Of a stretch of 64,000 bases of DNA, positions 1 through 64,000 are shown one piece after another (within the stretch, counting starts at the first letter, position 1; every line of letters starts with the position of its first letter). This stretch comes from Paenibacillus sp. UNC451MF. GTDB taxonomy: Bacteria; Bacillota; Bacilli; Paenibacillales; NBRC-103111. The notes beneath the pieces were generated by a model. That model had not been told where the DNA came from. It did no database searches and saw nothing but the letters and a program-made list of their open reading frames with translations. The position numbers and the translations under genes were made by a program. Location of the stretch: positions 1 to 64,000 of the forward strand of contig NZ_JMLS01000027.1 in NCBI RefSeq assembly GCF_000686845.1. Reading direction: 5' to 3'.

Positions 1-241
1 CAAAGCAACCTGCCTGGATAACGCATGCATCGAATCTTTTTTTTCGCATCTCAAAACAGAGAAGTTGTACCTCAAACAGTGTAATTCAGGAGCGGAAATT
101 CAGCAAGCGGTGGAAGAATATATTTACGATTACAACTACCACCGTTTTCAAGCCAAATTAAAACAACGCGCACCGATTGAATATCGATGCGCGTTGGCAG
201 CTTAGCTTTTTTCATCTGTCTACTTGACAGGGGTATGACCA
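1..241 (+). mobile_element. Right end of an IS3-family insertion sequence (left part outside window)
   Basis: The window opens inside an IS3-family transposase reading frame. After its stop comes a sequence typical of the right terminal repeat of IS150-type elements, with TGTCTACTTGACAGGGG at 217-233. IS3-type elements usually end in CA, and a CA closes at about 241, so the element probably ends there. The exact end and any target duplication cannot be proven because the left end is not visible. Confidence 0.6.
2..205 (+). CDS. IS3-family transposase, C-terminal fragment
   Basis: An open frame of 67 codons runs in from the left edge and stops at 203-205. It reads LDNACIESFFSHLKTE near its start, which is the segment around the catalytic glutamate of the IS3/IS150 DDE integrase domain. 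It continues through a YNYHRFQAKLKQRAP segment, matching the usual C-terminal pattern in which the chain ends shortly after an 'R..L....P..Y' stretch. The 5' part lies outside the window, so activity cannot be judged. It is the only transposase seen in the window. Confidence 0.8.
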   Translation, partial: KATCLDNACIESFFSHLKTEKLYLKQCNSGAEIQQAVEEYIYDYNYHRFQAKLKQRAPIEYRCALAA

Positions 242-369
242 CTTGGCGGGTTTTTTATTTTGGAAATGAATTTAATCCAAAGTACCTTCATTGTAAGTCG
301 CAGTTTCGCTTCAAAGGATTCCGTTGCGGGTAATGGCTTCGTAAAAAGGAATCTTAAGGGGGGAGCAGC

Positions 370-1035
370 ATGTATATGCTCGGTATGGCACTGCTTGATA
401 GTTTAAATCCGGCTGCTATTTCTATCTTAATTTTCATACTTCCTATGGTCAAAAAAACTTGGCATGCTGTATTCTTTATTGGCGGTGCCTTCATGACCTA
501 TCTTTTAACGGGATTAGTATTTTACTATGGAATTGACCGCTTTGCGAAGAAATGGCTATTCTCGTTATTGCAAGCATATCCTCTTGCTTGTTCCATCACT
601 GGCATGATTCTAGGGGGACTGCTTATCGGAGTAGGAGTATTGTACACTGTTCGGATTGTCCGTTCCTTTCGACATAAGGAAGCGGAGAGCAGCTCAGGAA
701 TTTCCAATATTAAAAGCGTTCATCCGATGATGCTATTAGGTTTGTCTATTACATCAACATTGGGTGATGCGCCGACTTCGATCCCGTATATTGTGTTCAT
801 TAGTCATTTAACGGAACAGCATGTACCATTCTCGGTTATGATGCTGAATTTAATAGTTTATTGCTTTATTTTTGTACTTCCCATGCTTGTTTTATATATC
901 GCATACGGATTGATTAAGGAAAAATTCAATTTCATTGAAACGGTAACACGGAAGGTGATGAATAAGCTCAGTAAGTATGCGGTTCCAGCAATGGCATATG
1001 CCGCGGGAATATGGCTGTTCTATATTTCCATCTAA
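370..1035 (+). CDS. Multi-pass membrane protein, GAP/LysE-like family
   Basis: The 221-residue protein is almost entirely hydrophobic, with about six predicted membrane spans. It opens with a LLDSLNPAAI motif resembling the N-terminal motif of CcdA/DsbD, LysE and GAP-family (Sap) integral membrane proteins. A second conserved-looking segment, STLGDAPTSIPYI, lies near residue 135. A charged loop at about residues 100-115 separates the two halves. These families are transporters or thiol/lipid-related membrane proteins; I cannot choose among them. The ATG is preceded by AAGGGGGGAG at a suitable distance. The gene lies just downstream of the IS end and overlaps the open frame of the following acetyltransferase. 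Confidence 0.6.
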   Translation: MYMLGMALLDSLNPAAISILIFILPMVKKTWHAVFFIGGAFMTYLLTGLVFYYGIDRFAKKWLFSLLQAYPLACSITGMILGGLLIGVGVLYTVRIVRSFRHKEAESSSGISNIKSVHPMMLLGLSITSTLGDAPTSIPYIVFISHLTEQHVPFSVMMLNLIVYCFIFVLPMLVLYIAYGLIKEKFNFIETVTRKVMNKLSKYAVPAMAYAAGIWLFYISI

Positions 1036-1072
1036 CGAGCAACTATTCTCAATCTACCGCGCTGAGTCAAAA

Positions 1073-1657
1073 ATGATTGCTTTTGTCAGCGGCTCCGATC
1101 TATCTGCCATTCGTGAGCTCCTTGATGAATTGCCGGATCGAATACCGATGGTGTTCAAAGTCCAAAGGGAGGATTACAAGAAGCTTATTAAGTCAGGATT
1201 TCAGTTAAAGAGAATGCGTTCCTTTTATACGTATTCGTGCTTTGAGTCGATACCTATAACTGAAATCAATGAAATAATTGAAGAGACTGAACTCAATAAT
1301 AGTTTACTCCCACTTTGGTCTAATAATGGGTACGATCCGCAACAATTGAATCAAATGTTTGAGCTTGGAGCCAGATCCTATACGCTTTATAAAGCTGGCG
1401 AACCTGTGAGCACCTGCTTAACATTTTATAATTACGCTAAGGTTTGGGAAATCGGCGCCGTGTATACCCCTGAAGAACACCGGGGAAAGGGCTATGCAAA
1501 GAAAGTAGTTGCGACAGCAGTCAATCGGTTATTAGAGAAGGAGCTTCTTCCAAGATATCAAGTGCTCGATTCTAATTTGTCATCGATAAAAGTAGCGGAG
1601 TCTTTAGGATTGTCGCGTGTGGTTACACTTGAACATCTATATTATGATGGATCTTAG
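1073..1657 (+). CDS. GNAT-family N-acetyltransferase, possibly 5'-truncated
   Basis: About 194 residues from the ATG at 1073 are counted. The acetyl-CoA binding core is seen as VYTPEEHRGKGYAKKVVATAV (positions about 1460-1520), matching the R/Q-x-x-G-x-G/A loop of GNAT enzymes. YQVLDSNLSSIKVAESLGL follows, the usual end of the fold. The substrate is unknown. The start is doubtful. The open frame continues upstream to 977, inside the membrane-protein gene, and the stretch just before 1073 (NEQLFSIYRAESK) looks like coding sequence. No ribosome binding site precedes the 1073 ATG. An alternative is a gene that lost its true 5' end when it was joined to the upstream gene. Confidence 0.65.
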   Translation: MIAFVSGSDLSAIRELLDELPDRIPMVFKVQREDYKKLIKSGFQLKRMRSFYTYSCFESIPITEINEIIEETELNNSLLPLWSNNGYDPQQLNQMFELGARSYTLYKAGEPVSTCLTFYNYAKVWEIGAVYTPEEHRGKGYAKKVVATAVNRLLEKELLPRYQVLDSNLSSIKVAESLGLSRVVTLEHLYYDGS

Positions 1658-1671
1658 ATACAATGGATGCG

Positions 1672-1702
1672 GGATAGCAACAGCTGTCCTTTTCTTTTTT
1701 TT
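1672..1702 (+). terminator. Rho-independent terminator after the acetyltransferase
   Basis: GGATAGC (1672-1678), a four-base loop and GCTGTCC (1683-1689) form a 7-bp stem with one G-U pair. A T-rich run follows at 1690-1702. Confidence 0.8.
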
Positions 1703-1708
1703 GAAAAC

Positions 1709-1722
1709 AGAACGTACGTTCT
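1709..1722. promoter_or_regulatory. 14-bp perfect palindrome with LexA/DinR-like core
   Basis: AGAACGTACGTTCT is a perfect palindrome. Its core GAAC-N4-GTTC fits the Gram-positive LexA (DinR) half-site arrangement, and TetR-type operators can look similar. A TTGAAA lies at 1701-1706. No SOS gene follows. Downstream is AAAGGAGG (1768-1775), then an ATG at 1779 that opens a frame of only three codons. Confidence 0.4.
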
Positions 1723-1826
1723 AGTGGTTGCTGAGGGGCTAGTGTAAATTTTGATCCAATGTGAAACAAAGGAGGATAATGAACGTCTAACAAGATAGTG
1801 AAGCAGGGAGAGGAGTGGTCAATGTA

Positions 1827-3404
1827 ATGAAAGGGAAGAAGCCATTATGGGTTGGTCTCTTAGTAGTTTGTCTTAGCACGGGGCTAACACCTTGGCAAAG
1901 CTTCGCGGCAGAACAAAGTGTTAAGGTTACCTTGCCCGAATTTGAGGTTAAGCTGAACGGTAATGATGTTGAGAACCAATACCGACAATATCCGCTTCTA
2001 GTGTATAAGGATATAACGTATTTTCCAATGACATATTATGACGCTAGGCTGTTGGGCTTGCAAACGAACTGGTCACCGGACGAGGGTCTCAGCATTGGTA
2101 AAGATCATGTAGCTTCCTCTTATATGCCTTATAAAACGAGCAGCAAAAATGCGAAAAGCTTCAAGGCTACCATACCGAACCTTGAGATTACGATAAATAA
2201 TAAAACAGTAAACAATGCGCAGGAACAATACCCGCTCTTAAGCTATAATGATGTTATATATTTCCCGTTAACCTGGAGATTTGCCCATGATGAGTTCGGG
2301 TGGCAATATGAGTGGGAATCTTCAAAAGGCCTATCCATTCAGTCCGATAATGCTCAGTTGATATCGGCAGCATTGCCGGCTTTCGCTGGAGACAATGATG
2401 TTGCTCTATTTAAGGACTATTATTACTTTGTAGAGACAACCGGGACTAAGAATGAAGTGTTCAGAGCACCTGTTCAGGATACATCCCATAAAGAATTGGT
2501 TTACTCCTATGAGTTAGATACTTCCTATGGCCTCAATAAAAATTTGAAGTTCGATATAAGAGACGGTGAATTGTGGTTTTCTTATCACTCAGGTGGAGCC
2601 ATCATGGGATCAGATGAATACTGCAAAGTCAACAGTGACGGAAAGGCAACCCAGGAGCATCGGGGATACCTTGATTTTAAAAATAGTCCGACAGGAACCT
2701 TGACGATCCGACAATTTGTCCCCCCAGGAGGAAATAATTTATCGTGGATAGCCAGTGGGGCTGACGCGGCGAGTGGCATAAACGTAGGGGACCCGAATCT
2801 TATTTATGGATGGCATATTGGCGCCGGCTACTCATCCGACCGCTCTACAACCATAATTGGTGACAATGCATATGTTTTGGCATCCACCTATCCGGTTGGC
2901 AAGGAGAACCTCAATAGGATTTATAGAGTAAATTTGAAAACCAATGAAACGGATAAGATCATCGACACAGAAGTAAGCCATTTTAAGCTTGTTAATAATA
3001 AGCTTTATTATGTGAAGGATGAGGATCAATCCTTGTATGTTTCTAATCTGGATGGAACCGGCGAGCAAAAGCTGTCCCATAACCAAGTTGGAAATTGGTA
3101 CGACGAAATAGGCGGAGAAGTGTACTATACTAGTACTAATGCAGTTGGCCAAATTCATCTATATAAATCTGGGAAAACACAAGAAGATAAGCTGTTGTTG
3201 AATGAGTCCATTGACAGCGTGCAAAGAATGAACGAGCAATTGATCTGTAAGCTTACTCCGGGTGGGGATTACGGTGTTAAAGTACTGGATGCATCCGGCA
3301 AAGTACAACTTGCTATTGCTGACCAGGTATCGCGAGTTTTTGTTAATCAAGATCAATTTATACTCGTATCGGCAGAGGATCAATCGATTAAACTCGTAAA
3401 GTAG
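1827..3404 (+). CDS. Secreted protein with two stalk-like domains and a beta-propeller-like DUF5050 region
   Basis: The protein has a basic N-terminus and a hydrophobic stretch ending QSFAAEQ, a typical Sec signal peptide. Two tandem copies of a copper-amine-oxidase-N-like stalk domain follow, at about residues 30-90 and 105-165. Each has the signature 'NQYRQYPLLVYKDITYFPM' or its variant. The remaining 340 residues carry short repeated 'DxxYYV...' strands (for example NKLYYVKDEDQSLYVSNLDG), as in DUF5050/TolB-like propellers. It is probably exported to the wall or outside the cell; no catalytic motif is visible. The ATG at 1827 is preferred because it gives a clean signal peptide. GTG at 1815 is possible, since the purine-rich AGGGAGAGGAG lies at 1804-1814. 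Confidence 0.65.
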   Translation: MKGKKPLWVGLLVVCLSTGLTPWQSFAAEQSVKVTLPEFEVKLNGNDVENQYRQYPLLVYKDITYFPMTYYDARLLGLQTNWSPDEGLSIGKDHVASSYMPYKTSSKNAKSFKATIPNLEITINNKTVNNAQEQYPLLSYNDVIYFPLTWRFAHDEFGWQYEWESSKGLSIQSDNAQLISAALPAFAGDNDVALFKDYYYFVETTGTKNEVFRAPVQDTSHKELVYSYELDTSYGLNKNLKFDIRDGELWFSYHSGGAIMGSDEYCKVNSDGKATQEHRGYLDFKNSPTGTLTIRQFVPPGGNNLSWIASGADAASGINVGDPNLIYGWHIGAGYSSDRSTTIIGDNAYVLASTYPVGKENLNRIYRVNLKTNETDKIIDTEVSHFKLVNNKLYYVKDEDQSLYVSNLDGTGEQKLSHNQVGNWYDEIGGEVYYTSTNAVGQIHLYKSGKTQEDKLLLNESIDSVQRMNEQLICKLTPGGDYGVKVLDASGKVQLAIADQVSRVFVNQDQFILVSAEDQSIKLVK

Positions 3405-3438
3405 ACACAAACAGCAAAATATGACAGCATTGGAAGAC

Positions 3439-3474
3439 GACTGCCTACTTAATTAAGTAAGGTAGTCTTTTTTT
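3439..3474 (+). terminator. Rho-independent terminator after the stalk-domain gene
   Basis: An inverted repeat runs from GACTGCCTACTT to AAGTAAGGTAGTC around a short AATT loop, followed by seven Ts. The 127 bases between here and the HxlR stop hold no gene I recognise; short open stretches there look like relics only. Confidence 0.85.
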
Positions 3475-3601
3475 CAATATGGAAGTTAGAAGCCTACATA
3501 GCCAATACGGCTTATGCCATCGAAAGAAAAAATGCTTACCAAGAATATCCGGAATATCCATTCTGCATTTGTACTATAAGAAAATAGGCCAAGCTGTGCC
3601 G

Positions 3602-3973
3602 TTATAATTTTTGATGATCAAATGCTTTTCTAGCCTCAAGAACGGAATCATAATGTGTATCGGTCCATCTATGAAGCGATCGCATGGGTTCAATTAATGT
3701 TTCACCCAATGGGGTTAACGAATATTCAACAGTAGGCGGGACCGTGGGATGGACCTGGCGGTTGACTAAGCCGTCTCGTTCAAGCTGACGTAACGTTTGG
3801 GTAAGCATTTTTTGCGTTACGCCTTCGATTTGCTTTTTCAAGTCGCTGTAACGCTTCTTGCCGCTTTCGAGTTCGTAAAAAACGAGCACGGTCCATTTGC
3901 TGGAGACTACCTCCAATGCACGCCGATAATGGCAAGGTGATTCTTTGTCATCAGATTGAAAGTCGTTATTCAT
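3602..3973 (-). CDS. HxlR-family winged-helix transcriptional regulator
   Basis: The 123-residue protein shows the complete HxlR/MarR-type winged helix. It has an N-terminal cysteine in 'SPCHYRRALEVVSSKWTVLVF', then RYSDLKKQIEGVTQKMLTQTLRQLERDGLV as the recognition helices, and a wing in VEYSLTPLGETL. Such regulators sense electrophiles or redox state and usually repress an oxidoreductase gene next door. Here no oxidoreductase is adjacent. A NAD(P)-binding quinone-reductase-like gene of the usual partner type sits 45 kb away at 48582. The ATG is preceded by AAGGAG. It may regulate itself or genes elsewhere. Confidence 0.88.
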   Translation of the reverse strand: MNNDFQSDDKESPCHYRRALEVVSSKWTVLVFYELESGKKRYSDLKKQIEGVTQKMLTQTLRQLERDGLVNRQVHPTVPPTVEYSLTPLGETLIEPMRSLHRWTDTHYDSVLEARKAFDHQKL

Positions 3974-4006
3974 GTTCTTACACTCCTTCGTAACTGATGT
4001 TCAACT

Positions 4007-4192
4007 TTGATCTTAGCGTATAACATTCTTCTGAACAAGAACCAAATGCTACTGATGTATGCGAAATGGATGCCAGATGATGGGGGAAGTGGATCGAACA
4101 CGAATGTAGTTGACTATTTATTCGTATGTGAGGTTGTCAATGAGTATAGGATTGGAAAGGGTACCACTCCCGATCAATTGGAAACAATTTGA
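4007..4192 (+). pseudogene. Short open frame of unknown nature, possible gene relic
   Basis: A 61-codon frame starting with TTG lies between the HxlR gene and the next operon. The segment NTNVVDYLFVCEVVNEYRIGKG has the look of a terminal strand pair of a small beta-rich protein such as a SnoaL/NTF2-like fold, but this is only an impression. There is no ribosome binding site, and its end overlaps the -35 box of the promoter for the downstream operon. It may be a remnant or chance. Confidence 0.2.
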
Positions 4193-4217
4193 AAGTCCTG
4201 TCAGCAGCTTTTATAAT
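4189..4217 (+). promoter_or_regulatory. SigA-type promoter of the STM4015-like operon
   Basis: TTGAAA (4189-4194), a 17-base spacer and TATAAT (4212-4217) match the SigA consensus closely. The predicted start of transcription, about 4224, lies about 34 bases before the ATG of the leucine-rich repeat gene. An AGGAGG ribosome binding site is at 4245-4250. Confidence 0.75.
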
Positions 4218-4257
4218 GAAGTAAAGTCTAGTACTTCAATTAATAGGAGGGAACACA

Positions 4258-5103
4258 ATGTCTGAAATCAAACTATCCGTAGATTACGATCAATATGAGG
4301 ATGGAGTCAAAATCGTTGATTTAATAGAACAACTAGCGAGCAAGGAAGAAAGCTTACAGCTTGAGAGCCTCATTATCGGTGACTGGGGAGGCGCTTATGA
4401 GAATGATTCAAGCGAAGCGGTTGAGGCGTTAGTTAGATTGAAAGACCGTTTTCCGCAGCTGCGAAAACTGTTCATCGGTGATATGTCGTATGAAGAGTGT
4501 GAGGTGTCGTGGATCAATCAATCGAACCTTGCCCCGTTGTTATCCGCGTATCCTGAACTTACATCATTTACAATTAAAGGAAGCACGGGCCTTGTTCTTG
4601 ATCCAGCTAAACATGAAAAGTTGGAAGAGTTGACCATTATTTGTGGTGGTTTAGGCAAAGAGGTCATAGCAAGCATTAGTGAAGGAAGCTTTAGTCGTTT
4701 GAAAAAGCTAGAGCTCTATTTAGGTGTGGATGAATACGGGTTTGATGGAAGCCTGGAGGACGTTCTTTCATTGATCGAACCAGGGAAATTCCCCGAACTC
4801 ACCTATTTAGGACTTAAAGATAGCGAAATTCAAGATGAAATTGCGATCGCCCTCGCGAATGCTCCAATTCTTGATCAATTACATACACTGGATCTCTCGA
4901 TGGGAACGTTGACGGACAAAGGCGCAGAAGCATTGATCCAAAGCGATAAGATCAAGAACCTGAAGTTTCTGGATCTAAACTATCACTACATGTCCGATGA
5001 AATGATGAACCGTTGGAGCAAATCCGGCCTCAATGTAGATACAAGCGATCAGCAGGAAACCGATGATGATGAGGATTATCGCTATCCTTCCTTGACGGAG
5101 TAA
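4258..5103 (+). CDS. STM4015-family leucine-rich repeat protein
   Basis: The 281-residue protein has no signal peptide. Leucine-rich repeats run from about residue 35 to 255, with strands such as LESLIIGDW, LRKLFIGDM, LEELTIICGG, LKKLELYLG, LTYLGLKDSEI, LHTLDLSMGTL and LKFLDLNYHYM. The C-terminus is acidic (DDDEDYRYPSLTE). It matches the STM4015 family, named after an uncharacterised Salmonella protein that occurs with the four genes that follow here. Such repeats bind proteins or peptides, so a role as scaffold, sensor or substrate carrier is reasonable but unproven. It is first in the operon, with the promoter directly upstream and AGGAGG seven bases before the ATG. The next gene starts two bases after its stop. 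Confidence 0.85.
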   Translation: MSEIKLSVDYDQYEDGVKIVDLIEQLASKEESLQLESLIIGDWGGAYENDSSEAVEALVRLKDRFPQLRKLFIGDMSYEECEVSWINQSNLAPLLSAYPELTSFTIKGSTGLVLDPAKHEKLEELTIICGGLGKEVIASISEGSFSRLKKLELYLGVDEYGFDGSLEDVLSLIEPGKFPELTYLGLKDSEIQDEIAIALANAPILDQLHTLDLSMGTLTDKGAEALIQSDKIKNLKFLDLNYHYMSDEMMNRWSKSGLNVDTSDQQETDDDEDYRYPSLTE

Positions 5104-5105
5104 GA

Positions 5106-6326
5106 ATGGATCAGATGATTTTGATCGGCAACTCTGGGAATCGGAGGACAGCCGGTATTCAAGCTGCGCGGGCCAAGCTGGACTTGTCACCGGCCATACA
5201 ACTGAATTACATCGATTTGTTGAAAGGTAAGTCGTCTTTGTTATCGATAGTCGAGTCGCATGGGCTTGCGATGGATGAGCCACCTCTATTAAGGCTAGAT
5301 GCTCCGGGAGAGCATTTCGAAGTTGAGCGTGAGCTAATTGCTTGCGGTGCTCCAGACATAGCAATCAGGGACGAGGATGATCGCTGGCTGCGATATGACA
5401 ATAGACTGTTTCAGCCTATTTCCGTTAGGTTCGCAAGGGATTTGAAGGAAAGCAATGGAAGGCTCTATCATCCATCCCAATGGTTTCGCGGTTATTGTCG
5501 GCTCCTGTCTCGATTGGATAGGGAGGCAAAGCAGCTGTGGAGCAAGCCAGGTTGGATGAACGCTCCTGAGGACATTGCTGCTATGTTCGATAAACGTTAT
5601 ACCTACCAAGTATTGTCGGAGGCTGGCTTGCCAGTCCCAAGGAGATTAGCGTCTCCTGAAGCTGTACCGAATTACGAAGTACTTCGTGAAATGATGGAGA
5701 GCAATCGGACACATCGAATTTTCATAAAGCTGGCGACAGGTTCCGGCGCTTGCGGAGTGATTGCTTATCAAGTGAATCCGGTTACCGGAGCAGAATCCGC
5801 AGTGACCACAATGAGTGTGGAAAACAACTTGTCCAGACCTCCAGTGTTTTATAATCTGAAAAAGCTTCAGCAATACAAAGACCGAGATAGCATACGTCAA
5901 ATCGTCAATTGGCTATTAAGCCATGGCGCGCATATTGAGCAATGGATTCCCAAAGCGGCTTACGGGGATAGGACCTTTGATATCCGGCAGCTGGTTGTTG
6001 CGGGGGAGGCTTGCCACAGCATTGCCAGAGTAAGCAGGACGCCGATTACGAACCTGCATTTGCGTAGTGATCGTATGAGCCTAGATGAGATAGGCCTATC
6101 TTATGACATCCAAGCAGCAGTGAGGTGTTGTGCCGAACAAACGGTGTCAGCATTTCCCGGATCTACCGTAGCGGGTATCGATGTGCTGCTAAGCAGCGGA
6201 GCGTACCGCCCATATGTGCTGGATGTTAATCCGTTTGGAGATCTGTTGTATCGTAATCAATTTGAAGGGCACGATCCGTACGAGTGGGAAATGAAAAGAA
6301 TTGCAGCTCTCCCTCGACTGGCATAA
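5106..6326 (+). CDS. STM4014-family ATP-grasp protein
   Basis: The 406-residue soluble protein carries an ATP-grasp fold in its second half. DKRYTYQVLSEAGLPVPRR opens the domain, HRIFIKLATGSGACGVIAY is the flexible ATP-binding strand-loop with a lysine, and DIRQLVVAGEACHSIARVS and GIDVLLSSGAYRPYVLDVNPFGD supply the acidic and asparagine metal ligands. ATP-grasp enzymes activate a carboxylate as acyl phosphate and ligate it to an amine or similar nucleophile. The N-terminal 150 residues are probably substrate specific. It belongs to the STM4014 family, whose substrate is unknown. Translation appears coupled to the upstream gene: the GGAG that serves as ribosome binding site lies within the last codons of the LRR gene. 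Confidence 0.85.
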   Translation: MDQMILIGNSGNRRTAGIQAARAKLDLSPAIQLNYIDLLKGKSSLLSIVESHGLAMDEPPLLRLDAPGEHFEVERELIACGAPDIAIRDEDDRWLRYDNRLFQPISVRFARDLKESNGRLYHPSQWFRGYCRLLSRLDREAKQLWSKPGWMNAPEDIAAMFDKRYTYQVLSEAGLPVPRRLASPEAVPNYEVLREMMESNRTHRIFIKLATGSGACGVIAYQVNPVTGAESAVTTMSVENNLSRPPVFYNLKKLQQYKDRDSIRQIVNWLLSHGAHIEQWIPKAAYGDRTFDIRQLVVAGEACHSIARVSRTPITNLHLRSDRMSLDEIGLSYDIQAAVRCCAEQTVSAFPGSTVAGIDVLLSSGAYRPYVLDVNPFGDLLYRNQFEGHDPYEWEMKRIAALPRLA

Positions 6327-6342
6327 TAGAAGGGGGATCACC

Positions 6343-7131
6343 ATGATGATCAACATGAATGAAATAGTAGGCAGTCATGATATTTTGATGATTACACTGG
6401 ATACGCTACGGTACGATGCGGCTGTGCTAGAGGAAGAGAATTGTCCGAATCTATGCGGTGGAGGACACTGGGAGCGGCGCCATACTCCAGGCAGCTTTAC
6501 ATATGCAGCGCATCATGCTTTCTTTGGAGGATTTCTGCCTACCCCCGCTACGACGAATAAATCGGAGCATGTTCGTTTGTTTCATTCGAAGAATACAGGC
6601 TTAAAGACGCACCCTTATACGTGGTTATTCGATACGCCGGATATGGTCTCGGGACTTCAGGAAGAAGGATACCGTACTATATGTATCGGTGGGGTTATTT
6701 TCTTTACTAAAAAGGTTCCGCTTGCGAAAATACTTCCAGGATATTTTCAAGAGAGCTATTGGAGAATGACATTCGGTGTTACGAATCCGCGTTCCACGGA
6801 GTATCAGGTGAATCACGCTATCAAGCTTCTTCAAAAATTAGAAGCAACAGAGCGTCTGTTTCTGTTTATGAATGTGTCTGCTATTCATGGACCCAATCAT
6901 TATTTTGTTCCTGGGGCGAGAAAAGACTCTGTAGAGACGCAGCGTGCAGCGCTCAGATATGTCGATGGAGAGCTTGGACGATTGTTCCAAACGTTGAGAG
7001 AAAGGGAGCGGCCCGTCTTTTGTATGGTTTTCTCTGATCACGGTACAGCTTATGGCGAGGATGGTTACGAAGGTCACCGGCTTGCTCATGAGGTGGTCTG
7101 GAATGTGCCGTATCGAGAATTTATTTTATAG
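6343..7131 (+). CDS. STM4013/SEN3800-family alkaline-phosphatase-superfamily hydrolase
   Basis: About 262 residues, no signal peptide. Metal-binding motifs of the alkaline phosphatase/sulfatase superfamily are visible: LMITLDTLRYD (D20) and VFSDHGTAYGEDGYEGHRLAH (D232, H233, H245 or H249). The nucleophile region reads TPGSFTYAAHHAFFGGFLP, so Ser51 or Thr53 sits where a sulfatase would have its modified Cys in C-x-P-x-R. The enzyme is therefore unlikely to be a formylglycine sulfatase. A phosphohydrolase, phosphonate or phosphodiester hydrolase, or transferase fits better. The ATG at 6343 has AGAAGGGGG at a good distance; an upstream TTG at 6301 lies inside the previous gene and has no such site. 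Third gene of the operon. Confidence 0.82.
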   Translation: MMINMNEIVGSHDILMITLDTLRYDAAVLEEENCPNLCGGGHWERRHTPGSFTYAAHHAFFGGFLPTPATTNKSEHVRLFHSKNTGLKTHPYTWLFDTPDMVSGLQEEGYRTICIGGVIFFTKKVPLAKILPGYFQESYWRMTFGVTNPRSTEYQVNHAIKLLQKLEATERLFLFMNVSAIHGPNHYFVPGARKDSVETQRAALRYVDGELGRLFQTLRERERPVFCMVFSDHGTAYGEDGYEGHRLAHEVVWNVPYREFIL

Positions 7132-7146
7132 AAGCGAGAGGAGCAG

Positions 7147-8529
7147 ATGACATTGAGCCATACGGTTGACACTAACTATTCGTACATAATTGAACATCCC
7201 GAGGCTCTTCGCAGATGGAAGGAAACCATTGCTTCTGAGCCCTACAAGTCGTATCTATACTCTTATCCGCATAAAACCTCCTACAGAGAATTTGAGACAA
7301 AATTGCCATTATCCGAGCTGTGGAGTAAAGAACCCGCGGAATCATTCTTCTTATATATGCATATCCCGTTCTGCGGAGCACGATGCGGTTTTTGTAATCT
7401 ATTTACGCTGCCTGACAAAAGTGCGGATGTCCACGCACAGTATGTGGATGCATTGGAGCGGCAAGCTGAGCAATGGGCTCCTTTTATCCAGAATAAACCT
7501 ATCGCAAGGTTCGCCATAGGAGGGGGTACACCCACATTACTGGAGCCGTTTCAGCTTGATCGGTTGTTTCGTATTGCGAAAGAAAAGGTTGGAATGGACC
7601 CATCGCGAACTTCCATTTCAGTAGAAACTTCTCCCGAAACGGTGACAATCGATCGTCTAGACATATTAAAGTCACACCAGGTGGATCGTGTCAGCATGGG
7701 GATTCAAAGCTTTATCGAGGCGGAGGCGGAAGCAATTTACCGGCCCCAAAAGCCTTTGGAGGTAGAAAGAGCTCTTGAGCAGCTTAAGCAGTATCAGTTT
7801 CCGATACTTAATTTGGATTTGATCTATGGACTCCCTGGTCAAACGGTTGATTCTTGGCTTTACTCACTGGATCGCGCTTTATCCTTTGAACCGGGTGAAA
7901 TCTTCATTTATCCGTTATATACCCGAGAGCACACGATTGTGAAGCCTGAACAGATTCGGCAAAGTGGTGAAGACCGGCGTATCCTTTTATATACTGCAGC
8001 ACGTGATCGATTGCTTGCTCAAGGATACACCCAGTACTCCATGCGCAGATTTGCAAGGGAGGAAGCCAGTTCAAACAAACCACTTTTTCCGTATGGCTGC
8101 CAGGAGGAAGGAATGATTGGTTTAGGCTGCGGCGCACGTTCATACACGAGGAACGTTCATTACTCATCGAGATATAGCGTTGGCCGTTCAGCAACCGCAA
8201 GCATCATTGCCGATTATGTGGCTGCCGAGAATTATTCGACTGCAGATTACGGAATAATCCTGAGTGATGACGAGAAAAAACGACGGTTTATTCTGAAAGC
8301 CCTGCTGCATACTGAAGGGCTTGCCCTTAGCAGTTATGTGGAGCGTTTCGGAACACAGACGCTGGACGATTATCCTGAGCTACAGCTGTTGGTTCTTACC
8401 GGACTTGCTTGTATAGAGCCAGATCTCCTGTGCTTAACCCATGAAGGTCTTATGTACTCCGATGCTATCGGAGATTGGTTAATCTCAGCTGATATACGGT
8501 CTCGTATGGAAAGCTACGTGCTGTTATGA
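7147..8529 (+). CDS. STM4012-family radical SAM protein (HemN/HemW-like)
   Basis: The 460-residue protein has the radical SAM cluster motif in FCGARCGFCNLF (Cys76, Cys80, Cys83). The glycine-rich SAM site AIGGGTPTLLEPFQL follows, then RVSMGIQSFIEAE and LNLDLIYGLPGQT, all as in the coproporphyrinogen-dehydrogenase-like HemN/HemW group. A HemN-type C-terminal winged domain begins at about residue 370 (KRRFILKALLHTEGLALSSYVERFG). Within that group it matches the STM4012 family, which travels with STM4011-STM4015 rather than with haem genes; no haem gene is near. The reaction is unknown. The ribosome binding site is GAGAGGAG. Its stop overlaps the next start as ATGA. Confidence 0.87.
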   Translation: MTLSHTVDTNYSYIIEHPEALRRWKETIASEPYKSYLYSYPHKTSYREFETKLPLSELWSKEPAESFFLYMHIPFCGARCGFCNLFTLPDKSADVHAQYVDALERQAEQWAPFIQNKPIARFAIGGGTPTLLEPFQLDRLFRIAKEKVGMDPSRTSISVETSPETVTIDRLDILKSHQVDRVSMGIQSFIEAEAEAIYRPQKPLEVERALEQLKQYQFPILNLDLIYGLPGQTVDSWLYSLDRALSFEPGEIFIYPLYTREHTIVKPEQIRQSGEDRRILLYTAARDRLLAQGYTQYSMRRFAREEASSNKPLFPYGCQEEGMIGLGCGARSYTRNVHYSSRYSVGRSATASIIADYVAAENYSTADYGIILSDDEKKRRFILKALLHTEGLALSSYVERFGTQTLDDYPELQLLVLTGLACIEPDLLCLTHEGLMYSDAIGDWLISADIRSRMESYVLL

Positions 8530-9383
8530 GGGCGACCATTTATTTCAGAGGCAGCTTATCCTCCTGTAATTATGATTGTCCGTATTGCCCTTTTAGCAAG
8601 AACACGGATAGTCCTGAGACATTGGCCAGAGACCGGCAGCAGATAGAGAAGTTTGTGCAATGGATCCGTAGTCAGGAAGCCAAAGAACATCGTATATCCG
8701 TATTTTTTAATCCGTATGGCGAAGGCCTCACCCACAGGTGGTATTGCGATGCAATGATTGAGTTGTCCCATATGAAGCATGTGGACAAAGTAGCTATTCA
8801 AACAAACCTCTCCGCTAAACTGGATTGGACCTCGGAATTGCATGCAGCTAAGACTGCATTCTGGGCGACTTATCATCCTGGACAGACGGACGAATCCAGA
8901 TATGTAACTCAGTGTGAGAGGCTGTATTCGCAGAAAATACCATTCAGTGTAGGCTCGGTAGGAGTGAAAAGTGCATTCGATTCCATTTACTCATTAAGAC
9001 AGGCGCTTCCAGAAGACGTTTATATGTGGGTTAACGCTTATAAGGATAAACTGGAATACTATTCGGAAGCAGATATTCTTTTTTTGACCCAGATAGATCC
9101 GCATTTTACTATTAATGCAGTAGATTACGATAGTATGGGCAAGCCTTGCTCAGCTGGGCAAGGCGTGTTCTATGTTCAAGGCGACGGCCGTGTTAAGCGA
9201 TGCTATAAGGATCGTCAAGTTATAGGCAATCTGTACAGGGATGGGCTGGAAGGGATTGCTGAAATACGGCCATGCCGGATGAAGCAGTGTGACTGCTATA
9301 TCGGCTATATTCATATGCCGGAACTGCAGCTTGACCGAATTTATGGGGAAAGGCTGTTGGAAAGGATAGCTAGAACAAAGTAA
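8526..9383 (+). CDS. STM4011-family radical SAM protein with C-terminal cysteine cluster
   Basis: The 285-residue protein begins with the radical SAM motif SSCNYDCPYCPF (Cys14, Cys18, Cys21), very close to the N-terminus. The NPYGEGL segment probably lies in the SAM site. The C-terminal 80 residues contain five more cysteines (208, 226, 250, 255, 257) in a spacing like SPASM/twitch domains, which bind auxiliary iron-sulfur clusters in peptide- and sugar-modifying radical enzymes. It matches the STM4011 family of unknown reaction. It overlaps the preceding radical SAM gene by four bases, so the two are probably made in equal amounts and may act on the same substrate. Confidence 0.87.
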   Translation: MRATIYFRGSLSSCNYDCPYCPFSKNTDSPETLARDRQQIEKFVQWIRSQEAKEHRISVFFNPYGEGLTHRWYCDAMIELSHMKHVDKVAIQTNLSAKLDWTSELHAAKTAFWATYHPGQTDESRYVTQCERLYSQKIPFSVGSVGVKSAFDSIYSLRQALPEDVYMWVNAYKDKLEYYSEADILFLTQIDPHFTINAVDYDSMGKPCSAGQGVFYVQGDGRVKRCYKDRQVIGNLYRDGLEGIAEIRPCRMKQCDCYIGYIHMPELQLDRIYGERLLERIARTK

Positions 9384-9400
9384 AGAGAAAGAAGCGTACT

Positions 9401-9916
9401 ATGGAGCATAGAGGTCAAACTATATGGTTAACAGGGCTTCCTAGCTCTGGAAAAACAACTACAGCTATTGCTTTGGCGAATGCTCTCAAAGAAAAAGGAG
9501 TATTGGTTGAATGCTTGGATGGAGACGAGCTTCGTCGCGAAGTCGGTCGTGAGCTTGGATTCAGCAGGGAAGACCGAATGGAAAATATTCGTCGAGCCGT
9601 TTACATTAGTAAGCTTTTGAATCGTAATGGGGTCATAACCATCGTTTCTATGATCTCTCCCTATCTTGAGATGAGGGAGTATGCTCGATCGGAACTTGAA
9701 CAGTTCATCGAGGTGTATGTGAATTGTCCGTTAGAAGAGTGCATCCGCCGGGATGTGAAGGGACTGTATGCCAAAGCCAGCAAAGGCGAGATCGCTTTAT
9801 TTACAGGCATTTCGGACGTATACGAGCCTCCGACAAAACCTGAGATCACTATTCAAACGCATAAGAGCAATATTAATGATAATGTGAATATGATCATGAA
9901 TTACCTGGCTAGATGA
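9401..9916 (+). CDS. cysC: Adenylylsulfate-kinase-like protein (CysC family)
   Basis: The 171-residue protein carries the P-loop GLPSSGKT (12-19), then CLDGDELRREVGRELGFSREDRMENIRR, the signature of APS kinases that phosphorylate the 3'-OH of adenylylsulfate to give PAPS. ISPYLEMREYAR and the 'YVNCPLEECIRRDVKGLYAKA' lid follow. It lies 17 bases after the radical SAM gene on the same strand, so it is probably the sixth gene of the operon. No sulfate adenylyltransferase or sulfotransferase is in the window. Some relatives annotated as APS kinase, such as the Campylobacter capsule enzyme Cj1415, phosphorylate other nucleotides, so the substrate is not certain. Confidence 0.8.
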   Translation: MEHRGQTIWLTGLPSSGKTTTAIALANALKEKGVLVECLDGDELRREVGRELGFSREDRMENIRRAVYISKLLNRNGVITIVSMISPYLEMREYARSELEQFIEVYVNCPLEECIRRDVKGLYAKASKGEIALFTGISDVYEPPTKPEITIQTHKSNINDNVNMIMNYLAR

Positions 9917-9941
9917 ACTTCGCAATGAGGCAATGAAGCGA

Positions 9942-9972
9942 CAAGTTATCAAGCTTACTTGGCGGTTTTTTG
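9942..9972 (+). terminator. Weak possible terminator after the six-gene operon
   Basis: CAAGT (9942-9946) pairs with ACTTG (9957-9961) around a ten-base loop. A GCGG and six Ts follow at 9966-9971. The stem is short. The remaining intergenic DNA up to 10139 is AT-rich and shows no other gene. Confidence 0.4.
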
Positions 9973-10139
9973 AACAATTAAAGCAGAAGTCGTTGTATCC
10001 TGAAGGGATTCTGGATTTACTGATAAATAGTTGTTAATAAGAAAAAATTACGATTCTTAAATGGTAAATGCACACCATAAGCGTTCCGCCTATATGATAT
10101 AGGGAAAAGGATTCGGGAAAAAGGAGCGCTAGAAAGCAA

Positions 10140-10745
10140 ATGTATGGTTACCCTCCTATTTATTACTATTATGGATTCAGACAGGAACCTCAGTTGGCCT
10201 AGACTCCATCGATGGTGGAATTGAACCGCAAATTAAGAGCATTATGGGAACAGCACGTGTACTGGACCCGATTGACGGTAAACTCCATTATAGACGGGCT
10301 TCCGGATGAAAAGGAAACGACAGCAAGGCTTCTACGGAATCCAGCTGATTTTGCAGAAGTGTTAAAGCCGTTATACGGTGAGGACATTGCCAAGCGATTT
10401 GCTGATTTGTTAACGGATCATCTAGCTATCGCCGCGGAATTGGTAAAATATTTACGTGCTGGGAATGCCTTGGCTGCATCTGATGCTCGAAAACGTTGGT
10501 TCGCTAATGCAGATGACATCGCCAACTTCTTAAGCAGCATTAATCCCTATTGGTCTAAAGAAGAATGGAGAAGCATGATGTATGAACATCTTAGGCTGCT
10601 AAGCGACGAGGTCGCCACACGATTTGCTGGAAATTACCAGCAAAATGTAGCTCTAGGTGATCAAATTGAATCGCAGGCACTAGGGATGGCAGATGTTATG
10701 ATGAAAGGTGTTATCCAACAATTTCCAATGGCATTCACGAATTAA
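10140..10745 (+). pseudogene. Conserved Bacillales hypothetical gene interrupted by an in-frame TAG
   Basis: An ATG at 10140, with AGGAG 13 bases upstream, opens a tyrosine-rich start (MYGYPPIYYYYGFRQEPQLA) and stops at TAG 10200-10202. The same frame resumes as TPS, then MVELNRKLRALWEQHVYWTRLT from 10212 and continues to 10745. The ATG at 10212 has no ribosome binding site. From memory, related Paenibacillus proteins (some mislabelled acetylglutamate kinase) have a Tyr/Pro-rich head joined directly to a body containing 'LWEQHV.WTRLT' and 'FL.SINPYWS..EW'. This suggests one ancestral gene of about 201 codons broken by an amber codon. The helical body has no known catalytic motif and its function is unknown. 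If re-initiation occurs, the 177-residue body could still be made. Confidence 0.6.
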
Positions 10746-10832
10746 TGGATGGTTGTGGTATACATGAGGGCTGCTGAGAATTCAGTGGCCACTTTTAACA
10801 ATAATGAATCCGATGAAAACAAAGGAGAGCTG

Positions 10833-11423
10833 ATGATGAATAAGCCTCAACTCGTTTTAGATGCAGCCGGCGTCATCGTTACGAACTTTTCACCTTTATT
10901 TTGGAAAGAGATTATTGGAGATTCTGCTATATCTTTTGAAGAATTAAAAGCTTTATTTAAAAAAGAAATGCGATTGCGGCTCTGGACAGGAGAAGCTAGT
11001 TTGGACGAATTCTGGAGTTGGCTCTCTGAACGGACTCCTCAAATGGATAAATTACATACGAAGAGACTGATCGATAAACATTTGGTTTCCTTACCTGCAT
11101 TTGACCTTATTATCCAATGGAGCGTACAAGCTGATATCCACATTCTCAGTAACCATCGTACGGAATGGCTAGCTCCAGTATTAAACCCAATCGCCAATAA
11201 CCTTAAAAGCATTACAATATCCAGTGAAGCAGGCTGCTGTAAACCGGACCCGACCATATATCGTCTCGTACAAAGCAAGATTGAAGACCCTAATGCATCC
11301 GTTATCTATGTCGACGATCAGGAGAAAAATATGGTAGAAGCTGAGAAGCTCGGATGGCATACAATTATTGCAGATCCAGGTGGTGAGTGGGTGTCAGAAA
11401 TAGAGAAGCAGTTGAGTTTGTAA
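10833..11423 (+). CDS. HAD-superfamily hydrolase-like protein with altered motif I
   Basis: About 196 residues. HAD motifs appear in order: motif I LVLDAAGVIV (nucleophile Asp10), motif II HILSNHRTEW, motif III lysine in CCKPDPTIY and motif IV VIYVDDQEKN, with a helical cap between I and II. HAD phosphatases use D-x-D in motif I. Here the second acidic residue is alanine (DAAG), so the usual acid/base is missing and ordinary phosphatase activity is doubtful. The open frame extends to 10749, but AAAGGAG at 10821-10827 supports a start at 10833 or 10836. It follows the interrupted gene by less than 100 bases. Confidence 0.75.
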   Translation: MMNKPQLVLDAAGVIVTNFSPLFWKEIIGDSAISFEELKALFKKEMRLRLWTGEASLDEFWSWLSERTPQMDKLHTKRLIDKHLVSLPAFDLIIQWSVQADIHILSNHRTEWLAPVLNPIANNLKSITISSEAGCCKPDPTIYRLVQSKIEDPNASVIYVDDQEKNMVEAEKLGWHTIIADPGGEWVSEIEKQLSL

Positions 11424-11517
11424 AGATGAACCGATGTTCTTGACCCATTTGGAAGTCTTTACATGTATAGATTGAGCCTATAAAATATAGATACACTATC
11501 GAAGGGCAGGCAGCGTA

Positions 11518-11946
11518 TTGAAGAAGCATAAGTTGTTATACACCATTGCACTCGGAATATCCGTCTTCATCGGATCTGTATTTTATGAGAAACATTTTGA
11601 TGATACTGAGACTAGTGTCACAGCTAACGTCCAATTGATTTTTCCAGCGGATCGCTTTCCTGAAACGGCACAGCACATTAAAGATGCTATTGCTTCAGGG
11701 GAATCTGCCATATGCACTATAGATCGTAAAGGTGCTGAAGACAACCGTAAGAAATCACTTCATGATGTCCCTACAAAAAAAGGCTATGATCGTGATGAAT
11801 GGCCGATGGCAATGTGCGACGAGGGCGGGGAAGGTGCGGATATTAGATATATCTCCCCATCAGACAATCGTGGTGCAGGCAGTTGGGTGAGCAATCAGGT
11901 CGAGAAATACCCGGATGGGACCAAAGTTATGTTCATTGTTAAATAG
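11518..11946 (+). CDS. NucA/NucB-type secreted deoxyribonuclease
   Basis: The 142-residue protein begins with a short basic segment and a hydrophobic helix ([17 protein letters not shown]), a signal peptide or anchor. The domain from about residue 45 contains [35 protein letters not shown] and [17 protein letters not shown], the signature of NucA/NucB endonucleases. These are secreted or membrane-bound DNases used in competence or during sporulation in Bacillus. The Asp/Glu and Asn/Arg residues of the active site are present and the length is normal. The start is TTG with a weak GGGCAGG-type site. The 70 bases upstream contain no obvious consensus promoter. Confidence 0.85.
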
Positions 11947-12033
11947 CAATGGACTTTTTTTATATACGGAACACGACAGCGTCAAGATTTTTGCTGCATC
12001 GTTTTTTTTGAAATCATTATTAGGAGGTTTAAC

Positions 12034-12792
12034 ATGGATGTAGAACAATTCATGAAGTCGATGGAAACGATTTTCGGTGATCTTCTGACAAGGTTTGATA
12101 AGGGTGAGGAATATGCATTTTATGAATATGGGCCTAAATCCATACATCGAGTTGGCTATGCCACCAATATAACGCCCGAGATAGTTAGGCAAGCAGCTGA
12201 TCTAAATATAGATCGTATTCTAACACATCACGATGCCTGGCATTTTATCTACGGTATGCAAGAAGAATGTCATGTTCAATTGAAAAAGCATTGTATCCAT
12301 CACTTCTTTATTCATTTGCCATTGGATTACGCGGATTTTGGTACATGCTCTTCATTGTTCAACGCAATTGGCATCGATAATCTCATTCAGCCCTCAGTAC
12401 ATCATGAAGATCGAAGTATTCCAGGTATTGGAGAATATAAAGTTCCGATTGCTTTCGAGGAGCTGCATGAACGTATGAAATATGAACTCAATGAGGACGT
12501 GCGGGCTTGGAAACATTCCAGTAAAGATATTCATCGGGTTGGGATCGTTACAGGCGCAGGGAATTCAACCTTATCCATTCGGGATGCTCATGAATCTGGT
12601 TGTGATGCTTATATAACGGGTGAGAGGACGCTTTATACCATTCTGTATGCAAAATATATTGGGATGAATTTGATAGTGGGGAGTCATACGTTTACAGAGC
12701 TTTTTGGCGTGAGATCTTTAGCAAGGAAACTAAAAGAATTAGTTCCATATGTAGAAATCATTGAGCTTAAAGAAGAACACTTCGAGACTTAA
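12034..12792 (+). CDS. Nif3-like dinuclear metal centre protein
   Basis: The 252-residue soluble protein matches the Nif3/GTP-cyclohydrolase-I-type-2 family. DRILTHHDAWHF supplies two metal-binding histidines, RVGIVTGAGNSTLSIRDAHESGCDAYITGE forms the central segment, and a C-terminal NLIVGSHTFTELFGVRSLA supplies the last histidine and glutamate. Family members form hexameric toroids with a two-metal site; their reaction is generally unknown. It has a TAGGAGG site before the ATG and stands as a single gene after the nuclease. The length is normal and the motifs intact. Confidence 0.85.
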   Translation: MDVEQFMKSMETIFGDLLTRFDKGEEYAFYEYGPKSIHRVGYATNITPEIVRQAADLNIDRILTHHDAWHFIYGMQEECHVQLKKHCIHHFFIHLPLDYADFGTCSSLFNAIGIDNLIQPSVHHEDRSIPGIGEYKVPIAFEELHERMKYELNEDVRAWKHSSKDIHRVGIVTGAGNSTLSIRDAHESGCDAYITGERTLYTILYAKYIGMNLIVGSHTFTELFGVRSLARKLKELVPYVEIIELKEEHFET

Positions 12793-12818
12793 GGCAAGTT
12801 TTCACGGGCCTTTTTTCA
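12792..12818 (+). terminator. Probable terminator after the Nif3-like gene
   Basis: AAGGC just after the stop pairs with GCCTT before a run of Ts (stem 5 bp, loop of 12). The stem is short, so confidence is moderate. Confidence 0.45.
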
Positions 12819-12941
12819 TTGTAATCGGCCGACCCTTTCCCTCCGAATTATACAAACTTGGCGAATAACAAAAAAACCAAACATAAAACTTCCCCTATAA
12901 GAAGAAATTGAATGTTTGGCTTCTCTACTTGATTCTCGCTA

Positions 12942-13724
12942 TTAAGAACCTGTCGATCGGTAATGCCGAACTCCAATATGCCAGACTAATAAACAAGGAA
13001 TTAGAAACAAGAAGCCGGTCAAGGGTAGAAAGGCATAAAGCGAATTGTTAATGCCATCCCGTTCCAGGATGTAATTTAAGGGCAAATAATTGACGCATCC
13101 GAAAGGTATGATGAAAGTGAACAACCGTCGTACCCATATGTGATAAATATTTAATGGGTATTGGTTCATCTCACGCCCTCCGTCTGTAAAAATATTGGCA
13201 ATCTCAAGCCCTTGAACGGTCCAAAAACTAATAGCAGCAGTTAAAATAAAGATTCCAGTGAAAATGACAGCTCCGCTAATAATCATTAACACCAGAGTTA
13301 CCATTTTGAGAATGGACCAGTCCACTGAAATATGCATACAAGACCAAGCGAGGACGATTGCGCAAAGAAATAGTCGACCGATACGGGCGAATTCAAATTT
13401 GGAGCCGAACACTTGGATGACAGTACTTCGGGGACGAACAAGCAATCTATCGAAGTCGCCGCTTACTACAAGACTTGAGAAGGTGTCAAAGCCGCGCGCA
13501 AAACACTCGGTAATCGAAAATGCAATATTGGTGACTGCGAAGCATAATGCGACCTCGTAAAAACTCCAACCCTTAACCATACCGAAGCGATCAAACATGA
13601 AATACAAGCCTGCAAATGTCGTGAATGGAGTTAAACATTGTCCGACGATAAGAAGCAGAAACGATGCACGATACTGCATCTGCGATTTGAATAGAAGAAG
13701 CATGTATTTAAAATAAAGTTTCAT
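12942..13724 (-). CDS. ABC-2-type permease (second membrane subunit of exporter)
   Basis: The 260-residue protein has about six hydrophobic spans and the ABC-2 (DUF990-like) pattern, including FASLVVSGDFDRLLVRPR-type segments (here TFSSLVVSGDFDRLLVRP) near residue 90. It is last in a three-gene operon transcribed right to left. Its ribosome binding site AAGGAGGG lies inside the last codons of the gene before it. Together with the second permease and the ATPase it would form an exporter of the type linked with lipid, antibiotic or polymer efflux. The substrate cannot be told from the sequence. Confidence 0.8.
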   Translation of the reverse strand: MKLYFKYMLLLFKSQMQYRASFLLLIVGQCLTPFTTFAGLYFMFDRFGMVKGWSFYEVALCFAVTNIAFSITECFARGFDTFSSLVVSGDFDRLLVRPRSTVIQVFGSKFEFARIGRLFLCAIVLAWSCMHISVDWSILKMVTLVLMIISGAVIFTGIFILTAAISFWTVQGLEIANIFTDGGREMNQYPLNIYHIWVRRLFTFIIPFGCVNYLPLNYILERDGINNSLYAFLPLTGFLFLIPCLLVWHIGVRHYRSTGS

Positions 13725-13732
13725 TGTATTTG

Positions 13733-14539
13733 TTACCCTCCTTGCACTACAATGCGCCGCAGTGCCCTATCCATAGCAAATTTTCCAACTGTGATTAGTG
13801 CAGCTAACCAAATCAGTTGAATGATTAAACCTTGAACAGCTTCAGACATGGATATACTTCCGGTGAAGACACGAAATGGAAAGTCAGCAGTCCAGTGAAA
13901 CGGCAGTACGTATACGATCTGCTGCATCCAGCCAGGCATCAGTGGGACGGGGATAATCAAGCCAGCAAAAAACTCACCGAAAACACTGAAAAATAATAAG
14001 GAGCCGACCGGCGACATGGTTACGAATACTGATATATAGATGAGCATAGAGAGAGCAACGACCATGAACAAGCCAACCAGGAGTACGGCGATAAAAAGCA
14101 GAAATGAAGCAAAATCCGGGGGGAGCAGTAGTCCGTAGGGTTCTGGCAGAAAAAATACAATTATCAGGATGGGGAAGCAGCGCAGAAGGGCACTCGATAA
14201 TCGCTGAGCTAGCAGCTTGGCATACCATAGACCGTAGATGCCGCTTGGCCTGCATAGTTCATAGGCAATGTTGCCGCTAGTAATGAGCTGAAACAATTCA
14301 TTGTCCCTTAGCCATAAAACAACAAGTGCAAGGAATGCCTGCTTGAGCCACGTATAGGTAACGACTTGTGATAGTGTCATTGGAGGCTCCTGTGTAGCGT
14401 GGGCGTAGAACGCCTCAAAGATCATAATGAACATAAAACCGAAGAAGAATTGTGTGCCTATGCCTGCAAGCGCTGCTGCACGGTATTGCAGACCGGTATT
14501 AATTCGCAGCTTAAAAACCGATATGTACCCTTTCATCAT
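13733..14539 (-). CDS. ABC-2-type permease (first membrane subunit of exporter)
   Basis: The 268-residue membrane protein has six hydrophobic segments. It has the related coupling segment ELFQLITSGNIAYELCRPSG near residue 85, which corresponds to SGDFDRLLVRP in its partner, so the two probably form a heterodimer. Its ATG overlaps the stop of the ATPase gene (ATGA at 14536-14539), and the preceding AAGGAG lies within that gene. The gap to the next gene is eight bases, so the three subunits are translationally coupled. Confidence 0.8.
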   Translation of the reverse strand: MMKGYISVFKLRINTGLQYRAAALAGIGTQFFFGFMFIMIFEAFYAHATQEPPMTLSQVVTYTWLKQAFLALVVLWLRDNELFQLITSGNIAYELCRPSGIYGLWYAKLLAQRLSSALLRCFPILIIVFFLPEPYGLLLPPDFASFLLFIAVLLVGLFMVVALSMLIYISVFVTMSPVGSLLFFSVFGEFFAGLIIPVPLMPGWMQQIVYVLPFHWTADFPFRVFTGSISMSEAVQGLIIQLIWLAALITVGKFAMDRALRRIVVQGG

Positions 14540-15513
14540 AGCTGGTACTCCTTATACATCTGCACTATGATGTCTTCAATAGGCTGCGTGTCTATCGTTA
14601 CATCCAGCAGTTCTACCTGAGAAGATAATCGGGTTAGAGCTTCCGAAATCATAATCTGCTCTGTATCCACGCTAAGAATGGCACGGTCTGGTGTCCAAGA
14701 CATTAAAGTCGCACCCGGTATTTGAAGAGGGCTGCTGTTCTCACGGTATTCTGCCGTTATCGTCCTTCTCGTGCCGAATCGTCCCCGCAATCCCTGAATG
14801 CTTCCGTCGTAGAGAAGGGTGCCTTTACCGATCAATAAAATTCGATCTGCAAGTGCTTCGATATCATTCATATCGTGAGTAGTAAGAATGACTGTAACAT
14901 CTTTTTCTTTGTTGATGGTCTTGATAAAATGACGAACGGCGATTTTTGATACGGCATCGAGACCAATCGTCGGTTCATCCAGGAACAGGATACTGGGATT
15001 GTGAAGCAAGGAAGCCGCAATCTCACATCGCATCCGCTGCCCTAGGCTCAACTGGCGAACGGGAGTGTTAATCATTCCTGTCAAGTCGAGTGACTCGATA
15101 AGGAGAGTAAGTGTTTTTTTGTACTCTGAATAGGGGACTTTGTAAATATCACGGAGCAGCTCGAAAGAATCTATGACAGGTACATCCCACCACAGTTGGG
15201 AGCGCTGTCCAAATACTACACCGATGTTTTTGACGTAAGGCACGCGATCTAGCCAAGGGGTGTAGCCTTTGATGGAACAGGTTCCTCGGTCTGGCACGAG
15301 TATACCGCTCATGATTTTGATCGTGGTAGATTTTCCAGCTCCATTGGGACCGATGTACCCGACTATTTCTCCTTGTCTGATGGAAAATGAGATGTCCTGA
15401 AGCGCTTCCACAACAGTGTATTCTCGGTGGAATAATGCTTTGATCGCATGGCTTAAACCTGATGTGCGTTGTGCCACCAGGAACGATTTACTGATTCCGT
15501 TTAGAGTTATCAA
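14536..15513 (-). CDS. ABC transporter ATP-binding protein
   Basis: The 325-residue ATPase has Walker A GPNGAGKST (about 55-63), the signature RQLSLGQRMRCE, Walker B SILFLDEP, and the H-loop VILTTHDM. A C-terminal extension of about 100 residues is typical of ABC-2 exporter ATPases. It also has the insertion GVVFGQRSQLWWDVPVIDSF, common in this subgroup. The start is chosen as TTG at 15513, because GGAGG (15522-15526) lies eight bases upstream. The ATG at 15528 contains that GGAGG immediately after it and would have no ribosome binding site. First gene of the exporter operon. Confidence 0.85.
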   Translation of the reverse strand: MITLNGISKSFLVAQRTSGLSHAIKALFHREYTVVEALQDISFSIRQGEIVGYIGPNGAGKSTTIKIMSGILVPDRGTCSIKGYTPWLDRVPYVKNIGVVFGQRSQLWWDVPVIDSFELLRDIYKVPYSEYKKTLTLLIESLDLTGMINTPVRQLSLGQRMRCEIAASLLHNPSILFLDEPTIGLDAVSKIAVRHFIKTINKEKDVTVILTTHDMNDIEALADRILLIGKGTLLYDGSIQGLRGRFGTRRTITAEYRENSSPLQIPGATLMSWTPDRAILSVDTEQIMISEALTRLSSQVELLDVTIDTQPIEDIIVQMYKEYQL

Positions 15514-15551
15514 GCTTGAAACCTCCATTCTTTTTAGAGAGACGGAAGAAA

Positions 15552-15581
15552 ATAATACCACTTATAGTAAATAAGTGTCAA
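15552..15581 (-). promoter_or_regulatory. SigA promoter of the ABC exporter with an inverted repeat in the spacer
   Basis: On the minus strand TTGACA (15576-15581), 18 bases and TATTAT (15552-15557) form a good promoter. The spacer contains ACTTAT-N5-ATAAGT (15560-15576), a perfect 6-5-6 inverted repeat. A repressor bound there would block RNA polymerase. No candidate repressor gene is adjacent. Confidence 0.55.
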
Positions 15582-15784
15582 TAAAAAACTTTTGTGACCC
15601 ATAACTAATATTTTTGTTTAATTATCTTCACTCTGATTTTGAAAACGTCATACTGTCGCCTGAGGAACCTTTGATTATAGACAAAGTATCCATTTTTTAA
15701 CATTTCTTGGTGTGGTATAGTCATACGTAAGGCCCACGTTCATTTGCTGAAGTCTCAACAAATAGTTAAAGGGTGAGAGCATAA

Positions 15785-16720
15785 ATGAATCATTTTAAAC
15801 CTGAAATGAGTATTCAAGAAGCGGTTAAGCTAATTAAGCTTAGTATGAATGGCGCCATAGAGGAAGTTACTGAGTACAAGGGTGGAAACATCAATCGGGT
15901 GTTTTCTTTCAATTGCGATGGTAAGGGATATGTGTTGCGGGTTGGTCACAAACAAGGGGATACCTTACATGATGTGCAAAGCAAACAATATATATTGAAC
16001 CAATTCGTAAGAGGGGGAGCACCGTTAGCTTTCAACATAGATGCCGGAGAGTATGGTGAAATGAATTACCAGATTGCAGAAAGATTGGATGGAACGACAT
16101 TATCCGAGCTCGACAAAGAGGAGAAAAATCACCTTAAGCAAGAATTAATACCTATTTTGTCTCGCATGCATCGAGTAGACGTAAGCTCGTCAAAAGGTTA
16201 TGGATGGCTGACCTTAACAGGTGATGGAGAATTTACTACGTGGGAACACTTCGCGCGTTCTTTTTACCTACCCGAACAGCAAGGTTTCTGGGAAGGCTGG
16301 ACGGAATTATTTGAAACGAGCTTCCTTGAAAGGGATGTATTTGAAGAATGCTATGACAGGATGCTGCACTATATTGAGTATAATGCTCCTTATCGTTATA
16401 TCCTCCATAATGACTGTCATGAAAGCAATATTATCGTAAATGATGGCAAGATAGTAGGACTTATTGATGGCAATTTCATGTATGGCGATTTTGTAAAAGA
16501 TTTAGCAGGCTGGATCAGTCCGCTCAATAACAGTGGACTTCGAGATCGTTTTCTGGAAACTTATGAGCAGTTGGGGTTCCCTTTAGAAAGCTTGGAAGAA
16601 AGGCTCTTGGGATGTCATTATTTTGGCGGATTGGATGCAATGAGATTTTATGCGAAAGCTAACCGACGCAGTGATTATGACCGGGTGCGTAATCAATTGT
16701 TATCTTTTCCGACTAAATAA
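15785..16720 (+). CDS. Aminoglycoside-phosphotransferase-fold kinase
   Basis: The 311-residue protein has the APH/choline-kinase-like fold. EYKGGNINRVFSF is the glycine-rich loop region, YVLRVG contains a strand residue (Arg rather than the usual Lys), and YRYILHNDCHESNIIVNDGKIVGLIDGNFMYGD holds the catalytic HxDxxxxN loop and metal-binding Asp. These enzymes phosphorylate small hydroxyl compounds. The substrate is unknown, and resistance should not be assumed. The start has AAAGGGTGAGAG upstream. An extended -10 (TGGTATAGT) lies about 65 bases before the gene. It is followed by two decayed genes. Confidence 0.8.
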   Translation: MNHFKPEMSIQEAVKLIKLSMNGAIEEVTEYKGGNINRVFSFNCDGKGYVLRVGHKQGDTLHDVQSKQYILNQFVRGGAPLAFNIDAGEYGEMNYQIAERLDGTTLSELDKEEKNHLKQELIPILSRMHRVDVSSSKGYGWLTLTGDGEFTTWEHFARSFYLPEQQGFWEGWTELFETSFLERDVFEECYDRMLHYIEYNAPYRYILHNDCHESNIIVNDGKIVGLIDGNFMYGDFVKDLAGWISPLNNSGLRDRFLETYEQLGFPLESLEERLLGCHYFGGLDAMRFYAKANRRSDYDRVRNQLLSFPTK

Positions 16721-16764
16721 TAGTTCAATGAAAATAATGAAAGCGACAATATGTAGTACAGGAA

Positions 16765-17100
16765 GTGATTAATATTCAATTATTGTTTATTTGCAGTCGG
16801 AACAAATGGAGATGCTTGACAGCTGAAAAAATATTTAACTGACGAAATGGCCATGAAGTTAGATCGGCTGGTACGGAAGAGAACGCCAGAGTTCGTGTAA
16901 CCCACGGTCATATAGGGTGGGCGGACATGATTTTTGTGATGGAGAAAAAACATTTAAAAAGGCTTGAGGAAAAATTCAGAACGGAGTTGAAGAGCAAACG
17001 AGTGATATGCTTACACATACCTGATGATTATAAATTCATGGACGATGAACTAATTGACATACTTGAATCTAGAGTAGAGGAGTACTTGGTTCAGGACTAG
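16765..17100 (+). pseudogene. Low-molecular-weight protein tyrosine phosphatase-like gene with in-frame TGA
   Basis: One frame reads through 112 codons with a single TGA at 16840-16842. Before it stands LLFICSRNKWRCLTAEKIFN, with the phosphatase P-loop C-x5-R (CSRNKWR). After it come RNGHEVRSAGTEENARVRV, HGHIGWADMIFVMEKKHL and SKRVICLHIPDDYKFMDDEL, which match the small LMW-PTP-like family of about 105 residues. The stop is not at a catalytic residue, so selenocysteine is unlikely and a nonsense mutation fits best. The start is also unclear (GTG 16765, poor ribosome binding site). Confidence 0.7.
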
Positions 17101-17126
17101 ACGTAAATTGAAGGAGGCAATGAATC

Positions 17127-17708
17127 ATGGATAATCATACTAATATATCAAAAACAGTTGGAACCAATGGTCTGAGACATGGTATCAAATGTATCGAACA
17201 GAAGAAGCAATTGCAAAAATAATTACCCGTCCTGAATCCGCATTTCATCCTACCACGTATTTGATGATCCAAGAAGCATTTCCAGACTTACACGGCAAAC
17301 GAATTTGTGTTCCTTCCAGTGGAGATAACCATGCTGTTTTTGCTTTTCATTTGATGGGGGCAAAAGTAACATCCTGCGACATCTCAGAAAGGCAGCTGGA
17401 AAACTCAGCGAACATAGCACATAAACATGGATGGGATATTGAATTTATCTGTGACGATACGATGAAGCTAGACAAAATAGACAGTGGTAAATATGATTTT
17501 GTTTACACTTCGAATGGTGTTCATGTATGGATAAATAATCTTAATGCCATTTGAAGAGATGTATGCGGAAGATGGTACATTTTGGATTGATGAGTCGAGC
17601 GGTGAAGAAGACATAAGGTCAAAGGAAGAGCTTGATGCATTGTGCAATTGGGAAATAAACCCCACGGCAGCCATTCCTCAATGGTTATCGATTAAAGCAA
17701 TGAAATGA
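17127..17708 (+). pseudogene. SAM-dependent methyltransferase gene, frameshifted and internally deleted
   Basis: AAGGAGG (17111-17117) precedes ATG 17127. The first 11 codons (MDNHTNISKTV) run in one frame. At about 17159 a base seems to be missing, and the continuation WNQWSETWYQMYRTEEAIAKI is read in another frame. The methyltransferase core follows: GKRICVPSSGDNHAVFAFHLMGAKVTSCDISERQLENS and YDFVYTSNGVHVWIN. The frame ends at 17554, and the family's C-terminal piece EEMYAEDGTFWIDESSG...NPTAAIPQWLSIKA appears at once in yet another frame, ending at 17708. The middle, roughly 80-100 codons in intact relatives as I recall them, is missing. Confidence 0.75.
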
Positions 17709-17770
17709 ACATTCTACACATTCCTCCAATCCGTATGAACTAGATAACTCCCTCTAGAACATGCAAGAAC

Positions 17771-17785
17771 GTTGCAAAACGCTAC
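17771..17785. promoter_or_regulatory. Candidate operator, copy 1, in front of the PrpR_N-type regulator gene
   Basis: GTTGCAAAACGCTAC is an imperfect inverted repeat sharing its first 12 bases with the perfect copy GTTGCAAAACGCAAC at 19831-19845. It ends five bases before the TTGACA of the regulator's promoter, a position suited to autoregulation. Confidence 0.6.
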
Positions 17786-17790
17786 CTAAA

Positions 17791-17819
17791 TTGACACTAT
17801 AGGTAGGGATCAGTATATT
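17791..17819 (+). promoter_or_regulatory. SigA-type promoter of the PrpR_N-type regulator gene
   Basis: TTGACA (17791-17796), 17 bases, TATATT (17814-17819). A TATAAT at 17824-17829 is too far from the -35 box to be its partner. The leader to the ATG is about 125 bases. Confidence 0.55.
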
Positions 17820-17952
17820 TATCTATAATATGACCGAAAATAAATCATAATGAATGTATATCGTGGAAGGACGGTCTACCTTTCGAGGTACTGTTGAACT
17901 TTCTATATTCTTATGATAGTTTTGGCAGTTGCTAGATAAAAGGGAGTATTTT

Positions 17953-19746
17953 ATGAAAAAAATGAAGGCATTGGTGATTGCACCTTACCGGGGATTGGTG
18001 GAGCTGACCTCCAGTCTTATCGATCAGTTGGATGATTTTGACATAACTATTGTTCAAGGTGATATATCAGAGCCATTGCCTGTCCGTCAATATGAAGAGG
18101 AAGGCTACGATGTTGTTATAAGCCGTGGAGGAACGGCCAAGCTCATCCGGGACCATTGCTCGCTGCCTGTTGTAGAGATCAAGATTTCCGGATTTGATAT
18201 TTTGCGGCTTATTACACTGCTTAAAGAATACAAGACACCCATTGAAATGATAGGCTTCCCAAACATTATTGAAGCGGTTGTCGCTGTATCGCGTCTGCTT
18301 GATGTGTATATTCCGTATACAATCATCCATGAACAGGACGAAGTGAACGAAGCACTGGAAAAGGCGAGAAAGAAAGGAGCCCTCGTTATTGTCGGTGGTT
18401 CGAATACAGTACGGCTGGCGAAGGAGCAGGGACTTCAGGGGATCCTTATTACATCCGGTAAAGAGTCTGTACTGGAGGCGTTTGAGAATGCAAGAAATAT
18501 GTGCCAAGCTATCGGGCGGTATAAGTCCGATTGGCTGATGTTAAGCACACTCGCTCAAGGGACCGAATGTGGGATGGCCAGCATACAGGTGGATGGCGGA
18601 CTGCGTTATGCGAATGCAGTTTTCCAGGAAATTCTGGGCGTGCGATCCGATCAAGATGCAGGTTTAGTGTTGCGACAGCGGTTTCCTCAACTCATGGACT
18701 TGCTGCGCAAATCGAGTGTAAAGGGAGAACCAACCTCTTCATTTGAATTGTATGATTCGACGTTCCGTCATAAATTGATGGCTGTTCCCGGATTAGCGGA
18801 GCTCGAACCATCGCTTTACAATTTGTATTTGCGACCGGTGACGGACAGCGAGAATGACATTCAGGTTCAGCGTCTGGAGCCATTTATCGGCACGTTCCCA
18901 CATCTTATTCGGGCGCGGGCTGATTTCCAGATAGCTTTGACATCTGCGGTGGGGATTCTTAGTAAGCATGAACCTGTTACTGTATATGGAGAGCAGGGAA
19001 CGGGTAAACGGATTCTTGCGGGTTCTCTGTGGCAGCAGCTTCGTCCGGAAGAAGAGGAGCTACTCGAGGTGGTTGTAACACGCGGCACCGAAGAGGCTTT
19101 CTTGCATCTGAAGCATCTGCTGGAAGAGACGCAGCAGGGCGGTATGGTATATTTGCGTGGAGTGGAGCGGTTTTCGCCCAAATATCAAAGAAGAGTTGCG
19201 GAGCTAGTCATCAAAAGCGCGGCGTTTTTGATCTTCTCCTTTGACAAATCCCCTGATCAGCTAAGGGAGGAAGGATTATTGGAGCCTGAGCTGTTCGCAC
19301 TGATGACAGGGGCGATCATTGAAATGAAGCCGCTTCGCAGCAATCTACAAGAGCTGGATGAGCTTATCCGTATTTTCATTTCCGAAAATAATGAGAAGTA
19401 CGGCAAACAGATCGTCGGTATCCGTCCGAAAGCACAAGCAGCACTCTATGAATTCCCATGGAAAGGGAATTTGATCGAGCTGCGTGATACGGTCAAAGAG
19501 CTGGTGAAATCAGCGGAAGGCGAATATATCGAAGAAGAGATGCTCTCAAGTCTGGAAAAACAAAAATCCGAGCATAGCGCGGCAGGTGGTACTAGAACAC
19601 TTAATCTTGATCAGCCTTTACAAAGTATCCAAAAAGATATTATTCAGCTGGTGCTTCAAGAGGAGAACATGAATCAGTCCCGTGCTGCCAAAAGACTAGG
19701 CATCAACCGCTCGACGCTATGGAGAATTTTGAAAGATTCAACATAA
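17953..19746 (+). CDS. PrpR_N-domain transcriptional regulator of the acid-sugar operon
   Basis: About 597 residues. The N-terminal 185 residues match the PrpR N-terminal sensor domain (GYDVVISRGGTAKLIR, VEIKISGFDILR, ALVIVGGSNTVRLAKEQGL). A PAS-like segment follows (about 205-300). Next is an AAA+ region with Walker A GEQGTGK (346-352) but no GAFTGA loop, so contact with Sigma-54 is not expected. The C-terminus is a Fis-type helix-turn-helix (NQSRAAKRLGINRSTLWRIL). It probably binds an organic acid and controls the operon downstream. ATG 17953 has AAAAGGGAG upstream; the TTG at 17929 does not. A SigA promoter and candidate operator lie upstream. Confidence 0.85.
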   Translation: MKKMKALVIAPYRGLVELTSSLIDQLDDFDITIVQGDISEPLPVRQYEEEGYDVVISRGGTAKLIRDHCSLPVVEIKISGFDILRLITLLKEYKTPIEMIGFPNIIEAVVAVSRLLDVYIPYTIIHEQDEVNEALEKARKKGALVIVGGSNTVRLAKEQGLQGILITSGKESVLEAFENARNMCQAIGRYKSDWLMLSTLAQGTECGMASIQVDGGLRYANAVFQEILGVRSDQDAGLVLRQRFPQLMDLLRKSSVKGEPTSSFELYDSTFRHKLMAVPGLAELEPSLYNLYLRPVTDSENDIQVQRLEPFIGTFPHLIRARADFQIALTSAVGILSKHEPVTVYGEQGTGKRILAGSLWQQLRPEEEELLEVVVTRGTEEAFLHLKHLLEETQQGGMVYLRGVERFSPKYQRRVAELVIKSAAFLIFSFDKSPDQLREEGLLEPELFALMTGAIIEMKPLRSNLQELDELIRIFISENNEKYGKQIVGIRPKAQAALYEFPWKGNLIELRDTVKELVKSAEGEYIEEEMLSSLEKQKSEHSAAGGTRTLNLDQPLQSIQKDIIQLVLQEENMNQSRAAKRLGINRSTLWRILKDST

Positions 19747-19775
19747 TCATTTGTAGGAAAAGGATAATCAATAAA

Positions 19776-19830
19776 GAGACCCTATGATCAGCCCGGATTT
19801 GAAATCCGACAGTTGGTTATAGGTTTTTTT
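19776..19830 (+). terminator. Terminator between the regulator and the catabolic operon
   Basis: An outer pair CCTAT/ATAGG encloses the hairpin CGGATTTGAAATCCG, followed by seven Ts ending at 19830. The operator copy begins at the next base. Confidence 0.65.
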
Positions 19831-19845
19831 GTTGCAAAACGCAAC
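19831..19845. promoter_or_regulatory. Candidate operator, copy 2 (perfect inverted repeat)
   Basis: GTTGC-AAAAC-GCAAC is a perfect 5-5-5 inverted repeat. Its centre is about 100 bases upstream of the predicted transcription start of the operon, a distance suited to an activator acting by DNA looping. Confidence 0.65.
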
Positions 19846-19903
19846 GTAATTTGTTTCAATATGCAGCAATAGTTAAAAAATGTAGAGAAATTAAATATTA
19901 GTG

Positions 19904-19932
19904 TTGATAATTCGAACTATATTGTCTATAAT
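19904..19932 (+). promoter_or_regulatory. SigA-type promoter of the acid-sugar operon
   Basis: TTGATA (19904-19909), a 17-base spacer and a perfect TATAAT (19927-19932). The leader to the GTG start is about 75 bases and contains AAGGAGG at 19999-20005. Confidence 0.7.
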
Positions 19933-20012
19933 TCATGGAGTGAGATCGTATGATAATTAATGGTGTTAAATAATGAAACACAATTGAGCGAGAAGTAGAA
20001 GGAGGTTTTTTT

Positions 20013-20894
20013 GTGGAATTAAAAGGAATTATTCCTGCTATGCTAACACCATTGACTGAAGAGCAAAAGGTGAACGAACCTGTTTTGCGTCAGCTAACCA
20101 ATCGGCTTGTAGAATCCGGGGTTCATGGAATTTTTATTCTTGGAACGAATGGTGAATTCCATTTGCTATCTAGGGACGAGAAGTTGACCGTGGCTCGGAT
20201 CGTTATAAAGGAAGTCAACGGGAGGGTACCTGTCATTGTAGGAACAGGTGGAGGAACGACGGAAGAAGTAATCGAGCTTTCCAGACAGGTAGAGCAATTG
20301 GGAGCGGATGCACTTTCGATTATTACACCGTTTTTCATAGCGCCTTCACAAGAAGAACTCATTGTTCATTACACGAAGATTGCTGAATCAACGAGCCTGC
20401 CCATCGTTTTGTACAACATTCCTTCAAGAACTGGAGTCAATTTGGAGCCAGATACAGCAGCAGTACTGGCTAAGATTCCTAATATCATCGGTATTAAAGA
20501 CAGCAGCGGTAACTTTGCCAACATTGAGAATTATATTCGTGCAACGAAAGGTGAAGCGTTTACGGTTTTTGCTGGTACGGACTCATTGATTCTAAAAACT
20601 CTACTTGCAGGCGGTGTGGGTGCGGTTGCAGCAACAGCCAACATGCTTCCTGAAACGGTTGTTTCTATCTACAACCACTGGAAGAACGGCAACATCGAAG
20701 AAGCACAGATAGCGCAAGATAAGCTGCAAATGCTTCGCGATACGTTTGCTTTAGGGACTCTTCCATCGGTGCTTAAAAAAGCGGTGGAGCTGTATGGGAT
20801 TCCGGTTGGACCTCCCAAATCGCCTGTGTCTGTCGTATCAGGAGAAGCATTGAACAAGGTGCAGGATATGGTTAATTCTTATCTCCAAAATTGA
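20013..20894 (+). CDS. Dihydrodipicolinate synthase-family aldolase/lyase
   Basis: The 293-residue protein has the DapA/NanA (class I aldolase) TIM barrel. GIIPAMLTPLT and GTNGEFHLLSRDEK form the substrate loops, PIVLYNIPSRTG carries the catalytic tyrosine, and NIIGIKDSSGNF carries the Schiff-base lysine. Members cleave or hydrate 2-keto-3-deoxy acids or make dihydrodipicolinate. The position, first in an acid-sugar operon, favours a catabolic 2-oxo acid aldolase or dehydratase over lysine synthesis. The start is GTG with AAGGAGG seven bases upstream. The next gene follows after 37 bases. Confidence 0.85.
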   Translation: MELKGIIPAMLTPLTEEQKVNEPVLRQLTNRLVESGVHGIFILGTNGEFHLLSRDEKLTVARIVIKEVNGRVPVIVGTGGGTTEEVIELSRQVEQLGADALSIITPFFIAPSQEELIVHYTKIAESTSLPIVLYNIPSRTGVNLEPDTAAVLAKIPNIIGIKDSSGNFANIENYIRATKGEAFTVFAGTDSLILKTLLAGGVGAVAATANMLPETVVSIYNHWKNGNIEEAQIAQDKLQMLRDTFALGTLPSVLKKAVELYGIPVGPPKSPVSVVSGEALNKVQDMVNSYLQN

Positions 20895-20931
20895 ATGGAC
20901 TCATCTATACAAAATTCAAGGGGTTGAATCT

Positions 20932-22098
20932 ATGCAAGCTTTATACCAATTTCAAACCGCAGATCATATTGTCGCAGGACGAAATTCACTGCAAACCGTG
21001 GGAGAGCATTTACACTTGACCGGAGTTGATGTGAAGTCGGTGCTTATTATTACGCAGCCTTCGATTAAATCACTGGGCTTCGTCGATGCACTGGTCAGCC
21101 AACTAGCAGCCAATGGCGTGAAGGCGGATGTGAATACGAGCATCTTGCCTGAACCGACAGTTGAAAATATTGAGCAAGTATTTGCAAACATGGCAGGAGA
21201 GTCTTACGATGCCTTGATCGGGCTTGGCGGGGGAAGTGTGCTTGACACGACTAAAATCCTATCCGTGTTAACAACGAACGATAACTCCATTCGTGAACTG
21301 CTTGGAACGGATTTGGTCAAGAAGCCGGGCATTCCGACTATTCTCATCCCAACCACTTCCGGTACGGGCGCGGAGGTCACTCCGAATGCCATCGTCACCT
21401 TGCCGGATGAAGAGCTGAAGGTGGGCATAGTCAGCAAGCATATGCTTCCAAAGGTTGTCTTCATCGATCCGATGCTGACACTCGGACTGCCCAAGCCGAT
21501 TACAGCGGCTACGGGGATGGATGCATTCACACATTCTTTGGAATCCTTTATCTCCAATAAAGCCAATCCGATCAGCGATATGTTCGCATTGGAATCGATT
21601 CGTCTGATCTCTGCCAGCATCGTGGAAGCATATCAGAACGGCTCATCCGTAGAAGCAAGAGAGAAAATGCTGTTCGGCTCTATGTACGGAGGGATGGCTT
21701 TGACAGGTGCAGGCACCGCAGCTGTACATGCCTTGGCTTATCCGCTTGGGGGCAAATTCAAAATTGCTCATGGTGTTGCCAATTCCATGCTGCTACCACA
21801 TGTCATGGAATTCAATATGGACGCGATTGAAGACCGTCTATATCAGGTTGCCGAACCGATGGGAATTCAGGTACAGGGAATGACTTCTGCTCAGGCAGCT
21901 GTCAAAGTCGTCGAGCGTATCGTCGAATGGACGAAAATTCTCGAAATTCCTCAAGACTTGAGCAGCTTTGGAGTTCAGCAGCAGGACGTACCGGAACTGG
22001 CCATTTCGGCTTCCAAAGTGACTCGGCTGCTGAATAATAATCCGAAGGCAGTCAGTCTGCAGGATATGGAAATGATTTATCGCAAATTGCTTACCTAA
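20932..22098 (+). CDS. Iron-containing alcohol dehydrogenase
   Basis: The 388-residue protein matches the group III Fe-dependent alcohol dehydrogenases. The NAD-binding region includes DALIGLGGGSVLDTTK and PTILIPTTSGTGAEVT. The metal ligands are supplied by GMDAFTHSLESF, GTAAVHALAYPLGGKFKIAHGVANSML and the surrounding histidines. The substrate is probably a hydroxy acid or aldehyde of the acid-sugar route. It is the second gene of the operon. The ribosome binding site is weak (AAGGGG nine bases before the ATG). Length and motifs are complete. Confidence 0.87.
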   Translation: MQALYQFQTADHIVAGRNSLQTVGEHLHLTGVDVKSVLIITQPSIKSLGFVDALVSQLAANGVKADVNTSILPEPTVENIEQVFANMAGESYDALIGLGGGSVLDTTKILSVLTTNDNSIRELLGTDLVKKPGIPTILIPTTSGTGAEVTPNAIVTLPDEELKVGIVSKHMLPKVVFIDPMLTLGLPKPITAATGMDAFTHSLESFISNKANPISDMFALESIRLISASIVEAYQNGSSVEAREKMLFGSMYGGMALTGAGTAAVHALAYPLGGKFKIAHGVANSMLLPHVMEFNMDAIEDRLYQVAEPMGIQVQGMTSAQAAVKVVERIVEWTKILEIPQDLSSFGVQQQDVPELAISASKVTRLLNNNPKAVSLQDMEMIYRKLLT

Positions 22099-22143
22099 AT
22101 TGCAGTTTGCAGCAGCTTTTCAATGGACAAAGGGGGGATGTGC

Positions 22144-23430
22144 ATGAGAATATCCGTTATTTCGGATGATTTGACAGGCGCGAGTGATTGCGGAGGTCAG
22201 CTGATCCGCTATGGCTTTGACGTCTCGGTCATTCTGGAGCCGCAAGCAGATGGCTTGCGAAGCAAGGATGCCGTCATCATCGATACGGATAGCCGATCTG
22301 TGACAGCGGAAGAAGCATACCGCAGAGTGAAGGAAGCGTGTGAATCACTTCAGTCAGAGCCGTTCGATATCATTTATAAGAAGATCGATTCTACTATGAG
22401 AGGAAACATCGGGCAAGAGATCAACGCAGTATATGATGTATTCCGCCCGGACTTTGTCATCATTGCCCCCGGCTTCCCCCAGAACGGGAGAATCGTCGAG
22501 AAAGGGATTATGTACTTGGACGGCAAGCCGCTTCATGAAACAGAAGTGGCGAGAGACCCCAAGACTCCGGTCCGTGACTCACTCATCACGCGGCTCATCC
22601 AAGAGCAAGCGGGTAGAGAAGTCGGGCTTTTGTCTCGCGACGATCTTTTGGAAACTTCTGAAGTTATGGCTAGCAAGCTGGCTGCGATGCAAGCACAAGG
22701 CATTATTTATGTGGCTGCGGATTCCACTGAACCTTCCGATCTGGAACGGCTTGTCCGGCAAATGAAACAAACCGGAAAGTCTATCATTTGGGTAGGCTCA
22801 GCGGGATTAATGAATGTACTGCCGCTCGCCTATGGCTTCGACTCGGAATCGAAGCGGGTAACAATACCAGCGCATGGAACGCCCGTCCTGCTTGTTGTGG
22901 GAAGCGTAAGCGCTATCGGCCGCAAGCAGCTGCAGAAGCTGCTTATTGAACCGGATATGGCTGGCATTGAGATTCGCTCGCAGGAAATTATCCAGAAGGG
23001 AGCTCCCAAACAAATGGAGTGGAGTCGCGTACTTCTGGAGGCGAAATCAGCAGTGAAAGCGGGTCGCCATATAGTGCTGTATTCATCTAATGAAGTGTCA
23101 CAAACACAGCAGCTGGGGCAGGAGCTAGGCTTCAGCCTCGTGGAAATCAGCAATCGAATTTCTCAGGTTCTTGGCGAGTGGGCTGTTATGCTTACAGAAC
23201 AATTTGATCTGCGTAATTTGTTCCTGACAGGTGGAGATACCGCACGCCAAGTATTTCAGCAGCTGAAGGTGGACGAATTTCATCTGTTGGATGAAGTAGA
23301 GCCGGGCATTCCTCTTGGAATTGTCCGCAAGCCAGGCAAAGACATCTACGCAGTAACCAAAGCAGGAAATTTCGGCTCACCGTCGGCTATGATCAAAGCA
23401 GCGCGTAAGCTGCAAGGAGGAGAACTATGA
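22144..23430 (+). CDS. Four-carbon acid sugar kinase (DUF1537 family)
   Basis: About 428 residues. The N-terminal domain begins RISVISDDLTGASDCGGQL and contains YKKIDSTMRGNIGQEI and FVIIAPGFPQNGR, the substrate half of DUF1537 kinases. The C-terminal half holds VLLVVGSVSAIGRKQL, NLFLTGGDTARQVFQQL and a GNFGSPSAMIKAAR ending that forms the ATP site. Characterised members (DtnK, OtnK) phosphorylate D-threonate, erythronate or related 3-oxo acids. The ATG at 22144 is chosen because AAAGGGGGG at 22129-22137 precedes it. An ATG at 22123 contains this site within it. It overlaps the next gene by ATGA. Confidence 0.87.
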   Translation: MRISVISDDLTGASDCGGQLIRYGFDVSVILEPQADGLRSKDAVIIDTDSRSVTAEEAYRRVKEACESLQSEPFDIIYKKIDSTMRGNIGQEINAVYDVFRPDFVIIAPGFPQNGRIVEKGIMYLDGKPLHETEVARDPKTPVRDSLITRLIQEQAGREVGLLSRDDLLETSEVMASKLAAMQAQGIIYVAADSTEPSDLERLVRQMKQTGKSIIWVGSAGLMNVLPLAYGFDSESKRVTIPAHGTPVLLVVGSVSAIGRKQLQKLLIEPDMAGIEIRSQEIIQKGAPKQMEWSRVLLEAKSAVKAGRHIVLYSSNEVSQTQQLGQELGFSLVEISNRISQVLGEWAVMLTEQFDLRNLFLTGGDTARQVFQQLKVDEFHLLDEVEPGIPLGIVRKPGKDIYAVTKAGNFGSPSAMIKAARKLQGGEL

Positions 23431-24434
23431 AGCCTAATATTGGAATTACGATGGGAGATGCGGCAGGCATCGGTCCTGAGGTTATTGTGAAAGCGCTTGG
23501 ACACGCATCCGTCTATGACATTTGCCGTCCGGTGGTCATCGGTGATTATGGAATTTTGCAGCGTGCCATTCAAGTTACAGGCGCGGCGGTACAGCTCAAC
23601 CGTATAGAGCAGGTTTGTCATGGGAGATATGTACACGGCACGGTCGACTGCCTTGATATGAATCTGCTGCCAGCAGATTTGCCATTCGGTGTCATGTCAC
23701 CACAAGCAGGTGACGCGGCATTCCAATATTTAAAGAAAGCAGTCGATTTGGCCAAAGAGCAGGAGATACAGGCCATATGCACTGCACCATTGAACAAGGA
23801 AGCGCTGCAAAAAGGCGGACATTTGTATCCGGGACATACCGAGATTTTAGCCGATTTGACCGGTACCGAGGACTACTCCATGATGCTTTCCTCACCTAAG
23901 CTTAAGGTCATTCATTTGACTACACATGTAGGCTTGATCAAAGCAATCGAGACGATTAACCCAGAGCGTACATATAAGGTCATCAAGCTGGCGCATGAGA
24001 CGCTGAGCCGTGCAGGATACAATAATCCGCGTATTGCAGTTTGCGGTATTAACCCGCATGCGGGAGAGAACGGACTCTTTGGCAACGGTGAGGAAGAGGA
24101 GAAGCTGATTCCGGGCATAGAGAAAGCAGCGGCTGAAGGCATTCATGTTACAGGTCCTTACCCAGCGGATACGTTGTTTTTCCGAGCTGTTCGCAAAGAT
24201 TTTGATATCGTTGTTGCTTGCTATCATGATCAAGGTCATGTTCCGATTAAGGTGCTCGGACTCGAAGAGGGCGTCAATATTACGGTCGGCTTGAAGGGTG
24301 GTATCGTACGCACTTCGGTTGATCACGGAACAGCATTTGATATTGCAGGGAAAAATATTGCCGATGAACGCAGCATGCTCGCAGCTATTCAATCCGGAGC
24401 GGATTTGGCGCCGAAAGCTGAAAAATCGCGTTAA
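23427..24434 (+). CDS. pdxA2: PdxA-family dehydrogenase, probably 4-phospho-threonate/erythronate dehydrogenase
   Basis: The 335-residue protein has PdxA motifs: ITMGDAAGIGPEVIVKAL, ICTAPLNKEALQKGGHLYPGHTEIL, the metal site CYHDQGHVPIKVLG, and ITVGLKGGIVRTSVDHGTAFDIAGK. Vitamin B6 PdxA oxidises 4-phosphohydroxy-threonine. PdxA2 paralogues, encoded next to DUF1537 kinases, oxidise and decarboxylate 4-phosphothreonate or 4-phosphoerythronate to dihydroxyacetone phosphate. The four-base overlap with the kinase gene strongly supports the catabolic role. The exact stereochemistry of the substrate cannot be read from the sequence. Confidence 0.85.
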   Translation: MKPNIGITMGDAAGIGPEVIVKALGHASVYDICRPVVIGDYGILQRAIQVTGAAVQLNRIEQVCHGRYVHGTVDCLDMNLLPADLPFGVMSPQAGDAAFQYLKKAVDLAKEQEIQAICTAPLNKEALQKGGHLYPGHTEILADLTGTEDYSMMLSSPKLKVIHLTTHVGLIKAIETINPERTYKVIKLAHETLSRAGYNNPRIAVCGINPHAGENGLFGNGEEEEKLIPGIEKAAAEGIHVTGPYPADTLFFRAVRKDFDIVVACYHDQGHVPIKVLGLEEGVNITVGLKGGIVRTSVDHGTAFDIAGKNIADERSMLAAIQSGADLAPKAEKSR

Positions 24435-24474
24435 CTAAGCAAGACTACAGACAACATGAAGGAGAGCTACCACT

Positions 24475-25425
24475 ATGAAAGTTGTATCGACATCGCCGTC
24501 CTTCGCCAAATACTCCAAGGAGCCTATTGAGTATTTGGAGAAGCACGGCATCCAATTAGTGAATCTACCTGCCGACATTACGGAAGAGGCGTTTATTGCC
24601 AGTATTCAAGATGCAGATGCCGCTATTGTTGCTTTTAACGAAATATCAGAGAAGGTTCTTGTAAATGCGCCCCGTTTGAAACTAGTTTGCAAACACGGCG
24701 TCGGTGTGGACAATATTGATCTGAAGGCTGCGAAGGATCATAAGGTATGGATTACTAATGTTCCGAATGCGAATAAGCATGCGGTGGCTGACTTTGCCTT
24801 TGCTCTAATGTTATCGCTAGCGAGACAAATTCCGCTGGCGAATGAACTGACGAAGAAGGGAGAGTGGCCTCGGATCTTCGGCTCTGATGTTTATAATAAG
24901 ACCGTTGGTATTATCGGACTAGGCAGCATCGGTAAGGAGGTCGCTAGAAGAGCGGGCGGCTTCGATATGGAAATATTAGCTTATGATCCATACCCGGACC
25001 ATACATTCGCAGAACAGCATGGAGTTTCCTTCGTATCGTTGGACGAGCTGCTAAGCCGCAGCGACTTCGTAACGCTACATATCGCCCTGACAGAAGAAAC
25101 AAAGCATTTTATTGGTGCTGATCAATTGAAGCTCATGAAAGAAAGCGCTTATTTGATCAATGCTGCCAGAGGTGGTATCGTCGAAGAGAATGCTCTGTAT
25201 GAAGCGTTGACGAAGGGAACGATTGCAGGAGCAGCATTGGATGTATTCGAGCAAGAGCCGTTGAAGGAGCATCCGTTATTCGCACTTCCTAATTTTATTT
25301 CTTTACCTCATATTGCCGGTTATACGAGTGGTGCGGTAAACACTCTCGGCATGACTTGCGTGCACAATATCGTGAAAGTCCTTATAAATGAGCAAAGACC
25401 AGATCACATCATGAACGGCTTGTAA
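24475..25425 (+). CDS. D-2-hydroxyacid dehydrogenase (phosphoglycerate dehydrogenase-like)
   Basis: The 316-residue protein has the NAD-binding Rossmann motif GIIGLGSIGKEVA. CKHGVGVDNIDLKAAK and TNVPNANKHAVADFAFALML lie before it, and the catalytic Arg-Glu-His set follows (NAARGGIVEE, LDVFEQEPL, LPHIAGYTSGA). It resembles SerA and glyoxylate/hydroxypyruvate reductases but is a short catabolic type without an ACT domain. In this operon it would interconvert a 2-hydroxy and a 2-keto acid. AAGGAGAG precedes the ATG. It lies 40 bases after the PdxA-type gene. Confidence 0.87.
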   Translation: MKVVSTSPSFAKYSKEPIEYLEKHGIQLVNLPADITEEAFIASIQDADAAIVAFNEISEKVLVNAPRLKLVCKHGVGVDNIDLKAAKDHKVWITNVPNANKHAVADFAFALMLSLARQIPLANELTKKGEWPRIFGSDVYNKTVGIIGLGSIGKEVARRAGGFDMEILAYDPYPDHTFAEQHGVSFVSLDELLSRSDFVTLHIALTEETKHFIGADQLKLMKESAYLINAARGGIVEENALYEALTKGTIAGAALDVFEQEPLKEHPLFALPNFISLPHIAGYTSGAVNTLGMTCVHNIVKVLINEQRPDHIMNGL

Positions 25426-25509
25426 TAATAAAGCGATTTCAATAAGTTGCCATGAATTCATTGAATGAATCATTTTCAACTACATCATTGAGAGACGGAG
25501 AGATATATC

Positions 25510-26793
25510 TTGCAAACTCTGACTAAGAAAACCAATGTGCGCTGGATCGTCGCCATTCTTATGTGGGCAGCAATTGCTATCAATTATATAGATAGAACAG
25601 TACTCTCGGCGGCAGCGCCGTATATTACTAAAGAATTTGGACTGAATGCAGCTCAAATGGGCGTTGTATTATCCGGCTTCTTCTGGTCCTATGCACTGCT
25701 GCAAGTTCCTTCCGGGTGGGTAGCAGACCGTATTGGACAGAAGAAAACACTCGGCTTTGCCGTTGCCTGGTGGTCGCTTTCTACAGCAGTAACCGGCCTT
25801 GCGACCGGATTCAAGTCCATTCTTGGCTTCCGCGTCGCCCTCGGCGTCGGAGAAGCTGCCGCTTATCCGAGCAATGCAGGCATTTCCTCCAAATGGTTCC
25901 CGGACAAGGAGCGGGCGACGGTAGCCGGGATATTTGACAGCGGATCCAAATTCGGTGGAGCCATCGCGATGCCGCTGATTGTTTGGCTAATTGCCAAGTT
26001 CGATTGGAAAATGACTTTTTTAATTATAGGTCTGCTCGGTATTATATGGGCGATTGTCTGGATTTTATACTTCAAGGAAACGCCAGAGGAGCATAAAGGA
26101 GTCAATGAAGCAGAGCTGAAGTACATTCGTGAAGGACAATCCAAACGAGAAGGGTTGGATACCGAACAGCCGATGAAATGGTATCAGCTGCTTAAGTACC
26201 GTAACATTTGGGCGATGTGTATCGGCTTCTTCATGATCAACTACAACTCTTACTTCTTTATTACATGGCTTCCGACTTATTTGGTTAAGGAAAGAGGCAT
26301 GAGCCTGATTGAGATGGGCTTCATGGCTTCCCTGCCGCTGTTATGTGCAATGGTTGTCGAGGTCATTGCCGGTTGGCTATCTGACCGCATCTATGCCAAA
26401 GGGCTATTATCGCTTACAGCAACGCGCAAACTGTTCCTTGTCATCGGGCTTCTAATGGCATCGTGTATAGGGTTCGCAGCATTTGCCCACTCGGCAGTAC
26501 TGGCCGTAGTGCTTCTATGTATTGCCAAGTCGGGCACGACGGTGGCCGCGTCACAAGTTTGGGCACTGCCTAGTGATGTGGCTCCGAAGAATATGACATC
26601 TGTCGTGGCAGGTATGCAGAATACAGTATCTAATATGGGCGGAGTAGTAGGTCCGATCATTACCGGATTTTTCGTTGCGACCTACGGCTCCTTTGTTCCA
26701 GCTCTACTGTTTTCAGCAGCACTGATCGTCATTGGAATTTTGAATTACTTGTTTTTGCTAGGAAAAGTGAAACCGATTAAAATTGAAAACTAA
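25510..26793 (+). CDS. MFS transporter, anion:cation symporter (galactonate/hexuronate-like)
   Basis: The 427-residue membrane protein has twelve hydrophobic segments. The family signature NYIDRTVLSAAAPYI lies in the first span, VPSGWVADRIGQKK is the MFS loop 2-3 motif, and GVGEAAAYPSNAGISSKWFPDKERATVAGIFDSGSKFGG is typical of the ACS family that takes up hexuronates, galactonate and other sugar acids. It is the last gene of the operon and the likely importer of the acid sugar. The start is TTG, with GGAGAG upstream. The stop is followed by about 110 bases without a gene. Confidence 0.85.
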   Translation: MQTLTKKTNVRWIVAILMWAAIAINYIDRTVLSAAAPYITKEFGLNAAQMGVVLSGFFWSYALLQVPSGWVADRIGQKKTLGFAVAWWSLSTAVTGLATGFKSILGFRVALGVGEAAAYPSNAGISSKWFPDKERATVAGIFDSGSKFGGAIAMPLIVWLIAKFDWKMTFLIIGLLGIIWAIVWILYFKETPEEHKGVNEAELKYIREGQSKREGLDTEQPMKWYQLLKYRNIWAMCIGFFMINYNSYFFITWLPTYLVKERGMSLIEMGFMASLPLLCAMVVEVIAGWLSDRIYAKGLLSLTATRKLFLVIGLLMASCIGFAAFAHSAVLAVVLLCIAKSGTTVAASQVWALPSDVAPKNMTSVVAGMQNTVSNMGGVVGPIITGFFVATYGSFVPALLFSAALIVIGILNYLFLLGKVKPIKIEN

Positions 26794-26906
26794 AGCTGTC
26801 TGTTCCTCAGAAGATGGCAAGCTGGGAGGAGGCGGGGTCCCCTAGAAGGGAATATCTCTTCTGATTTCCTTAAGCTGCAGGACATGGTAACCACTCAGCA
26901 ACTGAA

Positions 26907-26954
26907 AAAACAAACAGCCTCCAATACCACACCAGGTGGAATTGGAGGTTGTTG
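26907..26954 (-). terminator. Hairpin terminator after the DUF11 gene on the minus strand
   Basis: CAGCCTCCAAT (26915-26925) pairs with ATTGGAGGTTG (26941-26951). On the minus strand the stem is followed by TTTGTTTTTT. It sits directly after the stop codon of the DUF11 gene and may also stop readthrough from the MFS gene. Confidence 0.75.
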
Positions 26955-28634
26955 CTATTCATCCCTATCTTCAACGATGATGGTAACTACATTGGATCGA
27001 ACTTCACCTGAATATGCTCTTCCATCCAAATCATATTCGTAGCGTGCAACAATATAAAGCTTCAGCTGATGAAGTCGGTCGTCTTCATCCACTCTAATCG
27101 AATAAAACACAATAAAGGTATTATTAGGCTGTAATGGTCCAAGAGAGACAACCCCATTATTTATTTCAGGATGTAATGAACTTCCAATGATTCGCAGACT
27201 TCCCTCCTTGTACGTTGTTCCTTTAGGGATATATTGTGTAAAGAAAATATCCGCTGGCCAATTTCCTACATTAGCTGCAAGTACTTTGCAATCAGCTGTA
27301 TCTCCAACCTCAACAATTTGTGGTTCTACTTCGGCATGAAGCTGTATGATGGGAACCACAAGCTCTGTTGCAACAGTATTGGAAGCAGCTGCGTTTTGCA
27401 CAACGCGTCCATCCGGCAGCCGATACGTATAAAATACTTTTGTCTGATTCGTAAGGGGTGGTATGTTTGGGGTGTCTATGGATGGAATATTGACTTCAAA
27501 CGTAACCACGGCTTGAGACCCAGCTGTTATCAGCCCTAGACGAATCGGTTCCGAAGGTACTGCGCCTTTCAACTGCGCACCGTTCACGTAAATGCTGTCC
27601 CACACGAACAATGTGTAAGCAGGAATTGCAAGAGCAAGGCTGGCGTTAACGGCGTAGGTTCCGTTATTGGTTACTATGATTTGATACTTCAGCGTATCGC
27701 TAACTGTAGCACGTACGTAATTAACAGAATTCACAATGGATAAGCTTGGATCTATAACTTGGATCGTAACCGAATTGGTTTCCAAAGAATACGAATGTTC
27801 CCTAACCCTATAGGTAATAAACGCATGACTGGTCAATTGGGCGGTAGGAGGCAGCTCTATTACTTGCAGCCGAAAAGTAACATATACGGATGCCCCGGAC
27901 AACAGTGTTTCTACTGGAATACCTTGTACCGGGTCATAAGAAGGTGTAAAAATACCGTCAATAACAACACTGCCTGGTACGAATTGCGTACCTGGAGGAA
28001 GGGGCATCCGAATAAGCAGATCATGTATCGTTTCATAACCCTCATTTACAATAGTAACCCCGTAGGTGACATTATCCCCAATGAAGGTATACTCGGTGCT
28101 GGCAAGAAGGCTTGCCGATATTTGAAAAGCTTTGACAGGTATCGTAATCGTGTTAGATGTTGCTGCTCCAGCAACGATTCGCTCGTCTTCCGTAACAAAA
28201 GTATACCGCGCCTCAGCTTGATTGCTGAGCTGAAAATCGTTCGGAATCGAAACGACGATAACTTGAAAAACAACTTCAGCGGCCCCGTTGATCTTTACCG
28301 TTCCGACAGGGATGCCAGTGACAGGATCTATACCTGGAAGTGGAACGCCATTGCAGATGACGCTATTTGATATGAATGAAGTACCCACAGGCGGTGTATC
28401 GTACAGAGTAACTTGCGCATCTCTGTTTCCTTTATTCTTAATATCAATACGAAAGGCTATAGTTTGGCCTAGAGAGGCTTCCGTTTCGGCAGAAGATTTC
28501 ATTAATGTAAGAATCGGACCTAGTAAAGGGGTTACAACGGTGTTGGAATAGGCTACTTGTTCTAGCTGTCCGCTTCGAAAACGAACCAACGATTGATTTT
28601 GCAATAGAGGGTTCGGTATAGCATCGGGCGTCAT
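26955..28634 (-). CDS. C-terminal part of the split DUF11 repeat protein
   Basis: The 559-residue frame has no signal peptide. It opens in the middle of a DUF11 repeat (IPNPLLQNQSLVRFRSGQLEQVAYSNTVVTPLL), which completes the unit left unfinished by the upstream gene. Four more units follow, beginning ILTLMKSSAETEASLG, FQISASLLASTEYTFIG, LSIVNSVNYVRATVSD and IQLHAEVEPQIVEVG. These last units are much less alike than those upstream. It ends with an acidic EDRDE and no wall anchor or membrane span. Its ATG overlaps the upstream stop as ATGA, so it is read by re-initiation, by a -1 frameshift, or after a mutation split one gene. Confidence 0.8.
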   Translation of the reverse strand: MTPDAIPNPLLQNQSLVRFRSGQLEQVAYSNTVVTPLLGPILTLMKSSAETEASLGQTIAFRIDIKNKGNRDAQVTLYDTPPVGTSFISNSVICNGVPLPGIDPVTGIPVGTVKINGAAEVVFQVIVVSIPNDFQLSNQAEARYTFVTEDERIVAGAATSNTITIPVKAFQISASLLASTEYTFIGDNVTYGVTIVNEGYETIHDLLIRMPLPPGTQFVPGSVVIDGIFTPSYDPVQGIPVETLLSGASVYVTFRLQVIELPPTAQLTSHAFITYRVREHSYSLETNSVTIQVIDPSLSIVNSVNYVRATVSDTLKYQIIVTNNGTYAVNASLALAIPAYTLFVWDSIYVNGAQLKGAVPSEPIRLGLITAGSQAVVTFEVNIPSIDTPNIPPLTNQTKVFYTYRLPDGRVVQNAAASNTVATELVVPIIQLHAEVEPQIVEVGDTADCKVLAANVGNWPADIFFTQYIPKGTTYKEGSLRIIGSSLHPEINNGVVSLGPLQPNNTFIVFYSIRVDEDDRLHQLKLYIVARYEYDLDGRAYSGEVRSNVVTIIVEDRDE

Positions 28635-31600
28635 ATCGTCGTTACCTGTACTTGGAATGTAATGGTCGAGGAAGCTCCGTTAGCAATAGCGCCGATCGGG
28701 ATGCCGCTGTTCGGATTTGCAGTTGGCCTGGAAACATTATCTACAATAACGCTTCCGTTAACAAATATAGTTCCTACTGGTACAGGGTCAATCATGACGA
28801 CATTATTCACCGGTTCTATGCCGCTGTTGGTTACGACAACGGTGTAGGTAATAATGTCTCCCACAACAGCATCAATGGCGTTTGTGCTCTTAGCCACATT
28901 GACATTAGGTGCTGATACCGGAATGACCAGAACGTTGGAATTGACAGATCCTGTTAAAACTCTACCATCTGGCGGTGAATAGGAGTAATTGGCGGTTGCC
29001 TGATTCACTAATTGCTGCGGAGATGGAAGGGATTCGACGGTGACCTCCAGGGTTACCGTGACATTAACGGTTGCTCCTGCAGGAACGACACCTAATGGTA
29101 TACCGGTACTTGGATCTACCCCTGGCTGTGGTACTCCATTGATGAGTACACTGTTTGGAACAAGAGCTGTTCCAGTCGGAATAATGTCCGTAATAGTAAC
29201 ATTCGCCCCTAGATTGCCTGTATTGGTCACATTAAGCGTATATACAATCGTATCTCCCACGGTAGCATTAGTCGTGTTGGCACTTTTCGTAACAGCAATT
29301 ATTGGCTGGTATATAGGGATAATCAGCGTATTGGAGAAGGTCGTACCTGAGAATGCACCAGATGTAAAGCTGACAGAGGCTTGGTTGCTTAATTGATCAG
29401 GATTAGGAAGCGAATTGACAGTGACACTGAATGTTACGGTAACTGATGCTCCAGGCGCAATGGTATTCAGAGATATCCCTGAAGTCGGGCTTGCTGCTGG
29501 ACGAGAACTTCCGTTTACTGTAACACTTCCCGGTACGAAGCTTGAACCTACAGGTATATTATCGGTAAGAATCACGTTATTAACATTTTCAATACCGCTG
29601 TTTGTGGTGACAATGCTGTAGATGACCGTGTCACCGACAACGGCATCCGTCTGAAGCGAGCTTTTAACTACACTCACATTCGGCGCTGAGACCGAAACAA
29701 CGGTTGTATTGGAGAGGAACGTTCCGCCCGATGATCTTCCGTCAGGAAGGGTGAATGAATAGCTTCCTGATGCTTGGTTCGTTAATTGCTGGCTTGGAGG
29801 CAATGATGTAATGATGACAGAGAAGGTCACTGTAGCTGTGGTATCTATAACTCCCAATGGGATTCCTGCCGAAGGATCGGCACCTGGAATCGGTGAGCCG
29901 TTCAATAAGACACTATTAGGGACGAGAGTTGTTCCAACAGGGATGGTATCGGTCAAAGTAACCGATGCGCCATAGTTGCCTGTATTGTTCAATAGAATTG
30001 AATAAACAACGGTATCTCCTACGGTCGCATTAGTGGTGCTAGAGCTTTTGGTTGCAGTAAAGGATGGTTGATAAACCGGAGTTGTCACCGTGTTGGAGAA
30101 AGTCACAGCAGAGAATACTCCGGAAGTAAAGCTCACGGAAGATTGATTATTTAATTGGGCAGGCGTTGGCAAAAAGGCTACTGAGACATTAAAGGCAACT
30201 GTTACAAAGGCTCCCGGAGCAATCGAACCGATAGTGATTCCTGTAGCAGGATTTGCGGTAGGGCGGCTAACGCCGTCAACCGTGACAGAACCGGTTACCA
30301 GTGCGGTTCCAGCAGGAAGCGGGTCGGTGAAATTAACATTGCTAACTGTCTCAATGCCTGTATTGGTCATTATAGTTGTATAGGTAATGATATCTCCAAC
30401 GTAAGTTGCCGTTGTTAGTGTGCTCTTGACAACACTTATGTTCGGAGAGGAGACAGGAATTGTTAACGTATTGGATGCAGACGAACCCGTATGAACGACA
30501 CCGTTCGGCAGCGTGAAGGAATAAGCCGCATTTCCTTGGTTCACAAGCTGCTGCGGATTGGGTAAGCTTTCGATGATAACTGAGAACATAACAGATGTGG
30601 TCGATCCGCCAGCAACACTCCCTGCATTGATACCGGTTATCGGATCTGCTCCGGCAAGCGAGGAACCATTCACTATTACGCTGTTAGGCACAAAGGTTGT
30701 ACCAGCAGGGATTGCATCCGTTAATGTAATTTGCGCTGGATAATTTCCAGTGTTATTGACTGCAAAGGTATAAGTGACGGTATCGCCGACCGTAGCGTTG
30801 GTTGTACTTGCACTTTTCACAACATCGATGATCGCTTGATAGACGGGGGTTAGGACTGTATTCGAGAAAGTAATACCGGAAAAGGCGCCGGATGTAAATG
30901 TAACTGCGGCTTGGTTATTTAACGCTCCTGTACTTGGAATGGAATTTACTACAACGCTGAATGCAACCGTTACTGTTGAAGAAGGAGCTATTCCACCTAA
31001 GCCTATCCCTGAATTAGGATCAGCTGAGGGTGCTGGTGTGCCGTTAATGGTTACGCTGCCCGGAACGAAGCTGGCGCCCGCAGGTGTCATATCGTTTAGC
31101 AGGACGTTATTGACCAATACAATACCGCCATTATTGATTGTAACGGTATAGGTGACCGTATCTCCAAACGCGGCTGCCGTTGTTGGAGTGCTTTTGATTA
31201 CTGTTACGTTCGTAGCGGATACCTGTAAAGTGACTATGTTTGACACGGCTGAACCGTTCAAATCTCGGCCGTCAGGTGTCGTGTACGTATAAGTGCTAAA
31301 AGCTTGGTTGCTAAGCTGTTGGGGTGTAGGCAAGGAAGTAACAACAACGGCAAATGTTATGATAACATTAGCTCCTGGAGCTACTGAACCGACAAGTATA
31401 CCGGTAACAGGTGAGCTGCCTGGCTGAGGAACACCGCCGACTATGACACTGTTCGGACTAAAGGTCGTTCCTGCCGGTATTGAATCGGTTAAAGTAACGA
31501 CTGCCGGAAGGTTCCCGGAGTTATTGACATTTACGGTATAAATAACCGTATCGCCAATTGTGGCATTGCTAGTATTGGCACTCTTCGTAAGGGTAATTTG

Positions 31601-34600
31601 CGGTTGAGTGACGGGAGTATTTGTGACATTGGACGAAGAGGACCCAGAGAACGTACCGGATGTAAAGCTAACCGTCGACTGATTGTTAATCTGTGAAGGA
31701 ATCGGCATTGTAATCTTCACCTCGAATGTTACGGTAGCCGCAGCGCCTGGTGCCAGGGTACCGATTGGAATGCCGGTCGACGGATTTGCGGTTGGCCTAG
31801 ATGAGCCGTTCACAATTACGCTTCCGGTTATAAAGCTCGTATTTACAGGAATAGCATCACTGAGAATGACATTATTAACATTAGTTATTCCATTGTTTGT
31901 TACAACTGAGGTAAAGGTAAGCGTGTCGCCTGTCACAACATTAGAGACGCTGGCAGCCTTCGTGACGCTAACGTTGGGGGAGGACACGGGAATGGTTATC
32001 GTATTTGAAACAGCGGATCCGGTAATTTGTCTGGAATCCGGCAAGACATAAGAATAGGTTGAAGAAGCTTTATTAACTAGCTGTTGTGATGCGGGCATTG
32101 TATTGACAGTAACGACGAAGCTTATGCTTGTAGTAGCTCCCGGTGCAATGGAACTCACAAGAATACCAGTAACCGGACTAACTCCCGGGACCGGCGTATT
32201 ATCAACGATTACGCTATTCTCGACGAATACTGCTCCGTCCGGAATATTGTCGGTCACATTGACATTTGCGGCAATATTGCCTGTATTGCTTACTTGAATC
32301 CAGTAATTGAATGTATCTCCAACCGTTGCGTTTGACGTACTTGCGCTTTTGGTCAAAGAGATAATAGGTACATATACGGGAGTGACAACGGTGCTGGATT
32401 GGGAGGTTCCCGAAAAGGCGCCTGAGGTGAAGCCTACATTGGCTCTGTTGCTAAGTTGAGCAGGATTCACCAGAGCTATGACCTGGATTTTAAATGTTAC
32501 AGTGACAGAAGCACCGGCATTAATCGTACCGATAGAGATACCCCCGGAAGGATTCGCACCGGCTGCTGCAATTCCATTGATCGTTACACTACCTGCTACA
32601 AAGACAGCTCCGGATGGTATCGGATCCGAGACTACGACATTATTTACAGCTGAGATTCCGCTGTTTGTTATGACGATGGTATATGTTAATACGTCATTTA
32701 TAGTCGCACTGGTAAAATTTACGGATTTGGCGACGGTAACATTAGGTGAAGAAGCAGGGATGCTGACTGTATTGGAAGTACTGGAACCAGACAGACTTCT
32801 ACCGCTTGGTAATTGATATGTATAGTTGCTTGCAGCCTGATTGACAATAGTCGGTGGTGAAGGCACCGAGTTAAGAAGAACCTGGAATGTAATCGTGAAA
32901 CTTGTTCCCGGAGTTACAGTTCCCAAAGCAATGCCTGTAACAGGAGAAAATCCTGGTCTAGCCGTGCCATTAACCGTCACGCTGTTAGTAATGAACGATG
33001 TGCCTGTTGGAATATTATCCGTAACCGTAACTTGTGCTGCTATATTCCCAGTATTGTTGACAACAACCGTATAAGTAATCGTATCCCCGACTGTTGCGTT
33101 TGAGGTGTTCGCACTCTTGTTCATTCCTATGATCGGCACGTAGACAGGGGTTGTCGTACTGTTGGATAATGATATTCCAGAAAAAGTCCCCGAAGTATAC
33201 GATACGGAAGCTTGGTTGTTTAGCTGTGCAGGATTGGGCAGGGATGCAATCGTGACTTGAAATGTGACCGTTGAGGAACTACCAGCAGCAATGCTGCCCA
33301 CGGCTATTCCGCTTCCCGGGTTTGCTGTCGGTTTGGAGACACCACCAACGGTTACGCTCCCAGCTACCAAGGTTGTGCCTGAGGGGATTACGTCCGTTAA
33401 CACGACATTATTGACTAACTCGAGACCGTTATTGGAGATGACCGATGTATAGGTAAACGTGTCTCCAACTGTAGCATCCGGTATGCTGACACTCTTGACT
33501 ACACCCACACTAGGCAGTCTTACCGGGATAGTTAAAGTGTTCGATGATGCTGTCCCCGAAACAGTTCGGCCATCGGGTGGGTTGTAGGTGTAAGCTGCGA
33601 TTGCCTGATCTACAAGCTGGGGTGGAGAAGGTAAAGAATTGACTAGCACCTGGAACGTGACTGTCGACGATACCCCTGCTGCAATGGTTCCAATAGCTAC
33701 TCCTGTTACAGGATTGGCACCGCTGACAACAACTCCATTGACTCTAAAGCTGCCGGTAACAAAGGAACTACCCGATGGGATGTTATCGGTTATCGTCGTT
33801 ACAGCACCGCTATTTCCGGTATTAGCAATTTGTAATGTGTAGGTCACTATACTGCCAACTGTAGCATTAGCTGTGCTTCCACTCTTTGTTATCGAAAGGA
33901 TTGGAGAATAAACTGTGATAGGTAAAGAGTTAGAAGGAACGACTCCAGTAATGGTAGGACCGCCGGCAACGCTTTGAAAGGAGAAGGATGCATTGGCCGT
34001 GTTAACAAGCTGCTGAGGACTGGGCAGTGAGGTTACTCTAGTACGATAGGTGACGGTAATGGAACTGTTTAAGTTCACAGTGCCTAATGGAGCACCAGCT
34101 GTAATATCATAGGTAGGCTGGGCAACTCCAGCAACTGTGACGCTGCCGGTTACGAAAGTCGATCCCGTCGGTAGTACATCAGACAAAACGACGCTGGATG
34201 CATTGGCAGTACCAGTATTGTTTACAACGACCGTATAGGTAATGGTATCTCCAACTATAACGCCAGACACATTGGCACTTTTGACGAGATTGATTTTGGG
34301 AGCATTGATATCAACTTGAATGGCATTTCCATTGACTACATAAGCATCACCGGAGGTAGTCAAGCTTAGAACAGCGGATGATTGATTGTTAACGAGTCTG
34401 GCGGAGACATCCACATTGGTAATATCCCAGCCTTGTCGTCCCCCTACAATATTCGTTCCAGGAGCGCCATTCGTCTGATTGCGATTGCCGAATGTACCTG
34501 TCGTGTCCAGTTGACCGGAGTCGTTATTTATCTGTGAAGCAAAGAAGTTGGCGGCGAAGTTATTAGGTCCCGATAAGGCGACCAAAGAAGCAGAGGTAGG

Positions 34601-35344
34601 TCCGAATAATGCCTGATCCCCTGTTCGGTTTGCATCTCCTTCCTGAGCGCTGAATAAAGCCCTTCCTCCGAGAGAACCAGAAAGTGGCGTGGCAAAACCG
34701 GTTAATGTAGTTAATACAGGACCAGATGTGGCTTGAACGAGAACAGCACCCGCTCGAATGGACATATTTCGGAAGGGAAGAGTCCCGTTCTGATAAATGA
34801 CGCCGAGCGTCCAGCCTGCATGATTGGCAGTCGAGTCGCCGGTAATTACAATAGTGCCTACGACGCCTCCCGTTGTATAGGTGCCGGCACCTCCTTGTGA
34901 TATGAGAGTTGTTACGTTAGCGGAGCGAACGTAGGCGGACGCTCCGTTGCCTAGATCTACCTGATTGCTTGTCGCTGAATCCGGTGTAATGCTGAAGCTT
35001 CCCGCCGGCGTAGTCAGAGTGACGGGATTGTTGATAGCTGAAGTAAGATTTACATTGCCATTGATATAAGTTCCGCCCCAAATCAGCTCCGCATATAACA
35101 CGGTGCTCCCGGTAGGAAGCACGAGAATGGCTGAAGAATTATTGCTCTGATACGTACCTGTCGTACCGCTAGGGTAAGTTCCAAATGTGGCGGATGTGTT
35201 CGTCGTAATGAACGCGCCAATACTGTCTTGGGTACCTGGCACTCCTGAAACATCAGATCGGCTTAACCCTAATGTGTTACCGGTGAACGTAATGGCTCCG
35301 GTTGCATTGAACGTAGCACGAACAATAAGAGGAATTGATGTCAC
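28631..35344 (-). CDS. Giant DUF11 (conserved repeat domain) protein, N-terminal part
   Basis: The 2237-residue protein has a unique N-terminal domain of about 340 residues (TGNTLGLSRSDVSGVPGTQDSIGA and later ELIWGGTY). Then come 14 full DUF11 repeats of about 125 residues and most of a fifteenth. Two subtypes alternate. One has 'YSYTLPDGR..GS..SNTVTIPV'; the other has 'SVSFTSGAFSGTTFSNT..TPVYQP'. Each starts with 'V.KS..T..ATVGDT..Y...V.N.G'. No signal peptide, LPxTG motif or membrane span is present. Such proteins are assumed to be on the cell or spore surface, but export is unexplained here. GTG 35344 lies inside the strong ribosome binding site AAGGGGGTGA; an in-frame ATT at 35335 is at ideal spacing and may be the true start. 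Confidence 0.85.
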   Translation of the reverse strand: MTSIPLIVRATFNATGAITFTGNTLGLSRSDVSGVPGTQDSIGAFITTNTSATFGTYPSGTTGTYQSNNSSAILVLPTGSTVLYAELIWGGTYINGNVNLTSAINNPVTLTTPAGSFSITPDSATSNQVDLGNGASAYVRSANVTTLISQGGAGTYTTGGVVGTIVITGDSTANHAGWTLGVIYQNGTLPFRNMSIRAGAVLVQATSGPVLTTLTGFATPLSGSLGGRALFSAQEGDANRTGDQALFGPTSASLVALSGPNNFAANFFASQINNDSGQLDTTGTFGNRNQTNGAPGTNIVGGRQGWDITNVDVSARLVNNQSSAVLSLTTSGDAYVVNGNAIQVDINAPKINLVKSANVSGVIVGDTITYTVVVNNTGTANASSVVLSDVLPTGSTFVTGSVTVAGVAQPTYDITAGAPLGTVNLNSSITVTYRTRVTSLPSPQQLVNTANASFSFQSVAGGPTITGVVPSNSLPITVYSPILSITKSGSTANATVGSIVTYTLQIANTGNSGAVTTITDNIPSGSSFVTGSFRVNGVVVSGANPVTGVAIGTIAAGVSSTVTFQVLVNSLPSPPQLVDQAIAAYTYNPPDGRTVSGTASSNTLTIPVRLPSVGVVKSVSIPDATVGDTFTYTSVISNNGLELVNNVVLTDVIPSGTTLVAGSVTVGGVSKPTANPGSGIAVGSIAAGSSSTVTFQVTIASLPNPAQLNNQASVSYTSGTFSGISLSNSTTTPVYVPIIGMNKSANTSNATVGDTITYTVVVNNTGNIAAQVTVTDNIPTGTSFITNSVTVNGTARPGFSPVTGIALGTVTPGTSFTITFQVLLNSVPSPPTIVNQAASNYTYQLPSGRSLSGSSTSNTVSIPASSPNVTVAKSVNFTSATINDVLTYTIVITNSGISAVNNVVVSDPIPSGAVFVAGSVTINGIAAAGANPSGGISIGTINAGASVTVTFKIQVIALVNPAQLSNRANVGFTSGAFSGTSQSSTVVTPVYVPIISLTKSASTSNATVGDTFNYWIQVSNTGNIAANVNVTDNIPDGAVFVENSVIVDNTPVPGVSPVTGILVSSIAPGATTSISFVVTVNTMPASQQLVNKASSTYSYVLPDSRQITGSAVSNTITIPVSSPNVSVTKAASVSNVVTGDTLTFTSVVTNNGITNVNNVILSDAIPVNTSFITGSVIVNGSSRPTANPSTGIPIGTLAPGAAATVTFEVKITMPIPSQINNQSTVSFTSGTFSGSSSSNVTNTPVTQPQITLTKSANTSNATIGDTVIYTVNVNNSGNLPAVVTLTDSIPAGTTFSPNSVIVGGVPQPGSSPVTGILVGSVAPGANVIITFAVVVTSLPTPQQLSNQAFSTYTYTTPDGRDLNGSAVSNIVTLQVSATNVTVIKSTPTTAAAFGDTVTYTVTINNGGIVLVNNVLLNDMTPAGASFVPGSVTINGTPAPSADPNSGIGLGGIAPSSTVTVAFSVVVNSIPSTGALNNQAAVTFTSGAFSGITFSNTVLTPVYQAIIDVVKSASTTNATVGDTVTYTFAVNNTGNYPAQITLTDAIPAGTTFVPNSVIVNGSSLAGADPITGINAGSVAGGSTTSVMFSVIIESLPNPQQLVNQGNAAYSFTLPNGVVHTGSSASNTLTIPVSSPNISVVKSTLTTATYVGDIITYTTIMTNTGIETVSNVNFTDPLPAGTALVTGSVTVDGVSRPTANPATGITIGSIAPGAFVTVAFNVSVAFLPTPAQLNNQSSVSFTSGVFSAVTFSNTVTTPVYQPSFTATKSSSTTNATVGDTVVYSILLNNTGNYGASVTLTDTIPVGTTLVPNSVLLNGSPIPGADPSAGIPLGVIDTTATVTFSVIITSLPPSQQLTNQASGSYSFTLPDGRSSGGTFLSNTTVVSVSAPNVSVVKSSLQTDAVVGDTVIYSIVTTNSGIENVNNVILTDNIPVGSSFVPGSVTVNGSSRPAASPTSGISLNTIAPGASVTVTFSVTVNSLPNPDQLSNQASVSFTSGAFSGTTFSNTLIIPIYQPIIAVTKSANTTNATVGDTIVYTLNVTNTGNLGANVTITDIIPTGTALVPNSVLINGVPQPGVDPSTGIPLGVVPAGATVNVTVTLEVTVESLPSPQQLVNQATANYSYSPPDGRVLTGSVNSNVLVIPVSAPNVNVAKSTNAIDAVVGDIITYTVVVTNSGIEPVNNVVMIDPVPVGTIFVNGSVIVDNVSRPTANPNSGIPIGAIANGASSTITFQVQVTTI
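28700..34270 (-). repeat. Tandem array of about 375-bp DUF11-coding units
   Basis: The DNA encodes fifteen consecutive repeats (fourteen complete) in alternating A and B types, so the higher-order unit is an A+B pair of about 750 bp. The codons that encode 'NATVGDT' and 'GSVTVNG' recur in closely similar form across units, suggesting amplification by recombination. The array continues with four diverged units in the next gene. Confidence 0.8.
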
Positions 35345-35452
35345 CCCCTTACAGTAAAAGATTTGTAATGATCCCGGTACAGCTTAGCTGAAACCTTTTC
35401 TCATCTTTAAAAGCCTATGAATGTAATTTAAATTCTTGTTTGTCCTCGAAAA

Positions 35453-36085
35453 TTATTTTGGGATTTCATATTGCCGAAGGATTGCCGCGTGGGAGGGCTC
35501 CAAATAGTGACGACGGCTCAAAAGCTCCAGCTCACCCGTCGATATTGGCCTTTTGATAACGATGAGATGGTACATGATTTCTTGAGCCACATTGGCTTGA
35601 AGTGTTTTTAATACTTCAAGTTCTTCTAATTCATACAGTGGTGGGACGAAGGGTGCTTGGTAAAACAACTCCATGCGCAGCAGCCGGAAGTCATATGGAG
35701 GAGGTATTTCCGGTTTGTACAGCAGTTCTGGACATCGAGCACCTTGTGATGGCTGGAAGAAGAAAGGAGTCAAATACCGTGGGGTATATTCATCAAATTT
35801 GTGATTAAAAAGCGGGTTGGACATATGGGCAAAGTAGTGAGCATAGGGAGCTAAAATACATACGACCGCTTTGTGAATGCACAGCCTGTATATCTCTGTC
35901 ATAACCTCAACAAAATTATGAACATAAGGAAGCGAACGGCTTGCCATCACGAATTCTACCGAATCGTCGGGTAGTGGAATAGGATTGTTTATGTCACATA
36001 TCAAATCCACGCCGCTCAAAGGTCTGCGATCGATTCCCCAAAAGCCTACATGCTTGTTCGAGCCGCAACCGAGATCAATTTTCAA
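35453..36085 (-). CDS. Class I SAM-dependent methyltransferase-like protein
   Basis: The 210-residue protein begins with motif I, KIDLGCGSNKHVGFWGIDRRP. An acidic motif II region (VDLICDINNPIPLPDDSVEFVMASRSLPYV) and IYRLCIHKAVVCILAPYAHYFAH follow, all as in the Methyltransf_11-like fold. The C-terminal half (FDEYTPRYLTPFFFQPSQG and later) is probably substrate specific. TTG at 36085 is preferred because AAAGGAG (36097-36103) lies about 11 bases upstream; GTG at 36094 is too close. It lies 108 bases upstream of the giant repeat gene on the same strand and may act on that protein or on an associated glycan. Confidence 0.7.
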   Translation of the reverse strand: MKIDLGCGSNKHVGFWGIDRRPLSGVDLICDINNPIPLPDDSVEFVMASRSLPYVHNFVEVMTEIYRLCIHKAVVCILAPYAHYFAHMSNPLFNHKFDEYTPRYLTPFFFQPSQGARCPELLYKPEIPPPYDFRLLRMELFYQAPFVPPLYELEELEVLKTLQANVAQEIMYHLIVIKRPISTGELELLSRRHYLEPSHAAILRQYEIPK

Positions 36086-36337
36086 GCAGACCACTCTCCT
36101 TTCAATAGAGCTGAAGGTATTTTATTACATCTGTAACTGAAGGAGATTCAATGTACTTGATATAGTACGTTTGTACCCTCTGTCCTGCATGGATGAATGT
36201 CCTGATAGGCTTGAGCGTAAATATAATTATCCCTACCAGCCTTATACATGTTGTAATAAAATGGCTAGTAGCTTTAAAGTCTGTGTCGTATATTAATGAA
36301 AGGATACTATTCATTAACTCTGAGGAGCGATTGATAT

Positions 36338-37753
36338 ATGGCGGTTAAAATAGAAGAAGCGGCAAAAGTAACCCCGTCAGCGAGACAGCTTGCTTGGCAG
36401 CAGTTAGAGTTTTATGCTTTCATTCATTTTGGCATGAACACCTTTACCGGTAAGCAGTGGGGGCTAGGAGACGAAGATCCGCAATGGTTTCATCCGTCGG
36501 AATTTGATGCTTTTCAGTGGGTAGAGGTGTGTCAATCGGCAGGAATGAAAGGAATTATTCTAACCTGCAAGCACCATGATGGTTTCTGCCTCTGGCCGAG
36601 CGAGTATACGAATCATTCGGTAGTGTCCAGCCCTTGGAGCCATGGTCGAGGAGATATGGTTCGGGAGGTTGCTGAAGCTTGCCGCGCCCATGGGTTGAAG
36701 TTCGGCGTTTATTTATCTCCGTGGGATCGTCATGAGCCTAGCTATGGGGATTCGCCGGCTTATAACACTTACTTTATGAATCAGTTGAGAGAGCTCTTGA
36801 CGAACTATGGCGAGATCTTCTGCGTGTGGTTCGATGGTGCTTGCGGAGAGGGTAAGAACGGGAAGGTACAATTATATGACTGGGATGCTTACTACTCTCT
36901 TATAAGAGAATTGCAGCCCAATGCGGTCATCTCAGTATGCGGTCCTGACGTACGTTGGTGCGGCAATGAAGCCGGCCATACACGCATATCTGAATGGAGT
37001 GTTGTTCCTGCAACGATGAAGGATAATGAGAAAATTAAAGAAAAATCACAAAAAGTCGATGACGCTGATTTCGCCAAACGAATCAATTCAAGAGAAGAGG
37101 ATATCGGAAGCAGGGACGTGCTTGCCCAAGTCGACGATGTGATCTGGTATCCTGCTGAGGTTAACACGTCCATTCGACCTAACTGGTTCTATGATTCCGT
37201 TGAGGATGATAAAGTGAGAACAGTTGAACAGCTGGTGGAATTATACGAAAAAACAGTTGGTGGCAATGCGGCGTTCCTTCTAAACCTTCCGCCAGATAAA
37301 AGAGGACGTATTCATGAGAAGGATGTAAAGAATATGCTTGAATTGGGGCGTCGACTCCGCAGCACTTATTCAAACAATTTGGCTGCGCATGCTGCAGCAA
37401 CCGCGTTACCAAGTGACGATGCTGCATATGTACTGGATGGACGCTCTGATACATACTGGTCCCCATCTGAAGGTTTGGCACCATTCGATATAGAGTTTGA
37501 TCTTGGGAGCGAAACAGTCTTTGATCGGATTGTTCTTAAAGAGTTTATCCCTCTTGGGCAGCGCATAGAGCGCTTTCAGCTTGAATACAAAGAGGGAGAG
37601 GTATGGAAGCTTCTGTATACCGGTACCGTTGTGGGGTATAAAAAAATATGCCGACTAAATGCTGTTACCGCAAGACAGATACGACTTCGGATTACCGAAT
37701 CCCGTTTGAATCCAATGATAAGCAGCTTTGAGGTATTTTTGAGTCAGCATTAA
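36338..37753 (+). CDS. Alpha-L-fucosidase, GH29, with C-terminal F5/8-type C domain
   Basis: The 471-residue protein matches GH29: FIHFGMNTFTGKQWGLG, GIILTCKHHDGFCLWPSEYTNHSV, KFGVYLSPWDRHEPSYG and the nucleophile loop EIFCVWFDGACG (Asp166). VGGNAAFLLNLPPDKRGRI closes the barrel. Residues about 345-470 form a discoidin/F5-8-type C sandwich (YVLDGRSDTYWSPSEG, VFDRIVLKEFIPLGQRIERF), a likely sugar-binding domain. There is no signal peptide, so it probably removes fucose from imported oligosaccharides in the cytoplasm. The ribosome binding site is GAGGAG. The 240 bases upstream, between this gene and the methyltransferase, hold no other gene I can identify. Confidence 0.88.
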   Translation: MAVKIEEAAKVTPSARQLAWQQLEFYAFIHFGMNTFTGKQWGLGDEDPQWFHPSEFDAFQWVEVCQSAGMKGIILTCKHHDGFCLWPSEYTNHSVVSSPWSHGRGDMVREVAEACRAHGLKFGVYLSPWDRHEPSYGDSPAYNTYFMNQLRELLTNYGEIFCVWFDGACGEGKNGKVQLYDWDAYYSLIRELQPNAVISVCGPDVRWCGNEAGHTRISEWSVVPATMKDNEKIKEKSQKVDDADFAKRINSREEDIGSRDVLAQVDDVIWYPAEVNTSIRPNWFYDSVEDDKVRTVEQLVELYEKTVGGNAAFLLNLPPDKRGRIHEKDVKNMLELGRRLRSTYSNNLAAHAAATALPSDDAAYVLDGRSDTYWSPSEGLAPFDIEFDLGSETVFDRIVLKEFIPLGQRIERFQLEYKEGEVWKLLYTGTVVGYKKICRLNAVTARQIRLRITESRLNPMISSFEVFLSQH

Positions 37754-37787
37754 TGGAGGTCTTTAACTAAAAAAATTTATTTGGCTG

Positions 37788-37833
37788 GATTGCATCTATC
37801 AAAAGCTTAATTGCTGGGGTGCAATCTTTTTTA
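37788..37833 (+). terminator. Terminator after the fucosidase gene
   Basis: GATTGCA (37788-37794) pairs with TGCAATC (37820-37826), followed by TTTTTTATT. The loop is 25 bases. Confidence 0.7.
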
Positions 37834-37843
37834 TTGTTGATAT

Positions 37844-37858
37844 TGAGAATTATTATCA
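37844..37858. promoter_or_regulatory. Fur box in front of the AraC/siderophore-binding fusion gene
   Basis: TGAGAATTATTATCA matches the Bacillus 7-1-7 Fur consensus TGATAATNATTATCA at all but one of its defined positions. It lies about 65 bases before the ATG, in the expected promoter region, so the gene is probably repressed by iron. Confidence 0.75.
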
Positions 37859-37922
37859 ATTATAATCTGTATGAGAAGTAAAGGTTTAGCTTATGTGGGG
37901 TTGAGAAGGGAAGGAAGTATAG

Positions 37923-39893
37923 ATGAAGCTCAGCGATCAAATTATGCTGTGGAACCACGTGTTCATTAGGATGATGGATATTCGTCACACGACGATGAAT
38001 CAAGGAGAGGAAATCCGCTCCTATAGATTGCCTGCCAGTGCTTTTCTATTTGTGGTAAAGGGACAAGCTCAGGTCCGATTGGATGGTAAAGAAGGCCAGG
38101 TGAATCGATTTCACATTCTACATTGCGGCAAAGGGCTATGTTTCGATATCGCTGCAGAAGAACAACTGGAGTACTACACAATATTATACAAAGCTGTACT
38201 TGCATTGCCATGCCGTCAAGAGCTTCAGAAGCTAATGGGGGAACAAAATCCTTTTCAAATACAATACGGTTTCACTCCGCAATTTCCTATGGATCTATAT
38301 GATAAGGTGGAAAGAATGAACCAGGTCTGGCAGCAGTCCGACTCATTGGGCAAATTGCAAGTGAAGGCGTTGTTTTATCAGTTTGTTTACGAGGTTCTAC
38401 GACAGCTGGAATATCAGGAGGTTCCTATTCTCAAGCCGGATCTGGTTGGTCAAGCCATTCGCTACATGCAGGAAAACTATAAAGAGCCGATTACTTTAGA
38501 AGCCTTAGTTGAACTGCTGGGATGTAATTCCCGGCAGCTGTTACGAGTGTTCAAAGAGCGGATGAATACCAGCCCAATCGATTATTTAATACAATTGCGC
38601 ATGAATAAAGCGAAGCAGCGGCTGCTGACTTCAGATTTTACTCTCAAGGAAATTGCTGAAAGTGTCGGCTATTCGGACAGCTACTATTTCAGCCGGATGT
38701 TCAAAAAGTATGAAGGGATTTCTCCAACTGTATTCAAAGAAAATGAGCGAATGAGGGGGACAAGTCCAAATAATCCATCCCGTGTGTCGGGATATCCTAT
38801 TGTTGAGGGCAAGCTTCGACGTTATATTGGTGATGGATATGAGAATCATTATCAGTATAAAAGAGAGGGCGACTTACCTATGTTTAGAAAGTCCACGACA
38901 TCCATGCTGGCAACCTTATTATTTTGCATTACATTATTGTTAAGCGCTTGTGCGAATGGGCCGGCACAATCCAGCAATGGAGGGATCGAAACGAGCGGCA
39001 AACCGGTGGCATCAACTCCTCAAGTATCTCCATCGCCTGAAGTCGATGCGCCTAGAGTCATTAAGCATGCTATGGGTGAAGTCACATTAACAGGTACACC
39101 CAAGCGCGTTGTTATTCTTACGAATGAAGGAACCGAGGCTTTACTTGCTCTGGGGGTTAAGCCTATAGGGGCTGTGAAATCCTGGATTGGAGATCCATGG
39201 TATAACCATATTAAAGACGAAATGAAGGATGTTACGGTCGTTGGTGACGAGATGCAGCCGAATATCGAAATGATCGCAACTCTCAAACCAGATCTTATAA
39301 TCGGGAATAAAGTTAGGCAGGAAAAAGTATACGAGCAGCTGAAAAAAATTGCACCGACCGTGTTCTCGGAAGATTTGGGCGGAGATTGGAAAGCAAATTT
39401 CAAGCTGTATATGGAAGCCGTCAATAAAAAAGATGAAGGCAGTAAGTCTCTGGCTGCTTTTGATAAGCGCGTAAATGAAGTGAAGGCTAAGCTCGGGAAC
39501 AAAGCGGCTACCAAAATATCTGTCGTTCGTTTTTCTGCCTCTCAAGTGCGTATTTATCAGAAAGAGACCTTCTCAGGTGTGCTGTTAAACCAATTGGGCT
39601 TCTCCCGTCCAGCTTCACAGGATAAGAATGGCAATATCGAGGTTATGACCAAAGAGAAGCTTCCGGATATGGATGGGGACGTAATGTTCTATTTTGTTAC
39701 TGAGACGGCAGGCAAAAGCGATGCAAGCAAGGTAGTACAAGAATGGATGAACGAGCCCTTGTTCAAAAATTTGAACGTGTCCAAGAACAACAAGATTAAA
39801 CAGGTCGATGAAGCGATTTGGAACTCTGCTGGCGGTTATGAAGCAGCTAATTTACTGTTGGATGAGCTTGTTACTTATTTTGATGTGAAATAG
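37923..39893 (+). CDS. AraC-type regulator fused to an iron-siderophore binding lipoprotein
   Basis: The 656-residue frame has two parts. Residues 1-290 form an AraC regulator with an N-terminal cupin-like sensor and a double helix-turn-helix (ITLEALVELLGCNSRQLLRV, LKEIAESVGYSDSYYFSRMFKKYEGISP). From Met320 comes a lipoprotein signal peptide with lipobox LLSAC (Cys343), then a FhuD/FecB-type class III binding protein (PKRVVILTNEGTEALLALGVKPIGA, LKPDLIIGNKVRQEKVYEQL). AraC-binding protein fusions such as Btr of Bacillus sense siderophores, but without an internal signal peptide. Here the chain could span the membrane, or the lipoprotein could start separately at ATG 38880, which has GAGAGGG about a dozen bases upstream. 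The Fur box fits an iron uptake role. Confidence 0.82.
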   Translation: MKLSDQIMLWNHVFIRMMDIRHTTMNQGEEIRSYRLPASAFLFVVKGQAQVRLDGKEGQVNRFHILHCGKGLCFDIAAEEQLEYYTILYKAVLALPCRQELQKLMGEQNPFQIQYGFTPQFPMDLYDKVERMNQVWQQSDSLGKLQVKALFYQFVYEVLRQLEYQEVPILKPDLVGQAIRYMQENYKEPITLEALVELLGCNSRQLLRVFKERMNTSPIDYLIQLRMNKAKQRLLTSDFTLKEIAESVGYSDSYYFSRMFKKYEGISPTVFKENERMRGTSPNNPSRVSGYPIVEGKLRRYIGDGYENHYQYKREGDLPMFRKSTTSMLATLLFCITLLLSACANGPAQSSNGGIETSGKPVASTPQVSPSPEVDAPRVIKHAMGEVTLTGTPKRVVILTNEGTEALLALGVKPIGAVKSWIGDPWYNHIKDEMKDVTVVGDEMQPNIEMIATLKPDLIIGNKVRQEKVYEQLKKIAPTVFSEDLGGDWKANFKLYMEAVNKKDEGSKSLAAFDKRVNEVKAKLGNKAATKISVVRFSASQVRIYQKETFSGVLLNQLGFSRPASQDKNGNIEVMTKEKLPDMDGDVMFYFVTETAGKSDASKVVQEWMNEPLFKNLNVSKNNKIKQVDEAIWNSAGGYEAANLLLDELVTYFDVK

Positions 39894-39911
39894 CTAAAGT
39901 GGAACCTAATT

Positions 39912-39942
39912 AGAAGCTTGAGTGATCAGGCTTCTTTATTTT
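39912..39942 (+). terminator. Terminator after the AraC/lipoprotein fusion gene
   Basis: AGAAGC-TTGA pairs with TCA-GGCTTCT (39912-39935), followed by TTATTTTT. Confidence 0.75.
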
Positions 39943-40045
39943 TGCAGTCATTTCGCAGGAATGCTTGCACGCACGCAGAATTATTTAGAGAAACTCTTCC
40001 TCATTAGTCATTTTATATTCCACATGGTTAAGGAGCATTATTAAA

Positions 40046-41632
40046 ATGGGCGATAACATTCTAGAATTAGTGACTATTCAAATTAAAGCGGATAAGACGA
40101 CCTTAAGATTGGATGAACCGGCCTGGTTATTTTTGAGCGGGACGATGAGCGACGGAAGTGAAGCGAACTTCTTAGGGGTCAAAACCTCATATACTTGTAG
40201 CGATAACGATGTTCTGGCTCAAGTGACCCAAATGGGTGTAGGTGCATATGTAAGAGCAGGTACCCGAACAACTGGAAGCGCTATCGTTTCAGTAAGTGTT
40301 ACCCTGCCGAATGGAAGAACGTTGACCGATAGCGTGAGCTTCCAGGTCATTCCAGAGCCCGAGAGGCCTTTTATTCATCCGTATCATCAGACGCTAACAA
40401 TGAAAATTAGCGTGTGCTCTAATGACGGTACGGTATTCAGCACCTTTGAACAAAGCTTGGAGACAATTAAGAAAATAGACAAGCTTACGCGTGGTATTCC
40501 CAAGATCGTCTACCTGTCAGGCTGGCAGTATGGGGGGCATGATACTGGGTATCCCGCATGGGATATAGTCAATCCGAAGCTGAAAAGAGAGGACGACGCA
40601 TCTGCTCTGGATAGTCTCAAATGGCTAATGCACGAGGCATTTAACTATAACACTACGGTCAGCTTGCATATTAATATGCTGGACATTAACCCTAGTAGCC
40701 CAATGTGGGATACGTATGTCGAGAAAGACCTGATAGCACGCAACGAGGATGGAAGCTTGAAAAAATATATGTGGGGCCATCCAATCAGCTTCACTCGAGA
40801 GTGGAACTCCGGCTTAACTCATATCCGTATTAATCAGCTTATTCATATGCTTCCGCTGCAGAAGGCAGGCACAATCCATATAGATGCGTTTCACCAGCTT
40901 ATCCCAAGACTTGAGCATGAGACGATTAGTCCTTATCACAACATTAGTGTGGAAGAGGAGACAGAGTCGCAGAAGAAAATTTTCCGCTATTGGCGGGATC
41001 AAGGGATTGACGTCACATCGGAATTTGACAAGAAGTACAGAATCGATCCTCTATTAGGACTCCAGCCCATGGCATGGCATTTTGGCCAGCTTGACCCTAT
41101 GAAGGTCCCTGCTGCACTCTGCATAGGTGGCGAGGGGGGCGACGCACGGTTCGGCGTCTCTATGCTGGGACAGAAAACGATTAAGACGGATCCGGAACAG
41201 TTGGAAGGCTTTCTCGACGAATTTTGCCGCAAAACGTTGAGCTGGTATTATTTAAACCGTCTTCAACGATTGTCGGACATGGATGGAGTGGTTACATTCA
41301 CGGAAGACGTTACCAGCTTCATAGATAATGGTCTGCCAATCATTCGCCAAGGGGAATTACTGCTGCGCAGCGGACATGATGTGTTCATTCCGGCACTTTG
41401 GAATGAGAATAAATATAAGGAGATTATCGCATTCAGCAGGAACGGGTATGAAAGTCACACCTGGATACTTCCGGAAAGCTGGCAGGAGGTTGAACAAGTG
41501 GATATGTATGCTATTGGATTAAATGGGTTGGTTCTATTGGAAAAAGGAAAGGATACAACTTGTCGTAAGCTCACTCTTTCTCTTGCCAAAGGCCAAGCGG
41601 TTACCATCGTGCCGACAGGGACTGTACTTTAA
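40046..41632 (+). CDS. GH101-like (endo-alpha-N-acetylgalactosaminidase-type) glycoside hydrolase candidate
   Basis: The 528-residue protein has no signal peptide. Residues 1-110 look like an Ig-like or bacterial invasin-type domain (IKADKTTLRLDEPAWLFLSG). The rest resembles the TIM barrel of GH101: IPKIVYLSGWQYGGHDTGYPAW, NTTVSLHINMLDINPSSPMW, a candidate nucleophile in GTIHIDAFHQ, and a candidate acid/base in GIDVTSEFD. The last 100 residues form a beta-rich domain. The match is from memory of the family pattern and is weaker than for the neighbouring enzymes, so the substrate is open. It lies between the fusion gene and an AraC gene on the other strand; AAGGAG precedes the ATG. Confidence 0.5.
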   Translation: MGDNILELVTIQIKADKTTLRLDEPAWLFLSGTMSDGSEANFLGVKTSYTCSDNDVLAQVTQMGVGAYVRAGTRTTGSAIVSVSVTLPNGRTLTDSVSFQVIPEPERPFIHPYHQTLTMKISVCSNDGTVFSTFEQSLETIKKIDKLTRGIPKIVYLSGWQYGGHDTGYPAWDIVNPKLKREDDASALDSLKWLMHEAFNYNTTVSLHINMLDINPSSPMWDTYVEKDLIARNEDGSLKKYMWGHPISFTREWNSGLTHIRINQLIHMLPLQKAGTIHIDAFHQLIPRLEHETISPYHNISVEEETESQKKIFRYWRDQGIDVTSEFDKKYRIDPLLGLQPMAWHFGQLDPMKVPAALCIGGEGGDARFGVSMLGQKTIKTDPEQLEGFLDEFCRKTLSWYYLNRLQRLSDMDGVVTFTEDVTSFIDNGLPIIRQGELLLRSGHDVFIPALWNENKYKEIIAFSRNGYESHTWILPESWQEVEQVDMYAIGLNGLVLLEKGKDTTCRKLTLSLAKGQAVTIVPTGTVL

Positions 41633-41647
41633 TGAATGGATTATAAA

Positions 41648-41692
41648 AGCCAGGAGGAGCATAATCCGTGATGGATCCTGGTCCTCCTGGCT
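41648..41692. terminator. Bidirectional terminator between convergent genes
   Basis: AGCCAGGAGGA (41648-41658) and TCCTCCTGGCT (41682-41692) form an 11-bp perfect stem. A T-rich stretch follows on the plus side, and the minus side continues into CTTTTATAA. It serves both the GH101-like gene and the AraC gene. Confidence 0.85.
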
Positions 41693-42586
41693 CTATTTTA
41701 CATTCCCGCTATTCAGTTTCTTACGATAGTCCCTTGGAGTCATTCCCTCCATCATCTTGAACGTCTGACCAAAATGGGCAAGCGTGTTGAAACCGACGCG
41801 ACTTGCGATCTCGGCAATGGAGTATTCAGTGAGTGCAAGCTCCCGCTTGGATTGGCGGATGCGAGTATAGATCAAATATTCAGAGATCGTGATGCCGGTT
41901 GTTTCTTTGAACAAGTGACATAAATAGTAAGGGCTTACAAAGATCATATCAGCCAATTGCTTCAGAGTTATAGGTTCACTGTATCTTTCCGATAAGTACC
42001 GAATAACCTGCTCCACTCTAGGATTAACAGAGCTGCGGGAAATAGGAGAAGTCCCTTCAGAATGCTGCGAATGGACCAGACGGTAGATTTCCAAGAGAAG
42101 CTCATTCAAGCAGATGGAGCAGCTAACCTCGAATAGTTCAGGCTGTTTGCGGACTTCATTCTCCATCCGGGTCAGGAGGTCGTTCATTCTTGAAAGTGTA
42201 TCTCCAGATACTCGAAGATGTCGATGGGTCATATCCTGACCAGGTACAAACAATTCCAAGAAAATGGCTTTGGCTTGTGGCAGCAGCAGCTCCGGCAAGA
42301 AGTTAACAACACTTCGTGAGCAATCTACACCCATGCTGGGGGCGCTTTTGTGTGATTCATACTCAGAAATCAGCAATATATCGCCTCCGACAAGAGGAAA
42401 GATGCGATCCTCGATAAGGAAATTGCCGGAGCCTTGTTGAAAGAAATAAATTTCGTATCCAGGATGGGCATGAAAATCCATATAAAAATGCTTATCAGTG
42501 GCACGGTGCTTAATAAAAAAAGGCCGAACCTGCAACCTTTCCTCCACTTCGTATATCCGGAGTCTCTCATCCGTTCCGCTAGGCAA
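41693..42586 (-). CDS. AraC-family regulator of the glycan locus
   Basis: The 297-residue protein has an N-terminal cupin sensor (MDFHAHPGYEIYFFQQGSGNFLIEDR) and a C-terminal double helix-turn-helix (ITLKQLADMIFVSPYYLCHLFKETTGITISEYL, IAEIASRVGFNTLAHFGQTFKMMEGMTP). The start is TTG at 42586 with GGAG close upstream. It is divergent from the lyase-like gene at 42748 and shares a 160-base control region with it, so that gene is its most likely target. The effector is probably a sugar. Confidence 0.85.
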   Translation of the reverse strand: MPSGTDERLRIYEVEERLQVRPFFIKHRATDKHFYMDFHAHPGYEIYFFQQGSGNFLIEDRIFPLVGGDILLISEYESHKSAPSMGVDCSRSVVNFLPELLLPQAKAIFLELFVPGQDMTHRHLRVSGDTLSRMNDLLTRMENEVRKQPELFEVSCSICLNELLLEIYRLVHSQHSEGTSPISRSSVNPRVEQVIRYLSERYSEPITLKQLADMIFVSPYYLCHLFKETTGITISEYLIYTRIRQSKRELALTEYSIAEIASRVGFNTLAHFGQTFKMMEGMTPRDYRKKLNSGNVK

Positions 42587-42705
42587 TTACTCCAGCCCCT
42601 TTCCAAAAGCTGCGATGTATATCTACAGGTTACTCGGTCTGAGGCAATAGCGCAATATATTCATAATTGTCCGCAATGCAGCGAAAGAGTCGGATGCGCC
42701 TTTCT

Positions 42706-42714
42706 TGCTATAAT
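42706..42714 (+). promoter_or_regulatory. Extended -10 promoter of the lyase-like gene
   Basis: TGCTATAAT is an extended -10 element with a perfect TATAAT (42709-42714), 33 bases before the ATG at 42748. No good -35 box is seen, which suits control by an activator such as the divergent AraC protein. Confidence 0.55.
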
Positions 42715-42747
42715 AGAATTATTGCAGGAAGACGAGTGGGGGATAGC

Positions 42748-45117
42748 ATGACCTTGAGTAAAAAACAATGGATGCTGGCCGCTGTCATGGTGCTAGCTGC
42801 TGTTGCGATCTTCATCGCTATGATTTATCAATGGAAAGGGGAGTCCACGCTCATGAGTTCGCCGGACTATAAGTCGTATTTAACAAAGACGTACGAGGAA
42901 TTAACTCAACAAATCGATTATAATGCCATGAAGAAAAGATTAAACGATCCGCGCAGGCTTGCCTTTTTTGCTGTAATGGCAGTAGAAATGCATAAGCTTA
43001 CTGATGATGCTAAATATGTGGAACAAGCGGAGAGAACATTCCGCGTGCTGATGGATGAATGGCAGCGTAACCCAGAACTGTATAAAAAGCATGACAATCC
43101 TTTTTTTGTAGTGGAACCGTTGCTGCTTGTTTATGAGCATCTTAAATCGATGGGTAAGCTTGCAAGTGGGGACGAAGCTTTACTTCAAGCCTATTTGCCA
43201 TATGGAAATGCCCGGCAAATGGTAGATAACAATCAAGGGCTGTCACGGGCCGTAGGTGCTGCCGAGGCGCTGCGGTTATTTCCGAATCATCCCGATGCAT
43301 TGAAATGGAAAGCTAACATAGATGAATTATGGAAATATTGGTATGCCAACAAGGACTTGGATGAGAATGCCGGTCATTACAATTCTATCGGCTTGAGCGC
43401 GGTCATTCGATTGGCGGAGCTTACAGGACGAACAGAGCAGCTTAAAGACGGCGAAGTTCGAAGCATGTTCGAGCGTTATCGCGATCAGGTGTCACCATCA
43501 GGAGCCATGCCCGAATATGGCGATGATTACTTCGGTAATGAGTGGCAAACGTGGGTTTACGTATTTGAAGCTGCCGCTCGAATTTATGGTGATCCAACGT
43601 TCGTGGATGCTGCTTGGAAGATATTCGCATTCCACACGAAAAATTATCCTCTCCAATATGTTCCCGGTTCCTTCGATGACAATCTGTGGTCGGTAGACAA
43701 TCTATATCAGATGGCTGGAATTCTGACTGTACCACTGAACAGCAAGGTGAACCGTGTTGAAGGTGGAAGTAAAGTCACGAAGCGGAATGAACCAAGAAAC
43801 CCTGGAGCTGCGGATAAGCTTATTCTGGGAACGAATCGCATTCCAGGAACTCCTTATGTGATGAGCGAGCTGTATGGAAGAGGCTACCATGCTCACACAA
43901 ACCGTATTGGAGCGCTGATGTATTACGAGGCAGGGAACGTGCCGTTATTCCACGGGTTGACAAGACACAACCGATCTGCAACCGATGCCAACGTGGTTGC
44001 GTTACTTCCGTCAGATGAGCCCTTTCCTAATCCTATGGATACTCCTGGACCTGGGGAGTGGCAGCATGAATCCATCCCCGTTCGTGCGCTTATGACTGGA
44101 TCTCTGCAGGACCAAGAGAGCTTTACTCTGGATAAGATCACTCTGCGGCTGGCAGCTAAGAAGAGTGCTACATTCGTTATAGATCATTTGCGATTAGAAG
44201 GGCCAGCCGGTGTGAAGGTGATTGACGATTTCGATTCACTGTCACAATGGGAACGTAATGATAAGCCTTTCTCACTAGGTACGAATGCTGCCCATGGTGG
44301 CCATTCGCTAAATGTTAATGTGAAGCCGGGTGCGAATGTTTTTTATAACAACAAGGGATACAAGACGTCCTTTAATCTGAAAGATTATACGACAATCAAA
44401 TACGATTGGACTTATATCGCTCCCGAAAAGTTGGAAGTGGATTTCATATTTAGAGCGTGGGTGAAACCAGTCGATGGTGTTGAACTCCATGTTGATTTTT
44501 ATCCAGCGGACACAAATTCAGTACCTCTTTTATCAGGGGCCAAAGCAGAGGCACATCTGAAGGATAGTTACGGGGAAATCCGTTTGGAAGAATACTATAC
44601 ATTCGATAGTAGGCTGACAAGAAAGATGGTGTTAACAGAAGAAGGTGTCCTTGTATTGGTTGATGAGCTGCTGCCTGGAGCTTCTGCAGCCGGATACTCA
44701 GCAGGTCCTTTGTGGAATCTATACACGTTGAGAGAAAAGGGAACAAATTGGTTCGATTCTCAGGGAGAAGCGAAGACATGGTACAAGTCTGACGGGATCG
44801 AAGTGACGGATTCAACCTCGCTGCTAGTGTATTATGGGCAGTCAGAGGGGCGCAGCTATGATGTATCCAATACTCCGATGAACGGGGGAATGAAACCATT
44901 CACGACTTTTGCTAAGCAAACGGTAACTCCAAACAAGCTCCTACGCTTCGTTACAGTTCTTGTTCCTCATAGCGCAACCGAAGCAGCATCTGAGATCGCT
45001 TTCTCTATACAAATTGATGAGGGTGCAGAGGCTACCGAAGTGAAGCTTAAGCATTCCAGAAGAACCCTTAGAATACGCGTTGACTCTATCGGCTGGAATG
45101 TCGAACGAGCCAAGTAA
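42748..45117 (+). CDS. Membrane-anchored heparinase II/III-like (polysaccharide lyase-type) protein
   Basis: About 789 residues. A single N-terminal membrane helix (WMLAAVMVLAAVAIFIAMIY) anchors the protein with the rest outside. Residues 50-330 are helical and resemble an alpha/alpha toroid (NDPRRLAFFAVMAVEMHKLTDD, GHYNSIGLSAVIRLAEL). The segment RGYHAHTNRIGALMYYEAG resembles the conserved His/Asn/Tyr loop of heparinase II/III and related lyases. A carbohydrate-binding-like insert starts at about VIDDFDSLSQWE, and a beta-sandwich follows. It is probably an endo-acting lyase that cuts an acidic polymer at the cell surface. GTGGGGGA precedes the ATG, and 27 upstream codons of open frame are dropped. 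Confidence 0.55.
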   Translation: MTLSKKQWMLAAVMVLAAVAIFIAMIYQWKGESTLMSSPDYKSYLTKTYEELTQQIDYNAMKKRLNDPRRLAFFAVMAVEMHKLTDDAKYVEQAERTFRVLMDEWQRNPELYKKHDNPFFVVEPLLLVYEHLKSMGKLASGDEALLQAYLPYGNARQMVDNNQGLSRAVGAAEALRLFPNHPDALKWKANIDELWKYWYANKDLDENAGHYNSIGLSAVIRLAELTGRTEQLKDGEVRSMFERYRDQVSPSGAMPEYGDDYFGNEWQTWVYVFEAAARIYGDPTFVDAAWKIFAFHTKNYPLQYVPGSFDDNLWSVDNLYQMAGILTVPLNSKVNRVEGGSKVTKRNEPRNPGAADKLILGTNRIPGTPYVMSELYGRGYHAHTNRIGALMYYEAGNVPLFHGLTRHNRSATDANVVALLPSDEPFPNPMDTPGPGEWQHESIPVRALMTGSLQDQESFTLDKITLRLAAKKSATFVIDHLRLEGPAGVKVIDDFDSLSQWERNDKPFSLGTNAAHGGHSLNVNVKPGANVFYNNKGYKTSFNLKDYTTIKYDWTYIAPEKLEVDFIFRAWVKPVDGVELHVDFYPADTNSVPLLSGAKAEAHLKDSYGEIRLEEYYTFDSRLTRKMVLTEEGVLVLVDELLPGASAAGYSAGPLWNLYTLREKGTNWFDSQGEAKTWYKSDGIEVTDSTSLLVYYGQSEGRSYDVSNTPMNGGMKPFTTFAKQTVTPNKLLRFVTVLVPHSATEAASEIAFSIQIDEGAEATEVKLKHSRRTLRIRVDSIGWNVERAK

Positions 45118-45121
45118 TAAA

Positions 45122-45160
45122 AAGAAGGTCTAGTCGCAATGAGCGATTAGGCCTTCTTCT
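45122..45160. terminator. Bidirectional terminator between the lyase-like and GH105 genes
   Basis: AAGAAGG (45122-45128) pairs with CCTTCTT (45152-45158), with further pairing inside through CTAGTCGC and GCGATTAG. It lies between two convergent genes. Confidence 0.8.
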
Positions 45161-45190
45161 TGTTAAAAATATACTTAGTAGAACATAACG

Positions 45191-46237
45191 TTACAAATAT
45201 TCAGCTAACAGCATCAGTGCTAATCCTTGGCCGTATAATGTGTCCTTGAATGGAATTAGATTATAGTCCTCGACGGTCTCCTTCACTGGAGTACCGCCGG
45301 ATACGCCTGTTACCCGACCTTCTTTGTCGATTTTGCTTATCAATGCAAAAGCCGTACGATGCGCAGCTTCACGATGCTTCTCATCAAGAAGCCCGCACTC
45401 GATAGCTCGAATGATACCCACAGCAATACCAGCGCTTCCGGAAGTTTCTTCATAGAAGTCCGGACGATCCATTACCGTATGCCACAGTCCATTTTCATTT
45501 TGAAAGGAGATTAGGCTTGTCATTAGTCGAACATATAGCTCTCGAAGCTCAATCGGGACTTCTATGAGCTTGGACAAGCTTTGCATAATGCAAGGGAAGC
45601 CGAGAGCAATCCAAGCGTTGGCTCGTGTCCAGCGGGCCGCTGACATGTGATTGCCTTCTCCACAGTTCCAACCATGGTAAAGCACTCCTGTTTCACCGTC
45701 CTGAAGTAAACGCAGGTGAACCTCCAATTGGCGCAGCGCTTCTTCCGCATACTCCTTGGAGTTGAGCATGTTGGCGGCTTGTGCCAAGAACAGTACGGAC
45801 ATGTAGACGGTGTCAGCCCACACTTGCTCTGGAAACACAGCATTTTCGGTAACCGTATGCTCCAGTGCTCCTTCTCTTGTACGAGGAGCTTCCTGCATGA
45901 GCCATTCGGCTGTTAAGAGAACATCCTTTAAATAACTATCGTTTTGCTGAAAGCCATACAACGCTGGCAATATTGTGAATGGGGCCGTTGAGTTGATCGT
46001 CCGATGGACAAGTGATTTGCCATGATTACGAACCACCCAATCCACTAAATAATGGTATAGCTCCTCACGGCCGGATTTCTCGAAATAACGTAAAATCGAA
46101 ATAACTCCAACTCCTGGAATCCAATCCCATAAGTTAATATTCATACGGGTATCACTGGATTTACCTGAAATCATGAATGCGTAGACGTCAGCAGCCTTAT
46201 GCTTGGCCACTTCAGGAGAAATAGCGTAGGTTTGCAA
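45191..46237 (-). CDS. Unsaturated glycuronyl hydrolase, GH105 (YteR/YesR-like)
   Basis: The 348-residue protein has an alpha/alpha barrel with GH105/GH88 motifs: WDWIPGVGVISILRYFEKSG, the catalytic loop PEQVWADTVYMS with its Asp, SAARWTRANAWIALG, and FYEETSGSAGIAVGIIRAIE. Such enzymes remove the unsaturated uronic acid left by a polysaccharide lyase, which fits the lyase-like gene next door. There is no signal peptide, so it works on imported oligosaccharides. TTG at 46237 is preferred because GGAGG lies eight bases before it. ATG at 46252 has that GGAGG just behind it. Transcribed towards the lyase gene. Confidence 0.87.
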   Translation of the reverse strand: MQTYAISPEVAKHKAADVYAFMISGKSSDTRMNINLWDWIPGVGVISILRYFEKSGREELYHYLVDWVVRNHGKSLVHRTINSTAPFTILPALYGFQQNDSYLKDVLLTAEWLMQEAPRTREGALEHTVTENAVFPEQVWADTVYMSVLFLAQAANMLNSKEYAEEALRQLEVHLRLLQDGETGVLYHGWNCGEGNHMSAARWTRANAWIALGFPCIMQSLSKLIEVPIELRELYVRLMTSLISFQNENGLWHTVMDRPDFYEETSGSAGIAVGIIRAIECGLLDEKHREAAHRTAFALISKIDKEGRVTGVSGGTPVKETVEDYNLIPFKDTLYGQGLALMLLAEYL

Positions 46238-46474
46238 ATCATTTCCCTCCATTGTAAGGATTGTATTCCTCCTTATTATATAGAATAGCCTGGTATGAAA
46301 CTCTCGATTGCTTGCTCAAAATTATAGGAATATTGCTAGTGTCTTAGTATGAATCATCGGAAACAACTTATAAATAATGGATAAAACTTGAAATGATAAG
46401 CATTTTCGGGTTTTAAAGATAGCAATATTTCCATAATTGAGAGCAATATGAATACAGAATCCATAAGCCGGCTT

Positions 46475-46510
46475 TGGTATAATCAAATTAACATATAAAA
46501 CGCTTTCAAA
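46475..46510 (+). promoter_or_regulatory. Extended -10 promoter with a partial cre-like site before the binding-protein gene
   Basis: TTGGTATAAT (TATAAT 46478-46483) is an extended -10 element. About 13 bases further, AAAACGCTTTCAAA reads TTTGAAAGCGTTTT on the other strand, which matches most of the CcpA cre consensus except its last bases. This position would allow catabolite repression. Apart from this, the 340 bases between the GH105 and binding-protein starts hold no gene. Confidence 0.45.
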
Positions 46511-46592
46511 TAATTAGTGTAAGAGCAGGATTATGCATACTGCAAAATCGCTGTGGTATTACTTTTTTATGAAACGAAGGGGGAATGGAAAT

Positions 46593-47891
46593 ATGAAAAA
46601 GAAATTATCTATTATTGTATGCTCGTTGGCGGCGGTGGGGTTGCTGGCTGGATGTTCAGGAGGAAAGCCTGCTCAAGAAAGTACAAGCACAGCTGCTCCC
46701 AAGGCAGAAGCCAAACCCGTAACCATCAAAATATATCAGTGGGTTGCGGTAGCAGACGATCAGTGGCAGCAGCTATACGTAGAACCAGTTAAGAAGAAAT
46801 ACCCACATATTACATTAGAACAAGTGACAAGAGGAAAAGGAACTAATCCTGAAGAGCTTGTAGCATCCGGCGAGTTTCCTGACATTTTCACGATATCCAA
46901 TGATATTCGACCCTATACGAATCTGGGATTAACACAGGATATGAGTACGCTTATTAAGAAGGAAAATATCGATTTAAGTAAATTCGATGCTTCTCTTACC
47001 GAGAGAAGCAAGGTAGACAATCAGATGGTAGCTTTTCCTTTCTATAGCAGTCCTACGGCTTTATATTACAACAAAGATATCTTTGATAAATTTGCCATTC
47101 CTTATCCGAAAGACGGCATGTATTGGGAAGATATTATCAATGTCGCCAAACAAGTGACAAGGTCAGATGCAGGTTTCCAATATAAAGGCTTGCATCCTCA
47201 AAGTATTTTTGCGATGAAAGGCGGGTTGCCGATCGATCTCTTGGATGCTAAGACGGATACGCCTACTATCAATAACGATCAATGGAAGCAATTACTGACT
47301 TTATATGCGAATCTTTTATCAATTCCCGGGAACGAACCTAAAGGCGGAGCCTTTGCCGATGTAGTAAATACCTTTGTAAAGGATAAAAATACGGCGATGG
47401 TCATTTCTAACATGATGCCTTCTATGCAGGAAGCGACTAAGAACGGATTGAACTGGGATATGGTGCAGCTGCCGAGCTATAAAGGCTATGATGGCCTCAA
47501 AGGCTTGGGCGATACGATGTATATAGGTGTGAACAAGGTCAGCAAAAATCAAGATGATGCTATGAAAGTCCTCTCTGTGCTTACTTCGGAAGAAGTACAA
47601 ACAACAATGGCCAAGAAATACGGATATTATCCTGTATTGGCAAGTAAAGCAGTTAAAGATTCCTTCGGTGCTGACATGGAGTTTCTCAAAGGGAAAAATG
47701 TGCAAGCTATTTTTAAAGGTCAAATTGCCCCATACATGCCAAGCTCGATGTACTCGGGTCATGCTGATGTCCGAAAAATTTTCAACGCAAAAGTTGCGGA
47801 TGTCGTAGCTGGCAAAAAAGACGTGAACAGCGCTCTTCGCGAGGCTGATGAGGAAATTACCAAGTTGATGCCACAAATCAAGCAAAAATAA
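46593..47891 (+). CDS. Extracellular sugar-binding lipoprotein, orphan (paralogue of 57735)
   Basis: About 432 residues. A lipoprotein signal with lipobox LLAGC is followed by a linker rich in Ala, Ser and Lys. The family 1 solute-binding fold includes LYYNKDIFDKFAIPYPKDGMYWEDI, TFVKDKNTAMVISNM and a C-terminal READEEITKLMPQIKQ. It should capture a carbohydrate outside the cell for an ABC importer, but no permease genes are adjacent. ATG 46593 is chosen for AAGGGGG at 46578-46584 and the clean signal peptide. It resembles the product of the gene at 57735 along its length, so the two are paralogues. Confidence 0.85.
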   Translation: MKKKLSIIVCSLAAVGLLAGCSGGKPAQESTSTAAPKAEAKPVTIKIYQWVAVADDQWQQLYVEPVKKKYPHITLEQVTRGKGTNPEELVASGEFPDIFTISNDIRPYTNLGLTQDMSTLIKKENIDLSKFDASLTERSKVDNQMVAFPFYSSPTALYYNKDIFDKFAIPYPKDGMYWEDIINVAKQVTRSDAGFQYKGLHPQSIFAMKGGLPIDLLDAKTDTPTINNDQWKQLLTLYANLLSIPGNEPKGGAFADVVNTFVKDKNTAMVISNMMPSMQEATKNGLNWDMVQLPSYKGYDGLKGLGDTMYIGVNKVSKNQDDAMKVLSVLTSEEVQTTMAKKYGYYPVLASKAVKDSFGADMEFLKGKNVQAIFKGQIAPYMPSSMYSGHADVRKIFNAKVADVVAGKKDVNSALREADEEITKLMPQIKQK

Positions 47892-47913
47892 TAGGAATCA
47901 TGTTGACGAGGAT

Positions 47914-47945
47914 TCAGTCCGATTCGGGCTGGGTCTTTTGTCTTT
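47914..47945 (+). terminator. Terminator after the orphan binding-protein gene
   Basis: AGTCCG (47916-47921) and CGGGCT (47925-47930) form a tight hairpin with one G-U pair, followed by a T-rich stretch. Confidence 0.6.
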
Positions 47946-48056
47946 ATCTTAATATTTAATTGGGCTCAGGTCAGCGGTATTTTATTAATATAGTCATTGT
48001 TTCCATCTTGTGAGTCAACAAGAATATGTTATATTTTGGATAAAAGGCAAAAGGGG

Positions 48057-48410
48057 ATGATCGATTTCAATAAGATCCGAAATGGATACGGTACTGAACT
48101 AAACCAACTAAAACCACTATTGAGTACTGCTTACCAAAACATACATGATTACCAGCTTAATCAAACCATTGAAAACGAGATGGAAATGCGGGCGGCCATA
48201 GCTGAAGCAGCCATCATTTTGTATGGATTTATACCATTTATCCCCACATCTAAAGGCAAGTATATTCAAGCGTTAAAAAGACATCAAGAAATGACCTCAT
48301 TCGATCTCATCATTTGCTTTGATCAGGCTATTTATGAATTGCATTTATGGACTATTTTAAAGGAGCTTGGCATAAAAAGGGGTAAGTGGTCTCGAGGTAA
48401 TCAGCCCTGA
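48057..48410 (+). CDS. Hypothetical protein of 117 residues
   Basis: The protein is mostly helical: KIRNGYGTELNQLKPLLSTAYQNIHDYQLNQTIENEMEMRAAIAEAAIILYGF in the first half, and a tryptophan-containing C-terminal helix (FDQAIYELHLWTILKELGIKRGKW). No signal peptide, membrane span or known motif is visible. The start is uncertain. ATG 48057 has AAAAGGGG immediately before it, with too little spacing. TTG 48036 and TTG 47997 are alternatives in the same frame. It stands alone between two unrelated genes. Confidence 0.5.
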   Translation: MIDFNKIRNGYGTELNQLKPLLSTAYQNIHDYQLNQTIENEMEMRAAIAEAAIILYGFIPFIPTSKGKYIQALKRHQEMTSFDLIICFDQAIYELHLWTILKELGIKRGKWSRGNQP

Positions 48411-48581
48411 CACCCAATCCGAATAGATTAAAAAATAAGTTAGTGAATATCGAAGGGAATTTCAATCTTTTCCAGAAAGATATACGTGGTAGTGTTTGGG
48501 TGATTGTGTCACAAGGCGGCAGGAACAATAATGTTGCGGCTTAACTTAACTAAAAAGAAACAATAGAAAGGAAGATACCGA

Positions 48582-49406
48582 ATGTCCATAGTCATCACTG
48601 GAGCGAATGGTAAATTAGGAAGTCTAATTATAGAACACCTGCTGAGCCAATCATCGGCAGATCAAATCGTTGCATGCGTTAGACATCCCGAGAAAGCAAT
48701 CCATTTTGAAAAACAGGGCATTGAAGTTCGGTTCTGTGATTATGATCAACCGGAATCGCTACCTCAAGCCTTTGCTGGAGCGGATAAACTGTTATTTATA
48801 TCCAGTTCCCATCATGATGATACGGTTCGTTTGGACCAACACCAGCGGATCATCGAATCCGCGAAACTAGCAAAAGTTCAACATATTTTATACACAAGCT
48901 TTGCATTCCCAGAGCAAGGCTCCATTTCATTAACTCAATTGCATTTAAGTACGGAGAGAGCTATTGTTGCATCTGGAATACCCTATACTTTTCTGCGCAA
49001 TGCTTTGTATATTGATTTTGTCGGTGCTATCGGTTTAGATACAGCCATAACCACAGGTGAACTGAATGTTCCCCCCGGCGATTGGAAGTTTAATACGGTA
49101 ACTCGTGAGGATCTTGCTCTGGGTATCGCTGCGATTCTTAGAGAATCAGGTCATGAAGGTAAGACGTATGAGTTAACGGCTTCACATTCGTGGACATTCG
49201 ATGAACTGGTTGAAGTATTGTCCATTCTCAGTGGGAAGCCCGTTGCACTCCGGCAGGATAACCAGATTAAGAACTGGATCTTCGGTTTTCTTAGCAAGAT
49301 TGATACCTCCTCCACTTCAACAGACTTGGAAAGACTCATGGGAAGACCTGTCACATCATTGAAAGATAGCATTAAAAGAATACTGGAAGAAGCAAATGGC
49401 AGCTAG
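48582..49406 (+). CDS. NAD(P)-binding oxidoreductase, NmrA/QOR2-like SDR
   Basis: The 274-residue protein has the atypical SDR dinucleotide motif TGANGKLGSLIIEHLL. The remaining pattern is that of NmrA-like or NAD(P)H:quinone oxidoreductase 2 types: VACVRHPEKA, GADKLLFISSS, VQHILYTSFAFPEQG, YTFLRNALYIDF and FNTVTREDLALGIAAIL. It probably reduces quinones or similar electrophiles. Genes of this kind usually stand next to an HxlR regulator. The only HxlR gene here is at 3602-3973. A GAAAGGAAG site precedes the ATG. Single gene. Confidence 0.85.
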   Translation: MSIVITGANGKLGSLIIEHLLSQSSADQIVACVRHPEKAIHFEKQGIEVRFCDYDQPESLPQAFAGADKLLFISSSHHDDTVRLDQHQRIIESAKLAKVQHILYTSFAFPEQGSISLTQLHLSTERAIVASGIPYTFLRNALYIDFVGAIGLDTAITTGELNVPPGDWKFNTVTREDLALGIAAILRESGHEGKTYELTASHSWTFDELVEVLSILSGKPVALRQDNQIKNWIFGFLSKIDTSSTSTDLERLMGRPVTSLKDSIKRILEEANGS

Positions 49407-49496
49407 TATAGCGATTGTAAGGATATTCACTCAGGGATAAGGTTGGGATTGGACATGAAACAGCCATGATTGGTAGCGCAAAATGCACAGTCGTTC

Positions 49497-49505
49497 TGTT
49501 ACAAT
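49497..49505 (+). promoter_or_regulatory. Possible extended -10 promoter of the DUF2306 gene
   Basis: TGTTACAAT is an extended -10 element 60 bases before the ATG at 49566. No clear -35 box is visible. Confidence 0.4.
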
Positions 49506-49565
49506 ACGGACAAGTACGATGAAGAGCTTTTTGGAAGCAACCAACAAAAGAGAGGTTTTCATGAC

Positions 49566-50195
49566 ATGTTCAGTAGCAGACGTCTATATGGAATAATGGC
49601 ACTAATCACCATCATCTATCTCATTTATGTGACCTATATGAACTTTATCTACGATCCGCAGGCAGCTGATTTTCTACAACATAAAGCAGGTCTCAAAAAG
49701 CAGGTACAGCTCCCCATATGGCTTAATATCATGTATGTTCATGTAGGATTTGCATGTCTGGCTATGATATCGGGCGCCCTTAATTTCTCGCAGAGATTGC
49801 TGACACAATACCGAAGGTTTCACCGAATCAACGGCTATGTGTATCTTGCCGCTATTATGCTTGTCGATATCACATCCGGCTATATGGCTCCTTATGCGAC
49901 TGGCGGCAAGATCAATAGCATCGCATTCAATTTTTTGAATCTGATATGGCTGGTATTCACCATAGCGGCTATTGTACAAATCAAGAAGAAGCGGGTAATC
50001 AAGCATCGTAAATGGATGATAAGAAGCTATGCGTTTTGTTTTACCAATCTGTTTATTCATCTGATAACAACGACCATGCATCGATGGATCGGTTTGGTAT
50101 ACGAAACAAGCTACACCTTAGGTGTATATGGCTCGATCCTATCCCTTCTTGTTATCGCAGAGATCATTATTAGGAAGCAGCGGTTAAATAAATAA
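49566..50195 (+). CDS. DUF2306 membrane protein
   Basis: About 209 residues, with six hydrophobic segments. Conserved-looking features are HVGFACLAMISGALNFSQRLLTQYRRFHRINGYVYLAAIM, VIKHRKWMIRSYAFCF and an N-terminal membrane span, as in DUF2306 proteins of unknown function. Histidines at the ends of the spans suggest that it could bind haem or a metal, but this is inference. The ATG at 49566 has AGAGAGG upstream; the open frame extends to 49470 without support. Confidence 0.7.
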   Translation: MFSSRRLYGIMALITIIYLIYVTYMNFIYDPQAADFLQHKAGLKKQVQLPIWLNIMYVHVGFACLAMISGALNFSQRLLTQYRRFHRINGYVYLAAIMLVDITSGYMAPYATGGKINSIAFNFLNLIWLVFTIAAIVQIKKKRVIKHRKWMIRSYAFCFTNLFIHLITTTMHRWIGLVYETSYTLGVYGSILSLLVIAEIIIRKQRLNK

Positions 50196-50218
50196 GTTGG
50201 AGAGATACACTTGAAGCT

Positions 50219-50246
50219 GTCGGCATTTTAGCCGGCGGTTTTTTCG
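50219..50246 (+). terminator. Terminator after the DUF2306 gene
   Basis: GTCGGC (50219-50224) and GCCGGC (50231-50236) form a 6-bp stem with one G-U pair, followed by GG and six Ts. The 180 bases from here to the ABC operon are AT-rich. A TTGACA lies at 50269 without a matching -10 box at the right distance. Confidence 0.7.
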
Positions 50247-50427
50247 TATGGAATGAGAACGTTTTTGATTGACAAGACAAAATGATAAACATGACACAAC
50301 ATAATGATATTACTCTTTGGTCATCTTTCGTATATTATAAATATTAAATTAAATCCGATTAAAAACATGCGAATTAAAGTATTTAAAATATCAGAATCGA
50401 AGATGAGAGAATGGAGCAAGTAACCCT

Positions 50428-51387
50428 ATGAATACCTACTCGAATAGTAAAATTGCTTCAGAGCCGGTACGTCCACGACTTCATTACCGCACCCGTAAGG
50501 AGCTATGGTGCCTGCTGTTCATTGCGCCACAAGTTATATTGTTCACGCTGTTCACGGTATATCCGATTGGAATGAGCTATATTTATGCTTTTTTTAATTG
50601 GAATGGCTACGGACCGCTGAAGGATTACGTAGGCTTGGATAACTTCATCGAGACGTTGTTAGACCCAATCTTCTGGAATGCATTTCGCAACAGCCTTCTG
50701 TTTATGGCATGGATTGTCGTGCTGCAGGTACCGTTGGCACTTCTGCTGGCATTGCTACTCAATGTCCAATGGCTGAAAGGGAAGGTTGTGTACCGGACTA
50801 TTTATTTTCTTCCAGTGGTCACGACGACTGCGGTTGTTGGCCTGGTGATGCGATTTATTTTCGGAGCCTACAAAGGACTTGTTAATGAAGTGCTTATCCG
50901 GCTAGGACTGCTCTCGGCACCAATAGACTGGCTTGGATCGATCGACACTGCTTTTATGATTGTTGTGTTGGTAGGTATTTGGAAAAGTTTCGGAATGAAA
51001 TTGATCTATTGGCTGGCTGGGATTCAATCGCTGCCCAAAGAGCTGTTCGAAGCGGCCCGAATCGATGGAGCGTCGGCCATTCAACTGCTGCGCTATATCA
51101 CGGTGCCACTCCTGCTGCCGGTTGGAAGTGTCATTGTGCTGATGTCTGCAGTAAATGCTCTTCACGTATTCGATTTGGTAAAATCTATGACCGATGGCGG
51201 ACCTGCGTTTAAGACCGATATGGTCGATGTATACATATATCGCTATGCCTTTTCGGGAAAAGGTGAAGCACGTGTAGGATTTGCATCTGCAGCAGGAGTT
51301 CTGTACGGCATTGTCGTTATGGTGATATCGCTGCTTCTTGGATTGCTCGTGAAACTAACGGGTGGTCGTAATAAAGCGAGTTTGTAA
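50428..51387 (+). CDS. Carbohydrate ABC transporter permease, MalF/UgpA-like
   Basis: The 319-residue protein has six membrane spans. It begins with LFIAPQVILFTLFTVYPIGMSYIYAFFNWNG, typical of the first span of CUT1 sugar permeases. The cytoplasmic EAA loop reads ELFEAARIDGASAIQLLRYITVPLLLP, the site that contacts the ATPase. It is first in an operon with a second permease, a binding protein and two sulfatases. No ATPase gene is in the operon. Many Bacillota use a shared MsmX-type ATPase encoded elsewhere. Confidence 0.9.
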   Translation: MNTYSNSKIASEPVRPRLHYRTRKELWCLLFIAPQVILFTLFTVYPIGMSYIYAFFNWNGYGPLKDYVGLDNFIETLLDPIFWNAFRNSLLFMAWIVVLQVPLALLLALLLNVQWLKGKVVYRTIYFLPVVTTTAVVGLVMRFIFGAYKGLVNEVLIRLGLLSAPIDWLGSIDTAFMIVVLVGIWKSFGMKLIYWLAGIQSLPKELFEAARIDGASAIQLLRYITVPLLLPVGSVIVLMSAVNALHVFDLVKSMTDGGPAFKTDMVDVYIYRYAFSGKGEARVGFASAAGVLYGIVVMVISLLLGLLVKLTGGRNKASL

Positions 51388-51397
51388 GGGGGGTGAG

Positions 51398-52240
51398 ATG
51401 AATATGACTAATATAGTACGACTTGGTGGGAAAGGGCTCATTCATCTTTTCCTGATGGGGCTCGGAATCATTTGGATTTATCCGTTTGTCTGGATGATCA
51501 TGGCATCGTTCAAGACGAACAATGAGTACATCGCTGCCGGCATCAAGCTGCTGCCCCAATCGTTTCAGTTCACTAATTACAAACGGGCGTGGGAGACTGC
51601 CCATTTCTCCGTCTACTTCTGGAATACAGTCATCATCACGGTTTCAGTGGTGCTTATCGTGATAGTTGTCTGTTCGCTAACAGGGTATGCGGTCGGAAGG
51701 TTCCGCTTTCGGGGGCGGTTGATCTTCGTATCTGCAATTACGGCGACGATGTTTATGCCTAAGGGCTATACAATCATACCCGTATACACACTGATTAACT
51801 CACTCGGGCTGAACAACTCTTTGTGGGGGATTATTCTGGCTGAGGTCGGAGGTGCACACGTGCTGTTCATTCTGCTCTTCGTTGCCCACTTCCGCAGTTT
51901 GCCGAAGGAGCTTGAGGAATCAGCTGAGATGGATGGAAGCGGGTTTGTCCGGACCTTCCTACAAATTATGCTTCCGCTATCGAAGCCAATTCTTGCAACG
52001 ACTGCCATTATGCAGTTTATGTGGACGTGGAACGCATTTCTAATGCCCCTTATTTTTACGCTCGGGAAGCCGAAGCTGCGCACGCTTGGGGTAGGTATGT
52101 TTCAGTTCGTCGGCGAAAATACGATGGATTGGACGGGGATGGCGGCAGCAGCGAGTATCTCGCTTATCCCTATTCTGATTGTATTTATTTTACTTCAGCG
52201 ATTTTTCATTGAAGGCGTCGCTGGAGCAGTCAAAGGCTAG
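51398..52240 (+). CDS. Carbohydrate ABC transporter permease, MalG/UgpE-like
   Basis: About 280 residues with six membrane spans. It has IWIYPFVWMIMASFKTNNEYIAAG at the N-terminus and the EAA loop ELEESAEMDGSGFVRTFLQIMLPLSKPIL. It pairs with the MalF-like protein to form the CUT1 channel. ATG 51398 is ten bases after the upstream stop with AAGGGGGGTGAG in between, so translation is coupled. An open frame from 51362 would overlap the previous gene and has no ribosome binding site. Confidence 0.9.
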   Translation: MNMTNIVRLGGKGLIHLFLMGLGIIWIYPFVWMIMASFKTNNEYIAAGIKLLPQSFQFTNYKRAWETAHFSVYFWNTVIITVSVVLIVIVVCSLTGYAVGRFRFRGRLIFVSAITATMFMPKGYTIIPVYTLINSLGLNNSLWGIILAEVGGAHVLFILLFVAHFRSLPKELEESAEMDGSGFVRTFLQIMLPLSKPILATTAIMQFMWTWNAFLMPLIFTLGKPKLRTLGVGMFQFVGENTMDWTGMAAAASISLIPILIVFILLQRFFIEGVAGAVKG

Positions 52241-52292
52241 CTGCATTTACAATAAAAATTTAATGTTGAACTGTAGAAGGGAAGAACTCATC

Positions 52293-53807
52293 ATGAAACA
52301 AACAAAGATACAAATAGTCGGGATTACCGCTGCGGCATTATTGCTGATAGCGGGCTGCTCAAGCGGAGGAGCGCCTTCAGCGGAGTCCAACTCATCGGGC
52401 TCCGGGGAAGAGACCGTCATATCCGTTTGGGGAGGCAGCGATTTTCTGAAAGGGGAGGAGAGCCCTGGCCAACGGATGATTAAGGAGTATAACGAGCAAA
52501 ACAAAGGCAAGGTGCGTGTAGAAGCTCGCTACATGCCTTGGGCGGAGTATAACACAGCGATCCAGGCTGCAGTTACGTCGAATGACTTGCCGGATATTTT
52601 CGAAACACCCCAGAATAGCGATATTCGTACCATCGTGGCCAACGGTTGGGCCAAGGCTTTCGACGGCTTAGTATCGGATGCATGGAGGAAGCAGTTTAAT
52701 CCGGCTTCTTTCGTAGAGGGAGTCAACGTGATCGATGGTAAAACGTACAGCTGGCCGTTAACAGGACCGACACTCGGTTCGATTCTGTATTATAACAAAG
52801 AGGTGCTTCAAAAAGCAGGGCTCGATCCTGAAAAGCCGCCTAAGACTTGGGATGAGCTCAGGGAAATGGCGAAGACGGTTACCTCCAAAGGTAAAGGGGA
52901 CTCGTACGGCATCGTTTTCGGAGGAGGAGAAACCGGGACTGCTTCCGGCATATCCAAAATTGTCGACGCCTTAGCTGCAGGAATATCTCCTGGAGAAGCA
53001 GGGGGCTTTAATTACAAGACTGGCAAATATGCGTATGATGCCAAAGCAACCCTAGACTCATTCGAATTTCTTCAAAAGCTGAAGGAGGACGGCAGTATTC
53101 TGCCAGCTTCATATACAATGAAAGCTACGGAAGCAAGCGTCTTGTTCGGTCAAGCCAAAGCGGCGTTCCTGATAGACGGACGGGCACGGATGTGGATCGT
53201 TAAACGGGACACACCTGAAGCGAAGTTCGGACTTGCCCAGGTACCCACACCGAATGGGGAGAAGCCAAGCTATTTTTACGTGAGAGCGAACCCTTCGGGC
53301 TATCTGATTTCGTCACAGACCAAACATGCCAAAGAAGCTGGAGCTTTCATAGAGACTGCTTTTGCAGCACCGCCGTTCTATGAGAAGTATTTGAAAAGCG
53401 GTGTGGCTTTGACTCCCATTGAGAGCATTAACAACAACAAATCGCTTTACCCGTATCCTGAGTTCAATACTTTTATTGATCTTCATCAAAATTTATTGAA
53501 GGAAAGACCTGATTATGCGGTTCGCAACCCTCAAACAGCGAAGGTTATTGTTGAGCTGGGATCATTGCAGCAGCCGAAGATTAAACCAAGCTACGGTGAT
53601 ATTTTGCAATCCGTTCTGACTGGGGCACAGAAGGATCTTCCTGCTCTCCTTAAGAGCTATAACGATAAAATGAACAAAGGACTTGAGGATGCGGTGATTA
53701 AAGTGAAGGGGAGTGGTGTTAAAGTCGAGCTTACTGATTTTCAGTTCCCTAATTGGGATACGAGCAAGGATTATAAACCAGAAGATTATTCACAGCTGCG
53801 TCCTTAA
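52293..53807 (+). CDS. Extracellular sugar-binding lipoprotein of the CUT1 transporter
   Basis: About 504 residues. The lipobox is LLIAGCS. The family 1 binding-protein fold has ETVISVWGGSDFLKGEES, ILYYNKEVLQKAGLDPEKPPKTWDEL and AFLIDGRARMWIV. The C-terminal extension is long (about 420-504), which is usual for proteins that bind larger oligosaccharides. It follows both permease genes, so it is the natural binding partner. ATG 52293 has AGAAGGGAAG upstream. Sulfatase genes follow on the same strand, which suggests that the ligand is a sulfated glycan. Confidence 0.9.
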   Translation: MKQTKIQIVGITAAALLLIAGCSSGGAPSAESNSSGSGEETVISVWGGSDFLKGEESPGQRMIKEYNEQNKGKVRVEARYMPWAEYNTAIQAAVTSNDLPDIFETPQNSDIRTIVANGWAKAFDGLVSDAWRKQFNPASFVEGVNVIDGKTYSWPLTGPTLGSILYYNKEVLQKAGLDPEKPPKTWDELREMAKTVTSKGKGDSYGIVFGGGETGTASGISKIVDALAAGISPGEAGGFNYKTGKYAYDAKATLDSFEFLQKLKEDGSILPASYTMKATEASVLFGQAKAAFLIDGRARMWIVKRDTPEAKFGLAQVPTPNGEKPSYFYVRANPSGYLISSQTKHAKEAGAFIETAFAAPPFYEKYLKSGVALTPIESINNNKSLYPYPEFNTFIDLHQNLLKERPDYAVRNPQTAKVIVELGSLQQPKIKPSYGDILQSVLTGAQKDLPALLKSYNDKMNKGLEDAVIKVKGSGVKVELTDFQFPNWDTSKDYKPEDYSQLRP

Positions 53808-53924
53808 GGTAGGAGCTTTTCAAAAGACGATTTTCTACTTGGCTGCCCATCCGGAAGAACGGTATAATGAATGGGAAATGGGAATGAAAGCGATTTTATT
53901 AGAGCTGATAGGAGGAATTCATTC

Positions 53925-55274
53925 ATGGCAATTCGCTCATCACAACCAAACGTGATCGTATTTTTTACTGACCAGCAGCGTTGGGACACGACAGGTGTCC
54001 ATGGTAATCCGCTCGGTCTTACTCCTCATTTTGACCGTGTAGCGACAAGAGGTACACATGTGTACAATTCCTTTACATGCCAGCCGGTATGCGGCCCAGC
54101 AAGAGCATGCCTTCAGACCGGATTGTACCCAACGACGACCGGCTGCTTTCGGAATTCCATTCCGTTACCGCCAGATTCGAAGACATTGGGACATTATTTC
54201 CGCGAAGCTGGATACAAGACAGGATATATAGGGAAATGGCATTTGGCCGATGAGAACCCGGTTCCGGAATCGAAGCGCGGAGGTTATGAATATTGGCTGG
54301 CCGCAAATGCACTGGAGCACTCATCCCAACCGTATAATGCGGTTCTCTTTAATAATGATAACGAGCGTGTCAAACTGCCGGGGTATCGTGTAGACGCACT
54401 GACGGACGCTGCTATCCGTTATATCGACGATCATCAAGCCGATCCGTTCTTTCTATTCATATCCTATTTGGAGCCTCATCATCAGAACCATGTGGACGAC
54501 TATCCAGCACCAGAAGGCTACCGAGAGCCTTTTACAGGAAGATGGACTCCACCGGACTTGGCAGCACTCGGAGGCACAAGCGCTCAGCATCTTGGAGGCT
54601 ACTATGGAATGGTCAAACGGCTTGACGAGGCTTTCGGAAGACTTCTCGATACCGTGAAGAGCTTAGGGTTAAGCGACGATACCATCATCCTGTTTACTGC
54701 CGATCATGCTTGCCATTTTAAAACACGAAATAGCGAATATAAACGCTCCTGCCATGAAAGCTCGATACGTGTACCGACAGCTTTCACTGGGCCTGGATTC
54801 GATAGCAGAGGACAGCTCCGAGAGCTTGTGAGCCTGATCGATCTCCCTCCGACCCTTCTAGATGCAGCCGGGATTCCTGTACCCGATGAGATGCAGGGAC
54901 AATCGATATTACCGCTTCTCCACAGGGAGACCAAGGATTGGCCGGAGGAGGTATTTATTCAAATTAGCGAGGCACAAGTAGGTCGGGCTATCCGAACGCA
55001 GAGATGGAAATATTCCGTGTCATCTCAGGATTCAGGTAGAAATAAGGCTGGATCGGATCAATATGTTGAAGAGTTCCTTTATGACCTGGAAAGCGATCCG
55101 TATGAGTTAACGAACTTGATCGGATTTGAATCCCATCGTGAGGTGACTGAAGTGCTGAGGGAGCGACTGCATCGGAGGATGAAGGAAGCAGGAGAGCAAC
55201 CGGCTGAAATCATTCCTGCTCAAAGCATAAAAAGCGGGCAGCGTCGCGTATGGCAGCAAGAGGTTCATTTATAA
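53925..55274 (+). CDS. Type I sulfatase (Cys-type)
   Basis: The 449-residue protein carries the sulfatase motif VCGPARACLQTG with Cys56-x-Pro58-x-Arg60, the site for conversion to formylglycine. Metal ligands appear in VIVFFTDQQRWDTTG and ILFTADHACHFKTRN, and YIGKWHLAD holds active-site Lys and His. There is no signal peptide, so it acts in the cytoplasm on imported sugar sulfates. AGGAGG precedes the ATG. It follows the binding-protein gene by 117 bases and is followed at once by a second sulfatase. The sulfated position cannot be assigned. Confidence 0.9.
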   Translation: MAIRSSQPNVIVFFTDQQRWDTTGVHGNPLGLTPHFDRVATRGTHVYNSFTCQPVCGPARACLQTGLYPTTTGCFRNSIPLPPDSKTLGHYFREAGYKTGYIGKWHLADENPVPESKRGGYEYWLAANALEHSSQPYNAVLFNNDNERVKLPGYRVDALTDAAIRYIDDHQADPFFLFISYLEPHHQNHVDDYPAPEGYREPFTGRWTPPDLAALGGTSAQHLGGYYGMVKRLDEAFGRLLDTVKSLGLSDDTIILFTADHACHFKTRNSEYKRSCHESSIRVPTAFTGPGFDSRGQLRELVSLIDLPPTLLDAAGIPVPDEMQGQSILPLLHRETKDWPEEVFIQISEAQVGRAIRTQRWKYSVSSQDSGRNKAGSDQYVEEFLYDLESDPYELTNLIGFESHREVTEVLRERLHRRMKEAGEQPAEIIPAQSIKSGQRRVWQQEVHL

Positions 55275-55287
55275 GGAGGAGATCTTA

Positions 55288-56655
55288 ATGAGCAATTTCA
55301 TTGTACTTATGTCTGATGAACATAATCCGTTGTACTCCTCTGTATTCGGCCATCCGTTTGTTCAGACACCTAATCTGGAAAGACTTGCGCAGCAGGGCAC
55401 TGTTTACCGCAACGCATATTGCCCTTCGCCGTTATGCACACCAAGCCGTTCTGCCTTCGTCTCTGGTCGTCGGGTACATGAAGTTCAGGCGTACAGCAAT
55501 TGTCATGTTAATCTTCCTAACCACTTTCCGTCTTATGGCAAGGTGCTTAAGGAACAAGGCGTTCATTCCGTACATATTGGAAAGACGCATGTGTATGCAC
55601 AACCGGAGCAGTTGGACTTTTCAGAAATTCATTTGGCAAAAAAAGGGAAGTCTCCAGGGGACATCAATTTCCGTAGAATACCATTGGCTATCCGCACTAA
55701 TGCTGCAGAAAGAGCCTTTGGCTTTGGGGTCAAAGAGGATGCCTTTGACGGTGATTTAAAGGTAATGAACGCAGCTCTGCAATGGCTTGAACAAACGGCA
55801 CCGGGCTTGGAACAGCCATGGAGCTTAACGATCAATTTATTGAATCCCCATTTCCCGCAATGGAATACAGAGGAGTTCTGGAATTTGTATCCTCAAGGAG
55901 AGGACCTTCCGCGTTATGGAAGCGAGCAGGAGAGTGCTAACCATCCATATGCCCGGGATTTACGCGACCATTTCGAAACGGATCTGTTTACGGAAGCACA
56001 AATTCGTGGTCTCCGCAGGGGTTATCTTGGAAATGTAACTTTTATCGATAGGCAAATCGGAAGATTATTAGATGCGCTAGAGCAGAGTGGGCAAGCCGAA
56101 ACGACGAATTTCGTGTATACTTCCGACCATGGGGAGATGCTGGGTAAATTCGGTCAATGGTGGAAATGCTCCTTGTATGAAGATTCCGTTAGAATCCCTG
56201 TTTTCGCAGCAGGTCCTGATTTTAAAGCTGGAGCTGTCGTGGATACGCCGGTGGATCTGCATGATGTGCAGGCGTCTATCTTCCAGGCAACCGGAGCGAA
56301 GCGTCCTGCCGAATGGGCTGGCCAGCCTCTTCAGCAAATAGCCTCCTCTGATCCAAACCGTGCGGTATTTGCTGAGTATCATGGTCATGGCACCCGTTCA
56401 GGCGCGTATATGATCCGTAAGGGTGATTGGAAACTCATCTATTACATGGAGGCTCCGCATCAACTGTTTAACTTGCAAGCAGATCCTGATGAACTCCATA
56501 ATGTTTATACGAATTACCCGGATATTGCATCCGATCTGGAGGCTGAGCTTCGTGGCGTCTGCTCTCCGGAAGACGAGAATCAACGGGCTCATCAATTTCA
56601 GCAAGCACAATTAGAGCTGCTCGAGAGCAACGGGTTAATGAGCTCTGCAAATTGA
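55288..56655 (+). CDS. Type I sulfatase (Cys-type), second copy
   Basis: The 455-residue protein carries SPLCTPSRSAFVSGRR with Cys50-x-Pro52-Ser-Arg54, the classical C-x-P-S-R site. NFIVLMSDEHNPLYSS and FVYTSDHGEMLGKFGQWWK supply the calcium ligands, and VHIGKTHVY the Lys-x-His. It also lacks a signal peptide. It differs widely from the sulfatase just upstream, so the two probably remove sulfate from different positions of one glycan. The AAGGAGGAG site lies between the genes (gap 13 bases), so they are co-translated. Confidence 0.9.
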   Translation: MSNFIVLMSDEHNPLYSSVFGHPFVQTPNLERLAQQGTVYRNAYCPSPLCTPSRSAFVSGRRVHEVQAYSNCHVNLPNHFPSYGKVLKEQGVHSVHIGKTHVYAQPEQLDFSEIHLAKKGKSPGDINFRRIPLAIRTNAAERAFGFGVKEDAFDGDLKVMNAALQWLEQTAPGLEQPWSLTINLLNPHFPQWNTEEFWNLYPQGEDLPRYGSEQESANHPYARDLRDHFETDLFTEAQIRGLRRGYLGNVTFIDRQIGRLLDALEQSGQAETTNFVYTSDHGEMLGKFGQWWKCSLYEDSVRIPVFAAGPDFKAGAVVDTPVDLHDVQASIFQATGAKRPAEWAGQPLQQIASSDPNRAVFAEYHGHGTRSGAYMIRKGDWKLIYYMEAPHQLFNLQADPDELHNVYTNYPDIASDLEAELRGVCSPEDENQRAHQFQQAQLELLESNGLMSSAN

Positions 56656-56824
56656 TTGACACCTGCGACAAACGGTGCTACCCTTTTATCAAATAGGATC
56701 ATAGTGTTCGACCGGAACCCCGGAGACGCGGCTTTTCTTTTCATGATGATGAAAAGGACTAAGCTTCGTCTCTTTTTTATGTTCAAGCGTGTTGAACCTG
56801 TCGATGCTTCAAGAGGTGAAGACC

Positions 56825-57694
56825 ATGAAAGAGTATGCACATGAGTACAGGGAAAATTATAACTACACACCTTCGGAGTTTGAAAAGCTGGGTGGAATAT
56901 GGCCTCTTCGTATGGGCCACAACAAAGCCAAATCCAATTATTTTGTTGGACCCAAAGTGATAGATTGCTACTCTCTCCATTTTATATTGAGCGGCTCAGT
57001 ATTTTTATCCCATGGGACTGAAACCACTCCATTACAGGCAAATGATATATTTTGTCTACATCCCCAAATTAAGTACAGTTACAGTATTCATAATTACAGT
57101 CCTGAAGCGCCCCTTAGAATGTATTGGCTAGCCTTTAGCGGGACGCAGGCTTTATCTATTTTGCAGCGAATAGGCTTCACGCAAGAGAGTCCATATCTTC
57201 GTGAACGCTTGTCACCTGAGCTGCTTGAATGGATTAAAAAGCTATTTCACCTTCTAGCCAAGCAAGAAAAGAACACAGATTTGCAAGCACAAATCAACTT
57301 ATACAGCATTATGGACTTATTAACGAAGGATCATTCCGGTATGAAGTCGAAGCAAGCGCTTCAGGATGAATGGCTGAAGAGGAGTATGGAATATATGAAT
57401 ACGCACTATATGGAAGGGATTACCGTAATGGATGCGGTCCAGGTAGCAGGTGTGCATCGTTCGCATTATTACAATGAATTTCTCCGAATGCTTGGAGTCA
57501 GCCCAAGAAAATATTTGATCCAGCTGCGCATGGAAAGAGCAAGCGAGCTATTGTTGAACACGACGTTGAACATTACGGAAATTGCGCGTTCTACGGGTTA
57601 TCCTGATCTGTATTCGTTTTCGCGATCGTTCTTTAATTATTATGGAATGTCCCCTACGGAGTTCAGATCTACACATGTCACAAAACCAACTTAA
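56825..57694 (+). CDS. AraC-family regulator beside the orphan binding protein
   Basis: About 289 residues. An N-terminal cupin-like sensor (IDCYSLHFILSGSVFLSHGTE) is followed by a C-terminal AraC DNA-binding domain (MDAVQVAGVHRSHYYNEFLRMLGVSPRKYLIQLRMERASELLL and ITEIARSTGYPDLYSFSRSFFNYYGMSPTEFR). ATG 56825 has AGAGGTGAAG upstream. It starts 170 bases after the second sulfatase and is followed after 40 bases by a binding-protein gene in the same direction. It probably controls that gene and the sulfated-glycan operon. Confidence 0.85.
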   Translation: MKEYAHEYRENYNYTPSEFEKLGGIWPLRMGHNKAKSNYFVGPKVIDCYSLHFILSGSVFLSHGTETTPLQANDIFCLHPQIKYSYSIHNYSPEAPLRMYWLAFSGTQALSILQRIGFTQESPYLRERLSPELLEWIKKLFHLLAKQEKNTDLQAQINLYSIMDLLTKDHSGMKSKQALQDEWLKRSMEYMNTHYMEGITVMDAVQVAGVHRSHYYNEFLRMLGVSPRKYLIQLRMERASELLLNTTLNITEIARSTGYPDLYSFSRSFFNYYGMSPTEFRSTHVTKPT

Positions 57695-57734
57695 ACTATG
57701 AGAATAGTATTATAAAATAAAGGATGGATTACAC

Positions 57735-59024
57735 TTGCCGAAAAGTATCCATAAAGTGATCGGGACCCTATGCCTTATTGGCGCATTAACGGCTGCTGCA
57801 TCGGGGTGCTCATCCAAAAATCCAGCAGCGGAGAAAACTTCGAATCCGAACATAAATGCATCTGAGCCTGTCGAGCTCAAAGTCTTCTCCGGTTTTGCCG
57901 AAACGGCAATCGATTTCGATGATGTGTTCGTCAAGCCGGTGCAGAAGAAGCATCCGAACATATCTGCTAAGCTGGTAAATGGCGTCAAGCTCGAGAATTT
58001 GGTTTCAACCGGTGATATACCGGATCTGATCGTTGTCTCGGTTCTCAATCTATTTCCTCTGAAAGAGATGGGCCTTCTCAGCGACTTGAATCCTTTGATC
58101 AAGCAGCATTCGTTTGATTTGAGTCGTATTCATCCAGAGATTATGGATAGCGTAAAGCAGTATAGCGAAATTGGCGAGATTGTCGCGCTGCCTTATTTTA
58201 TTAACTTTAATGCTTTGTATTATAACAAAGATATTTTTGATCGGTTCGGGGTGGCGTATCCGAAGGACGGCATGACTTGGGATGAAGTTCTGGAATTAGC
58301 GAAGAAAGTAACGCAGACCGTAGACGGGGTGAACTATCGCGGACTGGATCCCGAGAACATCACCCGACTGGCCTCATCGCTGGGCGTTCAATATGCGGAC
58401 TCGAACTCCACTAACGGAGTATTGCAGAATTGGAAGCCAGGATACGAGTTGTTTCAGCGTATCATGTCGATCCCTGGCAATTTGCCATCGGATCCAAAAA
58501 AGTTTGATAAAAATGCATTTGTGAAAGACCGGACCGTTGCTATGGTAGCAACCACAAATATGCTAAAGGACTTTCAAACATCCGCCGAGCAAGGTCAACC
58601 GCTTAACTGGGATATGGTGACTTACCCGCAATATAAAGAGAAGCCAGGTACGTTCGGGGTAGCCGGAGCTCGCGTGGTGGTCATTCCGCCGCAGAGCAAG
58701 CATAGAGAAGAAGCATTCCGCTTGCTGGAGTCTATTTTATCGGATGAAGCACAGATGGAACAAAATAAGAACGGGTTGATGTCGGCGTTAGTAAGTCCGG
58801 AAGTGCAGAAAACATTCGGTAGTGGAATTGAGCATTTGAAAGGAAAAAATGTGCAGGCCGCCTATAAGCTTAAGCCAGGTTGGAGAGTGCTAACGCCATA
58901 TGATGATTCGGCTGCAAAAATCATTTTAAATCATTCCGCAGATATTACGAAAGGGAAAGACATCAATTCCGTTATTCGGGAGACAGATGAAGAGATCGGT
59001 AAGATGATAAATCAATTAAAATAA
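57735..59024 (+). CDS. Extracellular sugar-binding lipoprotein, orphan (paralogue of 46593)
   Basis: The 429-residue protein has a lipoprotein signal (lipobox region AAASGC). Its family 1 binding fold is strikingly like the product of 46593: ALYYNKDIFDRFGVAYPKDGMTWDEV against LYYNKDIFDKFAIPYPKDGMYWEDI, NWDMV segments, FLKGKNVQA/HLKGKNVQA and the shared ending RETDEEIGKMINQLK. No permease or ATPase gene is adjacent. The start is TTG with AAAGGATGG upstream. It could feed the CUT1 permeases at 50428-52240 or act only as a sensor. Confidence 0.85.
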   Translation: MPKSIHKVIGTLCLIGALTAAASGCSSKNPAAEKTSNPNINASEPVELKVFSGFAETAIDFDDVFVKPVQKKHPNISAKLVNGVKLENLVSTGDIPDLIVVSVLNLFPLKEMGLLSDLNPLIKQHSFDLSRIHPEIMDSVKQYSEIGEIVALPYFINFNALYYNKDIFDRFGVAYPKDGMTWDEVLELAKKVTQTVDGVNYRGLDPENITRLASSLGVQYADSNSTNGVLQNWKPGYELFQRIMSIPGNLPSDPKKFDKNAFVKDRTVAMVATTNMLKDFQTSAEQGQPLNWDMVTYPQYKEKPGTFGVAGARVVVIPPQSKHREEAFRLLESILSDEAQMEQNKNGLMSALVSPEVQKTFGSGIEHLKGKNVQAAYKLKPGWRVLTPYDDSAAKIILNHSADITKGKDINSVIRETDEEIGKMINQLK

Positions 59025-59040
59025 AAAAATATCGAAATTA

Positions 59041-59064
59041 AGGCTTGCTTGTGCAAGTCTTTTT
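59041..59064 (+). terminator. Terminator after the second orphan binding-protein gene
   Basis: CTTGC (59044-59048) and GCAAG (59053-59057) form a compact stem extended by AG/CT pairing, followed by five Ts. Confidence 0.75.
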
Positions 59065-59105
59065 GTTAATTATAGGTATAGGCTAAAAGTGAATGGAGGT
59101 ACGGA

Positions 59106-59741
59106 ATGGAGCGAAATAAGAATGTTTTAGGCAAAGTCACCTGCTTTATAACCAGAGAGTGTGATAGCGGAACCGAATTACTGCTCTTTCAGCATCCGAA
59201 TGCAGGAATTCAACTGCCAGCTGGTACCGTGGAATTAAATGAGGACTTTAGGGAGGCCGCACAGCGCGAAGCTTTTGAAGAAACAGGATTAAGGGAGTTC
59301 GCTTCATGTACTTACATTGGAGAGCAGGCGACTTCACTTCCAAGCGACAAGTATTTCACATATCATAATGCCAAGGTATACTCTAGACCTGATTTGAGCA
59401 GCGCACAATGGGCAGAAATTAGAAGAGGTATTAATTTGGCGTATATTCGTGAGCAGGGAGATTTCGTTCAAGTGTCTTATACGGAAGAGGACCAATATCC
59501 TTATCCAAACTATATTACATATCAGATTACAGGTTGGGTTGAACGAAAGCATTTAGCCTCGACGGTGAGAAGGCAATTTTACCACTTACGGTCAATCTCT
59601 ACTAAAGACAAATGGGAACAGGAAGCAGATCATCATTTATTTCAATTGTTTTGGGCACCGATGGATAGTTTGCCTGAAATTGTGGCTCCCCAGCAGCAGT
59701 GGGTTACTTATGTTACGAACGAGCTAAAGTATAATTTCTAA
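59106..59741 (+). CDS. NUDIX hydrolase
   Basis: The 211-residue protein contains an intact Nudix box spread over GTVELNEDFREAAQREAFEETGL (residues 39-61), with the REAFEE core that binds Mg2+. Upstream is ITRECDSGTELLLFQHPNAGIQLPAGT. The C-terminal half is longer than in minimal NUDIX proteins and holds no known motif. It hydrolyses some nucleoside diphosphate derivative; the substrate is unknown. GGAGG precedes the ATG. Single gene with terminators on both sides. Confidence 0.88.
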   Translation: MERNKNVLGKVTCFITRECDSGTELLLFQHPNAGIQLPAGTVELNEDFREAAQREAFEETGLREFASCTYIGEQATSLPSDKYFTYHNAKVYSRPDLSSAQWAEIRRGINLAYIREQGDFVQVSYTEEDQYPYPNYITYQITGWVERKHLASTVRRQFYHLRSISTKDKWEQEADHHLFQLFWAPMDSLPEIVAPQQQWVTYVTNELKYNF

Positions 59742-59787
59742 AGGTTTAGAATGTGGACGGAGTGCCTTGATTCTAATACAAGGATAG

Positions 59788-59823
59788 AGATCATTTCTTT
59801 ATATAAGAGATGATCTTTTTTGT
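59788..59823 (+). terminator. Terminator after the NUDIX gene
   Basis: AGATCAT (59788-59794) pairs with ATGATCT (59810-59816), with further pairing inside through TTCTT and AAGAG, followed by TTTTT. Confidence 0.85.
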
Positions 59824-59915
59824 TTAAAATGAGCTATTTTAAGCTATTTTTAATTCCGAGTAAATCAATCAGAAAAAAAGGATAGTAATTTTAAGCTTTA
59901 TGTGATATTGTATTT

Positions 59916-59933
59916 TTGTAATAATAATTACAA
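59916..59933. promoter_or_regulatory. Perfect 18-bp inverted repeat before the ribbon-helix-helix/ankyrin gene
   Basis: TTGTAA-TAATAA-TTACAA lies 19 bases before the ATG at 59952. Its place at the promoter of a gene with a DNA-binding ribbon-helix-helix head suggests an autoregulatory operator. Confidence 0.5.
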
Positions 59934-59951
59934 GTGTAACGGGAGCTGTAC

Positions 59952-60809
59952 ATGCCTAAGAAAAAAAATAGCGTTGTGATTTCCATCCGATTAGATGACC
60001 AGTCGCTCAAAGCTGTGGATCTACTCGTAGAGTCCGGATTGGAAACCAATCGTTCAAGAGCTGTCTCGCATCTTGTCACCAAAGGCATTCAAGCCTCGGA
60101 GGACTTGCTGAAAAAAGCTCAAGTTCTTGCGGATCATGTATATCAGCTTAGAAACGAGATGCTTGAAGCTATTACACACAACAACCTCGAGAAAGTAACG
60201 GAGCTCATCCGTAGAGACTCGTCCCTCGTCAACGTAAGCAACAGCAAGGGAGAGACAGCCGTTCTAATCGCTACCTATTTACGCGCTAACGATATTAAGG
60301 AGCTGTTGATCGGTCACGGTGCGGAGCTTAATATTTTCGAGGCTGCGGCCATCGGCAACACGATGAGAGTGAAGACGCTGCTGGATCAATCTCCTGAGTT
60401 GATCTCGGCGTATGGACCGGACGGGTTCAATCCGCTCTCCATGGCAGCGCATTTTGGCAATGAGGAGACGGTGAAGCTTCTGCTGGACCTAGGGGCAGAC
60501 GTGAACTCTAGAAGTAAAGATGGCAGCTTGAACAATATGGCGATTCATGCGGCTATCATGGGTAATTACGAGCATATTATTCAAAAGCTCATACGTTATG
60601 GCGCGGATGTTCATGCTAAGTGTGAAGGCAGCTTACGATTAGGTTACACCGTTCTACACGTCGCAGCTTATTTTGGACGTGATTCACTGATCAAGCTTTT
60701 TTTGGAGCAGGGAGTCGATCCTGAGGTGAAAAATGCTGATGGTGAAACGGCTTACCAAGTGGCTGTAAACAAAGGGCTTCTGCTCACAGCAGCGCTCTTA
60801 AAGGAGTAA
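59952..60809 (+). CDS. Ribbon-helix-helix/ankyrin-repeat protein
   Basis: The 285-residue protein has two parts. Residues 1-55 (SVVISIRLDDQSLKAVDLLVESGLETNRSRAVSHLVTKGI) look like a CopG/MetJ-type ribbon-helix-helix: an antiparallel strand, then two helices with the N-R-S-R-A turn. A short helix follows. From about residue 75 come five or six ankyrin repeats (NSKGETAVLIATYLRANDIKELLIGHGAELN, GFNPLSMAAHFGNEETVKLLLDLGADVNSR, GYTVLHVAAYFGRDSLIKLFLEQGVDPEVK). The head should bind DNA and the tail a protein, giving a regulator controlled by a partner. This pairing of domains is unusual. GGGAG precedes the ATG. Confidence 0.78.
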   Translation: MPKKKNSVVISIRLDDQSLKAVDLLVESGLETNRSRAVSHLVTKGIQASEDLLKKAQVLADHVYQLRNEMLEAITHNNLEKVTELIRRDSSLVNVSNSKGETAVLIATYLRANDIKELLIGHGAELNIFEAAAIGNTMRVKTLLDQSPELISAYGPDGFNPLSMAAHFGNEETVKLLLDLGADVNSRSKDGSLNNMAIHAAIMGNYEHIIQKLIRYGADVHAKCEGSLRLGYTVLHVAAYFGRDSLIKLFLEQGVDPEVKNADGETAYQVAVNKGLLLTAALLKE

Positions 60810-60892
60810 TGTTCTAAAGTTAGCAAGTCAGAGAGATATCCATGACTTTAATCCAACTTAAACTATTGGAATAATATATATTGTATCTACCG

Positions 60893-60945
60893 GACAGCCG
60901 GAGAGACACTAGCAAGTTCAGTGTGTCTTTCTGGCTGTCTTTTAT
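60893..60945 (+). terminator. Long hairpin terminator after the ankyrin gene
   Basis: GACAGCC-GGAGAGACAC (60893 onward) pairs with GTGTGTCTTTCTGGCTGTC (ending 60939), followed by TTTTATT. It lies between the ankyrin gene and the aldo-keto reductase gene. Confidence 0.8.
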
Positions 60946-60969
60946 TATGGATCTGGGAGTTGTGAATCG

Positions 60970-61956
60970 ATGCAGTATAGGAAATTAGGAAGAACCGGTT
61001 TAAAAGTTTCACAGATTAGTTTAGGTACCATGGCATTTGGGCGTTGGATCGATGAGAAAGCCTCCACTGCTGTCCTGGATCAGGCTCTAGATGTGGGAAT
61101 TAACGTCATAGACACGGCAGATGTTTATGGAAGAGGCATGGATGTAGGTGATACGAACTTATTGGGGGAGTCCGAAGCGATTCTAGGCAATATTTTAAAA
61201 GGAAGACGTAACGATATCCTTTTGGCTACTAAAGTAAAAGCGCCTGTAGGCAAAGGCGTCAACGATTCGGGTCTTAGCCGATACCACATCCACAGAGCGA
61301 TAGATAACAGCTTGCGCAGGCTAAAGACAGATCATATTGACTTGTACCAGGTACATGGATTCGATCCTGAAACTCCGTTTGAAGAGACACTTGGTGCGTT
61401 GGATGAATTGGTTAAGCAAGGGAAAATACGATATCTCGGCTGCTCCAATTTTGCAGCGTGGCAGCTGGCTAAGGCCCACGGCATCAGCGCTCTGCACAAG
61501 CTGAACCGATTCGAAAGCGTACAGCCTGAATATAGCCTGATTACACGAGATATCGAACAGGAGCTTATTCCATATGTTCAAACGGATAATGTAGGTGTTA
61601 TTGCTTATAGCCCGCTGGGACGCGGGATATTGACCGGCAAGTACCGTAAAGGCGAAGAGCCCGAAGCCGGTTCAAGATTAGCCGCAGGCGAAAAGAGATT
61701 GGAGCTTCTACTTAAGACCAATCCAACTTACGAGTTGATTGAGAAAATACAGCCCATGGCTGCGGCTAGGGGCTGGACGCTTGCACAATTCGCTTTGGCA
61801 TGGATATTAAGCCATTCATTTATTTCATCTGCCATCCTTGGCGCCTCAAAACCGGAACATATAACAGATGCCATCCGTTTTGCCGATCAGAGATTAACTC
61901 AGGAAGAATTGGATAGAATCGATGAAATTTCCCGCAACCTAAAATTAATTCGATAA
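60970..61956 (+). CDS. Aldo/keto reductase
   Basis: The 328-residue protein begins MQYRKLGRTGLKVSQISLGTMAFG and has GINVIDTADVYGRG with the catalytic Asp and Tyr. The lysine lies in ILLATKVKAPVGKG, the histidine in HIDLYQVHGFDPETPFEE, and the NADPH site in IAYSPLGRGILTGKY. All four catalytic residues of the aldo/keto reductase superfamily are present. It heads a group with a flavin monooxygenase and an ABC permease (gap 14 bases), so it may reduce an aldehyde or ketone released by that monooxygenase. Confidence 0.88.
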   Translation: MQYRKLGRTGLKVSQISLGTMAFGRWIDEKASTAVLDQALDVGINVIDTADVYGRGMDVGDTNLLGESEAILGNILKGRRNDILLATKVKAPVGKGVNDSGLSRYHIHRAIDNSLRRLKTDHIDLYQVHGFDPETPFEETLGALDELVKQGKIRYLGCSNFAAWQLAKAHGISALHKLNRFESVQPEYSLITRDIEQELIPYVQTDNVGVIAYSPLGRGILTGKYRKGEEPEAGSRLAAGEKRLELLLKTNPTYELIEKIQPMAAARGWTLAQFALAWILSHSFISSAILGASKPEHITDAIRFADQRLTQEELDRIDEISRNLKLIR

Positions 61957-61970
61957 GGGGATGTCACCAA

Positions 61971-63335
61971 ATGACTCAACAAACTAATCGCAAGCTGCAT
62001 CTAGGTTTATTTTTATTCTCAACAGGCTACCATCCGGCTGGCTGGCGTTTGCCTGAAGCTGTTACGGACGGAGCATTTGACCCGAAATTTCTACAGCGGG
62101 TCGCTCAACGACTCGAGGAAGCTAAGTTTGACTTTTTCTTCCTTGGCGATGCGTTAGCATCCAGTGCTGATATGCAGTATCAATTTCCGTCTCAGATGGT
62201 TCGGATGGAGCCTTTTACCATGATTGCTCATTTGACTGCAGTAACGGAGAAAATCGGTTTGATCGTAACGGCGAATACGACTTATGCTGAGCCCTATCAT
62301 ATTGCTCGGCAAACCGCGTCGCTGGATCACCTGAGCGGTGGTCGTGTCGCGTGGAACGTAGTAACGGGAGCTGATGTCAGGGCAGCATTGAATTTTAGTC
62401 GGGAGAAGCATTGGGACAACACGAAACGATATGATTATGCAGATGAATTCGTTCAGCTAGTGAAGGATTTATGGGATACATGGGAAGACGATGCATTTGT
62501 AAGAAACAAAGAAACCGGAGTTTATGTCGATGAAAGCAAAGTCCATGCCCTTCACCACAAAGGCGATCATTTCTCCGTTGCAGGACCATTGAATGTTGCC
62601 AGACCGCCACAAGGACAAATTCCGCTCCTATCTGCCGGTACTTCAGAACGAAGCCAAGAGTTGGGTGCGCAGTTCTCCAATGTCATCTTTACAGGACAAA
62701 TCTTGATTGACGAGGCACGAAAGTTCTATTCAAGTGTAAAGAACAAGCTAGCTAAGTACGGGCGTTCCAAAGATGAGCTTTCTATTATGCCGGGACTAGT
62801 ACCTTTGGTTGGAAGGACTAAGGAAGAAGCTCATGCCAAATATCGTGAGCTTAGCTCGCTCATTGTAACTGATTTTGATCTAAAAGCTTTGTCCAACCGA
62901 ATTGGTATTGACTTAACCGGTTACCCGCTGGACGGGACGCTGCCAGATTTGTCTATATCTACACTAAATGATAATGGAGCTGAGCAGCTGGTCAGATTGG
63001 CGCAAAATGCTGCCGGTCATGAAGATATTACCGTTCGCGAGCTGTTTTACTACTTTGCTGCGGTGGTCAGAGGACATTTGCTTATCGTAGGAAGTCCGGA
63101 GGAAATTGCCGATGAGATCGAACGCTGGTTCGTCAGCGAAGCTGCTGACGGGTTCAATTTATGCTCGCCTTACATGCCGGGAGGCTTGGATTTGTTCATC
63201 GATCTCGTCGTTCCAGAACTGCAAAGACGCGGCTTGTTCCGTACAGAATATGAAGGAAGCACATTCCGTGAACACTTCGGCTTGAAACGACCGGAGAACC
63301 GTTTTGCTAAGAAGGATGTTGTGCTGGAAGGCTAA
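61971..63335 (+). CDS. LLM-class FMN-dependent monooxygenase, NtaA/SnaA/DszA type
   Basis: The 454-residue protein shows the bacterial luciferase-like fold. It has LHLGLFLFSTGYHPAGWRLP at the start, FDFFFLGDALASS, LIVTANTTYAEPYHIARQTASLDHLSGGRVAWNVVTG, and EKHWDNTKRYDYADEFVQLVKDLWDTWEDDA, the NtaA/DszA signature. These two-component enzymes use FMNH2 from a separate reductase to oxidise nitrilotriacetate, dimethyl sulfide, dibenzothiophene sulfones or similar compounds. Next to an ABC permease of the SsuC type, sulfur scavenging is the most likely role. AAGGGGATG precedes the ATG. Confidence 0.88.
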   Translation: MTQQTNRKLHLGLFLFSTGYHPAGWRLPEAVTDGAFDPKFLQRVAQRLEEAKFDFFFLGDALASSADMQYQFPSQMVRMEPFTMIAHLTAVTEKIGLIVTANTTYAEPYHIARQTASLDHLSGGRVAWNVVTGADVRAALNFSREKHWDNTKRYDYADEFVQLVKDLWDTWEDDAFVRNKETGVYVDESKVHALHHKGDHFSVAGPLNVARPPQGQIPLLSAGTSERSQELGAQFSNVIFTGQILIDEARKFYSSVKNKLAKYGRSKDELSIMPGLVPLVGRTKEEAHAKYRELSSLIVTDFDLKALSNRIGIDLTGYPLDGTLPDLSISTLNDNGAEQLVRLAQNAAGHEDITVRELFYYFAAVVRGHLLIVGSPEEIADEIERWFVSEAADGFNLCSPYMPGGLDLFIDLVVPELQRRGLFRTEYEGSTFREHFGLKRPENRFAKKDVVLEG

Positions 63336-63370
63336 GCCACTGACGCAACAGCAGAAATGAGGGGGAGAGT

Positions 63371-64000
63371 ATGGGCAGCAGCAAATCCACTTGGCAAAAC
63401 TGGCGGATCATTATCGCTCAGATCTTATTTTTACTGCTTGGACTTGGTCTTATCGAGTACATCGTAAGGGCGGAAATCGTCGGCCCCTTGTATTTATCCA
63501 AACCGACGCAGGTTATCGACGAAATAGTAGGATTATTTACGAACGGCACTATCTTTCACCATTTGTTCGTAACGCTTGGTGAATTTCTGGCAGGATATGT
63601 GCTTTCGGCTGTGGCCGGTATTGGAACAGGCTTGTTCCTCGTGTTAGTCCCAAGGGCGGAATCGTTCTTTCGACCGTTCCTTTCCGCTCTGTTAGCAGTG
63701 CCGAAGGTTACCATTATTCCATTACTCATGTTATGGCTTGGCATTGGATTGTCGCATAAAGTCGCTATCGTGTTTCTATTCTGCTTCTTTACGATTGCGT
63801 TCAATACGATAACCGGCATTAAGCAGACTGCAGATAACCATCTGAAGGTGGCGCGTGTGTTCGAAGCTACAAAATTTCAGACGATAACGAAGGTCATCCT
63901 TCCATCCGCAGCCTCGACCATCTTCGTATCATTAAGAGTGTCAGCTGCAACAGGCTTGGTGGGAGCGTTGTTCGGTGAGATGATCGCATCTAAGGACGGA
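63371..64000 (+). CDS. ABC transporter permease, SsuC/TauC-like (3' end outside window)
   Basis: 210 codons are visible from ATG 63371, which has GGGGGAGAG upstream. The protein has an N-terminal membrane span (IIIAQILFLLLGLGLIEYIV), LSKPTQVIDEIVGLFTNGTIFHHLFVTLGEFLAGYVLSAVAGIGTG, and AVPKVTIIPLLMLWLGIGLSHKVAIVF. The latter patterns are typical of nitrate/sulfonate/taurine permeases. The cytoplasmic loop KVARVFEATKFQTITKVILPSAASTIFVSLRVSAATGLVG lies near the right edge. The gene continues beyond 64000. A binding protein and ATPase would be expected downstream. Confidence 0.88.
   Translation, partial: MGSSKSTWQNWRIIIAQILFLLLGLGLIEYIVRAEIVGPLYLSKPTQVIDEIVGLFTNGTIFHHLFVTLGEFLAGYVLSAVAGIGTGLFLVLVPRAESFFRPFLSALLAVPKVTIIPLLMLWLGIGLSHKVAIVFLFCFFTIAFNTITGIKQTADNHLKVARVFEATKFQTITKVILPSAASTIFVSLRVSAATGLVGALFGEMIASKDG

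Follow-up and report, generated by a model that had tools for sequence, protein, structure and literature searches.

What do the proteins STM4015 to STM4011 do together? The five families carry Salmonella locus-tag names because their function is unknown, and one complete set of the genes, followed by an APS-kinase-like gene, lies at positions 4258-9916 of the window (the whole stretch of 64,000 nt that was analysed). A search of the literature on the STM40xx locus tags, SEN3800, DUF6745 and 2RA8/Q64V53 found no function, and papers naming STM40xx genes mention them only as table entries, which bears out the initial annotation in its statement that no function has been assigned to these families.

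Organization and conservation of the operon

The six open reading frames are all intact and co-directional, with intergenic spacings, from the first to the sixth gene, of 2, 16, 15, -4 (an ATGA overlap) and 17 bases (table 1). The head-to-tail arrangement and the SigA-type promoter described initially are thus confirmed, the latter as a match to the consensus. In a profile search each of the first five proteins exceeded the curated NCBIfam cut-off of its own family (275 bits for STM4015, 175 for STM4014, 250 for STM4013, 380 for STM4012 and 200 for STM4011), and the family assignments made from the sequence are therefore upheld.

Table 1. Features of the STM4015-STM4011 operon and its upstream region (positions in the window)
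Feature	Positions	Strand	Basis
Promoter-like site TTGAAA-17-TATAAT	4189..4217	+	11/12 consensus match, best of 7 in region; consensus match only
STM4015, leucine-rich repeat protein, 281 aa, proposed carrier/substrate	4258..5103	+	NF038076, 363 bits
STM4015 flexible acidic linker, residues 259-273, NVDTSDQQETDDDED	5032..5076	+	family-variable sequence; drop in AF2 confidence
STM4015 C-terminal motif YRYPSLTE; last codon is the invariant Glu, proposed attachment site	5077..5100	+	Glu last in 116/116 tabulated sequences and in one more
STM4014, ATP-grasp ligase, 406 aa, proposed activator of the STM4015 C-terminal Glu	5106..6326	+	NF038074, 426 bits
STM4013, alkaline-phosphatase-superfamily hydrolase/transferase, 262 aa	6343..7131	+	NF038075, 400 bits
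STM4012, HemN-like radical SAM enzyme (CX3CX2C, HemN_C domain), 460 aa	7147..8529	+	NF006067, 591 bits
STM4011, radical SAM enzyme, SPASM-like C-terminal cysteines, 285 aa	8526..9383	+	NF038073, 400 bits
APS-kinase-like P-loop kinase, optional sixth gene, 171 aa	9401..9916	+	TIGR00455, 216 bits

Among 101 distinct loci nearly all keep the order 4015-4014-4013-4012-4011 on one strand, whereas the window's genes on either side of the operon are similarly placed in at most two loci, with the exception of a large transporter-type family about 5 kb past the operon end. The operon is a real unit, since the five genes recur in order and strand and the flanks mostly do not. A HAD open reading frame at 10749-11423 was considered as a further member and kept out, because it has a similar neighbour in just one other locus.

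Of the Paenibacillales genomes sampled, 44% have the five-gene core. Outside this order it is found in Deinococcus, actinomycetes, Methylobacterium and Salmonella, and, with a deletion, in Bacteroides. STM4015 and STM4013 were each found in 111 of 248 genomes, which coincide among the matches listed, and among 398 genomes the 8 with STM4015 are also those in which STM4012 scores above its cut-off. The doubt whether these genes are neighbours in other genomes is removed: they adjoin across genomes and phyla. In Salmonella and Bacteroides the cluster also encodes a HAD phosphatase of the Cof type, in Bacteroides as a fusion with STM4011, and the Salmonella cluster adjoins sulfoquinovose genes. 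The Deinococcus and actinomycete copies adjoin a pair consisting of DUF6745 and a protein of about 100 aa. This protein, with DUF6745 next to it, was seen beside the cluster in Deinococcus, Streptomyces, Nonomuraea and Methylobacterium. A search of the present genome for DUF6745, which had no positive control, did not detect it. Spread by viruses was considered and rejected: no relatives were found in the viral contigs searched, and three 'phage' records with STM4013 resemble Salmonella-type sequence.

The sixth gene had been described as an extension of the operon. The kinase passes the apsK equivalog-domain cut-off (216 versus 138.7 bits for TIGR00455), lies directly downstream in about one-third of the 101 loci (Paenibacillaceae loci), and is absent from about two-thirds. 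In a tree it separates from the APS kinases that are common in the order, with support of 100/99 and five diagnostic residues. It is a common optional part of the family and not peculiar to this genome.

The invariant C-terminal glutamate of STM4015

The characteristic that is newly recognised here is the invariant C-terminal Glu of STM4015. It is the last residue in all 116 tabulated sequences and in one more (117/117), and 18 of the 116 tails come from outside Paenibacillaceae, Salmonella, Bacteroides, Deinococcus, actinomycetes, Methylobacterium and Calothrix among them. The per-position entropy at this residue is 0.00 bits, compared with 3.2-3.9 at the C-termini of STM4014 and STM4011, which are close to random. 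In the tail a flexible, mostly acidic linker leads to a short DDWRYPSLTE-type motif that terminates in the Glu; across the family the ends are of the RYPxxTE or RYVAxxE type, Arg at -7 and an aromatic residue at -6 are also highly conserved, and positions -2 to -5 differ between phyla.

The AF2 model of STM4015 (pLDDT 92.7) has its best fold match, over the full length, in PDB 2ra8 (TMq 0.89), and its confidence falls to 61-79 across the last 20 or so residues. Given that the linker is variable and predicted to be flexible, the fold does not account for the conserved end. Duplicated STM4015 genes, and those lying on the same record but away from the cluster, also encode this end. The median net charge of STM4015 is -30 as against +1 for STM4014, no Cys is found among the positions that are at least 93% conserved, and the Bacteroides protein carries a WGR domain.

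The leucine-rich repeat protein was initially taken for a peptide recogniser. This has to be revised, as the invariant C-terminal Glu makes STM4015 the best candidate for a carrier or substrate. The accompanying statement that the operon lacks a short precursor peptide stands in so far as no short peptide recurred in the operon when open reading frames of at least 40 aa around the 101 loci were clustered; what it missed is STM4015 itself. We propose that STM4015 is a carrier, or at least a protein substrate, whose last residue is charged by STM4014.

The ATP-grasp ligase STM4014

A blind PDB fold search with the AF2 model of STM4014 (pLDDT 92.4), run after the hypothesis about the tail had been recorded, gave LysX/ArgX as the best seven matches, followed by PsnB/MdnC and RimK. 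The LysX/ArgX matches are distant, with 12-15% identity and a query TM of about 0.5, and at such identity the ATP-grasp ligase group as a whole looks alike. Weak profile matches were to the RimK family, MptN, CofF and LysX. At the site of the GSWGR motif STM4014 has K208-LATGSGACGV, in which G212, S213, A215 and G217 are invariant (correspondence by eye). LysX and ArgX load the C-terminal Glu of the carrier LysW (PMC10433800), and the enzymes of such carriers rely on charge contacts with acidic carriers (PMC9303977).

STM4013 and the two radical SAM enzymes

The enzymes encoded further downstream retain their catalytic residues. In STM4013 the nucleophile position is occupied by an invariant Thr53 within the motif TYAAHHA, and D20, H182, D232, H233 and H245 are conserved across the family (aligned with a sulfatase-family protein that this genome also encodes). 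Formylglycine sulfatases have Cys or Ser at the nucleophile position, in a CxPxR-type motif; STM4013 has the invariant Thr instead, and a maturase is therefore not needed. STM4012 has its nearest solved relatives in HemN (1olt) and the methyltransferase NocN (9p2u). The conserved cysteines of STM4011 are C14/C18/C21 and C208/C226/C250/C255/C257, and SPASM-like cysteines are typical of peptide-modifying enzymes. A role in anti-phage defence was rejected: the PADLOC matches are weak and non-specific (radical SAM, P-loop), and STM4011, which resembles viperin, is far under the viperin cut-off (18.6 versus 180 bits).

A proposed pathway and its alternatives

We propose, with about even confidence for and against, that the six genes specify a biosynthetic or modification pathway tethered to a protein, in which STM4014 charges the terminal Glu of STM4015. 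The flexible acidic arm of STM4015 would present this Glu as the attachment point. By analogy with enzymes of the LysX/ArgX/RimK-type fold, STM4014 could activate it with ATP and couple it to an amine; an amino acid or another amino metabolite is the probable candidate. The tethered group may then be altered by the radical SAM pair, the HemN-like STM4012 and the SPASM-like STM4011, and undergo phosphoryl chemistry performed here by STM4013 and the APS-kinase-like enzyme, and in Salmonella and Bacteroides by STM4013 and the Cof-type HAD phosphatase. The product would either be released or be retained on STM4015. In favour of the model are the invariant Glu behind a variable linker, the fold matches of STM4014, the opposed net charges of the two proteins, the matching occurrence of STM4015 with STM4013 and STM4012, and the lack of a recurrent separate precursor peptide. 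Several points count against it. The operon has no hydrolase or peptidase dedicated to release; the invariant end could serve for docking; the GSWGR motif of LysX and the EDWGE tail and zinc cysteines of LysW are absent, and the fold match is distant; and on Calothrix plasmid W01 the STM4015 tail is kept although a search of the plasmid found no STM4014.

Absence of a release enzyme is in keeping with a different reading, in which STM4015 is the end product: STM4014 would extend or cross-link its C-terminus and the radical SAM enzymes would act on the conserved W/Y-R-Y tail, so that STM4015 stays modified for good or a modified peptide is cut from it. RimK extends the C-terminus of ribosomal protein S6, graspetide ligases cross-link within their precursor, and the folds of RimK, PsnB and MdnC rank directly below LysX for STM4014; the conserved Arg at -7 and aromatic residue at -6, as well as the SPASM-like cysteines of STM4011, point in the same direction. 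However, LysX and not the graspetide ligases heads that ranking, and since residues -2 to -5 differ from phylum to phylum the terminal Glu is the only fixed side chain for cross-linking; we regard this reading as rather unlikely. It is unlikely, too, that STM4015 is an adaptor which binds the enzymes or an unlinked substrate, with the Glu as a docking or recognition signal only. Leucine-rich repeats are usually binding surfaces, and the WGR domain in Bacteroides and the DUF6745 pair beside the Deinococcus and actinomycete copies would suit such a role, but a docking motif need not occupy the exact last residue in all lineages, and STM4014 shares its fold with enzymes that activate a C-terminal Glu.

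A role of these genes in haem metabolism, sulfatase maturation or sulfate metabolism is very improbable and largely refuted. STM4012 is a relative of HemN, the sixth gene passes the APS-kinase model and the Salmonella cluster lies beside sulfoquinovose genes; against this, both radical SAM proteins are far under the cut-offs of HemW (152 versus 205 bits) and HemN (136 versus 325 bits), STM4011 scores 12 versus 349 bits for the anaerobic sulfatase maturase, the invariant Thr of STM4013 departs from formylglycine sulfatases, and the kinase is missing in about two-thirds of the operons. The initial preference for a modification pathway over haem or sulfate metabolism, which placement of the radical SAM proteins in any of these three families would have contradicted, thus survives.

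Returning to the tethered pathway, a bolder and more doubtful proposal is that STM4015 and STM4014 represent a ribosomal carrier system of a new class. The carrier would be a leucine-rich repeat protein instead of a small zinc protein, its C-terminal Glu would bear amino-linked intermediates on which radical SAM and phosphoryl enzymes act, the system would occur in several bacterial phyla including Salmonella, and it would make an unknown natural product or cofactor. The invariant Glu together with a LysX-like ligase narrows the question of function to a mass shift on one peptide. If the proposal is true, Salmonella, Bacteroides, Deinococcus, actinomycetes and 44% of the sampled Paenibacillales have a pathway that relies on a carrier and includes two radical SAM enzymes, and an undiscovered metabolite or protein modification is indicated.

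Comparison with known systems

STM4015 and STM4014 would work like the LysW systems without being members of them. On the one hand, a C-terminal Glu on an acidic tail and a LysX-fold ATP-grasp ligase (at the low identity given above) are common to both, and in both other enzymes would act on the tethered group. On the other hand, STM4015, with 281 aa, is built of leucine-rich repeats, has no zinc cysteines and ends in RYPxxTE where LysW ends in EDWGE (PMC10433800), STM4014 has no GSWGR motif, and the downstream enzymes here are of the radical SAM and phosphoryl type, with no release hydrolase in the operon. The C-terminal glutamylation of ribosomal protein S6 by RimK is similar in the ATP-grasp fold and in the modification expected at the C-terminal Glu of a folded protein, but S6 is not involved here and the ligase is accompanied by four further enzymes. 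The graspetide ligases PsnB and MdnC share a similar ATP-grasp fold and a ribosomal substrate, whereas here there is no short precursor with a repeated core and the last residue alone is invariant. In the pearlin pathways (such as those to 3-thiaGlu and 3-thiahomoleucine), some of which include a radical SAM enzyme (PMC9303977), an amino acid is likewise assembled at the C-terminal end of a ribosomally made scaffold; the operon has an ATP-grasp enzyme instead of the aminoacyl-tRNA-dependent PEARL ligase, and none of its six proteins matched the PEARL (LanB-type) family. The Salmonella namesakes of the NCBIfam families STM4011-STM4015 share all five genes in identical order, and the clusters differ by what is added: Salmonella and Bacteroides have the Cof-type HAD phosphatase, Paenibacillaceae an APS-kinase-like gene.

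Distribution and integrity of the operon

The six ORFs of the initial annotation lie exactly where it had placed them, with gaps of 2, 16, 15, -4 and 17 bases, and its naming of the first five as STM4015, STM4014, STM4013, STM4012 and STM4011 is borne out by scores well over the curated NCBIfam cut-offs. The sixth ORF is an APS-kinase equivalog domain by NCBIfam, and the Pfam results for the six proteins are concordant. STM4013 exceeds its cut-off in 110 of the 248 sampled Paenibacillales genomes and STM4015 is found in 111, the listed genomes being in agreement; in a phylum sample of 398 genomes, STM4012 exceeds its cut-off in eight, and STM4015 is carried by these same eight. The 101 distinct loci nearly always retain the order 4015-4014-4013-4012-4011; the exceptions seen were one locus truncated at the end of its contig and a genome in which the operon is rearranged. 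STM4013 is interrupted near residue 170 in the sampled genome G551, a rearrangement within the operon.

Because the flanking genes are similarly placed in at most two of these 101 loci, apart from a large transporter-type family about 5 kb past the operon end, the boundaries of the operon are real. The upstream HxlR-type regulator has a homologue close to the operon in just one other locus.

Features of the operon and related loci (L-numbers denote loci or records in other genomes or elsewhere in this genome)
Feature	Location	Strand	Remark
HxlR-type regulator	window 3602-3973	-	divergent, upstream of operon
Promoter-like site	window 4189-4217		TTGAAA-17-TATAAT, upstream of operon; sequence match
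Second APS-kinase-like gene	L185:5147-7194 (contig C9)		this genome
Operon of G551	L173/L254, L174/L255		two pieces ~1.4 Mb apart
STM4013 locus, S. albidoflavus plasmid	L192:4881-8330		
STM4013-like sulfatase-family gene, Ti plasmids	L191:6001-6837		distant (27%), outside any such cluster
Partial cluster, Bacteroides finegoldii plasmid	L210:9838-12778		
DUF6745 protein and ~100 aa protein	L187-L189, L195-L198		linked to cluster in Deinococcus, Streptomyces, Nonomuraea, Methylobacterium

The five-gene set is also present on named plasmid records from Paenibacillus, Streptomyces, Methylobacterium, Deinococcus and Salmonella, and similarity searches add Embleya and Nonomuraea. The small partner of the DUF6745 protein has the pattern MYRQGDVLI...GEVTGHxH...QREYxP, and its last residue is Asp in each of the six aligned sequences; in D. 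ficus the DUF6745 gene adjoins a small gene where the cluster is absent.

Associated enzymes

The kinase gene directly follows the operon in about one third of the 101 loci. The operon kinases form a clade separate from the common APS kinases of Paenibacillales (support 100/99), from which they differ at five positions, and this clade includes one copy that precedes its operon by about 7 kb as well as the second copy of this genome, which shares a few bases with a sulfatase-family gene and neighbours sugar ABC-transporter genes. The B. finegoldii plasmid retains STM4015, STM4014 and STM4011, the last fused to a Cof-type HAD phosphatase, and has mostly lost STM4013 and STM4012; Salmonella has a Cof-type HAD gene at the matching position. 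Phosphorylated intermediates are suggested both by the Paenibacillaceae kinase and by the phosphatase seen in Salmonella and Bacteroides.

STM4012 has a HemN_C domain and retains the CX3CX2C cluster motif; it falls under the cut-offs of both the HemN and HemW profiles, and among solved structures it is closest to HemN and the radical SAM methyltransferase NocN. STM4011 combines CX3CX2C with five conserved C-terminal cysteines. STM4013 retains the catalytic set of the alkaline-phosphatase superfamily and was ruled out as a formylglycine sulfatase because an invariant Thr (Thr53, assigned by alignment) occupies the predicted nucleophile position. On the S. albidoflavus plasmid STM4013 is accompanied, in place of the other four cluster genes, by genes for a MoaA-like radical SAM protein, a dTMP-kinase-like protein, an uncharacterised protein and a Nudix hydrolase, possibly a separate pathway sharing the same hydrolase.

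The C-terminal tail of STM4015

In STM4015 the leucine-rich repeat domain is followed by a linker, mostly acidic and variable in sequence, and by a short C-terminal motif (for example DDWRYPSLTE, DDWRFVALGE or DEWRYVALGE). Each of the 116 tabulated sequences has Glu as its final residue, and 18 of these sequences come from outside Paenibacillaceae. Most of the 116 belong to one family, so that they carry the weight of about ten deeply separated lineages rather than of 116 independent events. Entropy at the last residue is 0.00 bits, against 3.67 for STM4014 and 3.35 for STM4011. The terminal Glu is retained in one additional WGR-like copy and in out-of-cluster copies from STM4014-bearing records of Streptomyces and Embleya; the matched part of 2ra8, a solved relative from Bacteroides fragilis, terminates in ...YPMITE. 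In the AF2 model the repeat domain is confident and the last 20 or so residues score only 61-79.

We give an even chance to the best reading, a protein-tethered pathway: STM4014 would charge STM4015 at its C-terminal Glu, and the attached group would be acted on by the remaining operon enzymes. The same set of enzymes could instead modify STM4015 itself, which we consider unlikely, and an invariant end might also serve for docking if STM4015 were an adaptor, which seems slightly less probable again.

Comparison with LysW systems

A tethered pathway of this kind has a precedent in LysW, an amino-group carrier protein whose C-terminal Glu is covalently loaded by the ligases LysX/ArgX, its EDWGE motif being recognised by GSWGR of the ligase (PMC10433800). 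In such carriers an isopeptide bond is made through the gamma-carboxylate of the Glu, and charge contributes to their recognition (PMC9303977); the median net charge of STM4015 is -30, strongly acidic, and that of STM4014 is near neutral. Since EDWGE, the zinc cysteines and GSWGR are all missing from STM4015/STM4014, the pair is not a member of the LysW family. A LysW-like role had been suggested by the STM4015 tail before any structure search; when the AF2 model of STM4014 (pLDDT 92.4) was searched against the PDB, the top seven matches were all LysX/ArgX, with LysW or a LysW adduct in the titles of two of the three entries. Next in rank came two graspetide ligases, PsnB and MdnC, then inositol-phosphate kinases and RimK.

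Follow-up and report, generated by a model that had tools for sequence, protein, structure and literature searches.

A DUF11 gene pair divided inside a repeat

The window analysed here, a stretch of 64,000 nucleotides from Paenibacillus sp. UNC451MF (contig NZ_JMLS01000027.1), carries two consecutive reverse-strand frames, ORF-A and ORF-B, that encode a long array of DUF11 repeats (Table 1). PF01345/TIGR01451 matches cover 15 stretches in A and two to three in B, and by a repeat profile the junction falls within the fifteenth of 19 repeats, so that A holds 14 whole units and B four. As the initial annotation described, the 2237-aa frame breaks off in the middle of repeat 15, the 559-aa frame resumes with the remainder, and stop and start overlap as ATGA. 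The missing second half is indeed present at the beginning of ORF-B, although it is longer than the second half of other units, with about five extra residues at the junction. That earlier reading did not place the break within the domain, between Lys/Asp and Asn, and mentioned neither the candidate start inside repeat 7 nor the predicted non-AUG initiation of ORF-A.

Exactly 19 units were recovered by the repeat profile in all 102 complete orthologs: units 1–14 in A, unit 15 split, and 16–19 in B. A fixed number of units is unusual for a repeat protein. Compared with its orthologs from other species, a unit shows an identity of 0.42–0.86 per half unit, generally more than neighbouring units show to each other. 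Since units are closer to their orthologs than to their neighbours, the inner repeats are not homogenised, and we abandoned the earlier proposal that they are; the divergence of the last four units, claimed alongside it, was borne out.

Table 1. Features of the divided DUF11 locus (window coordinates)
Feature	Position	Strand	Description or basis
Possible sigma-K-like promoter, AACA-N17-CATAGGCTT	35411..35440	-	consensus match only
Shine-Dalgarno sequence of A-long, AAGGGGGTGA	35341..35350	-	contains the called GTG 35344; SD comparison
ORF-A frame as called	GTG 35344 to TGA 28633-28631	-	2237 aa; C-terminus ...STITFQVQVTTI
A-long (predicted)	28631..35335	-	predicted start ATT 35335; 2234 aa; N-terminal domain, repeats 1-14, strands A-E of repeat 15
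N-terminal domain	34304..35335	-	344 aa; 80-85% identity to genomes of family f10
DUF11/CLIPPER repeats 1-14	28916..34300	-	domain matches and repeat profile
Repeat 7	31610..31978	-	carries the putative internal start
Internal Shine-Dalgarno sequence, GAGGTGA	31717..31723	-	codon use in orthologs
A-short (predicted)	28631..31708	-	in-frame ATG 31708; 1025 aa; last strands of repeat 7, repeats 8-14, first part of 15
Repeat 15a, catcher half	28634..28909	-	Lys codon 28889-28891; Asp codon 28787-28789
SD-like sequence 5' of ORF-B, ACAGGTAAC	28641..28649	-	duplex ΔG versus other repeats
ATGA, ORF-A stop TGA overlapping ORF-B start ATG	28631..28634	-	window and ortholog junctions
ORF-B	26955..28634	-	ATG start 28634; 559 aa; MTPDAIPNPLLQNQSLVRF...SNTVVTPLL
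Repeat 15b, tag half	28521..28634	-	free N-terminus, beta hairpin; reactive-Asn candidate N13 (codon 28596-28598)
Repeats 16-19	26973..28517	-	triad kept in 16, mostly lost in 17-19

The split is conserved across genera

Among 59 relatives searched, seven genomes share this arrangement; their ORF-B identities are 36–66%, and all eight junctions, that of the window included, read ATGA. Across the order, 117 of 392 genomes contain an ORF-B-like match with an E value of 1e-60 or better. One hundred loci were taken first, and 92 of these lie outside two sister genera, g8 and g43, and have an ORF-A readable to the junction; no filter was placed on the overlap, and all 92 have the exact ATGA. Together with genome G378 and 13 loci from a further batch, the total outside g8 and g43 comes to 106/106, drawn from 12 genera in two GTDB families. 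As the orthologs are related, the counts do not represent independent events; what can safely be said is that the junction is conserved in 12 genera whose ORF-B identity falls as low as 30%. Scanning the named genomes with the window protein gave no match, and the alignment of eight sequences was too diverse to serve as a query; with a closer alignment as the query, the named records that matched belong to Paenibacillus species and include 25 named Paenibacillus loci. Outside the order, no ORF-B was found in 398 genomes of the class.

A recent frameshift mutation or a sequencing or assembly error, for which nothing speaks beyond the single genome in which the split was first seen, has a negligible chance of being the explanation, because the junction recurs in 106 genomes from 12 genera, including several closed chromosomes. 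The split is a conserved gene structure, neither error nor mutation. The initial annotation had left a choice between termination–reinitiation and a broken gene, and had proposed the junction in related strains as a check; with ATGA constant in all genomes outside g8 and g43, the broken gene drops out and termination–reinitiation is favoured.

An uninterrupted frame in relatives, which that annotation would have read as a sign of recent mutation or error, was found solely in sister genus g8, whose single continuous frames of 3952–4006 aa hold 28 units. In the three g43 genomes the last unit is split at the same place, without an ATG and with C_CCC_CCC in phase. The two genera group together in a clade separate from every ATGA genome (support 1.0, midpoint rooting), and the junction place is continuous, slippery or ATGA depending on lineage.

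Translation of ORF-B

Throughout the ATGA clade, the last 60 nt before the junction contain no canonical slippery heptamer that would explain it (CCCGGGA, found in four genomes of one genus, is unrelated), which agrees with the earlier remark that there is no obvious slippery run. The RNA fold at the junction is unremarkable (z −0.2), and Rfam gave no match there. The SD-like sequence preceding ORF-B has a mean duplex ΔG of −9.05 among orthologs, compared to −4.6 at the equivalent position in other repeats; it contains AGG in 97/102 orthologs and is stronger than the corresponding sequence of most other units, unit 7 being the exception. With the slippery site absent and a Shine-Dalgarno sequence at the stop/start, we infer that termination–reinitiation is the best-supported route to chain B. 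Stop/start overlap and a nearby Shine-Dalgarno sequence are shared with translationally coupled pairs (GeneTack class TC, PMC3711429); however, coupled genes usually encode whole proteins, while the Paenibacillus junction falls inside a domain.

A programmed −1 ribosomal frameshift, which would yield one fusion of 2800 residues, has in its favour that a −1 shift suffices, and that in g43 the C_CCC_CCC run stands in the right phase where no ATG is present, and shifting there gives back a unit of the usual length. In the ATGA clade, against this, the positions of ATG and TGA are invariant and the junction carries an extra linker of variable length. We consider programmed frameshifting very improbable overall, and rejected it for the ATGA clade, where slippery site, RNA fold and Rfam match are all absent. 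Given the slippery run in g43, both a fused protein and two separate chains may be functional.

ORF-A is very probably initiated at a non-AUG codon

The GTG called as the start of ORF-A lies inside an extended Shine-Dalgarno sequence, has none of its own and is replaced in several orthologs, and we rejected it as the start codon. The Shine-Dalgarno sequence reads AAGGAGGTGA in most orthologs and AAGGGGGTGA in the window. The codon 9 nt past the GTG is ATT in 88, ATA in nine, ATC in three and TTG in one of 101 orthologs and never ATG; in the sister genera the homologous codon is ATG. Mean Shine-Dalgarno ΔG is −17.1 before this non-AUG codon, compared to −2.0 before the called GTG. In genomes G160 and G378 an in-frame TGA lies within the Shine-Dalgarno sequence, which rules out the GTG as the start there. 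The true start is very probably ATT 35335.

Conserved AUU or AUA starts behind a long Shine-Dalgarno sequence are also found in infC and in S. aureus cvfC1 and ccpN (PMC13009471); these encode regulators or enzymes, whereas ORF-A encodes a giant structural protein. Because non-canonical starts with an extended Shine-Dalgarno sequence give about 10% of AUG output in S. aureus (PMC13009471), the full-length product, A-long, is predicted to be scarce. The possible sigma-K-like promoter further upstream departs from the consensus mACm-N16-CATA-N3-TA in spacing and last bases; the motif is present in about two thirds of genera g1, g31 and g35 and in hardly any genomes of other genera.

Repeat 15 as a putative natural split isopeptide domain

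DUF11 has been renamed CLIPPER, and the crystal structure 9IFR shows an autocatalytic Lys–Asn isopeptide bond whose formation Asp assists (PMC12617251). Of the split unit, chain A carries the Lys and the catalytic Asp and chain B the Asn; all three are kept in 102/102 orthologs. The last, or tag, half contains two invariant Asn residues, N13 and N31, both within ORF-B; as the residues align, the division of Lys/Asp and Asn between the chains holds whichever of the two reacts. Among the orthologs no first half of any unit is as well conserved as the first, or catcher, half of unit 15 (15a). At the split, the loop takes seven different lengths between 10 and 23 residues, compared to 10 (rarely 11–12) in other units of A and 8–9 in unit 7; such variation is as expected of two free chain ends. 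Asn is well kept also where Lys or Asp has been lost (in unit 18, Asn in 91/102 and Lys in 49), and may have a structural role.

In single-chain AlphaFold models, the end of ORF-A folds as strands A–E of unit 15 with the last strands absent (pLDDT 92), while ORF-B begins with a disordered decapeptide followed by a beta hairpin (pLDDT 59–65), the remainder lying mostly at 85–95. The model of unit 14 aligns with 9IFR at Z 12.0 and an rmsd of 2.4 Å over 114 residues; integrin and TRAP Ig-like domains score as high against it, and the fold alone does not therefore prove CLIPPER membership. A profile of the units detected 9IFR among PDB sequences at an E value of 5e-5, with Lys and Asp aligned and the placement of Asn unsure by about three residues; phmmer with one unit against the PDB gave only matches at chance level.

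The Paenibacillus units share repeat family (PF01345, TIGR01451), fold and Lys-Asp-Asn residues with DUF11/CLIPPER; known domains lie within one chain, whereas in this locus two gene products each encode part of a single unit. We infer that repeat 15 is an isopeptide domain split by nature into a tag and a catcher. Engineered split isopeptide domains consist of one beta-sandwich cut in two, with Lys carried by one chain and Asn/Asp by the other (PMC5487036). SpyTag/SpyCatcher, isopeptag/pilin-C and SnoopTag are alike in this separation of the reactive residues of one domain; they are engineered, while the Paenibacillus split would be natural, of a CnaA-like CLIPPER type and part of the gene structure. 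Our literature search turned up no description of an isopeptide domain that is split in nature.

A candidate internal start in repeat 7

Repeat 7 is the sole outlier among the control units in the Shine-Dalgarno scan. Its loop homologous to the start of ORF-B carries an in-frame start codon (ATG in 101/102 orthologs, GTG in one) behind GAGGTGA, the gap being 8 nt in nearly all cases. The two codons that make up this sequence are GAG in 102/102 and GTG in 101/102, compared to 54% and 22% gene-wide; in genome G004 the Val is replaced by Glu, yet the Shine-Dalgarno sequence is kept as GAGGAGA. When all in-frame ATG, GTG and TTG codons of ORF-A were scanned, the repeat-7 site had a Shine-Dalgarno sequence in 100/102 orthologs and the next best site in the repeats in 18/102. 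Initiation here is predicted to give a third product, A-short, with a tag at its N-terminus and a catcher at its C-terminus.

Internal Shine-Dalgarno-like sequences have been proposed to act as pause sites, and the repeat-7 motif could be one that serves co-translational folding, in which case only two chains would be made. A start codon is unnecessary for pausing, however, and here one is maintained at the ORF-B-type loop at near-constant distance from GAGGTGA, while G004 alters the amino acid and retains the Shine-Dalgarno sequence; we hold a mere pause site to be unlikely. The tag half of repeat 7 is the best-conserved last half of all units, and the repeat keeps its Asn in 102/102 orthologs and Lys and Asp together in 58/102. 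Use of this tag in trans would fit the conservation pattern, which is correlative and involves comparisons chosen after the data had been seen.

Proposed assembly and function

We propose that ribosomes would end ORF-A at the TGA and restart at the overlapping ATG, aided by the upstream Shine-Dalgarno sequence, releasing a separate chain B. Chain A would end past strand E with Lys and Asp in place, and chain B would supply the last strands and the Asn. The N-terminal hairpin of B would complete the unfinished domain of A, and a Lys–Asn isopeptide bond would form spontaneously and join the chains. We consider it probable, from residue conservation and domain architecture, that the reinitiated chain B rejoins chain A through such a covalently closed split CLIPPER domain.

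The same translation evidence would be expected if reinitiation yielded two chains whose halves pack non-covalently by strand complementation, or if chain B worked alone, and the Asn could serve folding, as its retention in unit 18 suggests. Against this stand the triad kept across the two chains in every ortholog, the conservation of 15a and, if the halves stay apart, the exposed edge left on an unfinished sandwich. We judge this outcome rather unlikely.

Building on the covalent junction, a more tentative proposal, which we find possible but would not bet on, is that one mRNA encodes a self-assembling covalent fibre kit. A-long, rare and initiated at AUU, would provide a head domain and a C-terminal catcher; A-short, initiated at the internal AUG, would be an elongator whose N-terminal tag and C-terminal catcher allow head-to-tail polymerisation; B, having a tag only, would be a terminal cap or anchor. 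The best-conserved halves are the tag of repeat 7 and the catcher of repeat 15, and repeat 7 often loses Lys/Asp and never Asn. Doubt rises from reinitiation through the non-AUG start, the internal start, reassembly and the interchain bond to polymerisation.

The protein would most likely function as a long fibre or adhesin locked by covalent bonds. No signal peptide was evident on any product by inspection. Spores of other Firmicutes contain DUF11 proteins (PMC5749712), and this, the sigma-K-like motif in part of the clade and the apparent absence of a signal peptide together make mother-cell assembly on the spore surface a plausible guess. Among spore-related proteins, DUF11 repeats are shared by the Crd proteins of B. 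cereus and the appendage proteins of C. taeniosporum (PMC5749712), compared by description only; that account mentions neither a split nor an internal start. Sporesilk, the auto-crosslinking spore fibres as cited in PMC12617251, has a natural, self-made intermolecular isopeptide bond of the sort only predicted for the Paenibacillus protein; its fold, as given there, is an alpha-helical hairpin, while that of the Paenibacillus protein is a divided beta-sandwich.

For annotation, the locus suggests that gene finders misplace the start of an AUU-initiated gene and that a split resembling a frameshift error can be functional. Tag/catcher glue is a major engineering tool and is regarded as man-made; a natural, conserved version would show how evolution uses it, and the more than 100 natural variants would be new candidate tag/catcher pairs. 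Should the fibre kit prove true, the ratios of three translation starts would set fibre length without a sortase or other enzyme.

Genomic neighbourhood and domain relatives of ORF-A

The position of the small methyltransferase-like gene next to ORF-A, the giant DUF11/CLIPPER repeat frame, is conserved in about half of the orthologs (53/102), and the gene is found beside ORF-A in most genera, with the exception of g35 and g42. Elsewhere in the window, the row of four consecutive plus-strand genes looks like a sugar-acid catabolic operon, and the AraC-type fusion protein resembles Btr. The N-terminal domain of ORF-A is shared (55–67% identity) by a second giant protein encoded in some Paenibacillus genomes, with frames of 1206–2570 aa. 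Another family of the class has four to five adjacent copies of this domain in frames of 550–711 aa.

Locations of genes in the window and of N-terminal domain relatives
Feature	Location	Strand	Remark
D-threonate type kinase, PdxA-like, 2-hydroxyacid dehydrogenase, MFS transporter	window 22123-26793	+	consecutive
Methyltransferase-like, small	window 35453-36094	-	immediately 5' of ORF-A
AraC-type regulator fused to iron-siderophore binding domain	window 37923-39893	+	adjoins alpha-L-fucosidase-like gene
Second giant protein	G141:C8; G143:C1:4228098; G144:C33; G146:C1:5211604; G147:C1:5114241
Adjacent-copy family	G635:C23:92264-99325; G651:C4:90517-99319

Variation of the giant frames among relatives

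In a few genomes stops or frame changes break ORF-A while the downstream ORF-B remains open (L135/G349, L088/G077, L128/G151, L146/G323); these interruptions are probably decay or assembly errors. The single-frame relatives with 28 units (L106, L107, L126; G019, G099, G098) carry in repeat 10 a GTG behind a strong Shine-Dalgarno sequence (dG -14.1), in the loop equivalent to that of the predicted repeat 7 start. This GTG is perhaps a second instance of an internal start. In genus g43 (L122-L124, L142-L144; G285, G242, G350), a giant frame of 2884 aa and a 702-aa frame overlap by approximately 28 nt at the place homologous to the ORF-A/ORF-B junction. The overlap lacks an ATG and contains C_CCC_CCC in phase, making it a candidate for programmed -1 frameshifting.
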